Below are positions 1 through 36,032 of a DNA stretch of 36,032 nucleotides, in pieces; positions within the stretch are counted from its first letter, which is position 1, and each line of letters starts with the position of its first letter. The stretch is from an uncultured archaeon (lineage in GTDB: Archaea; Nanobdellota; Nanobdellia; Woesearchaeales; UBA583): NCBI GenBank assembly GCA_937138345.1, contig CAKZOW010000134.1:1-36032 (forward strand), read 5' to 3'. Below the pieces are notes generated by a model. The model was given only the letters and a program-made list of their open reading frames with translations. It did no database searches and was not told the DNA's origin. The position numbers and the translations under genes were made by a program.

Positions 1-2
1 TG

Positions 3-242
3 TATGGAAAGGTTCCAGATCAAACAAGCTTTTCTAGCATTTGGCAGTTTGTTAAATTTTTAGTCAAGTTTAATAAAAGAGCTGACGCTTCTAGATTAAC
101 AATTGCAACTATTCTTAAAACTCTTGGAGAAGAGTCTGAAACTTCAAAAGAGTTTCCATTTAAATGTGATGAATGTATGCATGATCCAAACAAAGTATGT
201 GAACCAGAGGATGGTTCATGGGAAACAGCTACTGAGAATTAA
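3..242 (+). CDS. C-terminal end of an unidentified protein (5' partial)
   Basis: An open frame enters from the left edge and stops with TAA at 240-242, giving 79 residues. The visible part is a helical, lysine-rich stretch (WQFVKFLVKFNK) followed by a tail with three cysteines (CDECMHDPNKVC), which could bind a metal or be a redox site. I do not recognise the family from this fragment. Its stop directly abuts the end of the convergent ATPase gene with no spacer, so the two transcripts must end inside each other. Confidence 0.6.
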   Translation, partial: YGKVPDQTSFSSIWQFVKFLVKFNKRADASRLTIATILKTLGEESETSKEFPFKCDECMHDPNKVCEPEDGSWETATEN

Positions 243-905
243 TTATTGAATATTTAAAGTGTGATTCACTTCATCGTTAAGCTTTAATGAAGGAAGTGAT
301 TCACTAAATATCTCACTAATTAAATTTTCCAAATAATATTTCTGATTATGTAAAAAATCCGTAACAGTTGTTCTAATATCAACATTGTAATACTCAATTA
401 AAATAGGTTCTCTCAAATAAACCGAGTTTTCAATTAAATCAACTGAAGATAAACCCAAAGAAGATAAATTCTTAATAATATCAATTTCAGAAATTAATGA
501 AAATCTAATTGGATTAAAAATACCCACAAGAGATGAATCTTTTTCCTCAAGCATTCTTGTTGCAAGCCATAACGTAGAAGTTAATAATATAACATTTTTT
601 GGTTTATTAAAATGCATATAACCTAAAAACTTAGGGGGCAATCTATGGAATTCATCAATTGCAATAGAATTATTTTTTGAAAGAATTTTATATAATTCAA
701 AAAAAGTATCAAAACTCATCTCCTCACCCTTTTCATCAAAAATAATATTTGAATTTGTCACAAAAAAATAATAATCGCAATTAGAATACTCCCTTACAAA
801 AAAAGTTTTACCAACCTTTCTCCTCCCAAAAATAATACATGAATTGGATTTCTCAAAAATATCTTTTTCATTAAATCTAGTCAACATCAAATCTCTTTTT
901 ATCAT
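243..905 (-). CDS. Minimal AAA-type ATPase
   Basis: 220 residues. A Walker A motif GRRKVGKT is at about residues 27-34 and a Walker B-like IAIDEFHRLP at about 80-90, followed by a sensor-like segment (VILLTSTLW). This matches the archaeal ATPase/AAA_14 group of P-loop proteins. Many of those are 350-450 residues with a C-terminal winged-helix or nuclease-like domain; this one ends soon after the ATPase core, so it is either a short form or 3'-truncated. The ATG at 905 lies about 20-28 bp after a TATA-like TTTATAAATAT (near 921-933), which fits a leaderless transcript. The last ~20 codons contain two AGTGA/TCACT palindromes (about 258-305), so the C-terminus may derive from hairpin sequence. 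Confidence 0.75.
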   Translation of the reverse strand: MIKRDLMLTRFNEKDIFEKSNSCIIFGRRKVGKTFFVREYSNCDYYFFVTNSNIIFDEKGEEMSFDTFFELYKILSKNNSIAIDEFHRLPPKFLGYMHFNKPKNVILLTSTLWLATRMLEEKDSSLVGIFNPIRFSLISEIDIIKNLSSLGLSSVDLIENSVYLREPILIEYYNVDIRTTVTDFLHNQKYYLENLISEIFSESLPSLKLNDEVNHTLNIQ

Positions 906-934
906 AATACTAATAAGAATACTATATTTATAAA

Positions 935-969
935 AGTATGCGCATGAGCATACTTCTCACAAGCATACT
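935..969. promoter_or_regulatory. Inverted repeat with a third half-site, upstream of the ATPase gene
   Basis: AGTATGC (935-941) and GCATACT (948-954) form a perfect 7-bp inverted repeat with a 6-nt spacer. A second GCATACT follows at 963-969. The array sits just upstream of the TATA box of the minus-strand ATPase gene, where an archaeal activator or repressor would bind. Operator function is inferred from position and symmetry only. Confidence 0.4.
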
Positions 970-1058
970 AAAAACAATCTCAAAACACACAATGATAACT
1001 AAGATTTAAATAATAAAAATACAATTAAATAATACAGACTAAAAGTCTATTACAAAAA

Positions 1059-1430
1059 ATGAGTAAAGAAAAAAATTATTCACAATATGGAAATATCTTA
1101 TTTCTTATCGGAATTGGAATTACAGTAATTGGTGCTCTTCTAAATTTAGGAGAAACTGTCGCTAGAATTGTTACTGCAACTCTAATCATATTAGGAATTG
1201 CTGTAGGAGTACTCAACATTACAAACAAAGAAGCTGTTTCATTCATTGTTGGAGGAATTGCAATTATTTTAGCATTACAACCATTCCTAACACTTTTCCC
1301 GCAAAGATTTGGACTAACAGGAACTGGACTTGCAATTTTAGGAGGACTATACTCATACATTATTGCATTCATAGTACCAGCAGTACTCGTAGTTGCATTT
1401 AGAACTTGTTTTCAAACTGCAAAAGATTAA
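1059..1430 (+). CDS. Small multi-pass membrane protein, unknown function
   Basis: 123 residues with about four hydrophobic helices (roughly 12-28, 33-52, 58-77 and 88-115), joined by short loops with few charges, and a short charged N-terminus. No catalytic motif is visible and I do not recognise a named family. A TATA-like ATTAAATAATA (about 1024-1034) lies 25-35 bp before the ATG. The small inverted repeat AGACT...AGTCT (1037-1049) lies between TATA and start and could be an operator. The last three codons form the 5' arm of a perfect 10-bp hairpin that includes the stop codon. Confidence 0.7.
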   Translation: MSKEKNYSQYGNILFLIGIGITVIGALLNLGETVARIVTATLIILGIAVGVLNITNKEAVSFIVGGIAIILALQPFLTLFPQRFGLTGTGLAILGGLYSYIIAFIVPAVLVVAFRTCFQTAKD

Positions 1431-1445
1431 AACAATTAATCTTTT
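1421..1445 (+). terminator. Stop-codon hairpin, membrane protein gene
   Basis: AAAAGATTAA (1421-1430) pairs perfectly with TTAATCTTTT (1436-1445) around a 5-nt loop. The stop TAA (1428-1430) is in the 5' arm and T residues follow. It also lies at the end of the convergent aIF1A gene, so it may serve both strands. Confidence 0.65.
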
Positions 1446-1463
1446 TTATAAAAATAATTAAAA

Positions 1464-1805
1464 TTAGAATTCTTCAATACTCTCAAAAGAAGCCATAATA
1501 CCTTTCTTATCTAAAGCCTTAATCTCATTTGGTTTATATTTGTAAATTAAATCTGCTTTATCTTTGTCTAACTCCCAAGGTTGAAGTAAAACAATATCTC
1601 CTTCTCTAATCCATAAAAACTTTTTAGCCCTACCTGGAACTCTGGCCATAATTTCATTACCATCAGTTCCTCTAACATACATACGAGAACCACCAAGTCT
1701 TTTTTCAACAATACCAATAAACTCATCCCCTTTAGGCATTCTAGCTCTAACTGGAGCATCTGCGTTTTGGAGATCAGCTAATTTCTTTTTTTTAGGGTCT
1801 GCCAT
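1464..1805 (-). CDS. eif1A: Translation initiation factor aIF1A
   Basis: 113 residues, a typical archaeal length. The S1/OB-fold signature is clear: ARMPKGDEFIGIVEKRLGGSRM, then a GRAKKFLWIREGDIVLLQPWE segment. aIF1A binds the A-site region of the 30S subunit and, with aIF1, helps open the mRNA channel and select the start codon. A TATA box (TTTATAAAG, about 1826-1834) is 22-30 bp before the ATG, so the mRNA is probably leaderless. The gene is monocistronic, convergent with the small membrane protein and about 190 bp downstream of the transporter gene. Confidence 0.97.
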   Translation of the reverse strand: MADPKKKKLADLQNADAPVRARMPKGDEFIGIVEKRLGGSRMYVRGTDGNEIMARVPGRAKKFLWIREGDIVLLQPWELDKDKADLIYKYKPNEIKALDKKGIMASFESIEEF

Positions 1806-1954
1806 AATAATATAAAAAGAAGATTCTTTATAAACAATACGCTAAAATGGATTTGTCTATAAAACAAAAAAATATTTTTTCTCAGTTTTTAAACTTGAGT
1901 CAAATTAATTTTTGAGCCATTTACTTGCGAAAAAATTTCTATTTATTCTCTGGG

Positions 1955-1979
1955 CCAGTAATTGCTAAGCAATTTCTGG
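1955..1979 (-). terminator. Hairpin downstream of the AI-2E-family gene
   Basis: On the minus strand CCAGAAATTGCT pairs with AGCAATTACTGG around one base, with a single A.A mismatch, starting about 15 nt after the stop codon. A T-rich run follows about 20 nt later. The core AATTGCT...AGCAATT resembles the first hairpin after ABCE1 (11728-11747). Confidence 0.55.
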
Positions 1980-1994
1980 ACAGAACCGTAAAAA

Positions 1995-3017
1995 TTACCT
2001 AAAATCTAATTTATATAATTGAAGAACTGATACCAACAAACTAATAATAATTGGACCTAAAAATAACCCTAAAAAGCCAAAAAAGCCAATCCCTCCAAGA
2101 ATTGATAAGAAAATCAAAAACGAATGAACTGGAACCCTATGATGCATAAGCATAGGTCTTAAAATATTATCACTTAAACTCACCACAAAAAATCCATATA
2201 AAAAAAATAACACTCCCGGTAAAAATTGAGAAGTAAGCAACAAATACATACTAGCAGGAATCCACACAAATGCTGCCCCAATAAAAGGAAGCAATGCCAT
2301 AAATGAAGCAATAATTGACCAAAACACAGGAGAATTAAAACCTGCAAAATAAAGCGCAATACCCACTAAAACTCCTTGAACAAAGGCAACAAAAATAGAA
2401 TCAATAAACACAGCAGCACTTACTTGTTTAAATCTCAAAAACAGTGCATCCTTATAAGAATTTTTCATAGGAATAATTCTTTTAACATATTTCATAAACT
2501 TCTCCCCATCTTTTAAGAAAAAAAATACTGAGAGAACAAAAATAAAAATATTTATTATCAAAGAAGTCAAAGAACTAAAAAAAGAACCAATAGAAGACGA
2601 AACATAAGATGCAAATCTCTCTGTTAAGGAATCAACATTAGAACTTACAACAACAAGATTTCTCTCAATTTGAGAACAAATAGCATAATTACAATCATCT
2701 AGAGAAAAATCATTAATTAATTGCTCACTACTTCTAAAAATCTCAAAACTCTCAGTATATACAGACACTCCCACAAAATAAAATGGAATTAAAATAACTA
2801 AAACAATGAAGGTCGTCATAAACAAAGCAGCACTAAAATCACTTTTTGTAAAAGAGAGTAGTTTTTTATAAGGTTTATACACTAAAAAAACAAGAGAAGA
2901 TGCAAATAAAATAGCAAGCAAATACTCACTAATCATAAGCAAAAATAAAGAAATAAGAGAAATAATTACAAAGGCTTCAAAATAACCCTCAATTTTTACC
3001 ATCTCTTTTCTATCCAT
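1995..3017 (-). CDS. AI-2E-family (PerM/UPF0118) membrane transporter
   Basis: 340 residues with about seven or eight predicted membrane helices. The layout is that of the AI-2E transporter family: an N-terminal helix group, an extracytoplasmic region (about 85-150) containing two cysteines (CNYAICS), the conserved FFLKDGEKF segment, and the C-terminal signature GIGFFGFLGLFLGPII. Members are proposed exporters or sodium-coupled antiporters; the substrate here cannot be told. TATCTTTATATTAG lies 24-30 bp before the ATG, so the gene has its own promoter. It is followed by a strong hairpin at 1955-1979. Confidence 0.9.
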   Translation of the reverse strand: MDRKEMVKIEGYFEAFVIISLISLFLLMISEYLLAILFASSLVFLVYKPYKKLLSFTKSDFSAALFMTTFIVLVILIPFYFVGVSVYTESFEIFRSSEQLINDFSLDDCNYAICSQIERNLVVVSSNVDSLTERFASYVSSSIGSFFSSLTSLIINIFIFVLSVFFFLKDGEKFMKYVKRIIPMKNSYKDALFLRFKQVSAAVFIDSIFVAFVQGVLVGIALYFAGFNSPVFWSIIASFMALLPFIGAAFVWIPASMYLLLTSQFLPGVLFFLYGFFVVSLSDNILRPMLMHHRVPVHSFLIFLSILGGIGFFGFLGLFLGPIIISLLVSVLQLYKLDFR

Positions 3018-3075
3018 ATCAAACTAATAAAAATAACTAATATAAAGATACACCACTACCAAAAAGAGATAAGAA

Positions 3076-3816
3076 TTACTTTCGAGATGCTCTCTCTAAA
3101 AATGAGAGATACTCCATCTCAACTTTTTGATCTCGAACATGTAAAATATCAAAATCTGATTCATCATCTAAAAGAGAAGTTACAATCATCTGTAACTCTT
3201 CTGAGAGAGAAGATGATTTCTTATCAAAACAAAAAGGATAAGAAACAACCCTAGAATTAAAATCAAACACCAACTTAGAATACTCTTTTTTATCAAGTTC
3301 TCCTCCATGTTCTGGGATAATTTTTGTTAGAAGTAACTTCTTAGTATAGAGCTTATTAAATTGTAATAAAAACGAACTCAAAGAATAAGCAAAAGAATAA
3401 TTTTTTTGAGGTAATACACACATCACCTCTGTAGATGCAAACAAAGAATTTAATGTAAGCATAGAAATAGTTGGCATAACTTCAAAAAAAACATAATCAT
3501 AATTTCTTCTCTTAAAAGCATCTTCAAAAACATGAAAAGTCATTAACTTCTCGTAATGATTAAATTCTTCAAAAAAAAGATCTGAACTTCCTTTAATAGT
3601 ATCCAAATTCTCTTCCAAAGGAATAACATGTTTTTTAAAATCCAATTTAGAAGATGAAATAAATGAAGCAATAGAGAGCCCAACCTTTGATTCTTGAGAC
3701 TCTTGCGCAGTAATATTTACATGCAAAACTTTCTTTCCTTCCCTAGCAATTTTAGCAGCCATATTAAGGACAAAACTAGGAGAATTCTTTGAACTAAAAA
3801 TAGTAATGAGTCTCAT
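3076..3816 (-). CDS. ParA/MinD-like protein lacking the Walker A motif
   Basis: 246 residues from the chosen ATG. The fold order resembles ParA/Soj/MinD: a first strand MRLITIF, a helix NMAAKIAREGKKVLHVNIT as in deviant-Walker ATPases, then a hydrophobic strand YDYVFFEVMP where the DxxP switch would be. The P-loop KGGxGKT is replaced by SSKNSPSF, so nucleotide hydrolysis is unlikely. The Met at 3816 is preferred over the upstream one at 3858 because TTTATAAA (3840-3848) lies 24-32 bp before it. The gene sits between SMC and the transporter, each with its own promoter signal. A role in chromosome organisation is only suggested by the neighbourhood. Confidence 0.6.
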   Translation of the reverse strand: MRLITIFSSKNSPSFVLNMAAKIAREGKKVLHVNITAQESQESKVGLSIASFISSSKLDFKKHVIPLEENLDTIKGSSDLFFEEFNHYEKLMTFHVFEDAFKRRNYDYVFFEVMPTISMLTLNSLFASTEVMCVLPQKNYSFAYSLSSFLLQFNKLYTKKLLLTKIIPEHGGELDKKEYSKLVFDFNSRVVSYPFCFDKKSSSLSEELQMIVTSLLDDESDFDILHVRDQKVEMEYLSFLERASRK

Positions 3817-3929
3817 CTTACCTGTGACTAGATTTCTAAATTTATAAACATTGTGCACAAAAAACTACACAAAATAAAGAAAAAAAGAAAATAGTAAAAA
3901 AAAATTAAACACCCTAGAATCCTTGTCAC

Positions 3930-4050
3930 CAAACTCAAGCCGTTCTTGTCGGCAGACTAAGAAGCCTCAACGGCTTCTTCATCTACCATACTCAAAAATC
4001 AAAGATTTTTGGTCGCTAGACTACGGAGCCGCAGGCTCCTCATCTACCAT
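3930..4050 (-). repeat. Gene-end tandem array at the SMC 3' end
   Basis: Read on the minus strand. Unit 1 (4050-3990) begins with the last SMC codons, ATGGTAGATGA. It holds stem GGAGCC/GGCTCC with the TAG stop directly after, then TCTAGCGAC, then CAAAAATC-TTT-GATTTTTG, then AGT. Unit 2 (3989-3933) begins with the same ATGGTAGATGA. It has the changed but still complementary stem AGAAGCC/GGCTTCT, a TAG, then TCTGCCGA, then CAAG-AACGG-CTTG. A third start (TTGGTGA) follows. Period is 61 then 57 nt. Unit 2 would encode an alternative SMC end (MVDEEAVEAS, then stop). Confidence 0.8.
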
Positions 4051-7000
4051 TTCTTTAGCATCTTTTAGATCTAAACTAACAACACCTGAAATCTTATTAG
4101 GATCCATAGTAACTCCATAAATACTCTGTGATGACTGAATTAAATACTCTGAGTGTGAAACAACAACATACTGTGCCTTGTGAGCTGAAGCTGCAATTAA
4201 TTTACCTAATTTCTCACAATTCATAATATCTAAAGCAGCATCAATTTCATCAAAAATATAAAATGAAGCCGGATTGAATTCCTGAACTGCAAAAATAAAT
4301 GCAACTGCAGTAATTGTTTTCTCCCCTCCAGATAATGATTTAATATCTAAGAAATTATTTCTAGACAACCTAACTTTAATTTCAACACCTGAATTAAAGA
4401 GATCTTTTTCATTTTCAATGACAAGCTCAGCATCTCCTTTAGAAGATAACTTTGAATAAATAGAGACAAAATGATCTTTTAGAGTATCAAATGTTTCCAT
4501 AAATCTCTCCTTTTTCTTCTCATCCATCTCTGAGACAAAGTCTAAAATTTCAGCTTTTTCAACATTTAATTTCTCTCTTTTTTCAAGAAGTGCTGTAAAT
4601 TCTTCATTTAATTTATCATAAATCTCAACTGCTTTCATATTAATAGAACCAAAAGAACTCAGACGTGATTTTAAACCATTAACTCTAGATTGTAACTCTT
4701 TTACATCAACAGGAGAGCCTGAGAGTCTAGTGTCAACTTGAGATACAAGAGATTCAAGAGCTTCTTGTCCAGCACTCTCGCCTTGTTCTTGATGAAGTTC
4801 CTCCTTAGTATTTGAAAACATAACATCTAAATCATCATTGAGAGTTTGAGCCATGGTATCAAATTCACCTAAAGCATATCTAATTTGAGCAAGTTTTTCT
4901 TTAATTGCATCAAACTTAGCAAATTCTTTTTCATATTTTTTCTCAAGCTTAATTTTATCCTCTTTAAGAGAATCTCTTTTAGCAATAATTTCTTTATACC
5001 CTTTAGATAATTCTTTTTCTTTTGCTTTGTACTCTTTAAGTTCTTCTTCAACTGATTTTATCTCAGCGCTTAAGTCTCTATATTGAGTAACATATTTTTC
5101 TAAAGACTCATTAGCATCAGCTAAAATTTTCTCTAGATTCTTAATCTCTGGCATAATTACATTGTTGAGTTGAATTTGTTTAGAATCTAAATTACCATTT
5201 AAAGTAATAAGTCTCTCTTTAATCTCATCTCTCTCAAGTTCAACTTTACCAATATTTTCTAACACTGAACCATGAGATGCATCCCCTTTAAGAGAAATTT
5301 TCTTAGCTTGAAGATCTGAAATCTCTGAATCAATTGCTGCAATATCTCTATCTATTTTTTTAAGAGATCCTTCAATTACAGCCTTGTCTCCCTCAAGCGC
5401 TTCGATTTCTCTTTGAATTGAAGAAGTATCTTGACCCTCAATAGATAAAATCTTCTCAAGTTTTGAAATATCTCCTTCAACTTCTGCTTTTCTAGCTCTT
5501 GAATCATAGAGTTTTCTCTCTGAATCTTCCTTCTCAGATTTTAAATGTTCTAAAGTACTTCTAACTTTTGAGAGTTTACCTTCAATTCTCTCCAACTGCT
5601 CAAATGTAGAATCATCTTTAAAAGCACCCATCCCTTGTTTTTTAGATTTAAAACCACCACTCATAGCACCTGATTTAGTAACTAGATCTCCATCAAGAGT
5701 CACCATCTTATACTGCCCAATACCAATTCCCCTTGAATCAGCAATATCTTCAATAACTAGAGTATCCCCAAAAATTAAATTAAAAATCGCATCATAACGA
5801 GAATCGTAGTTAATTAAATTAAGAGCATAATCTACTGCACCTTTTTTAGCAAGTGCAGAATTATCCAGTTTGAATTTTGCATTTACTTTATTAAGGGGTA
5901 AAAATGTCGCATTTCCAATTCTTTTTTCCTTTAAATAATTAATATATTTAACTGCAGTCTTATCATCTTCAACAACAATGTGAAACAATCCTTTACCTGC
6001 AACTGCTTCTAGTGCCTGAGAATATGCTCCTGGAACTGATGCTAACTCTGCAACTGTCCCATGAATTGCAGGATCTTGAGATTTTAATTTCAAAATAGTA
6101 TCAACTGCCCTATTTGATGCCATAAGCTCCCTTGAAGTGTCAGCTTTAATTTGAAGTTTTGATGACTGTTCTTGAAGTGATGTAGCTTCTTGTTGTAATT
6201 TATGATATCTAGATGCCAACTCTGAGTTATCATTTGCTGTTTTTGAAATATCTACAATAAGACTTTTTAACTCTTTTCTTAGATGTTCTAAATCTTTTAC
6301 TTGTTCCTTATTCTCACTAGCATTACCCTCAATTTTTGAGAGTTGTTCTTGAAAATGCTCTAATTTAGTATTTAGCTTTTCAACTTGGATGGCATTATCT
6401 TGTCTAATATGATTTTTTTGTAATTTCTTCTCTTGAAGTTCATCAATAGTAGCATCAATTTCATCTAATTCTTTAAAAGAATCTGAAGATACAGATTTCT
6501 TTAAAGTAGATAATTTCTTCTCTACAACTTCAAGTTCTGCCTTAACTGTTTCTCTTTCTTTTTCAAATGATTTAATTTCAAGTTCTAATGTTTTAAGTTG
6601 TTCTTTTGAATGAGAAATATTTTCTTTTAATCCTTGTTGTCTTGATTTAATCTCATCTTGTTGTTTCTTAGATTCTGCTCGTTTTTCCTTAAGAGAGTTC
6701 AGTGACGCATCAAGAGCAGTAATTTTATTGGTAACCTCAATAAAATCTCCGTGAGATTTAATTTCAATTTCTTTTTCAAGAGAGGAAATTTCATCATCAA
6801 TTGCTCTGTTTTTTTCTTCGAATTCTTCTAATTTAGTTTTGTAGATAGAAAATTCTCCTTCTTGTTTTTCTAACTCTTCTTGTTTCTTCTCTTTTAATAC
6901 CTTATTTCTAAGAAGTTTAGCTTTCAAAAGAAGAAGTGAGTTATATCTCAAATCACTTTTTGCCTTATGAAATTTCTCTGCTTGTTCTTTCTCAGATTTA

Positions 7001-7620
7001 AGTTCCTTAAGATACTTTGTTTTCTCCTCCATTAAAAGATCTGCATCTCCGAGTTCTAAATCTACTTTTTCTAATTTTTTAAGAGCTTTTTCTCTTTTTT
7101 CCTCATATCCTGAAATATTAGAAATCTCTTCAATTAATTCACGTCTCTCAACATTACTCATATTAACAATACGCATAATATCTCCTTGTAAAATAATATT
7201 ATATCCATCCGGATCAATAGATGCTCTAGATAAAATTTCTACAATCTCAGTACGAGTTACTTTTTGATTATTGAGAAGATACTTTGATTGACCATCCTTA
7301 TTTACAACCCTTGTAATTTTAATTTCATCCAAATCAACACCCATAAGTTCTCTCTCATCATTTGATAAGTAAATAGAAACTTCTGCCTGTTTTGCAGGTT
7401 TTAATCCTTTTCCTCCATTGAAAACTAAATTTCCTAATTTATCTGCCCTAAGTCCTTTAGAAGACATCCTACCTAAAACAAAACAAAGTGCATCAAAAAC
7501 ATTTGATTTTCCAGAACCATTAGCTCCAACAACTGTGTTAAAACCATTTTCAAAATTTAATATCGTTGGTTTTGCAAAGGACTTAAATCCCTCGAGCTTT
7601 AACCTTAAAATTCGACTCAT
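4021..7620 (-). CDS. smc: Chromosome segregation ATPase SMC
   Basis: 1199 residues, full length for archaeal SMC. Walker A GANGSGKS is at 32-39. Two long coiled coils flank a hinge (about 515-680, with HGTVAELASVPGAYSQALEAVAG). The C-terminal head has the signature LSGGEKT, Walker B FYIFDEIDAALD and the D-loop. SMC dimers, with kleisin ScpA and ScpB, compact and segregate the chromosome by ATP-driven loop extrusion. ScpA/ScpB are not in this window. TTATAAGG (about 7645-7653) lies 25-33 bp before the ATG. The 3' end is duplicated: the codons for MVDEE recur 61 nt downstream within a hairpin array (3930-4050). Confidence 0.98.
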   Translation of the reverse strand: MSRILRLKLEGFKSFAKPTILNFENGFNTVVGANGSGKSNVFDALCFVLGRMSSKGLRADKLGNLVFNGGKGLKPAKQAEVSIYLSNDERELMGVDLDEIKITRVVNKDGQSKYLLNNQKVTRTEIVEILSRASIDPDGYNIILQGDIMRIVNMSNVERRELIEEISNISGYEEKREKALKKLEKVDLELGDADLLMEEKTKYLKELKSEKEQAEKFHKAKSDLRYNSLLLLKAKLLRNKVLKEKKQEELEKQEGEFSIYKTKLEEFEEKNRAIDDEISSLEKEIEIKSHGDFIEVTNKITALDASLNSLKEKRAESKKQQDEIKSRQQGLKENISHSKEQLKTLELEIKSFEKERETVKAELEVVEKKLSTLKKSVSSDSFKELDEIDATIDELQEKKLQKNHIRQDNAIQVEKLNTKLEHFQEQLSKIEGNASENKEQVKDLEHLRKELKSLIVDISKTANDNSELASRYHKLQQEATSLQEQSSKLQIKADTSRELMASNRAVDTILKLKSQDPAIHGTVAELASVPGAYSQALEAVAGKGLFHIVVEDDKTAVKYINYLKEKRIGNATFLPLNKVNAKFKLDNSALAKKGAVDYALNLINYDSRYDAIFNLIFGDTLVIEDIADSRGIGIGQYKMVTLDGDLVTKSGAMSGGFKSKKQGMGAFKDDSTFEQLERIEGKLSKVRSTLEHLKSEKEDSERKLYDSRARKAEVEGDISKLEKILSIEGQDTSSIQREIEALEGDKAVIEGSLKKIDRDIAAIDSEISDLQAKKISLKGDASHGSVLENIGKVELERDEIKERLITLNGNLDSKQIQLNNVIMPEIKNLEKILADANESLEKYVTQYRDLSAEIKSVEEELKEYKAKEKELSKGYKEIIAKRDSLKEDKIKLEKKYEKEFAKFDAIKEKLAQIRYALGEFDTMAQTLNDDLDVMFSNTKEELHQEQGESAGQEALESLVSQVDTRLSGSPVDVKELQSRVNGLKSRLSSFGSINMKAVEIYDKLNEEFTALLEKREKLNVEKAEILDFVSEMDEKKKERFMETFDTLKDHFVSIYSKLSSKGDAELVIENEKDLFNSGVEIKVRLSRNNFLDIKSLSGGEKTITAVAFIFAVQEFNPASFYIFDEIDAALDIMNCEKLGKLIAASAHKAQYVVVSHSEYLIQSSQSIYGVTMDPNKISGVVSLDLKDAKEMVDEEPAAP

Positions 7621-7698
7621 CTAAGTATTTTAGTAAAAAAACGCCTTATAACCTTTTGTTACCACGAATAAAGAAACTTTAGAAAAATAAAAAAATCC

Positions 7699-8151
7699 TT
7701 AAAATTTATACTCATATGATAAATCCATTGAAGTAACACTAGGAATTGAATGAGTATAACTAATTTTGCCAGAAATACTACTTCTCCTATCAATAAGATA
7801 CGATAAATCTAACTGAGCTTCTAAAGAATCTATCGGTTTTTCGAAATTAGGTATTCTAAGCCTAGTTGAAAGTAAAAAATCATCAAAAAACTGATTATAA
7901 GAAAATTGATAAGAATTTGAAAAAAAATCAACTTTATTTGAAATAACAATATCTCTCCCATAACTAAACCTAACATCAATAGAAGGTCTATTGATTTGGA
8001 TTTTATCAACACTAAATCTAAATTCTTTTTTATTTCTAAGTTTATATTCTTGAGTATATCTAGATGTATTAATAATTTGATCACAAGCATTAGTAAATTG
8101 TGAACCTAAAAGTGTAGAAATTAGTACTAAATGCTTAAATTTTGGACTCAT
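7699..8151 (-). CDS. Exported beta-strand-rich protein with barrel-like C-terminus
   Basis: 150 residues. A signal-peptide-like start (KFKHLVLISTLLGSQFTNA, then CDQ) is followed by repeated alternating hydrophobic/polar strands such as DVRFSY, SYQFSYNQF, EAQLDLSYL and GKISYTHS. It ends MDLSYEYKF, with the C-terminal Phe and alternation seen in bacterial outer-membrane beta-barrels. That would be odd for an archaeon, and 150 residues would give at most about eight strands. An A+T-rich GAGG stands 13-14 nt before the ATG and a TATA-like stretch near 8199-8206. I do not recognise a named family. It is divergent from the L44e gene. Confidence 0.55.
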   Translation of the reverse strand: MSPKFKHLVLISTLLGSQFTNACDQIINTSRYTQEYKLRNKKEFRFSVDKIQINRPSIDVRFSYGRDIVISNKVDFFSNSYQFSYNQFFDDFLLSTRLRIPNFEKPIDSLEAQLDLSYLIDRRSSISGKISYTHSIPSVTSMDLSYEYKF

Positions 8152-8310
8152 ACATAAAAAATCCTCAAAATAATTAATAAAATTGAGTGAGAATATCTAT
8201 GCACAATATAAAAAATGAGGGCTAAAAGATAAAACTCAATTAAAACACCTAAATCATCAATGATAATTAAAAGCACTAAGTTTTATAAAGCAAATAGAAT
8301 TTATTTTTCT

Positions 8311-8637
8311 ATGAAAGTACCTAAAGAAATGAAAAGATACTGCCCAAAATGTAGTGAGCACACTACACAAAAGGTAAAAGTTGAAAAAGGTAAAGGAAGA
8401 AATAAATCACATCCATTATCAAAATATTCAATGACAAGACTGGCTAAAAGAAGAATTGGTCAAAGATTCGGAACAGGAAACTCCGGTAGATATTCCAGGG
8501 GAGCTTTAAACTCATGGAAAAGATACAACAAAAAACACTCAAAAAGAATTGACTTTAGATACACATGTACAACATGTAAAAAAGTTAACTTATCAGGTTC
8601 AAAAGGACCAAGAACTAAAAAAGTTCAAGTAGAATAA
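8311..8637 (+). CDS. rpl44e: Large-subunit ribosomal protein L44e
   Basis: 108 residues from the ATG at 8311. A longer frame opens at 8260, but the TATA box TTTTATAAAG (8279-8288) would then fall inside the gene; from 8311 it lies 23-32 bp upstream, and MKVPKEMKRYCPKC is the usual family N-terminus. The four zinc cysteines are present as CPKC near the start and CTTC near the end. L44e binds near the E site of the 50S subunit. Monocistronic, with a stop-codon hairpin at 8628-8648. Confidence 0.95.
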   Translation: MKVPKEMKRYCPKCSEHTTQKVKVEKGKGRNKSHPLSKYSMTRLAKRRIGQRFGTGNSGRYSRGALNSWKRYNKKHSKRIDFRYTCTTCKKVNLSGSKGPRTKKVQVE

Positions 8638-8648
8638 ATAAATCTACT
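8628..8648 (+). terminator. Stop-codon hairpin, L44e gene
   Basis: AGTAGA (8628-8633) pairs with TCTACT (8643-8648). The 9-nt loop contains the stop TAA (8635-8637). ACATTTTTTC follows, giving an intrinsic-terminator-like T-run. Confidence 0.6.
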
Positions 8649-8695
8649 ACATTTTTTCTAATAATATAAAATAAAAAAGATATAATTTTACTATA

Positions 8696-8715
8696 TTAAA
8701 GTCTTGGAAGACTTT
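8696..8715 (-). terminator. Stop-codon hairpin, 128-residue hypothetical gene
   Basis: AAAGTCTT (8715-8708) pairs with AAGACTTT (8705-8698) around two bases. The stop TAA (8698-8696) begins with the last base of the 3' arm. It is convergent with the L44e terminator. Confidence 0.55.
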
Positions 8716-9082
8716 CATATTTACCTGAAGAAGATAACATAGTATATGCATAGTAAGCATTCCTTGCATTTTGATGTAAGTCAGATGGATTTTGGAAAAT
8801 AATCTTAGGGAGATAGTCTAGAAAATTACTTGCAGAATTCTCCAGTAATTGTCTTGCATATAAAACTAATTCGCAACAAAATTCTAAATCTTGAGCTTGA
8901 GGTGAAATTTGTGGAGATTTAACCAAAGAAATAGAAGAAATATCTTCTTCTTTATCAGAAATTGGATCTGAGAGAACTACATATAATTCTTTAATTAATT
9001 CTTCCACATTAAGAACATCACCGTGTTCATCATATTTAACTTTTAACACATCATCTAAGCTCATTTTATTTATAAAAGACAT
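8696..9082 (-). CDS. Hypothetical protein
   Basis: 128 residues, acidic in the first half (SDPISDKEEDISS) and probably helical in the second (LEFCCELVLYARQLLENSA; RNAYYAYTMLS). No signal peptide, membrane helix or catalytic motif is evident and I do not recognise it. A TATA-like AAATTTAAATAC (about 9095-9106) lies upstream; its spacing fits the internal Met at 9064 better than the first Met, so the true start may be 9064. A perfect hairpin, AAAGTCTT/AAGACTTT (8698-8715), overlaps the stop codon. Confidence 0.55.
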   Translation of the reverse strand: MSFINKMSLDDVLKVKYDEHGDVLNVEELIKELYVVLSDPISDKEEDISSISLVKSPQISPQAQDLEFCCELVLYARQLLENSASNFLDYLPKIIFQNPSDLHQNARNAYYAYTMLSSSGKYESLPRL

Positions 9083-9124
9083 CTAAGAATAACATGTATT
9101 TAAATTTTTGCATACATTAAAAAA

Positions 9125-9865
9125 TTATTCTAAAAGATTTGAAACCGAAATAGGATTCTTAAAAACTTCATTAAAATAATAATCAAGGCTTTCAGAAGAT
9201 TTAGTACTATCACACCTTAAAACTTCAAGATTTGAAAATGTAGTTGTTTCTGAAGGAAAATAACTATCCCATCCTCTTAACTCACACATTTCCCTCTCAC
9301 TTACCACTCTCAGGTAGTTTTTTGGCATATTTTCCCCCCTACTCTCAGAAGGCTGATCTGATGTAGGATCTAATATAACAAATCCTTTTTCATAAGTATC
9401 ATTTAAGATAAAAGGAAATGCCAAAAATGCATGTAAAAATAAAAAATCTGAAAATTTAGTAACATTTGTATATCCATTATCCAAAAAAGAATACTGTAAA
9501 TTAGTTGAAGAAACATTACAACATTGTCTTGGAAAATTGCCCCCAAGATTAACATTCTTTCCCCAAACATAATGAGATTGAGATAAGGAATAAATTCTAG
9601 AAATATGAAAAAATAAGTCTTTTTTATCTCTAAGTAACATAGAATTAGAACCTGGTATGTGTAAGTATTTCTCTAAAATAGGCTTCAAAATAGCAGGTCT
9701 ACCACTGATATGAACTGAATGCATAGACTCATCAAAAATAAGAACTTTGTCAAATGTTTTATCTCTAGTTAAAATTCTCTCAATCATATTCTCAAGAGCA
9801 TTATGATGTTGAGTTTCTAAATACTGTGGCAGTAGAGAAAACATTGAAAAATAATTTTTTTTCAT
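9125..9865 (-). CDS. Probable transglutaminase-like protein with Cys-His-Asp order
   Basis: About 247 residues from the ATG at 9865, chosen because TTTTATAAT (9888-9896) lies 23-31 bp upstream; a TTG at 9883 is the alternative. The middle has GGNFPRQCCNVSS, later FLHAFLAFPF, then GFVILDPTSDQ. A Cys at the start of a helix, a His before a beta-strand and an Asp in an ILDPT motif, in this order, is the pattern of the transglutaminase/NlpC-like cysteine fold. Family membership is inferred from that motif order, not from a recognised full-length match. No signal peptide is seen, so it is probably cytoplasmic. Confidence 0.5.
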   Translation of the reverse strand: MKKNYFSMFSLLPQYLETQHHNALENMIERILTRDKTFDKVLIFDESMHSVHISGRPAILKPILEKYLHIPGSNSMLLRDKKDLFFHISRIYSLSQSHYVWGKNVNLGGNFPRQCCNVSSTNLQYSFLDNGYTNVTKFSDFLFLHAFLAFPFILNDTYEKGFVILDPTSDQPSESRGENMPKNYLRVVSEREMCELRGWDSYFPSETTTFSNLEVLRCDSTKSSESLDYYFNEVFKNPISVSNLLE

Positions 9866-9940
9866 ACAAATGATAATACGCAAATGATTATAAAATTATT
9901 CTTTGTTATAACTAAAAGTGACAACAAAAATCAAATCAAG

Positions 9941-9963
9941 ATATTTATAAATCAAAACTCCTT
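9941..9963 (+). promoter_or_regulatory. ABCE1 promoter
   Basis: The TATA box ATATTTATAAAT (9941-9952) lies 26-37 bp before the ABCE1 ATG and is followed by AACTCCTT (9956-9963). The GrpE promoter (15065-15087) has the same 12-mer and the same AACTCCTT at the same spacing. Confidence 0.65.
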
Positions 9964-9977
9964 TATTTTTCTATAAA

Positions 9978-11729
9978 ATGCCAAGAATTGCAGTAATTGA
10001 GAAAACAAAATGTAAACCTGAACTTTGTGGTTGGGTATGTCAGAAAAAATGTCCAATTAATATGACGGGAGCTGATTGTATTTACGAAGATAATAAAAAA
10101 GCAGGAATTGATGAAATTCTCTGTACTGGATGTGGAATTTGTCCTAAAATTTGTCCTTTTGATGCTATTGAAATTATTAATTTACCTGAATTAAAATCAG
10201 ATCCTATTCATCAATATGGGCCAAATGGATTTAGAATATTTAATTTACCAATGATTCAAGAAGGAAGTATTATTGGAATTTTAGGAAGAAATGGAATTGG
10301 AAAATCAACAGTAATTAATGTATTATCAAAAACCATGGAAGCAAACTTTGCTAAATTTGGTGCAGATAAAATTAAATCTGAGACCTATTTCGAATCATTA
10401 AAACAAGAATTCAAAGGTACAGTTCTTCAAAATTATTTCACAAAACTTGAAAAAGGAGAAATTAAAGTGGCATATAAACCACAACAAATTACAAATATTC
10501 CAAAAATGTTTTCTGGAGTTGTAAAAGAATTACTTCTAAAAGTAAATCCTGATGAAAAACAAGTACTCGAAATTGCTAAACAACTCAACGTAATAAAAAT
10601 CATCGATAGAGAAATTAAAGTCCTCTCTGGTGGTGAGCTTCAAAGAGTAGCAATTGCTGCAGCACTTTTAAGAGATGCAAACTTCTACATTTTTGATGAG
10701 ATTACAAATTATTTAGATATCTATGAAAGACTTAACTCATCAAGATTCATTAAAGAACACTGTTCAGGAAAAACAGCACTTGTTGTAGAACACGATCTCG
10801 TAGTATTAGACTACTTAATTGATTCAATTCACATCATGTACGGACAACCTTCAGCCTTTGGAATGCTCACCGGAGTAAAAGCTGCAAAAGTAGGACTCAA
10901 TGATTACCTAGAAGGGTATTCAAAAGAAGAAAATGTAAGGTTTAGAGATAAACCAATTACCTTTGATAAAGAATCAGATGCTACAATTCAAAAAATTGAT
11001 GTACTAACATCCTGGGAAGAAGAAAACATTGAAGTTGGAACATTTAAGTTAAATGTTAAAGCAGGTAATGTGAAAAGAGGAGAGACAATAGGAATTATTG
11101 GACAAAATGCTCTTGGTAAATCAACATTTATGAAACATATTGTAAATCAAGGGTTAGGAGATACAACTCTCTCATATAAAGCACAATTAATTGAGAGATC
11201 TGACAATATTGTAATGGCTGAACTAGCACAATTTGGTAATTTCACTGATTCATTTTATGAAACATATGTACTAAATCCACTCAATATCAAACCACTCTTA
11301 GAAAAACAAATTGATCAACTCTCAGGAGGAGAACTACAAAGATACGCTCTTGCAAAATGTCTTTTAGCAGATGCAGATATTTATCTTCTTGATGAACCAA
11401 CTGCATTTTTAGATATCGAAGATAGATTAAAAATTGCTAAAATGTTAAAATACTTCATGGAAACAAAACAAAAATCAGCATTCATCATTGATCACGATCT
11501 AGTATTTATGGACTATCTCTCAGATAATTTATTAGTATTTGAAGGAGAACCATCAATTCAAGGTACTGCACTTCCTCCGATGTCAATGAGAGATGGTATG
11601 AACACATTCCTAAAGAACTTAGAAATATCATTTAGAAGAGATGAAGCAAATAAAAGACCAAGAGTAAACAAACTAGGCTCCGTTAAAGATCAAGAACAAA
11701 AAAAGAGCGGAGAATATTATTATGCATAA
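9978..11729 (+). CDS. Ribosome recycling ATPase ABCE1 (RNase L inhibitor homologue)
   Basis: 583 residues. The N-terminal domain has two ferredoxin-like iron-sulfur clusters (cysteines at 12, 17, 21, 25 and CTGCGICPKICP at 49-60). Two ABC ATPase domains follow: Walker A GRNGIGKS with signature LSGGELQR, then GQNALGKS with a second LSGGELQR and LLDEPTAFLD. ABCE1 splits ribosomes into subunits after termination, with aRF1 or Pelota. Single gene with a clear TATA promoter. The 3' end carries a tandem hairpin array (11722-11833) in which the last bases, ATGCATAA, recur. Confidence 0.98.
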   Translation: MPRIAVIEKTKCKPELCGWVCQKKCPINMTGADCIYEDNKKAGIDEILCTGCGICPKICPFDAIEIINLPELKSDPIHQYGPNGFRIFNLPMIQEGSIIGILGRNGIGKSTVINVLSKTMEANFAKFGADKIKSETYFESLKQEFKGTVLQNYFTKLEKGEIKVAYKPQQITNIPKMFSGVVKELLLKVNPDEKQVLEIAKQLNVIKIIDREIKVLSGGELQRVAIAAALLRDANFYIFDEITNYLDIYERLNSSRFIKEHCSGKTALVVEHDLVVLDYLIDSIHIMYGQPSAFGMLTGVKAAKVGLNDYLEGYSKEENVRFRDKPITFDKESDATIQKIDVLTSWEEENIEVGTFKLNVKAGNVKRGETIGIIGQNALGKSTFMKHIVNQGLGDTTLSYKAQLIERSDNIVMAELAQFGNFTDSFYETYVLNPLNIKPLLEKQIDQLSGGELQRYALAKCLLADADIYLLDEPTAFLDIEDRLKIAKMLKYFMETKQKSAFIIDHDLVFMDYLSDNLLVFEGEPSIQGTALPPMSMRDGMNTFLKNLEISFRRDEANKRPRVNKLGSVKDQEQKKSGEYYYA

Positions 11730-11833
11730 AATTGCTCAAGCAATTTTAGGCGATCAAAAATGAAAACCATTTTTGAATATGCATAATTTCGTAGAAATTA
11801 TGCTACCATTAATTTTCTGAATTAATGAATATG
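11722..11833 (+). repeat. Gene-end tandem array at the ABCE1 3' end
   Basis: Unit 1 starts at the gene's final ATGCATAA. It contains AAAATTGCT/AGCAATTTT (11728-11747) overlapping the stop, TTAG, GCGAT (11750-11754), then CAAAAATG-AAAAC-CATTTTTG (11755-11775) and AATATG. Unit 2 (11779 on) again begins ATGCATAA and contains GCATAATTT/AAATTATGC (11781-11803) and CATTAATT/AATTAATG (11807-11827), then AATATG. Starts are 57 and 52 nt apart. All four stems are perfect. Confidence 0.8.
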
Positions 11834-11857
11834 ATTTAAGAAATTAGAATTAGTTAA

Positions 11858-12406
11858 ATGAATAAAGAAAAAGATCCAGTAATAAATGCAATTGCACTCT
11901 CCACACTAATTTCTAATGCAACAACTTCAACTATCGTAGGTGTGAGCAACCATATGATAAATAACTCATCACTAGAACATATTCTGCTTCAAAATGATCA
12001 AAATTCAATAGCAATCTCAGCAATAAATCAAGGTATTTCATTTTTTTTAAATTCTGGTTCCTATTCTATTATAAATAATGCAATATTTTTACCCACCTAT
12101 TGGTCCCTAAGATCACATAAGTACCAAACAAAAAAAGATTTTATTCAAAAAGAATATTCTCAAGTATTAGCACTACAATTGTTTGCAAATTGGGCCGGAG
12201 TAACATACGCTGGAAGCAAAGAAATAATTGAGCAATTCAAACCAGAGTATGCTTCAATAATTGCTGGAACTGTACAAAGTACTCTCTATCCTGTATATAT
12301 GGCTCAAGCATGGAAAATGAAAAATAAACTCATTAATGAAGAAAAAGTAGAAAAAGTGAAAAAAAATATTCAAAAAGTAAAATCACTAATTAAAAAAATA
12401 ACTTAA
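11858..12406 (+). CDS. Membrane protein of unknown function
   Basis: 182 residues. Several moderately hydrophobic segments (about 7-27, 50-75, 105-122 and 130-150) suggest membrane association, followed by a lysine-rich C-terminal helix (NEEKVEKVKKNIQKVKSLIKKIT). I do not recognise a family. The only TATA-like sequence in range is GATTTAAG (11833-11840), which lies in the last unit of the ABCE1 gene-end array, so it may depend on that array for its promoter. A short ACTTA/TAAGT stem overlaps the stop and TAACAC/GTGTTA follows at about 12418-12435. Confidence 0.55.
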   Translation: MNKEKDPVINAIALSTLISNATTSTIVGVSNHMINNSSLEHILLQNDQNSIAISAINQGISFFLNSGSYSIINNAIFLPTYWSLRSHKYQTKKDFIQKEYSQVLALQLFANWAGVTYAGSKEIIEQFKPEYASIIAGTVQSTLYPVYMAQAWKMKNKLINEEKVEKVKKNIQKVKSLIKKIT

Positions 12407-12474
12407 AAGATAAGTATGATAACACAACCGTGTTAAAATGCTTAATACATAGTATAATAATAAATAAAAATTAA

Positions 12475-12496
12475 AAAAAGTCTACTTAGACTTTTT
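12475..12496 (-). terminator. Stop-codon hairpin, H1-tailed membrane protein gene
   Basis: On the minus strand AAAAAGTCTA pairs perfectly with TAGACTTTTT around two bases. The stop TAG (12484-12482) starts the 3' arm and more T residues follow. This is the most bacterial-looking intrinsic terminator in the window. Confidence 0.65.
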
Positions 12497-13042
12497 AGCA
12501 GTAGTTGTTTTTTTAACAACTTTCTTAGCTGGAGCTTTTTTTGTAGCAGGAGCTTTTGTAGTTGAAGTCTTTTTAGTAACTGTTTTCTTAGCAGGAGCTT
12601 TCTTAGTAGCTGTCGCTTTTGTAGTTGAAGCTTTTTTAGTAACTGTTTTCTTAGCAGGGGCTTTTTTTGTAGCTGTCGCTTTTGTAGTTGAAGCTTTTTT
12701 TGTAGCTGTTTTCTTAGCTGGAGCTTTCTTAGTAACTGTTTTTTTCTTAACAACAACAATTTCATCCTCCTGATCTGCAGCTTCTTGTTTTGCTTGCATA
12801 TGACCTTTTACTGCTTTTTTTATATCATTTCCAGAAATTTTTGAGTGAGCAGACTTTTTAGTTGAAAATCCAAATAAAGAATAAATTCCTGACCATCCTA
12901 ATACTCCAAAAAACACAAATAAAATTCCAACAATTAAAACAATAACTGATGCTAACTTTCCTTTTACCATAATTGATGCAATAACAATTAATGCACCAAA
13001 AATGATGTGTAAAATCCTATCATTACCTGATAAATTACTCAT
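12482..13042 (-). CDS. Two-helix membrane protein with a histone-H1-like repeat tail
   Basis: 186 residues. The N-terminal ~60 residues resemble DUF2892/YgaP-type small membrane domains: [16 protein letters not shown], a second helix [18 protein letters not shown], and the short GIYSLFGFS motif. A charged linker (about 61-100) leads to a tail of three 21-residue units ([21 protein letters not shown] type, 105-167) plus a partial fourth. Such K/A/P/T repeats are typical of histone H1 and bacterial AlgP-like nucleic-acid-binding tails. TATA ATTTATAAATATT (about 13068-13080) is 26-38 bp upstream. A membrane anchor for nucleic acid is inferred, not shown. Confidence 0.7.
12521..12730 (-). repeat. 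63-bp coding tandem repeats (3.3 copies)
   Basis: Encodes the 21-residue [21 protein letters not shown] units of the H1-like tail, residues 105-174. Units 1 and 2 differ by one residue; unit 3 has two changes. The near-identity suggests recent expansion by slippage or recombination, and the copy number may vary between strains. Confidence 0.8.
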
Positions 13043-13123
13043 AATAGAAAAGATATGGTGTGCACAATTTATAAATATTATGCTAGTTACTACAAGAAAA
13101 GAACAAAAAAGATGTGAAAAAAA

Positions 13124-13771
13124 CTATTTATTTTTTTTAATATACTCTTGATATTTTGTACCATCCATAACTTCAATTGTCTCTGCTCGTGAAACTTTTA
13201 TTTTCTTTTTCAAAAGCTCCTTATCAACTACACGAATATGATAATATGCATAAGCAAGACCAATTATAAATCCGATAATGTGAGCGAAATTACCTACATT
13301 ATTTTGTACAAAAACACTTGAATAAAGCTCAATACCTATAAATAATAAACCAAATTGCCACATTTTCATAGGAATAATTCCCCAAAATAATACTTGTGAA
13401 TTTGGAAAAAACATAATCGCTGCTGCAACTGTTGCAACTACTGCTGCTGATGCACCTAAAGCTGCATCATACACAAAAAATCCAACTACTGCTGCTAAGA
13501 GTCCAGAACCAATATAGAGGGCTAAAAATTTATTTGAACCAATTCTTCTCTCAACTAATGAACCAAACATATAGAGTCCAAACATATTAAAAAATAAATG
13601 AATCAAATCTGCATGAAAAAACATATATGTAAAAAACATCCATGGCTGTGAAGATGCTAATTCAGGAATCAATATGAAATTCCTAGAAAAATCTGATCCT
13701 AAAATCATCTGCAGTATAAATACCACAATATTTGCAATCAATAGTATTGATGTATAACCTACAAGTCTCAT
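13124..13771 (-). CDS. Rhomboid-family intramembrane serine protease
   Basis: 215 residues with six hydrophobic segments. Family landmarks are in order: FFHADLIHLFFN (H58, N62), the serine region GASAAV (Ser108) and FAHIIGFIIGLAY (His164) in the last core helix. The Ser-His dyad is intact, but the usual GxSG reads GASA. Rhomboids cleave single-pass membrane proteins within the bilayer; no substrate is identifiable here. A charged cytoplasmic tail of about 35 residues follows the last helix. TTTATAAA (13793-13800) lies 22-29 bp before the ATG. Confidence 0.88.
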   Translation of the reverse strand: MRLVGYTSILLIANIVVFILQMILGSDFSRNFILIPELASSQPWMFFTYMFFHADLIHLFFNMFGLYMFGSLVERRIGSNKFLALYIGSGLLAAVVGFFVYDAALGASAAVVATVAAAIMFFPNSQVLFWGIIPMKMWQFGLLFIGIELYSSVFVQNNVGNFAHIIGFIIGLAYAYYHIRVVDKELLKKKIKVSRAETIEVMDGTKYQEYIKKNK

Positions 13772-13878
13772 AGTTGAAACAATGATGCTACATTTATAAA
13801 AACTTACACCAACTCATAAGAGAAATAATAAGGAAAAATCAGAATAAACTTTTTAAATCTATAACTCAGAGATATACT

Positions 13879-14847
13879 ATGACTAAAAAAAATTCTATTA
13901 TCACAGAAAAAGATATCTTAATTTTAAAACAACTTCTTCTCGATGGTAGAAAATCATCTTCCTCAATATCTAAAGAAATTGATTTAGGACGTGAAATAGT
14001 AAATTATAGAATTAAAAGATTGATAAAAGAAAATTTAATTGTTAAATTTGTTCCAAAAATCAACGAAAAAGCAATCAACTATCAAGAATATATTATTTTA
14101 TTAAAACTTAATCTCGAAGATGAACTCTCAAAAGATCAATTCATCAAACAAACAATTGGAAATAAATATTTAGTATGGACGACAAAATCCGATAGTGGAT
14201 GGGATTTAATTGTAAGACTCTATGCTCAAAGTATTGAAGAATTTAAAGAAAAAATGCAAGAGATTTTAGATTTATTCTCAGATGTATTAGCAAACTACTA
14301 TACAATAATTAGTTCTGATGAAATTAAAGAAGAAGAAAAACAAAACATTACACGAAATCTTTTTGATGAAATTGATCAAGCACCTGAAAAAGATTTCAAA
14401 AAAATAAAGGATTCTCCTCAGATACTCCTAGACACAAAAGACAAAGAAATTTTAAAACTATTAGAATCAGATGGTAGAATTCAGTATAAAGAAATTGCTG
14501 AAGAATTAGATATAAGCTCAGATACAGTAAAATATAGAATAGATAAAATGATCTCACAAGGGGCAATTGAAAACTTCATGCCAATTATCAATTTTAATAA
14601 ACTAGGACTAATGCACTATGTTGGAATTATTGAATTTACTTATCTAAACGTAAAAGAAGAAATAGAAATTAATGAAAAAATTAAAGAAAATCCTTTTGTA
14701 ATAAAAGCAATTAAATCTCTGAGTAAATCAGAATACTTCCTAACATTACTATTTGAAAAAGAGTATCAAGTCGAAGCATTCAAAGAAGAAATACAAGAAA
14801 TATTCAAAAACAAAATCAAAACATTTGAATGCTTTTCTATAGAATAG
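13879..14847 (+). CDS. Tandem Lrp/AsnC-type transcription regulator
   Basis: 322 residues containing two Lrp-like halves. Half one has a winged helix-turn-helix (about 11-55, LDGRKSSSSISKEIDLGREIVNYRIKRL) and a RAM-like alpha-beta domain. Half two repeats this from about 190 (KEILKLLESDGRIQYKEIAEELDISSDTVKYRIDKM). Canonical Lrp proteins are about 150 residues with one copy, so this is an internally duplicated form. The family binds DNA as dimers or octamers and often senses amino acids. Target and ligand cannot be told. TTTTTAAATC (about 13851-13860) is about 20-28 bp upstream. Its 3' end carries the longest gene-end hairpin array (14829-15012). Confidence 0.85.
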   Translation: MTKKNSIITEKDILILKQLLLDGRKSSSSISKEIDLGREIVNYRIKRLIKENLIVKFVPKINEKAINYQEYIILLKLNLEDELSKDQFIKQTIGNKYLVWTTKSDSGWDLIVRLYAQSIEEFKEKMQEILDLFSDVLANYYTIISSDEIKEEEKQNITRNLFDEIDQAPEKDFKKIKDSPQILLDTKDKEILKLLESDGRIQYKEIAEELDISSDTVKYRIDKMISQGAIENFMPIINFNKLGLMHYVGIIEFTYLNVKEEIEINEKIKENPFVIKAIKSLSKSEYFLTLLFEKEYQVEAFKEEIQEIFKNKIKTFECFSIE

Positions 14848-15012
14848 AAAAGCGACAAGAAATCTTGAGAATGAAATGAACAAGACACAAGAACGTAAGG
14901 TACTGAAGTGTCTGGTGTAAGCAAAGAATGAATGTCTAGTTTGCTTCTCAATTGAGTAATTGATAAGCGACCAATAATTACATAGTAATTATTGAGTATG
15001 CTTTTCTATTGA
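14829..15012 (+). repeat. Gene-end tandem array at the Lrp gene 3' end
   Basis: At least six hairpins in about 170 bp: GCTTTTCTA/TAGAAAAGC over the stop (14831-14853); CAAG-AAAT-CTTG (14856-14867) between GCGA and AGAATG; GACAC/GTGTC (14884-14912); AAGCAAA/TTTGCTT (14919-14946); TCAATT/AATTGA (14948-14963); and CAATAATTAC-ATA-GTAATTATTG (14972-14994) between GCGAC and AGTATG. After the last AGTATG, CTTTTCTAT copies the gene end. ATG-type unit starts are 42, 57 and 70 nt apart. Confidence 0.8.
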
Positions 15013-15064
15013 ATAATTTATCACAAATCCTAAAATAATGATTAAAAATAAGATTTAGATAAAA

Positions 15065-15087
15065 ATATTTATAAATTATAACTCCTT
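15065..15087 (+). promoter_or_regulatory. grpE promoter
   Basis: ATATTTATAAAT (15065-15076) followed by AACTCCTT (15080-15087), 22-33 bp before the ATG. It matches the ABCE1 promoter in both blocks and their spacing. Confidence 0.65.
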
Positions 15088-15097
15088 AAATTATTGT

Positions 15098-15676
15098 ATG
15101 ACAGAAGAAAAAAAACAAAATACAACTTCTAAAGAACAAAATAAAGAAACAATTTCTGAGAAAGTAAAGGCTGCTGCTCAAAAAGTAAAAGATTCAGTAA
15201 CAAGTGAAAAAGAAAAAACTCCTGAAGAAAAAATTGAAGAATTAGAAGAACAACTCAAAGAAGCACAAGCAGATTTTCTAAGATCTAGAGCAGATTTAGA
15301 AAATTACAAAAGAAGAACACAAGAAGAATTAGTTCTTGCAAGAGATAGAGCAATTACTTCATTTGTTCAAGATCTACTCCCATCAATTGATAATTTTGAG
15401 ATGTCTCTTAAAATGACAGATAATAAAGAGATGTTTATTAAAGGAGTTGAAATGATTCATGGAAATTTAATTTCAACACTAAAAGAACATAAAATTGAAA
15501 ACTTCGAACCAAAAGTAGGAGAGGAATACAATCCACAAGAACATGAACCAATGCTAATTGAAGATGAATCTGCAGAAGAAGGTAAAGTACTTGCAGTAAT
15601 TCAAAAAGGATTCAAAAAAGGTGACACAATTATTAGACCTGCAAAAGTTCAAATGAAAAAACCTAAAGAAGAATGA
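15098..15676 (+). CDS. grpE: Nucleotide exchange factor GrpE
   Basis: 192 residues. A charged disordered N-terminus (about 1-45) precedes the long dimer coiled coil (EEKIEELEEQLKEAQADFLRSRADLENYKRR) and the C-terminal beta domain (VGEEYNPQEHEPMLIEDES, ending GFKKGDTIIRPAKVQM). GrpE releases ADP from DnaK. DnaK and DnaJ are often neighbours but are not in this window. The DnaK system in archaea is of bacterial origin, so the lineage of this gene was probably acquired. It has its own TATA promoter and a long hairpin over the stop. Confidence 0.96.
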   Translation: MTEEKKQNTTSKEQNKETISEKVKAAAQKVKDSVTSEKEKTPEEKIEELEEQLKEAQADFLRSRADLENYKRRTQEELVLARDRAITSFVQDLLPSIDNFEMSLKMTDNKEMFIKGVEMIHGNLISTLKEHKIENFEPKVGEEYNPQEHEPMLIEDESAEEGKVLAVIQKGFKKGDTIIRPAKVQMKKPKEE

Positions 15677-15700
15677 ACTTAATCTTAGATTAAATTCATT
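15672..15700 (+). terminator. Stop-codon hairpin, grpE
   Basis: AATGAACTTAATCT (15672-15685) pairs with AGATTAAATTCATT (15687-15700) apart from one C.A mismatch. The terminal pairs would open to form the loop. The stop TGA (15674-15676) is in the 5' arm. No strong T-run follows directly. Confidence 0.6.
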
Positions 15701-15860
15701 AAGCATTAAAATTTAATTTGATTTTCATACAATAATTAATTTTCAAGCTAAATAAAATTAATTTTGTTAAATAACAATATTTAAAATAAATAATTTTTAC
15801 TTTTTAAATCACACAAAAAAATTATATTCTATTTTTTTAGAAAAATGAAGAAGCCATTAT

Positions 15861-18482
15861 CTACTTCCTACTTTTTAAATCTCTCTCAACTTCTCTCTCA
15901 GCAAAGAACCATCTTTTTTTCTTAGTTCTCTGACCAAGATAATCATCTAAATCTACTCTTTTTTCTTTTGATTTTTTGATAAATTCTTCAGAAGAAGTTT
16001 CTCTATTAATAATATCCTCTTCTTTTCTTTTTTTATTCTCAGCAGCCTGTTTTTTTGATAATTCTTCTTGAGTTTTTAACTCTTGAAGTTTCTTTTCTTC
16101 CTCAGCAGCTCTTCTCTTAGCTTCTTCTTGAGCTCTTTGTTGTTCTACATGAGATGACCTATAGGAATAAGTATCATCCCATGATTTTCGTGATTTCTGA
16201 GATTGAACATAACTTGAGAGCTCATCCTCTTTTTTCACCTCAGGTTTGGATTTAGCAAATAGAGTACCAAATATTGATTTTTGAGGTTTTTCTTCTTTAA
16301 TTTTTTCTAATTCTTCTTCATATGAACTCTCTCGTTTAATTTTATCTACTCTTCTTTGAGCTTTCTTCCTAGATAAATCTGAAAAATGAACTTCTTTTTT
16401 CTCTGAGAGCTCCTTTAATTTTTGTTTTTGATATTCACTTTCTTTTTTTTTCTTTTTAGCTTCTTCCTCCTTTCTTTTCTTTTCTCTCTCTTGTTCTTGT
16501 TTTTTTATTCTCTCCTGTTTTGCCTTCTCTAAGTTTTTTCCTAAAATAACATCTTCTTTTCTTGATTTAGAATAATGATGGGAAATCTTTTGAGTTTTTC
16601 TTTTAAATTTTTCTCTAAGTTCATCTTCTTTTGTGAAAATAATGTATATAAATACAATTAGGAGTATAAGGAAAATAAGAAACCATAACCAATAACTTGT
16701 ATCTTTTTCAACAACCACTTCTTCTTCAACTAAAGTTGAATTATCTTCTTTTTCAATAATTGCAGTATTTGGAACAATTACTTCTTCTTGGACAACATTA
16801 TTATTAACTGTAGATTCTAAATTTTCTTCCTGGGCAACGATAACCGGCTCATATGTTACATACAAATATGAATTTTTTGAATTACCTAACTCATCTTGAG
16901 CTAAAAATTCAATACTATTGAGACCTTCTTCAAGTAAAACTTGTGTTGAAAATTGATCATTTGACTTACCCTCTAAAGATTTTGTATCAATTAAATTACC
17001 ATTATACTTAACATTAATTTCCAATGTTGCTCCATCTTCTAAAGCACCTTTTAGTGAAAATTTTGAATCTTGTACTACTTGATTATTTGAAGTTGCTACA
17101 AAAAATTCAATATCTGTTTTAAGCGGAGTTCCTTCAATCTCATCAGATTCCTCTGAATTTCCTGCTAAGTCAACAACTTCTACATAATAATCATAAGTCT
17201 GAGGATATTCAACATCATCATCTTCATATCTTGTTTTTGATCCCTCATAAATTTCATCATCATCTCGATATAAAATATATCTTACATCTAAATGATCATC
17301 TTGACTTTGAGTCCATTCTAAATAAATTTCACCATTATCTTTTTCCTCTAGTGTTAATTCAATATCTTCAGGACTACTAGTATCATAGAAAAATTCTTTC
17401 TCAAAATATTTCTTAAATCCATCATTAACACATGAAAATGAAATTAAAACATCCTCAAATCTTTGAACATCAACATCTACTTTAAATGTTGATCCACTTT
17501 TAGTAAAAGAAGAAGTATCAGAACTCCCATCAACTTTAACTAGTGAACAAGAATTAGCATTTGAAGTAAAAGAAAATTCTTCTTTGTTTGAATATCTTTT
17601 AACTGAAGAAATACTAATATCATCAATAAGAGAAAATGTTCTAAAAAAAGAATTATTATTCTCATCAAAAACCTCCAAAGTAACATCTCCTTTTGTAAAA
17701 GGTAGAGTTACTGTTTTTTCAAAAGTAGTTCCAGAAATATCTTCTTCTAATGAAACACTTCCTTGAGTAAAAGCGTATGAAGCTAATTGTGTATCATCAC
17801 TAATCTCAAATTCAACATAATATGTTGATTCTTTTAGAGTATATACAAACTCTTCTAATATTGGTTCATAAATATCTCCAACTTCAATACTACTTGAAAT
17901 ACTATTACTATTTCCTGCTTCATCAATAACTCTAATTTGATAATCAAATTCTTCCTCTGCATTAAGTTCAAAAACAAAAGAAGTTGAATTTAAAACTCTA
18001 TCAAAAACATAATTTGAGTTCTCTTTAACTAGTAATTCAACTAAGCTAAAAGAATTTGAATTATCTGAATATGAAAATTCTACTTCTACTTGATTTAAAG
18101 ACGCATTAAGAACTTCATTAATAATTGAAATATCTGGCTTAACTACATCAAGATACACAGTTTTTGTCTCATTATTAATTGAAAAATCAAATTCATTAGG
18201 AATTGTAGTTGATGAATTATCAGAATCAAATAATGTAAGAAGATCAAGTTCAATACAAAAATCACTATCACATTGTGTTAAATTATACTCCAATAGAGTC
18301 TCTTGGGAGTTTAATGTATAAGAAACTTCTAAAGTTTCATTTGAATCATCATAGATGCTAACTACTGAATCACTTAGAGAGAAAAAATTTCTCTGAGCTC
18401 CTTGAGAATCTTGTATTTCAAAAGAATAACCTGCACATATAGAAAATAATACTAAAAATAGCAGTAAAAACGTTTTTTTCAT
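15861..18482 (-). CDS. Large surface protein with FN3 domain and charged cytoplasmic tail
   Basis: 873 residues. Signal peptide MKKTFLLLFLVLFSICAGYS; an extracellular region of repeated beta-sandwich-like segments (about 20-590), including a fibronectin type III-like domain near 368-452 (IYLEWTQSQDDHLDVRYILYRDDD, then YDYYVEVVDLAGNSEES); one transmembrane helix at about 596-615 (WLWFLIFLILLIVFIYIIF); and a ~255-residue K/E/R-rich tail, probably helical or coiled coil. Type I topology is inferred. It could link the cell surface to something inside. No enzyme motif is seen. A TTTTAAAA box (about 18505-18517) is 23-35 bp upstream. Confidence 0.75.
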   Translation of the reverse strand: MKKTFLLLFLVLFSICAGYSFEIQDSQGAQRNFFSLSDSVVSIYDDSNETLEVSYTLNSQETLLEYNLTQCDSDFCIELDLLTLFDSDNSSTTIPNEFDFSINNETKTVYLDVVKPDISIINEVLNASLNQVEVEFSYSDNSNSFSLVELLVKENSNYVFDRVLNSTSFVFELNAEEEFDYQIRVIDEAGNSNSISSSIEVGDIYEPILEEFVYTLKESTYYVEFEISDDTQLASYAFTQGSVSLEEDISGTTFEKTVTLPFTKGDVTLEVFDENNNSFFRTFSLIDDISISSVKRYSNKEEFSFTSNANSCSLVKVDGSSDTSSFTKSGSTFKVDVDVQRFEDVLISFSCVNDGFKKYFEKEFFYDTSSPEDIELTLEEKDNGEIYLEWTQSQDDHLDVRYILYRDDDEIYEGSKTRYEDDDVEYPQTYDYYVEVVDLAGNSEESDEIEGTPLKTDIEFFVATSNNQVVQDSKFSLKGALEDGATLEINVKYNGNLIDTKSLEGKSNDQFSTQVLLEEGLNSIEFLAQDELGNSKNSYLYVTYEPVIVAQEENLESTVNNNVVQEEVIVPNTAIIEKEDNSTLVEEEVVVEKDTSYWLWFLIFLILLIVFIYIIFTKEDELREKFKRKTQKISHHYSKSRKEDVILGKNLEKAKQERIKKQEQEREKKRKEEEAKKKKKESEYQKQKLKELSEKKEVHFSDLSRKKAQRRVDKIKRESSYEEELEKIKEEKPQKSIFGTLFAKSKPEVKKEDELSSYVQSQKSRKSWDDTYSYRSSHVEQQRAQEEAKRRAAEEEKKLQELKTQEELSKKQAAENKKRKEEDIINRETSSEEFIKKSKEKRVDLDDYLGQRTKKKRWFFAEREVERDLKSRK

Positions 18483-18544
18483 AGATATTTTCCATAAATA
18501 GCATTTTTAAAATTATGCAATAACTTATCACTAATAACTAAAAG

Positions 18545-18569
18545 AAAAGAACTATATTGCTACTTTTCC
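18545..18569 (-). terminator. Stop-codon hairpin, thyA
   Basis: GAAAAG (18569-18564) and CTTTTC (18550-18545) form a 6-bp stem. The 13-nt loop holds the stop TAG (18554-18552). TTTTAG follows. Confidence 0.45.
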
Positions 18570-19385
18570 CCTAATAAAAGGATGAAATTTGTAATTTTTA
18601 ATTTTAATATCTTCATAAGTAATTTCATCTATTGAAGAAGCATTTTTTGAAATAGATAAAGTAGGGAAATCATATTCTTCTCTAGATAACATAGTTTCAA
18701 CACCATCAAAATGGTTTTTATAGATATGAGCATCACCCAAAGTATGGATAAACTCACCCACATCTAAATTTGTGACTTTAGCAATCATATGTGTAAGTAA
18801 TGCATAAGATGCAATATTGAAAGGAATTCCTAAAAAAACATCTCCTGATCTTTGATAAAGCTGACAGGAGAGCTTATTTTTTTGTACATAAAATTGAAAT
18901 AATGTATGGCAAGGAGGTAATGCCTGTTTTCCCATTTCTGCATTTTCTTTTGGAGAGTATTTTGTATCAGGCAAATAAGCAGGATTCCAACCTGATACTA
19001 TGAGTCTTCTTGAGAAAGGATTTTCTTTTATCTGAGAAATAACTTCTGAAATTTGATCAACAGTTGTTCCATCACCAACATCCCAAGACCTCCACATTTT
19101 TCCATATACTGGACCCAAATCCCCATCTTTTGTTGCCCATTCATTCCATATGTTAACATTATTATCTTTTAGATAGGAGATATTAGTATCACCTTTTAAA
19201 AACCAAAGTAATTCGTGTATAATTGCATCCACATTAGTTTTCTTTAAAGTAAGCAGAGGAAATCCTTGTTGAAGATTAAATCTCATCTGATGACCAAAAA
19301 TAGATTTTGTTCCAACACCAGTCCTATCTTCTCTAAATTCTCCCTCAACAAGTATTCTTGTTACCAAATCTCTATATTGTTTCAT
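18552..19385 (-). CDS. thyA: Thymidylate synthase, bacterial-type ThyA
   Basis: 277 residues. It converts dUMP to dTMP with methylene-tetrahydrofolate. The catalytic Cys is in [13 protein letters not shown] (Cys159). Phosphate and substrate motifs are present: [46 protein letters not shown] and the HIYKNH site. The C-terminus IRGKVAI corresponds to the mobile active-site tail. The sequence is of the bacterial/eukaryal ThyA type rather than the archaeal dCMP-hydroxymethylase-like type or ThyX, which suggests transfer from bacteria. TTTATATATC (about 19407-19416) is 22-31 bp before the ATG. Confidence 0.97.
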
Positions 19386-19420
19386 AATAGATTATGATAG
19401 TAAATCTTTATATATCTCTT

Positions 19421-19456
19421 CTCAAAAAAAATTGAGTTACTCAAAATACTTTGAGT
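19421..19456 (-). terminator. Two tandem hairpins after the Cys-containing hypothetical gene
   Basis: Three bases after the stop, ACTCAAA/TTTGAGT (19456-19439) forms a 7-bp stem. CTCAA/TTGAG around a T-run (19436-19421) follows at once. Both stems reuse the same CTCAA arm. Confidence 0.55.
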
Positions 19457-19458
19457 GA

Positions 19459-19821
19459 TTAAAAATCAAACATATATTGTCCTGAAATATGATCAATATT
19501 TGTTTTTTCATATAACTTACACCTAAATATTCCTGATGTTTTTTCTTCATCAAAGTCATCATAAAAATTATCCCTATAATATTGATCATCTGATGGAAAA
19601 TAACATAAAACTTCTGAAGTAGCTACCCTTCTATTATTTGAATCAAACTTAAAAGTTACAATGTTATCATAGGTGATACAATTATTTTTCTTAGAACAAC
19701 TATTACATTGAGTTAATTTGAATTCATTAACTTCAATTCTATCAATTAAACCTCTATTTAATGTTGGCATAGAATAATACATAACTTTGATATCTAATTG
19801 ATTAGAATTTACATCTTCCAT
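19459..19821 (-). CDS. Hypothetical protein with possible metal-binding cysteines
   Basis: 120 residues. Cysteines occur in CNSCSKKNNC in the middle and singly further on (VLCYF, FRCKLYE), which could form a zinc or iron-sulfur site. The remainder is acidic and aromatic-rich (DDQYYRDNFYDDFDEE). It has no signal peptide or membrane helix. I do not recognise a family. ATATAAATC (about 19845-19853) lies 24-32 bp before the ATG. It lies between L30 and thyA on the same strand but has its own promoter. Confidence 0.55.
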   Translation of the reverse strand: MEDVNSNQLDIKVMYYSMPTLNRGLIDRIEVNEFKLTQCNSCSKKNNCITYDNIVTFKFDSNNRRVATSEVLCYFPSDDQYYRDNFYDDFDEEKTSGIFRCKLYEKTNIDHISGQYMFDF

Positions 19822-19884
19822 AATTAATAATAAAATTAAGAAAATATAAATCTATGTTTAGAAATAAAGTTTTTAATATAAAAT

Positions 19885-19907
19885 AAAAAATGTTTATAAC
19901 ATTTTTT
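19885..19907 (-). terminator. Stop-codon hairpin ending the S17-L30 cluster
   Basis: AAAAAATGT pairs perfectly with ACATTTTTT (9 bp). The 5-nt loop TATAA contains the stop TAA (19896-19894). The A-tract/T-tract arms make it look like a bidirectional intrinsic terminator. Confidence 0.65.
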
Positions 19908-20358
19908 GGATTAAAGCTGTAATTTTAGCTTCATCCCTCTTACCTAGAACTCCACCTTTGGAAGTTGGTTGTTTAATTCCACCTCTCTCGAATCCACCTT
20001 TTGGAGGGTGTAATCTAAAGAATGGTTTTAGTGAGTATTTTTCTTCGAAATCTCTTAATTTCAGACCTGTTGTAAAGAATTCTTTAGCAACAGCTTTTGC
20101 ATCAACATTTTTACCATCAACTTTTGCTTTACCTACTAATTCTCCTCTTTTGGAAATTAATTCAACAAATGTTTCTTCAGTAATTGGACCAAATGTTACG
20201 TAATCTTGAACTTTTTGAAGCATTCCTTTTGAAACTTCATTATCTTCAATAACAACACATGCGTGTTTCTTTTTTAATCTTAATAATTCTAGAGTTTTTC
20301 TCACATCAGGGTGAGTGTTAACTGTTCCTCTAATTAAAATAACTGCTAATTTTGACAT
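19894..20358 (-). CDS. rpl30p: Large-subunit ribosomal protein L30
   Basis: 154 residues, archaeal L30/L7e type. The core is LAVILIRGTVNTHPDVRKTLELLRLKKKHACVVI, and the archaeal C-terminal extension ends in RLHPPKGGFERGGIKQPTSKGGVLGKRDEAKI. GAGGT at 20366-20370 is a good Shine-Dalgarno, 7 nt before the ATG. Unlike the tightly packed genes upstream it is separated from S5 by about 250 bp with its own promoter and structured leader. In most archaea L15 and SecY follow L30; here the cluster ends. Confidence 0.96.
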   Translation of the reverse strand: MSKLAVILIRGTVNTHPDVRKTLELLRLKKKHACVVIEDNEVSKGMLQKVQDYVTFGPITEETFVELISKRGELVGKAKVDGKNVDAKAVAKEFFTTGLKLRDFEEKYSLKPFFRLHPPKGGFERGGIKQPTSKGGVLGKRDEAKITALIQKML

Positions 20359-20365
20359 TTTATTT

Positions 20366-20501
20366 ACCTCATCTTATGAATTTAAAACTTGGAAATTCAA
20401 GTATTCATAATGAAATGTTGTAAGCTTTCATTTCAAGACATAATTTCTTAGTCATAGAAAATCTAACTTAGTAAAAATAATCAAATTGTGTTTATAAAAG
20501 T
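20366..20501 (-). promoter_or_regulatory. L30 promoter and structured leader
   Basis: A TATA box CTTTTATAAAC lies near 20489-20501, so the transcript should start near 20468 and carry a leader of about 110 nt. Two adjacent hairpins fill it: TGAAATG/CATTTCA (20435-20411) and a bulged stem of ATGAAT/ATTCAT over ACTTG/CAAGT (20408-20376), ending 5 nt before the Shine-Dalgarno. A 16-codon frame (MTKKLCLEMKAYNISL, 20455-20405) starts just after the predicted start site and stops between the two hairpins. Control of L30 translation by this leader is inferred. Confidence 0.5.
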
Positions 20502-20564
20502 GATTGTTAGAATATAAAAAATAAATTGGATTTGTTTAGAAATAAAAATTAAAATTCATTAAAT

Positions 20565-20609
20565 GTGGTTTATTAAACCACTTTGATATAAATTTTTAAA
20601 AAATTTATA
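20565..20609 (-). terminator. Double hairpin after S5
   Basis: Right after the S5 stop, TATAAATTTTT/AAAAATTTATA (20609-20587) forms an 11-bp stem. GTGGTTTA/TAAACCAC (20581-20565) adds a perfect 8-bp stem, followed by T-rich sequence. This would end the S17-S5 transcript before L30's own promoter. Confidence 0.7.
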
Positions 20610-20610
20610 C

Positions 20611-21459
20611 TCAGAATTCTGATTTTTCACCGTCTTTAATAGCTCTTCCTTCCATCATTTGAGGGTTTAATCTCACTTTTTGAAGTTCTTTTAGAGCATT
20701 AAATGCAGCTTTCATTAAGTTTGTTTTATTTGATGTTGAACCATAACATTTAGACCAAACGTCTTTAATTCCTGCTAGTTCTAACATTTTTTTAACTTCT
20801 GCTTCTGCAACTAATCCTGTACCTGGAGGTGCTGGGATTAATTTAACAGTAACTGATCCTGATTTACCTGAAACTGCAAATGGAATTGAGTTAGTGTTTG
20901 ATTGTGAAGCTCCCCATGAACCACAACCTCTTCTAATTACAATTAAATCTAATTTTGCATTTCTTACAGCTTTTTCTCTTGCTGGAACTGTTTCTCTTGC
21001 TTTACCAAAACCAAGACCTACAACACCATCTCTGTTACCTGAAACTGCAATCATTGAGAAGGACATTAATGAACCTTCCATCGTAATTTTTTGAGTTGAT
21101 TTTGATGGTTTTCTTTTTCCTCCACCGAATTTACCTTTCGCTTGACCAACGTTAATAAATTCCATTGAAATGTCAGGAATTAAAGCATCAGTAATTTCTG
21201 TTTCCATTACTTTTTTACCTGAAAGAAGAACTTCTCTCATAGTAGAGATTTTCCCTGCAGCAACATCTTTACCTAGTTGTGTTTTTGGAACCCAAACTTT
21301 TTCTTCAACAACTTCTTCTCTTCTAGGTCTTCTATCTCTATTGTTATCTCTTCTAAAGTTACCTCTTTGTCCACCTTGTTGGTTTCCTCTGAAGTTACCT
21401 CTTTGATTTCCTCTGAAATTTCCTTGACCAGCTGGTTTGTTTGTATTTTCTTCTGCCAT
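20611..21459 (-). CDS. rps5p: Small-subunit ribosomal protein S5 with RG-rich N-terminal extension
   Basis: 282 residues, longer than the usual ~210-235 of archaeal S5. The first ~45 residues are low-complexity RG/GN-rich (FRGNQRGNFRGNQQGGQRGNF, then RRDNNRDRRPRR), like RGG RNA-binding tails. The S5 core follows: the double-stranded-RNA-binding-like domain (KITMEGSLMSFSMIAVSGNRDGVVGLGFGKARE) and the C-terminal domain (IRRGCGSWG, then GTGLVAEAEVKKMLELAGIKDVWSKCYGST). S5 helps maintain decoding accuracy at the mRNA entry channel. It starts two bases after the L18 stop, so it is co-transcribed. Confidence 0.96.
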   Translation of the reverse strand: MAEENTNKPAGQGNFRGNQRGNFRGNQQGGQRGNFRRDNNRDRRPRREEVVEEKVWVPKTQLGKDVAAGKISTMREVLLSGKKVMETEITDALIPDISMEFINVGQAKGKFGGGKRKPSKSTQKITMEGSLMSFSMIAVSGNRDGVVGLGFGKARETVPAREKAVRNAKLDLIVIRRGCGSWGASQSNTNSIPFAVSGKSGSVTVKLIPAPPGTGLVAEAEVKKMLELAGIKDVWSKCYGSTSNKTNLMKAAFNALKELQKVRLNPQMMEGRAIKDGEKSEF

Positions 21460-21460
21460 T

Positions 21461-21973
21461 TTATTTCATACCCTCAATTGATGCTTTAACTTTTTCAATT
21501 ACTTTACCAGCATCTTTACCTGATAAATGTTCACCATTAATTCTCTCTTCAGCTGGGAAAACTTCTTCTCCTACTTTAACTTGAAGACCTGAATCAAGTA
21601 ATCCTTTAACTGCAGCAAATAATTTGTTTCCAAATGCTACTTCTTGAAGACCAAAATCTACAATTACTTCTCCAGTAACACCAGCTTTTTGAGCTTTTTT
21701 ACCCGCAAGCATACCTGTTAAATAAGCAGCTGAAGTATTAGCAGTGTGAAGTGTGTATCCTAATGCTTTTAGTTCATTTGATTTAACACTTACAAGAACT
21801 TTATCTCCTTGATCTGCGTAATCAACTAATTGAACTAACATATTGTTGTTTGATTTTCTAATAACAGCTCTAGTTAAACCTGATTTTAATAATCTAAGTC
21901 TTTGTTTATAATCAGTTAAACCTCTAATTCTTCTGTTATATCTAAAAACTCTATTTTTGTTAATATTTTTCAT
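21461..21973 (-). CDS. rpl18p: Large-subunit ribosomal protein L18
   Basis: 170 residues. Archaeal L18 (L5e family), which binds 5S rRNA with L5. Key segments are the N-terminal YNRRIRGLTDYKQRLRLLKSG, then VQLVDYADQGDKVLVSVKSNELKALGY and the nucleotide-free fold AYLTGMLAGKKAQKAGV...VDFGLQEV. It lies between L19e and S5 with a 1-nt gap to S5, so translational coupling is likely. Confidence 0.96.
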   Translation of the reverse strand: MKNINKNRVFRYNRRIRGLTDYKQRLRLLKSGLTRAVIRKSNNNMLVQLVDYADQGDKVLVSVKSNELKALGYTLHTANTSAAYLTGMLAGKKAQKAGVTGEVIVDFGLQEVAFGNKLFAAVKGLLDSGLQVKVGEEVFPAEERINGEHLSGKDAGKVIEKVKASIEGMK

Positions 21974-21992
21974 TTTAATAAATTAAAGGAGT

Positions 21993-22469
21993 TTATTCCT
22001 TTTTTCCTCCTTCTTTTGATTTTAATAATGAGTTTTGTTCAATAAATAAAAGCATGTGTCTTTTATTTCTGAAAAAGTTTCCTTTTGATTTTCTATAAAG
22101 ATCTCTATATGTTGAAGTTTCTAATCTTCCTTCATCTTTGAATTTTTTAAGTAAAGCTCTTAAAGCTCTAATTTTAATCATCCACTTATCTTTATCACCA
22201 AATCTAGCATTCTCAGTTCCTCTTCTTGAACCGTGACCTGATCTTCTTCCTTTTTTCTTTTGAGCTGCAATATGGTTAGCTCTAGTTCTTGAGTTACCTC
22301 TAGGAGCTGATTTTGTAATCATACCTTCTGAGAGTAAATCTTTTGCACCTTCTCTTGAAATTAATTCTTGAATTTCTTTTTTATGTTCTGGTGCATTTGA
22401 TAACTTAACTCTTTTTGGAGAAACTCCAAGAGATCTAGCAATTAATTGTTTTTGCTTTTTTAAGTTCAT
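21993..22469 (-). CDS. rpl19e: Large-subunit ribosomal protein L19e
   Basis: 158 residues. It begins MNLKKQKQLIARSLGVSPKRV, the standard L19e start. The highly basic central hinge KKKGRRSGHGSRRGTENARF and the long C-terminal helix are present. It reaches across the 50S subunit towards the intersubunit bridge. The start overlaps the L32e stop by 4 nt (ATGA), the typical arrangement for coupled re-initiation. Confidence 0.97.
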   Translation of the reverse strand: MNLKKQKQLIARSLGVSPKRVKLSNAPEHKKEIQELISREGAKDLLSEGMITKSAPRGNSRTRANHIAAQKKKGRRSGHGSRRGTENARFGDKDKWMIKIRALRALLKKFKDEGRLETSTYRDLYRKSKGNFFRNKRHMLLFIEQNSLLKSKEGGKKE

Positions 22470-22915
22470 TTTTTAGCCTCCTTAGCTTTAGCTTCAGTTT
22501 TTGGAGCTTTTTCTAATGATTTTAAAGTCTCAGCAACATCTTTAACATTTGCAAGAGCTACTTTTTTAGCTTGAGCTTCTTTTAAAATTTCAACTTTTTT
22601 TCTTCCACCAACAGTTGCGGAGATTACTCCAATTTGTGTTTTGGAATCAATAGCTGATAAATCTTCAACTCTGTGAACTAATACTTCAAATAAACCATCT
22701 TTATTAGCACCTCTAATTTCTGAAGGTGAACCATATCCTACTCTTAGAGTACCAATATGACCTTTTCTATTTCTTCTCTCTTTATTACCCATACCTTTAG
22801 GTCTTCTCCATTTCACATCATTTTTAAATTTTGCAAATTGGTTGTGTTGAGTCCTTTTATATGTAGGTTTTCTTTTTTTAACCTGGGATCTTGTTTTAAC
22901 TAATTCTTTTGTCAT
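22466..22915 (-). CDS. rpl32e: Large-subunit ribosomal protein L32e
   Basis: 149 residues. Core KKRKPTYKRTQHNQFAKF...WRRPKGMGNKERRNRKGHIGTLRVGYGSP and VLVHRVEDL match archaeal L32e. A C-terminal A/K/E-rich tail (about 125-149) is extra and probably disordered. Overlaps L19e by 4 nt. Confidence 0.97.
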   Translation of the reverse strand: MTKELVKTRSQVKKRKPTYKRTQHNQFAKFKNDVKWRRPKGMGNKERRNRKGHIGTLRVGYGSPSEIRGANKDGLFEVLVHRVEDLSAIDSKTQIGVISATVGGRKKVEILKEAQAKKVALANVKDVAETLKSLEKAPKTEAKAKEAKK

Positions 22916-22925
22916 TTTTTAGCCT

Positions 22926-23486
22926 CTATGAATATTTTCTATGTGGTTTCTCAGTAATGAAAACACCATCTTGAATTACTCTTCTATCAAGGTGTGAAAT
23001 TTTAGTTGTTTGTTCTAATAAACCTGCAGCTTGACCACATAATTCTTTATCAGTACCTTCAATTGTAATATCTTGTCCTTTTACTTGAACTTTAACTCCT
23101 TGTGGAACTGTAACTGATCTAGGAACTTTCTCTCCTAAAAAGTTTTTAACTGTAAATACATCTCCTTTTAACTCAACTGTGATAGGGAACTTTGAATAAA
23201 CAACTTTTAATGTGTATGTAAATCCTTCAGTTACTCCTTTAATCATATTTGTAATGTGAGCTCTGTAAGTGTGCATAATTTTCTTTTGTCTTTGAGTAAA
23301 TCTTTTTGTTACAATAGCAACTGATTCTCCTCTCACTTCTAGTGAAACATAAGGAAATTTAAATTCTCTTGATAATTCACCTTTAGCTCCTTTAAGAGTT
23401 ACAGTGTGACCTTCAAGTGAAGCTTGTACTCCATTTAGAGGTACTTCAACTTCGTATGTTTGCCATTCTTTTTTTGTTTGAGTCAT
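22926..23486 (-). CDS. rpl6p: Large-subunit ribosomal protein L6
   Basis: 186 residues with the two repeated L6 beta-alpha domains: EVPLNGVQASLEGHTVTLKGAKGELSREF in the first and FPITVELKGDVFTVKNFLGEKVPRSV in the second. It sits at the base of the factor-binding site on the 50S subunit. Co-transcribed between S8 and L32e with short gaps (10-12 nt). Confidence 0.97.
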   Translation of the reverse strand: MTQTKKEWQTYEVEVPLNGVQASLEGHTVTLKGAKGELSREFKFPYVSLEVRGESVAIVTKRFTQRQKKIMHTYRAHITNMIKGVTEGFTYTLKVVYSKFPITVELKGDVFTVKNFLGEKVPRSVTVPQGVKVQVKGQDITIEGTDKELCGQAAGLLEQTTKISHLDRRVIQDGVFITEKPHRKYS

Positions 23487-23498
23487 TTTATAAATAAT

Positions 23499-23888
23499 TT
23501 AGTAACAATAAGCTACAATTTGACCTCCAACATTGTGTTCTTTAGCTTGGTTTTGTGTTAGTAATCCTTTACTTGTGGATAAAATAATTACTCCAAACCC
23601 TTTCGCTGGTAAGAATCTTTGTTCATATTGTTCTAACTCTTCTACTTTTACAGCATATCTTGGTTTAACAACTGAACATTTGTTAATAGTTCCAACTAAG
23701 TGAACTTTAACTTTTCCTGATTTACCATCTTCAATCTCTTCGAATGAACCAACATATCCATTCTCTTTAAGCACTGTTAAAATATTAACAAGGAATTTTG
23801 ACTTTTTTAATTCAACTTCTTTGTATAACGCTTTTGTCGCATTATTAATTTTTGAAAGTGCATCTGCAATAGGATCATTTAATGTCAT
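23499..23888 (-). CDS. rps8p: Small-subunit ribosomal protein S8
   Basis: 129 residues, normal archaeal length. Starts MTLNDPIADALSKINNATKA and has the C-terminal GFGVIILSTSKGLLTQNQAKEHNVGGQIVAYCY with the STSxG RNA-binding motif. S8 binds 16S helix 21 and organises the central domain. GAGGTATAAAAATG gives it a possible short Shine-Dalgarno. Confidence 0.97.
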   Translation of the reverse strand: MTLNDPIADALSKINNATKALYKEVELKKSKFLVNILTVLKENGYVGSFEEIEDGKSGKVKVHLVGTINKCSVVKPRYAVKVEELEQYEQRFLPAKGFGVIILSTSKGLLTQNQAKEHNVGGQIVAYCY

Positions 23889-23898
23889 TTTTATACCT

Positions 23899-24150
23899 CT
23901 AATCTAATTTTTTAAAACCCAGTTTTTGTGAGTTTAATCTAAATGTTCTCCTACAAATTTGCAGTCCATATTTTCTGATTACTCCTCTAGGAGTACCTGT
24001 AAATCTACATCTATTTGCTCCTTTTCCATATTGAGGTGCATTTTCTTTAGTAGATTTTGCTTTAGGTGAATTATGTTTAACATATTTTTCCCATTTAGCA
24101 GGTTTAGCTCCGAGTTGTGTTTTAGCTTTTGCGAAATTTTTTGCAGTCAT
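23899..24150 (-). CDS. rps14p: Small-subunit ribosomal protein S14 with lost zinc ligands
   Basis: 83 residues. The C-terminal half is unmistakably S14 (GVIRKYGLQICRRTFRLNSQKLGFKKLD). Archaeal S14 normally has four zinc cysteines as CxxC...CxxC; here they are Cys48-x-x-Thr51 and Cys66-x-x-Thr69, so two of four are lost and zinc binding is unlikely. The N-terminal ~40 residues are a longer basic extension than in the usual 50-60-residue archaeal protein. Starts one nt after L5. Confidence 0.95.
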   Translation of the reverse strand: MTAKNFAKAKTQLGAKPAKWEKYVKHNSPKAKSTKENAPQYGKGANRCRFTGTPRGVIRKYGLQICRRTFRLNSQKLGFKKLD

Positions 24151-24151
24151 T

Positions 24152-24649
24152 TTATTCTACTTTCACTCCGAAATTATTTTGAACATACTCAACTACTTCT
24201 TCTTGAGTTACTTTGTGTCTTTGAGGAATCTTAGCTTTTCTAAGTCTTCTTGATTTAATTCTAAAACCAGGTCTTGTAAATGTTGCCATTAACTCAAATC
24301 CCATAATACCAATATCTGCATCGTATTTCATACCTGATAAATCTAAGTATTCAGCTACTCCTAATGCAAAGTTTCCTTGGTTATCTAATGATGATTTTTT
24401 TAATGTATTTCCTTTTGATTTGAAAATCCATGTTAAAAAGTCTTTAGCATCTTGCTCTCTAAGAGTTACTTTATATCCAATTGGAAGACCAGGTCTAATT
24501 TGCCATAAAGCTAATCTTCTCTTAGCTGTTGCTTTTACTGGTGTTTTTTTAGTAAGTAATTTAATTAATTTCTCGGCTTTAATCATACCAGGTTTATCAT
24601 TACCTACACAAATGTTTACAGTTACTTTGTCTAAAGAAACTTCTCTCAT
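24152..24649 (-). CDS. rpl5p: Large-subunit ribosomal protein L5
   Basis: About 165 residues from the ATG at 24649. An upstream ATG (24667) is also open, but GGAG stands 8 nt before the 24649 start and MREVSLDKVTVNICVG is the family N-terminus. Further motifs are KTPVKATAKRRLALWQIRPGLPIG and FELMATFTRPGFRIKSRR. L5 binds 5S rRNA with L18 and contacts the P-site tRNA. It follows S4e by about 20 nt. Confidence 0.95.
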   Translation of the reverse strand: MREVSLDKVTVNICVGNDKPGMIKAEKLIKLLTKKTPVKATAKRRLALWQIRPGLPIGYKVTLREQDAKDFLTWIFKSKGNTLKKSSLDNQGNFALGVAEYLDLSGMKYDADIGIMGFELMATFTRPGFRIKSRRLRKAKIPQRHKVTQEEVVEYVQNNFGVKVE

Positions 24650-24669
24650 TTTATTAACTCCTTCCATTT

Positions 24670-25371
24670 TTATGCAAACCTCTTACTATCAGCAATTACA
24701 TAACAGTAATCTTTAGCTGTTGTTTGAACAGTACCATCAATTTCAACTTGAACAGTATCTCTTGTAACACCATTGTATGCAATAAATGATTTAACAACAC
24801 CAAGTGAACCTTGATACTTACCGTCAAATACATACACTGAAGCTCCTTCTTTTAGAGGAAGTGATTTTGAAACTGATTTTTTAGTGAAATCATATTCTAC
24901 TGAATCTTCAACTGATAAACCATTAAATGTTTTTTCATCAACTAACACATTGTATCCATTCATGAAATTTAATTGGAATTTACCACCTTTTGTTTTTGAT
25001 TTTCCTGAAACTTTAAGTGTAACAACAGAATCTTTTGAAGAAACTAATTTTACTCTACCATGTTCATTAAATAATAAAACATATTTTTCTTTCATAGCTG
25101 GAATTTCAATTACATCAAACATACCAACAGGTGCTTTTACATCAGTAATTTTTCTACCATTAACTAATAATTCTTGTTCATTTACAACATATTTAGCTTC
25201 TTTAGTAGTATGTGCGTAGTTTAATACATCTCTTAATAAGATTAATGCTGAAACTACATATTCTCTTTTATGTGATCCTGATTTTGGACGTCCAATAAAT
25301 GTAATTGTTTTTCTTTGAACTGGCCAGGATGTTGGCATACTATTTCTTTTTAAGTGTCTTGAATTTGCCAT
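24670..25371 (-). CDS. rps4e: Small-subunit ribosomal protein S4e
   Basis: 233 residues, archaeal/eukaryal only. N-terminal HLKRNSMPTSWPVQRK, an S4-like RNA-binding domain (EAKYVVNEQELLVNGRKITDVKAPVGMFDVIEIP) and a C-terminal KOW domain (EGASVYVFDGKYQGSLGVVKSF). Its position between L24 and L5 is the standard archaeal order and is itself an archaeal marker. The stop precedes an A-rich L5 start region. Confidence 0.97.
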   Translation of the reverse strand: MANSRHLKRNSMPTSWPVQRKTITFIGRPKSGSHKREYVVSALILLRDVLNYAHTTKEAKYVVNEQELLVNGRKITDVKAPVGMFDVIEIPAMKEKYVLLFNEHGRVKLVSSKDSVVTLKVSGKSKTKGGKFQLNFMNGYNVLVDEKTFNGLSVEDSVEYDFTKKSVSKSLPLKEGASVYVFDGKYQGSLGVVKSFIAYNGVTRDTVQVEIDGTVQTTAKDYCYVIADSKRFA

Positions 25372-25373
25372 TT

Positions 25374-25775
25374 TTACTTACTAGCCTCCTTAGCTTTAAG
25401 TGATTCAACTTTTTGTGCTCTTTTTTTATCAGATAAATCTAATTTAACAATTTCAACATTTGATGCGTGAATTGGGTATAATGCGTCAGTTCCATCAGCT
25501 CTTTTAACTGCTGCTCCTTCTACATATACTTTTGTTTTAATAAGAGACACTTTAGATACTTTACCTTCAACTCCTTTAAATTGACCTGTAGTTACTTTAA
25601 CAGTATCTCCTGATCTTACTGGAAGGGATCTAAATCCATGTTCTTTTTTTAATGCTGCACTCAGTGGAGCTCCCATAAACTTATGTTTAATATGAAGTGG
25701 AGCTTTAGCAACATACTTTCTTTGTTTTCTACCTTGAGTAGAAGAATTCCATGCTTTTGAAAATTCTTTTTTCAT
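25374..25775 (-). CDS. rpl24p: Large-subunit ribosomal protein L24
   Basis: 133 residues. KOW motif at VRSGDTVKVTTGQFKGVEGKVSKV, preceded by the archaeal/eukaryal (L26e-type) N-terminus with HIKHKFMGAPLSAALKKEHGFRSLPVR. It initiates 50S assembly on 23S domain I. Followed by S4e after 2 nt. Confidence 0.97.
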   Translation of the reverse strand: MKKEFSKAWNSSTQGRKQRKYVAKAPLHIKHKFMGAPLSAALKKEHGFRSLPVRSGDTVKVTTGQFKGVEGKVSKVSLIKTKVYVEGAAVKRADGTDALYPIHASNVEIVKLDLSDKKRAQKVESLKAKEASK

Positions 25776-25776
25776 T

Positions 25777-26181
25777 TTAAATCATAATATTTGCAAGTCT
25801 TGCAACTGCAGGGAATCTCTCTCCCACTTCTTTAGCAACAGCCCCTTTAACAATAGTTCCTTTAGGAGATGCTGATTTCTCATCTTTAAGTACAACTAAA
25901 CCATTTGATTCAAACTTAATAGTTGTCCCATCAGGCCTTTTGAATTCTTGTTTTTGACGAACAACAACACATTTAACAACTGTGTGTTTCATCTCTGGTT
26001 TTCCTTTTGTAACATTTGCAGTAACCATGTCACCAACACCTGCACATTCAAGCATCCTTTTAACAGTTTTATATCCTTTAACTGAAATAATTCTTGCTTC
26101 TTTTGCACCTGAGTTGTCAACAACTGGAACTCTAGCCCCAATAGGTAATCCTCTAGTATTGCTTCTTCTAATAGCTTTCAT
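25777..26181 (-). CDS. rpl14p: Large-subunit ribosomal protein L14
   Basis: 134 residues. Diagnostic segments are VPVVDNSGAKEARIISV, VTKGKPEMKHTVVKCVVVRQKQEFKRPDGT and the C-terminal ERFPAVARLANIMI. L14 lies at the intersubunit face of the 50S. One-nt gaps on both sides show tight co-transcription with S17 and L24. Confidence 0.97.
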   Translation of the reverse strand: MKAIRRSNTRGLPIGARVPVVDNSGAKEARIISVKGYKTVKRMLECAGVGDMVTANVTKGKPEMKHTVVKCVVVRQKQEFKRPDGTTIKFESNGLVVLKDEKSASPKGTIVKGAVAKEVGERFPAVARLANIMI

Positions 26182-26182
26182 T

Positions 26183-26527
26183 TTACTCTTGTGCCCTCTC
26201 TAATACTTTAAGAACAGCAAAATGCTTAGTTTTTGATAATGGTCTAGTCTCACCAATTAAAACTCTATCTCCTTTTTTTGCTTTAATCACATCAGGATTG
26301 TGAGCTGCTACTTTTGATCTTGTTTTAAAGTATCTGTTAAATTTCGTATCTTTTACAAGACTTTCCCATTCAACTTTCACAGTTCTTGTCATAGAATCAG
26401 ATACAACAACTCCTTCAAATGTTTTTCCTCTTACAGAAACTGATCCTGTAAATGGACATTTATTATCATTTGAATCTGTTGTAGCCTCAACTTGTGATTC
26501 AATGTTGTAACCAACGTTTTTTTTCAT
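26183..26527 (-). CDS. rps17p: Small-subunit ribosomal protein S17
   Basis: About 114 residues from the ATG at 26527; an ATG 11 codons upstream (26560) is also open and cannot be excluded. The OB-fold core reads CPFTGSVSVRGKTFEGVVVSDSMTRTVKVEWE...GDRVLIGETRPLSKTKHFAVLKV. S17 binds the 5' domain of 16S rRNA. It is the first gene of the S17-S5 block and has its own promoter and a long leader. Neither candidate start has a Shine-Dalgarno. Confidence 0.95.
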   Translation of the reverse strand: MKKNVGYNIESQVEATTDSNDNKCPFTGSVSVRGKTFEGVVVSDSMTRTVKVEWESLVKDTKFNRYFKTRSKVAAHNPDVIKAKKGDRVLIGETRPLSKTKHFAVLKVLERAQE

Positions 26528-26715
26528 TTTTAATTTATTCGAAATAAAATCATATATCATATGACTCTATAATTGTCGATTTTTGCTTTGATGCTTAGTC
26601 GAACATCTCTGCGGTGTAGTGTAAAACTTTCGCTAGAATCAATGAATCTAACTACTTTGCTTTGTTTAATAATATGTAGTGTAGTAAAAATGAACATAAT
26701 TTGTTTTATAAAGGT
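26528..26715 (-). promoter_or_regulatory. S17 promoter and long leader, with a 46-codon frame
   Basis: The TATA box TTTATAAAA (26704-26712) puts the predicted start near 26683 and a leader of about 125-155 nt. Within it, AAAGTAGTTAG could pair either with the earlier ACTACACTACA or with the later ACACTACACC, so two mutually exclusive stems are possible. A 46-codon frame (26697-26557, MFIFTTLHIIKQSKVVRFID at its start) ends in TGA overlapping the alternative S17 ATG (ATGA). Its ATG would lie upstream of the predicted start site, so it could only be translated from read-through RNA from Rpp29. Confidence 0.45.
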
Positions 26716-26744
26716 GATGGTTTAAGTACTAAAAGTAAGAGAAA

Positions 26745-27035
26745 CTACTTAAATTTTTTAAGCCTCACTGGCAATGTTGAATGTAGCAAAGAACAATCTA
26801 AAGAATACTGCTCTGAATTATAGTCCAAAGAAATAGTTACTTGATTTTTTTTGAGTTTTTTTTCTCCACCATCTGTTTCAATATGTAAAAATTGGGCAGT
26901 TTCTAATAAAATAATTCCTTGAATACCAACTAAATTCTCATTATTTGATGAGAGTACTGTAATTTCTTTTCCCACTAAAGGAGTGTACAAAATATCAAAA
27001 AGAATTTTTTGTTTAGTCGATAAATTTAGAGACAT
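26745..27035 (-). CDS. rnp1: RNase P protein component Rpp29 (Rnp1/Pop4)
   Basis: 96 residues. The Sm-like beta-barrel core reads LYTPLVGKEITVLSSNNENLVGIQGIILLETAQFLHIETDGG. Its place between aIF1 and S17 is the classical archaeal one. It works with Rpp21 to help the RNase P RNA process tRNA 5' ends. ATTTAAATAC (27055-27064) lies 20-29 bp before the ATG, so it may have its own start. The last codons form CTTAAA/TTTAAG directly before the stop. Confidence 0.93.
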   Translation of the reverse strand: MSLNLSTKQKILFDILYTPLVGKEITVLSSNNENLVGIQGIILLETAQFLHIETDGGEKKLKKNQVTISLDYNSEQYSLDCSLLHSTLPVRLKKFK

Positions 27036-27081
27036 AGTAAAAGTAGAATTAAAGTATTTAAATAATTGTTGTTGAAAAATA

Positions 27082-27101
27082 AAGAGCCCAATTAGGCTCT
27101 T
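27082..27101 (-). terminator. Stop-codon hairpin, aIF1 gene
   Basis: AAGAGCC pairs perfectly with GGCTCTT. The 6-nt loop TAATTG contains the stop TAA (27094-27092). TTATTTTT follows. This is a clear case of a terminator built on the last two sense codons. Confidence 0.7.
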
Positions 27102-27412
27102 GAAATGTGAATTGAATCAGCACTAAATCCTTCCTTAACTAATACATTAGCTAAATCTTTTGATTTATCAGTTCTTCCAAGAAGTACCTCGATATTTCTT
27201 TCCTTAATTGTACCACCACAAGCCATTTTAGCTTTAATAGTTTTAAGTAATGTTTTAATATCTGTTGAAGCATCAAATCCTGAAACTACTGCCCAGAATT
27301 TACCATATTTTCTTCTCTCTACTTTAATCTCGAGAATTGAGCCTTCTTTTTCCACATCATCAAGCATATCTTGAAGATCGTCCGGAAGTCCTGCAAATGC
27401 GTCGTTATTCAT
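27092..27412 (-). CDS. sui1: Translation initiation factor aIF1 (SUI1)
   Basis: 106 residues. The SUI1 domain is clear: EIKVERRKYGKFWAVVSGFD, then DIKTLLKTIKAKMACGGTIKERNIEVLLGRTDKSKDLANVLVKEGF. aIF1 binds near the P site and rejects wrong start codons, together with aIF1A encoded at 1464. The gene keeps its canonical position before Rpp29 and S17, but it is cut off from L29 by the inserted desaturase-rubredoxin pair. Confidence 0.97.
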   Translation of the reverse strand: MNNDAFAGLPDDLQDMLDDVEKEGSILEIKVERRKYGKFWAVVSGFDASTDIKTLLKTIKAKMACGGTIKERNIEVLLGRTDKSKDLANVLVKEGFSADSIHISRA

Positions 27413-27538
27413 TGTTTATGTTTAATAAAACTAAGAACTCCTCATTTTTAAAGGTTTGTTTGAAATAAGATAATTAAATTACTAAAAATACATACAAAGA
27501 AGAGAAAAATTTAAAAAAAGAAATAATGATGTCGAAGT

Positions 27539-28549
27539 ATGAATAAAGAAGAAAAAGATTTGTTAAAGATTCGACAAGAATCTACTAAATTCATGAAAGT
27601 CCATAAAATCAAATACATACTCGACATCTTGATAAGTGGTGCTATTGGGTGGGGAGCTCTGTATTTTGCAGCATTTAAATCAAATAGCATATTACTAAGT
27701 AGTATTTTAAGTATCATAAGTATTTTAGCCCTATATAGATTAAGTGTGTTTACTCATGAACTCGTACATATAAGATATCAAGAATTCCCGACATTACATA
27801 TTTTGTGGAATGCAATTGCAGGAATTCCATTATTAATCCCTCATTTCATGTACCATAGAATCCATACCATACACCATAACATACACGAATACAACGGAGA
27901 AAATGATGGAGAATACTTTGAATTTTACGGTAAAAAAAGCACAATTGTAAGTTACTTCATAAAAAATTTATTTTTACCTATTGCACTTCCATTTAGATAT
28001 TTAATTGGATCCCCTTTATCACTGATTTCAAAAAAAATAAGATATTTTGTAAGGACACATACCTCATCAATGGCAATACAATTAGACTATGTTAGAAAAG
28101 AACTTCCTAATGAAAAAGAAATGAAATATTGGAATATAGAAGAAACAATAACATTCATGTATATTTTAAGCATACTCATAATATTCACACAACATATCCT
28201 ACAAATATATCTAACATTTGTAATTATAGTCTCCGCAATACTTACGCTAAACACCATAAGATTTCTCTGTGCAACACATTGGTACAAGAAAAATGGAAAA
28301 GAAATGACATTCCCAGAACACATCAAAGACTCAATTGTAATTGATAATAACTCATTTTTAAATACATTAATAATTCCTGTTGGACAAAAATATCACGGCC
28401 TTCATCACATAACCCCATCTGTTCCCGGACTTAATCTAAAAAAATTCCACAAACATCTTAAAAAAGAACTAGATAAAGAAAATATTTATTTTTCAATATG
28501 TTATCCAAGTGCAACATACGTAATTAAAAAGATTTGGAGAGGTGAGTAA
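27539..28549 (+). CDS. Membrane fatty-acid-desaturase-superfamily protein (di-iron)
   Basis: 336 residues. All three histidine boxes of the membrane di-iron superfamily are present: HELVH (73-77), HRIHTIHH (106-113) and HGLHH (286-290). Four or so hydrophobic segments are placed as in that family, plus the [12 protein letters not shown] segment (238-249). Members use O2 and two electrons to desaturate or hydroxylate lipid chains or carotenoids; the substrate here is unknown, and archaeal isoprenoid lipids make a standard fatty acyl chain less likely. AATTTAAAA (about 27507-27516) is about 23-32 bp upstream. The pair with rubredoxin lies inside the ribosomal-protein cluster on the opposite strand. 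Confidence 0.88.
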
Positions 28550-28550
28550 A

Positions 28551-28724
28551 ATGAGTAAATGGTTATGTAATATTTGTGGTTTTGTATATGATGAAGAATT
28601 AGGAGATAGCGATTCTGGAATCAAACCTGGAACAAAGTTTGAAGATATTCCAGACACATGGGAATGTCCTGAATGCGGTGCAAATAAAAAAAACCCATCT
28701 AATTGGATAAAGCTAGAAGATTAA
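28551..28724 (+). CDS. Rubredoxin
   Basis: 57 residues from the ATG at 28551. A GTG at 28542 is also open, but GGAGAGGTGA just upstream of 28551 is a strong Shine-Dalgarno and [13 protein letters not shown] is the usual start. The two iron-ligand pairs are CNIC and CPEC, with the conserved [27 protein letters not shown] loop. It starts one nt after the desaturase stop, so the two are co-transcribed; it is the likely one-electron donor to the di-iron enzyme, as AlkG is to AlkB. That pairing is inferred. Confidence 0.95.
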
Positions 28725-28733
28725 AAATTCTAG
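28713..28733 (+). terminator. Stop-codon hairpin, rubredoxin gene
   Basis: CTAGAA (28713-28718) pairs with TTCTAG (28728-28733). The 9-nt loop holds the stop TAA (28722-28724). Confidence 0.6.
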
Positions 28734-28794
28734 AAATGTTTAATTCTCAAAAATAGTAAAAATACATAATTAAATTTTAATTTAGAATTATAAA

Positions 28795-28866
28795 AATAAA
28801 TTCCAAAGGAATTTATTATTGTGAGTTGCATTTATGCAACGTCAATAATTACTTTAGCAATTATTG
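28795..28866 (-). terminator. Three tandem hairpins ending the L3-L29 operon
   Basis: CAATAATT/AATTATTG (28866-28843) overlaps the L29 stop. GTTGCAT/ATGCAAC (28840-28825) and AATAAATTCC/GGAATTTATT (28817-28795) follow, then TTTTTAT. The gene-end sequence TCACAATAA recurs just before the third stem. The first stem closely matches the last stem of the Lrp-gene array (14972-14994). Confidence 0.7.
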
Positions 28867-29049
28867 TGAATTAAGAACTGTTTTGATTCTTGCGATATCT
28901 CTTTTTACAGTTTTAATTCTACCTTTTTTCTTTTGAGCATCTTCTCCAGCAAGAGATGATGATTTAAGGTTAAACATTTCTTTTTTTAATTCACCTAAAA
29001 GTTTTTCTAACTCTTCTGGTTTTTTTGTAATTAAATCTAATTTTTTCAT
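28861..29049 (-). CDS. rpl29p: Large-subunit ribosomal protein L29
   Basis: 62 residues, two helices. KKPEELEKLLGELKKEMFNLKSSSLAG and the C-terminal RIKTVKRDIARIKTVLN are diagnostic. L29 lies at the exit tunnel and helps dock SRP and chaperones. It is the last gene of the L3-L29 block; the usual next gene, aIF1, is displaced by about 1.4 kb. Confidence 0.95.
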   Translation of the reverse strand: MKKLDLITKKPEELEKLLGELKKEMFNLKSSSLAGEDAQKKKGRIKTVKRDIARIKTVLNSQ

Positions 29050-29069
29050 TTTAGTATAAGAAAAATTTC

Positions 29070-29092
29070 ATTTTAGTACAAAGTACTAAAAT
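29070..29092 (-). repeat. Hairpin and start-region direct repeat between S3 and L29
   Basis: ATTTTAGTAC/GTACTAAAAT (10 bp, loop TTT) begins on the last base of the S3 stop. The end of its 3' arm plus following bases, TACTAAAATGAAA, recur exactly about 24 nt later as the L29 start region. The duplicate ATG would open a 6-codon frame. Confidence 0.6.
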
Positions 29093-29793
29093 TACTCTTC
29101 TTTAACCTCCTCAGTTTTTGTTGATTCTACAGCTTCTTTAACTACTTCTTCAACATCAGATTCTTCAATACCAATTGCTTGAGCAACTGATTTGTATTCT
29201 TCATTATACTCAATTTTATCCGGTAATGGTGTATTTGGTTTCATAATTGATACTTTAATACCAACAACTCCTGTTTTAAGAGTTACATGATCTTTTGCGT
29301 GATCAACTAAAAAGTCACTAACATATCCTGTTTTTTTAAGATATCCTTTGTTAAATAACCATGATTTTGCCCTTGATGAAGGAATTTTACCAGTAATTCT
29401 AATTTCAATACCCATAGCTCCAGCATACATTGTACTTTGGATTGCTTTGAAAGCAGTTAATTTGAATTTTTGTGAACCAAATCTCTCTAATGCATTTGCA
29501 ATTGTTTTAGCAACAATAGGTGCTGATAAACTTGGATCTTTAACTTCACCAATTTTAACTTGAGGATTTTCAAAACCAAATTCTTCTCTTAAGTTTTTAG
29601 TTACTTTTTTAATATTTGAACCTTCTCTTCCAATCACTAAACCAGGAGCTGAAGTATAAATTGTAATTCTCTCTCCAAGAGGAGTTTTATCATAAGTTGT
29701 TCTCTCAATAGGAACATCTCTTAATGATTCTCTTAAGTATTTCTCTACAGCAAATTCTGTAATTCTATCATCTACAATTTTTCTCTCAATCAT
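29092..29793 (-). CDS. rps3p: Small-subunit ribosomal protein S3
   Basis: 233 residues. A type II KH domain with GREGSNIKKVTKNL (the GxxG loop as GREG), and the C-terminal S3 domain with GAMGIEIRITGKIPSSRAKSWLFNKG. It ends in an acidic tail (EEVVKEAVESTKTEEVKEE). S3 lines the mRNA entry tunnel. Its start overlaps the L22 stop by 4 nt. Confidence 0.97.
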   Translation of the reverse strand: MIERKIVDDRITEFAVEKYLRESLRDVPIERTTYDKTPLGERITIYTSAPGLVIGREGSNIKKVTKNLREEFGFENPQVKIGEVKDPSLSAPIVAKTIANALERFGSQKFKLTAFKAIQSTMYAGAMGIEIRITGKIPSSRAKSWLFNKGYLKKTGYVSDFLVDHAKDHVTLKTGVVGIKVSIMKPNTPLPDKIEYNEEYKSVAQAIGIEESDVEEVVKEAVESTKTEEVKEE

Positions 29794-30254
29794 TTTTTAG
29801 CCACCGCTTTTTTTTGCTCTCTTTGTGCAACAATAATTTCAATTGATGTTGATTTCATTTGTCTACCCATGTTTCTTCCCATGTGATATCTTCGAGAACC
29901 TTTTCTAGCTGATGCACTTTGTACATAAAGAGTTCCTGAAATTTCTTGTTCTAAAGCATTTTTTTGAGCATTTTTTAATAATACTAACACTGATTTAGCA
30001 ACATTTACAGGAAAACCTCCTGCAGCAATCCCAGCTCCTCTCTTATGAGGCATCTCTGATCTATATCTATGATAAGGAACAACTGATTTTTCTTCAATTA
30101 CAGCTTCTAAAAACTTAATTGCACTCTCAACTCTTTTACCTCTAATAGCTCTAAGAGTTTCAACTGACTTTTTTAGAGAAACTGGTAAGTTAACCCCAAA
30201 GGATCTAGCCATTTTCTCTTTATCGAAATTTTCATATGAATATTTGTATGCCAT
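29790..30254 (-). CDS. rpl22p: Large-subunit ribosomal protein L22
   Basis: 154 residues, archaeal length. Has SFGVNLPVSLKKSVETLRAIRGKRVESAIKFLEAVIEEKSVVPYHRYRSEMPHKRG and the C-terminal hook KGSRRYHMGRNMGRQMKSTSIEIIVAQ, which extends into the exit tunnel. Overlaps S3 by 4 nt and follows S19 by 9 nt. Confidence 0.97.
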   Translation of the reverse strand: MAYKYSYENFDKEKMARSFGVNLPVSLKKSVETLRAIRGKRVESAIKFLEAVIEEKSVVPYHRYRSEMPHKRGAGIAAGGFPVNVAKSVLVLLKNAQKNALEQEISGTLYVQSASARKGSRRYHMGRNMGRQMKSTSIEIIVAQREQKKAVAKK

Positions 30255-30263
30255 TTTTTACTC

Positions 30264-30614
30264 TTATTTCTTACTATCTGGGTGTTGTGCGATTTTTCTA
30301 GTAGGAACTAATTCCCCAAATCTTAAACCAAGCATTTCTTCCATAATAGTTACTTGCACAAATTCTTTTCCACTGTAAATTGAGATTTTTTGACCAACCA
30401 TTTCTGGAAGAACAAATAATTCTCTAACATGTGTTTTAATATTTTTTTTACCTGATCTGAATTTATCTAAAAACAGTTGTTCTGCAGGAGTTAATCCTCT
30501 AGCATATTTTCTTCTTGCAGCTGCAGGAAGTAATGCTACGAATTCTTCTTCTGAGAGTGCTTTTAATTCATCAAGTGTTTTTCCTCTAAATGTAAAAATT
30601 TTATCGTCTGCCAT
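30264..30614 (-). CDS. rps19p: Small-subunit ribosomal protein S19
   Basis: 116 residues. The archaeal N-terminal extension precedes the core THVRELFVLPEMVGQKISIYSGKEFVQVTIMEEMLGLRFGELVPTRK. S19 sits in the head of the 30S near the A-site tRNA. Two nt after L2. Confidence 0.97.
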   Translation of the reverse strand: MADDKIFTFRGKTLDELKALSEEEFVALLPAAARRKYARGLTPAEQLFLDKFRSGKKNIKTHVRELFVLPEMVGQKISIYSGKEFVQVTIMEEMLGLRFGELVPTRKIAQHPDSKK

Positions 30615-30616
30615 TT

Positions 30617-31348
30617 TTATCTATTTCTTCCAGTATGTCTAGGTCTCAGCATACCAACTTTTCTACCTGGCGGTGCGTTATTAGGCGCAATTGTAGGTCT
30701 TCCTTTTCTCAGTGATCTTGTTGAACCGTGTGGGTGATCAAATGCACTCATAGCAACTCCTGACACTTTAGGCCATAGTTTGTTTGTTTTTTGCATATGC
30801 ATTTTTTTAAGACCAGCTTTTAAGAATGGTTTCTCAAGTCTTCCTGAACCTGAAATTTCTCCAACAATAGCTCTACACTTACCGTTTAAGATTTTTTCTT
30901 TTTTAGATGGTAAAACAATTTTTGTTTGACCTTTATTATGAGCAACAACTCTTCCATAAGACCCACCAGCTTTAATTAATGTTGATGAGTCTCCAGGTGT
31001 TGATTCTACTGCATAAATTGAAGTTCCTTCTGGAATGTTTTTTAACATGTAAGCATTACCTACAACAATTTCCTCTTTTGAAACTTCATCTCTGTGATCA
31101 ACAGTAAAGGATTTTCCTACATAACAACCTTCAAAAGCAGGTAATAATGCAGTATTTCCATTATCATATCTAATTTTCATTAAAGGAGCTGAATGTGATT
31201 TTGAATGAACTAAATCAATTACTTCTGCACTTGTAGCTTCTCCTCTTTCAAATAAATTAAATGATGAAACTCCAGCACCTCTTTGGTTGTGGTTCACATA
31301 TTGTGATGTTCCACGTCCTCTTCTTTGTTGAATAATTCTTTTTCCCAT
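30617..31348 (-). CDS. rpl2p: Large-subunit ribosomal protein L2
   Basis: 243 residues. SH3-like domain LPAFEGCYVGKSFTV...VGNAYMLKNIPEGTSIYAVE and the catalytic-loop region WPKVSGVAMSAFDHPHGSTRSLRKGRPT, containing the conserved His near the peptidyl transferase centre. One nt after L23. Confidence 0.98.
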   Translation of the reverse strand: MGKRIIQQRRGRGTSQYVNHNQRGAGVSSFNLFERGEATSAEVIDLVHSKSHSAPLMKIRYDNGNTALLPAFEGCYVGKSFTVDHRDEVSKEEIVVGNAYMLKNIPEGTSIYAVESTPGDSSTLIKAGGSYGRVVAHNKGQTKIVLPSKKEKILNGKCRAIVGEISGSGRLEKPFLKAGLKKMHMQKTNKLWPKVSGVAMSAFDHPHGSTRSLRKGRPTIAPNNAPPGRKVGMLRPRHTGRNR

Positions 31349-31349
31349 T

Positions 31350-31658
31350 TTAAGCTAACCCCAATTCTGATGATAGATCTGATGCCACACCTTCATCTTT
31401 AAATGTTACTATTGCAACTTTGATACCATTGTGATTGTTAATTGTATTAACTGATTTTACTGCTTTTCCAAACTCATTTTCAATTAATAACTTAACCATT
31501 GGTTTTGTTGCAGATCTAATTACTTCAAATGTCATTTTGTTTTCGAATTCAATTAGTCTTGTTGCTTTTTCTGAAACAATAACTCTTACAACAATATCAT
31601 AGAATTGTTTTGAGAGTTCTGTTTTAAATACTTGTTCAACTTTTGAGTTATCTGCCAT
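31350..31658 (-). CDS. rpl23p: Large-subunit ribosomal protein L23
   Basis: 102 residues, slightly long for archaea because of an extra N-terminal ~15 residues. Core VIVSEKATRLIEFENKMTFEVIRSATKPMVKLLIENEFGKAVKSVNT. Sits at the tunnel exit next to L29 and is a docking site for SRP. One nt after L4. Confidence 0.96.
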   Translation of the reverse strand: MADNSKVEQVFKTELSKQFYDIVVRVIVSEKATRLIEFENKMTFEVIRSATKPMVKLLIENEFGKAVKSVNTINNHNGIKVAIVTFKDEGVASDLSSELGLA

Positions 31659-31659
31659 T

Positions 31660-32457
31660 TTAGTTCATTACCTCACTAAATTCTTCAAGAGCTGCTTTTG
31701 TAAATAATACTGCTCTTCCAGGTTTTTCACTCATTCCAAAGTCTTGAACCATTAAAAGATCAGGAGTTACAACATCAAATCCTTGAACATTTCTAGCTGC
31801 TTTAAATAATGGATTTTCTAAGTTTGAAACAACAACTAAAGGACCTCTTTTAGTTTTATATCTTCTATTTCTCATAGTTCCTTTACCAGCTCTTACTTTT
31901 TTAACTTCTAATCTTTCTAGTTCTGAACTAAATCCAGCTTTTTCTAAAAATGATTTGAAATCTGAAGTTTTAGCTAATGTTTCAACACTTGAATCTAGAA
32001 CAACAGGATATTGCTCTGGAACTCTTTGTCCATTTGCTTCAACAGATGCTTTATTAAATGATGCACTAACACCAGACAATAGAGCTTTCATCCATTCCTT
32101 ATTATTCATAGTTTTGATAGTTTTCTTCTCTGCTTTTGGAGGGTGTGCTCTTCGACCACCTACAGCTTGTGAAACCCATGCACCAACATATCTATGTTGT
32201 GTACCTCTAGCCCACATAACTTTTTTAGGAGTTCTTGATCCACCTCTACCATAAGTAGTTCTAAATGCTTTTCTTCTTTTTGATAAATTAATTACTTGTT
32301 TTTTACCAGCTTTTGGATCTGATCCATAAGATTGGAAAAATAATGAATTCTCAGCAAGATAAGCTTTTTTGAAAATATCGTCTCTAACTAATGTGTTTGT
32401 ATCAAATTCGAAATCTGATACTTTTTTTCCTTCTTTATCAATTACAGGTATTTTCAT
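31660..32457 (-). CDS. rpl4p: Large-subunit ribosomal protein L4
   Basis: 265 residues, archaeal L4 (L4e type). Key stretch RKAFRTTYGRGGSRTPKKVMWARGTQHRYVGAWVSQAVGGRRAHPPKAEK forms the extended loop lining the exit tunnel, and the C-terminal globular half ends GRAVLFTKAALEEFSEVM. Four nt after L3. Confidence 0.97.
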   Translation of the reverse strand: MKIPVIDKEGKKVSDFEFDTNTLVRDDIFKKAYLAENSLFFQSYGSDPKAGKKQVINLSKRRKAFRTTYGRGGSRTPKKVMWARGTQHRYVGAWVSQAVGGRRAHPPKAEKKTIKTMNNKEWMKALLSGVSASFNKASVEANGQRVPEQYPVVLDSSVETLAKTSDFKSFLEKAGFSSELERLEVKKVRAGKGTMRNRRYKTKRGPLVVVSNLENPLFKAARNVQGFDVVTPDLLMVQDFGMSEKPGRAVLFTKAALEEFSEVMN

Positions 32458-32461
32458 TTTT

Positions 32462-33457
32462 TTATTTGTTAATATAAGTTAACTCTGGAGCAACTTTTGG
32501 ATATCTTTTGTTAGGTCTACAAGCCTTAACTAAAGTAACCATTCTTTGTGCAGGACCTTGTACTGAACCTTTCACTAAAATGTATTCTCCTCTAACTTCA
32601 CCATAACCTCTAAATCCTTGGGCTTTGTTAATTTCTTCAACATTGTCTGAGATTTTTAAAATCCACTTATTCCACTCAGTTCTCTCATGGTAACCATGTT
32701 GACCTGGTAGAGGAATTGTTGTTAAAACTCTTGAAGGAGTCCATGCACCAACATTTCCTGCGTGTCTTCTTTTTTTCTCGGACTTGTGTGATGTTAATTT
32801 AACTCCAAATCTTTTTACAGCACCTTGGTGTCCTTTACCAATTGTAATTCCGTGTGAATCCATTAATTCTCCTGCTTTTAGAACTTCTGAAGCTTTCACT
32901 TCTTGTCCTAATTTTGACATAGCGAATGTAATTTTTTCATCAATTGAACCTGAAACTCCAAGTTCCATTACATCTGGTTTTTTTCTACCCATAGTTGTTG
33001 AACTAGGAGTTGTAGCAACTTTAATTCTAACATCTTCAGCACCAGCTTCTTTTGCAAATGCAATTAATTCTTCTGCGCTTAATGATTTAGGAGCTTTTTT
33101 AGCTACATCTAATTTTCTTGAGAGATGTTTATCTTTAACTTGAGCTGAAACTTCTTTAACAATTTGCATGTTACCGTAGTCATCTGCTGCAAGAACTTTT
33201 ACTGATAATACTCTAACTGGAGGACATTCTAGAACTGTTACTGGAACATTAATTTCTGTACCTTTAGTTAATGTATTAGAAAAGTTATCAATTAAACCAA
33301 CTGAAGTCATTCCTACTTTAAATGCAGGGAATCCTAACATGTTTGTATCTTTAACATCTTTTGATGCCCAAGAATTTACTACTGCGTGAGTTTTTTTAGC
33401 TCTCACTCTAGGCCAATAGGCCTTACTTCCTCTTTTTCTTGTACTTGAACTAGCCAT
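32462..33457 (-). CDS. rpl3p: Large-subunit ribosomal protein L3
   Basis: 331 residues from the ATG at 33457; a TTG nine codons upstream is open but MASSSTRKRGSKAYWPRVRAKK is the expected N-terminus. L3 core: MLGFPAFKVGMTSVGLIDN and HGITIGKGHQGAVKRFGVKLTSHKSEKKRRHAGNVG near the peptidyl transferase centre. First gene of the L3-L4-L23-L2-S19-L22-S3-L29 operon. Two candidate promoters precede it, a near one (TATA at 33501-33506) and a far one (33762-33770) that would give a structured leader of about 280 nt. Confidence 0.97.
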   Translation of the reverse strand: MASSSTRKRGSKAYWPRVRAKKTHAVVNSWASKDVKDTNMLGFPAFKVGMTSVGLIDNFSNTLTKGTEINVPVTVLECPPVRVLSVKVLAADDYGNMQIVKEVSAQVKDKHLSRKLDVAKKAPKSLSAEELIAFAKEAGAEDVRIKVATTPSSTTMGRKKPDVMELGVSGSIDEKITFAMSKLGQEVKASEVLKAGELMDSHGITIGKGHQGAVKRFGVKLTSHKSEKKRRHAGNVGAWTPSRVLTTIPLPGQHGYHERTEWNKWILKISDNVEEINKAQGFRGYGEVRGEYILVKGSVQGPAQRMVTLVKACRPNKRYPKVAPELTYINK

Positions 33458-33499
33458 TTTACAATGTGTGTAAAGTGACCTCAATCTTCAAAGACCAAA

Positions 33500-33512
33500 A
33501 TATATCGGTTTA
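33500..33512 (-). promoter_or_regulatory. L3 proximal promoter candidate / shared motif copy 1
   Basis: TAAACCGATATAT on the minus strand. The TATAT part is placed to start transcription about 20 nt before the L3 ATG. The 13-mer matches the copy at 33754-33766 in 12 of 13 positions. Confidence 0.45.
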
Positions 33513-33540
33513 CCAAAAGGAAATACCTCATTACTGTCTT

Positions 33541-33738
33541 CATGCGAGACCAGGCGAGTGATGTGACATCAGACTCGCGTCTGGAATTATGGGCATGATG
33601 CGTGTAAATGTAAAGCAAATTGCTTTATTTGATCTTTAAAAGTTTAAAGTCATTGCCAGGAGAGGTTATCTTTAATGATAAAGACATAGCCTACTTTTTA
33701 AGTCCCGGATGCACTATACGCCTTTGAAGAGCATAGCG
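33541..33738 (-). ncRNA. Structured leader or candidate non-coding RNA upstream of L3
   Basis: No gene lies between L3 and the beta-helix gene. The region can form at least six stems: CACTATAC/GCATAGCG (33712-33738, with G-U pairs); ACTT/AAGT (33693-33703); a bulged AGGTTA...TAGCCT stem over TCTTTA/TAAAGA (33663-33692); CTTTAA/TTAAAG (33634-33649); TAAAGCA/TGCTTTA (33611-33627); and a GC-rich arm CCAG-GCGAGT-GATG with full complement (33550-33584), enclosed by CATGC/GCATG (33541-33597). The far promoter at 33762-33770 would transcribe it on the minus strand. I see no RNase P, SRP or 5S hallmarks. Leader versus separate RNA is unresolved. Confidence 0.5.
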
Positions 33739-33753
33739 TTAGAAAAAATTAAC

Positions 33754-33770
33754 ATGTATCGGTTTATAAA
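33754..33770 (-). promoter_or_regulatory. Distal promoter for the L3 leader / shared motif copy 2
   Basis: TTTATAAAC is a good archaeal TATA box on the minus strand, directly followed by the shared motif (TAAACCGATACAT). Transcription would begin near 33740, just before the first stem of the structured region. Confidence 0.6.
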
Positions 33771-33819
33771 TCTGTTGCAGACATATTTGTTAAAAAAGAA
33801 GTTTTTTATACAAAGATAA

Positions 33820-33834
33820 TGGAGATTAACTCCA
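33820..33834 (-). terminator. Stop-codon hairpin, beta-helix gene 1
   Basis: TGGAG pairs with CTCCA (5 bp). The loop TTAAT contains the stop TAA (33828-33826). A second A/T-rich stem with a T-run follows near 33790-33808. Confidence 0.5.
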
Positions 33835-34743
33835 AAAGAATAACAAAGCCAGAGTAAGAATAATACTAGAAAAAGAATTCAGAGGAAACAAAGAACTAGT
33901 AGAGGAAGTTGATACTACTACAGGACTGAACACATACCAGCTACCTGTATCACAAATTATTTCTGGTTGAGCTGCAATAATACATCCAGAAGAGTTAATA
34001 ATGCCTTGGACGTAAGAATTATTTTCAAAAAAATTTGGAGTCTGAGACCAATTAAAAGAAGTAATATTATTAATAGATGAAGTAGAAAAAGTATTATTTT
34101 GAGACATAGTTTGAAATACAACTTCAACATTAGAAATATTTTTTAGTTGATTATAGTAAGAATTTGTAAATGAAACATTATAAAAACCAGAAATATTCTC
34201 AAAGGTATTATTAAATGTATTCTGAAAATTAACTGAGACATTTGAAAATAAAGAATCTGCTACAATGTCATTTCCTGAAATTGATGATCTAAAAAAAAAA
34301 CCCAAATCATAAACTTGATTATATAAAAATGAGGCATTATTTCCTTGTAAAATTATAAAACCATCAGTAAATGTACTATTTTCAATAATATTTGAATTTC
34401 CTGTAACTTGCAAAGTATTTCCTAAAAAAACACCTCTGCTAGAAATGTTGTTTATTTTAATTGAATTTGAAGAAGTTGCCAAATTTGTTGTAAAAAAATT
34501 TATATCACAATGTTCGATGATAAAATTAGAGCTAAGTATTCTAACCCCCATACTTGCACTACCACTATTATTTATAGAAAATCCTTGACAATTAAGTGTT
34601 GAACCTGATGCTCCAACTTGAAATTCAATACAATTTCCTGAAGATGTATTAATGCTTTGATTCAAAAAATAATTATCTACTGAATTTATCACAGTGCCAC
34701 AACTGGTAATATTTTGATCAGCATAAGAACTCACAATGCTCAA
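33826..34743 (-). CDS. Parallel beta-helix surface protein 1 with C-terminal anchor (signal peptide out of frame)
   Basis: 305 residues from the first usable in-frame codon (TTG at 34743). N/S/F-rich repeats such as CQGFSINNSG and CDINFF fit a NosD-like right-handed beta-helix, typical of secreted sugar-binding or surface proteins. It ends VVVSTSSTSSLFP plus a hydrophobic helix with no charged tail. Upstream in the same frame are codons for KSIIIVGLVVLSIVSSYA, a good signal peptide, but no in-frame start. ATG at 34778-34776 would provide it if the GGG at 34776-34774 had one more G. So a sequencing error or a real frameshift is likely. Paralogue of the next gene. Confidence 0.65.
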   Translation of the reverse strand: MSIVSSYADQNITSCGTVINSVDNYFLNQSINTSSGNCIEFQVGASGSTLNCQGFSINNSGSASMGVRILSSNFIIEHCDINFFTTNLATSSNSIKINNISSRGVFLGNTLQVTGNSNIIENSTFTDGFIILQGNNASFLYNQVYDLGFFFRSSISGNDIVADSLFSNVSVNFQNTFNNTFENISGFYNVSFTNSYYNQLKNISNVEVVFQTMSQNNTFSTSSINNITSFNWSQTPNFFENNSYVQGIINSSGCIIAAQPEIICDTGSWYVFSPVVVSTSSTSSLFPLNSFSSIILTLALLFFWS

Positions 34744-34779
34744 AACTACAAGTCCTACAATAATAATACTCTTCCCATC

Positions 34780-36032
34780 TTACATAAAATAGAGAAATAA
34801 ACCTCCTAGAAGTATTATAATATTTCCTAACCCAAAAACTGGAAACAAAGATGCAGTAGAGGAAGTTGATACTACAACAGAAATAAGAGCAGTATTACAA
34901 GTTGTATTGTAAGGCATATCAAAACACTCGTTAGCCGGCGCAGTTCCTGCTAAAAATGTATTACCTTGAAAAATAATATTATTTCTTGACCAGTTTCCAC
35001 TTTGAATGTCTATTGCTGAAAAATTTTCTAAGTAAGAGTTTGTGATATAAATTCCCATTAACTCTGATGCACTTCCTTGATCATTAAAATAAAGAGGAGT
35101 TGTTGTATTAACTATTGTAATATCATTTAAAATATAATCATCCCCCGTAAACGAAATTCCTGTTGTAGTGGAATTAATTGTAATATTCTCAAAAGTTGAA
35201 TTTGCAGTATTAAAAAATCTTCTCAAAGTAATTCCTTGATTATAGTTTTCAATGTAGATATTTCTATAAGTATTATTTTCATTCTGATTGTCACTAATAT
35301 CAAAAGCAATATTTCCAAAACCACTTAAATAAAGATCCTCATATAAATTACCTCTAGAATCTCCATCAACATAAAAACCATCAAAATCATAAAAAGACAA
35401 ATTTCTAAAGGTACTATTATCAACTCCCGTCAAATCAATCCTTCCTGAATTATATATATTTGAATTTATTACATACATGTTATTTGCAAACAATGCATCA
35501 AAACCTCTTGATGAACCAATATTACATGAAGTAATTAAAGTATCATGGGCATATTCTACCTGAAAAGCAGTACCAAAGAGTCCAGTGGCATTAATCCAAA
35601 AATCATTACAATCAAATTCAATACCTCCCAACTCAAAACACATAGCTCCATCAGATGCATTTAATACGTCACCATTAAGATAATATCTTGCATATTGATA
35701 CCCCCCTCCTAATTCTAGATCATCAAAACAAGAAGATACAGGAACTTGTTTCCTAATAATAGGAGTATTAATGAAATCAACTTCTCCTTCCAAAGTAAGA
35801 ATTCCTTTTGTTTGATTTAGTAAAGAATTTGAAATTATAAGGGAATGTTCTCCAAACGCAGATGCATAAGATACTACAAGAGATGAATTTCTGAATTCAC
35901 AATTATTAAAAGTTACATTGTCATAAGCATAAAGAAAAGTAGAATTTGAAAACAGAAATAAATCTCCAGTATCATTTCCATCAATATAATTTCCTTGACA
36001 ATTGAATAAAATATTATTTGGTTCAATATCAA
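34780..36032 (-). CDS. Parallel beta-helix surface protein 2 (5' partial)
   Basis: Open to the window edge: no stop between 34783 and 36032, giving at least 416 residues; the true start lies outside. Repeats such as FNCQGNYIDGN, FNNCEFRNS, FECNDFWINATGLFG-like rungs and ENITINSTTTGISF indicate a NosD/CASH-type beta-helix. It ends VVVSTSSTASLFPVFGLGNI followed by a hydrophobic helix, nearly the same as gene 1. A 21-nt stretch encoding the anchor (34855-34875) is identical to 33898-33918, so the two are recent duplicates or exchange sequence. Gene 1's ATG begins one nt after this stop. Confidence 0.75.
   Translation of the reverse strand, partial: DIEPNNILFNCQGNYIDGNDTGDLFLFSNSTFLYAYDNVTFNNCEFRNSSLVVSYASAFGEHSLIISNSLLNQTKGILTLEGEVDFINTPIIRKQVPVSSCFDDLELGGGYQYARYYLNGDVLNASDGAMCFELGGIEFDCNDFWINATGLFGTAFQVEYAHDTLITSCNIGSSRGFDALFANNMYVINSNIYNSGRIDLTGVDNSTFRNLSFYDFDGFYVDGDSRGNLYEDLYLSGFGNIAFDISDNQNENNTYRNIYIENYNQGITLRRFFNTANSTFENITINSTTTGISFTGDDYILNDITIVNTTTPLYFNDQGSASELMGIYITNSYLENFSAIDIQSGNWSRNNIIFQGNTFLAGTAPANECFDMPYNTTCNTALISVVVSTSSTASLFPVFGLGNIIILLGGLFLYFM

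Follow-up and report, generated by a model that had tools for sequence, protein, structure and literature searches.

Protein-less, gene-end-restoring and probably mobile hairpin units form a family in Woesearchaeota and resemble guided single-strand elements

The stretch of DNA analysed here (the window, 36,032 nt) is contig C134 of a 1.80-Mb, 95%-complete Woesearchaeota-like draft genome, referred to as G000; the relatives in which matching contigs were found are Woesearchaeota/Nanoarchaeota MAGs. Three genes of the window, encoding SMC, the ABCE1/RLI ATPase and an Lrp/AsnC-like regulator, end in arrays of boxes, hairpins and copied gene ends (SMC, 3927-4047 on the minus strand; ABCE1, 11725-11847; the Lrp-like gene, 14832-15016). 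A preliminary description had given all box positions at these genes correctly and had offered two meanings, a replicating palindromic element that targets stop codons or a termination/3'-end-processing signal that spreads by slippage. No Rfam family matched in the window. Elsewhere in it, positions 12482-13042 encode a protein with a long degenerate KKA/T-rich repeat tail, which stems from near-tandem DNA repeats.

A type II unit, whose core is the box set of the preliminary description, has the order ATG/T–N'–CGAY–CAA-hairpin-TTG–ARTATG/T', where the slashes mark the two ends of the unit. T is a copy of the remainder of the interrupted gene, meaning all of it that follows the ATG when one reads along the unit; depending on the site, T contains a C-terminus with its stop codon, a start codon with upstream sequence, or a tRNA end. 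T begins with ~11 nt that pair with N', their reverse complement, and the outermost pairs of this stem begin exactly after the left ATG. T', the displaced original gene end, follows the final ARTATG. Since unit 1 carries T, the annotated end of the gene lies inside the first unit, and since the copy it brings is a re-spelled version of the lost end, the gene keeps working. A sister motif, type I, has a core that consists of a 4-nt box followed by AAGAAC...GTGTCT(A/G)G(C/T)(A/G)T and occurs both as short forms and as a ~90-nt long form.

At SMC (minus strand), T1 (VDEEPAAP-stop) and N' of unit 1 occupy 4016-4047 and form the hairpin TAGA..GGAGCC/GGCTCC..TCTA, followed by a core, CGACCAAAAATCTTTGATTTTTGAGTATG (3987-4015), that is a strict match in the genome-wide search. 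In unit 2, the stems of T2 (VDEEAVEAS-stop) and N' (3952-3986) are altered with compensation, and the core is degenerate (CGACAAGAACGGCTTGAGTTTGGTG, 3927-3951). ABCE1, on the plus strand, carries T1 (stop TAA) with N' at 11725-11750 and a core of the covarying CGAT..AATATG variant (Y with R) at 11751-11781; T2 and N' of its second unit (11782-11802) form the perfect hairpin CATAATTTC gta GAAATTATG, the core at 11803-11833 has a degenerate box, CTAC, and the decayed original end lies at 11834-11847. In the Lrp-like gene, also on the plus strand, T1 (CFSIE-stop) and N' of unit 1 (14832-14852) make a perfect 9-bp hairpin, with the annotated stop at 14845-14847, inside the unit. The core that follows is a long type I core of 91 nt (14853-14943; CGACAAGAA ... 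CAAGAACG ... GTGTCTGGTGT ... TGTCTAGTTTG); the copy previously placed at 14852-14873 is present, as merely the start of this core. Unit 2 consists of a recoded T2 (CFSIE-stop) with N' (14944-14967) and a type II core (14968-15000), and the displaced original end, T3, lies at 15001-15016. All three ends (TGCTTTTCTATAGAATAG, TGCTTCTCAATTGAGTAA, TGCTTTTCTATTGAATAA) encode CFSIE-stop. Copied host ends had been attributed to later units; they are seen at all three genes, and the first unit starts with one as well.

These arrays belong to a genome-wide family. G000 contains 25 strict matches to the type I pattern and 18 to the type II pattern, the reversed control patterns gave 0, and chance origin of the motif copies is excluded. 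Further copies in the genome had been the proposed test of a palindromic element that spreads and duplicates gene ends; this idea is supported, as are the anatomy and the existence of a family. Among 85,000 genomes, strict matches came to 8, all Nanoarchaeota/Woesearchaeota MAGs. The long type I core is common to the Lrp-like gene, an FtsJ-family gene and an ABC permease gene (the latter two on contigs C94 and C59) at ~80% identity, each with its own T and N'. Among 32 type II units with hand-curated boundaries, all have TG and 29 have ATG as their left flank, and pairing between N and N' amounts to 6.45 of 8 positions vs 3.21 for shuffled partners (sd 0.25; 0 of 5000), dropping beyond ~11 bp. 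Because this curation was manual, an automatic score was also run: 32 of 33 archaeal matches scored 10-15 (median 13), and 38 chance matches in viral contigs scored at most 9.5. One match (L064, in G007), with a score of 8, was rejected as a chance match. Folded as single-stranded DNA, most of the short units have z-scores of about -4 to -8. The units span about 50-190 nt (51-128 nt in the curated set, where no room is left for an ORF) and duplicate 19-99 nt of target each, N' counted in.

The placement of the units does not bear out a preference for stop codons as such: the insertion point is directly after (A)TG, and gene 5' ends and both ends of tRNA genes are struck as well. Insertions on the same strand as a gene lie near its 3' end, T holding the C-terminus and stop codon, and those on the opposite strand lie near its 5' end, T holding the start codon and upstream sequence (L048, L051, L057, L070, L075). 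Placement relative to stop codons is nevertheless non-random, as the preliminary description would have it, with 13 of the 18 type II matches at same-strand gene ends vs 5.8% of the ATG sites of the window within 90 nt of such an end (p ~6e-13). tRNA genes are struck in two ways. Opposite-strand units (L052, L063, L066, L071, L076, L079) lie close to the tRNA 5' end, directly after TTATG or CTATG, and come from six genomes, of which five do not belong to the genus; same-strand units (L011, L016, L038, L039) lie in the T-loop. The need of a unit to restore whatever it has cut off accounts for the pattern, whose simplest reading is that insertions are general and the restoring ones alone survive.

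Several individual sites were recorded in addition. The T-loop type I units L011, L016 and L039 share an extra conserved segment 5' of the core, TTCAAACATTCTCGC..GCGATAATGTACAAGAACG, which mimics the T-loop. Two same-strand insertions, L074 (G005) and L065 (G044), lie exactly at a start codon, such that the final ATG of the core is the start codon, and their core loop carries a GGAGG Shine-Dalgarno-like sequence. In L061 (contig C145) and L073 (G001), T has no stop codon; the reading frame ends at a stop within the core, and the C-terminus is therefore partly encoded by the element (LNSPEENIATKNS in a radical-SAM protein, LFQNAKGDQ in an ATPase-like protein). A pair of similar ATPase-like genes in G001 (L068 and L073) has units at matching positions, directly after GTGTGGAAATG.

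In both types, the terminal bases of a unit change in step with the 4-nt box that precedes its right hairpin. The type I pairs of box and right end are ACAC:GTGT, xTGC:GCAT and xTAC:GTAT; across 26 units, with kinship ignored, box position 3 gives counts of 17/0/0/9 (p 3e-7), and total pairing is 88 vs 69 for shuffles (0 of 10,000). In type II, CGAC occurs with AGTATG and CGAT with AATATG (26/0/1/5, p 3e-5, kinship likewise ignored). Neither this covariation nor the recoding of the copied ends had been noticed in the preliminary description. The covariation supports a relation like that between guide and cleavage site at IS200/IS605 right ends, and could alternatively reflect the base of a simple stem. 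Because N' adjoins the box on its 5' side and complements the post-ATG sequence, box and N' together are a continuous complement of the ATG/N junction. A precedent for such an extended guide is engineered IS608, in which 8-13 nt of extra pairing led to 12-17-nt target sites (PMC5934647).

The duplicated ends differ mostly in spelling. In 24 coding pairs aligned by hand, T and T' show 92 synonymous vs 23 nonsynonymous codon differences, where ~97 nonsynonymous ones are expected by chance. In G000, the three ends of dph5 (TIGR00522) all encode EENYLSQFQISKFKSY(Q/E)E, and 14/19 codons are changed between neighbouring copies, where codon-usage saturation expects 7.2; whole-gene comparisons between species plateau at 0.28-0.45. 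Recoding exceeds saturation in a diverged subset chosen post hoc (54/88 vs 33.1, z 4.8), and no excess exists over all pairs (59 vs 61), because young copies are unrecoded. Cross-species origin is unlikely as the sole cause of the recoding of dph5 in G000, since all three copies share a peptide that has no match in any congener. In all 4 three-copy arrays (Lrp in the window and L002, L045 and L053, i.e., FtsJ, UvrC and dph5), T1 resembles T3, and the middle copy is the recoded one.

Filled, empty and decayed sites were found by comparison with relatives. The Lrp gene end is without any unit in G001, G002, G003 and G004, and the dph5 end in G001 and G004. G002 has a decayed unit at dph5, with a perfect 13-nt N' and the core broken off, while G003 and G005 have one unit each and G000 has two. 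Between G003 and G005, the T of dph5 agrees at 31/33 positions, whereas 60-nt blocks of the gene agree at only 75-93%, and in T' 7/11 codons differ, all synonymously. Separate recent arrival of one unit fits these sequences better than common descent. Furthermore, two unrelated genes whose T and N' differ share a 29-nt core without a single mismatch. From the near-identical dph5 units in two species and this identical core we infer that the units are mobile.

Candidate enzymes were sought by profile. The Y1 (HUH) transposase (PF01797) was found neither in G000 (95% complete) nor in five congeners, with controls detected. Three Y1-positive relatives carry tRNA-type units, but their Y1 genes have no unit-like flanking ends; this and the absence from the genus led to the rejection of a Y1 transposase as the resident enzyme. 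G000 at the same completeness also yielded no TnpB (PF07282), on which a TnpB system was discarded, and no reverse transcriptase (PF00078), which together with the lack of an Rfam match in the window led to the rejection of a retroelement or group II intron. A viral carrier was rejected as well, given that the strict unit pattern had 0 matches in viral contigs and that looser patterns had 57 + 2 chance matches without unit anatomy. The enzyme may be missing from the draft, which lacks 5% of the genome, or may be supplied in trans.

The explanation that we favour, and consider moderately probable, is that Woesearchaeota harbour a family of very small mobile DNA units without a protein gene, which insert after (A)TG, restore the gene and are directed by a guide. 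What is documented for it at the level of sequence is the anatomy, the restoration of gene ends, the synonymous divergence of T and T', the filled, empty and decayed sites, the shared cores and the covariation of the boxes. A unit would move as folded single-stranded DNA and insert directly after (A)TG; as it ends in ...(A/G)TATG, its right end would recreate the target motif, and its left part, T, would copy the severed host sequence and so restore the gene. The right hairpin probably marks the end of the unit, and the 4-nt box may be a guide to the right cleavage site, with which it would pair. N' would lengthen this guide to about 10-15 nt by pairing with the post-ATG sequence, both in the target and at the left end of the unit itself, and it is proposed that a unit can thereby enter that gene again in another genome. 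Selection would remove insertions that do not restore the gene, and the recoding of T could prevent recombination between the duplicated ends or competition for N'. Against this explanation stands the resemblance of T1 to T3 rather than T2 in 4/4 three-copy arrays, which the model does not predict. The lack of Y1 transposase in the genus and of TnpB in G000, the duplication of target sequence and the phylogenetic non-independence of the pair counts also weigh against it.

Other readings account for part of these observations. The units might be folded single-strand recombination sites of a tyrosine recombinase, similar to integron attC, with cassettes of T and core exchanged by a host or XerA-like enzyme. 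Their private stems and conserved terminal boxes fit this, tRNA genes are classical recombinase targets, and an XerA ortholog is present in 6/6 genus members; a second IntI/Xer-like tyrosine recombinase occurs in G002 (L124), G003 (L125) and G005 (L123), all unit-bearing. This second enzyme was, however, found neither in unit-free G004 nor in G000, the genome with the most units; moreover, the covariation of the box with the last bases suits guide pairing better than an R-box/L-box pair, and recombinase sites do not normally have a stem built from the host gene. We regard recombination sites of this kind as unlikely. The recoding of adjacent ends, as in the 14/19 codons of dph5, would be explained if core and T' formed a guide RNA for a TnpB/Cas12-like nuclease acting in trans, which cuts ATG-T' of empty alleles and spares the recoded T of the carrier. 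The geometry is indeed TnpB-like, with a hairpin followed by the guide and a target motif 5' of the target, but the absence of a TnpB match in G000 and of an Rfam match in the window weighs against such a nuclease. It would also cut the core's own ATG-T', and a three-copy array in which T1 is like T3 would be self-targeted; we give this scheme little credence.

A further reading does without mobility: local tandem duplication combined with quasi-palindrome template switching during replication at gene ends, repeated many times, would produce T, which sometimes includes intergenic sequence (L011, L039, L071), and would perfect N' relative to the native sequence, as in L071 and L075. Such events leave unexplained the conserved core shared at ~80% by three genes and identically by two, the covariation of the guide, and the near-identical units of two species with diverged T', and a purely local origin is accordingly improbable. 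The least probable reading is the earlier one of transcription-termination or 3'-end-processing signals multiplying by slippage. Hairpins and the many units after stop codons agree with it, yet it is rejected because units also lie antisense before gene starts (the five opposite-strand insertions) and at start codons (L074, L065); those at tRNA 5' ends in five genomes outside the genus likewise stand against it.

Among known systems, the units most resemble IS200/IS605 elements (IS608, ISDra2). These insert 3' of a short motif that is kept at the left flank, just as TG or ATG is kept here, a 4-nt guide ahead of their right hairpin pairs with the cleavage site on that side, matching the covariation seen in the units, and extension of the guide programs the target in the engineered case cited above. 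In contrast, the units have no transposase gene in or near them, the host gene supplies the hairpin of their left end, which lacks an IS200/IS605-type guide and hairpin of its own, and a single box seems to do duty at both ends. On the tests carried out, the units are not members of IS200/IS605, since G000 lacks Y1 transposase, TnpB and reverse transcriptase. REP sequences and REPtrons (TnpA-REP) share with the units small hairpins, a 5' guide-like tetranucleotide, a nearby cleavage site and a multicopy, non-autonomous state (PMC8266576). REPs are extragenic and have conserved stems, unlike the units, whose stems are private to each locus and which carry gene ends, have a different guide and no associated TnpA-REP (Y1) gene. 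Neither IS200/IS605 elements nor REPs duplicate target sequence as the units do.

Gene ends that differ synonymously have a precedent in fungal mitochondria, where mobile ORFs replace the C-termini of Allomyces atp6 and of Glomus atp6, atp9, cox2 and nad3 (PMC3630166). The native and the replacement C-terminus of Glomus atp6 are 63.5% identical in DNA and 91% in protein (PMC3630166). As in the units, the insert supplies a new C-terminus, the old end stays downstream and the differences are mostly synonymous; those ORFs, however, encode a homing endonuclease of ~1 kb, whereas the units encode nothing, consist of two hairpins and strike gene starts and tRNAs as well. The Rickettsia palindromic elements, too, are small palindromes that protein-coding genes tolerate (PMC10969869), but they are internal and translated in frame, without target copying or gene-end restoration. 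No description of an element such as the present one was found in the open-access literature searched, and as far as that literature shows, the synonymously different end is new for units so small, for tRNAs and for archaea. The double-hairpin elements of fungal mitochondria resemble the units in having two hairpins, a short length and repeated insertion. Neither copied and recoded gene ends nor a covarying guide are known from them.

Usual mobile elements damage genes or avoid them. These units enter essential genes (SMC, ABCE1, UvrC, dph5, aIF6) and tRNAs and repair the damage by a copied, synonymously re-spelled end, in units down to ~50 nt. They may, though we advance this only tentatively, be mobile DNA of a categorically new class, namely homing units that are specific to a gene and encode no protein, with a host-made left end, an extended DNA guide and an actively recoded gene end. 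Such units would act on essential genes and tRNAs as a natural "insert and rescue" drive. If the extended guide is real, the units would be a natural counterpart of engineered IS608 retargeting, namely DNA-guided, gene-specific insertion without an element protein. They offer a natural example of recoded-rescue logic, and in this archaeal group the annotated C-termini of the genes that bear them are element-borne.
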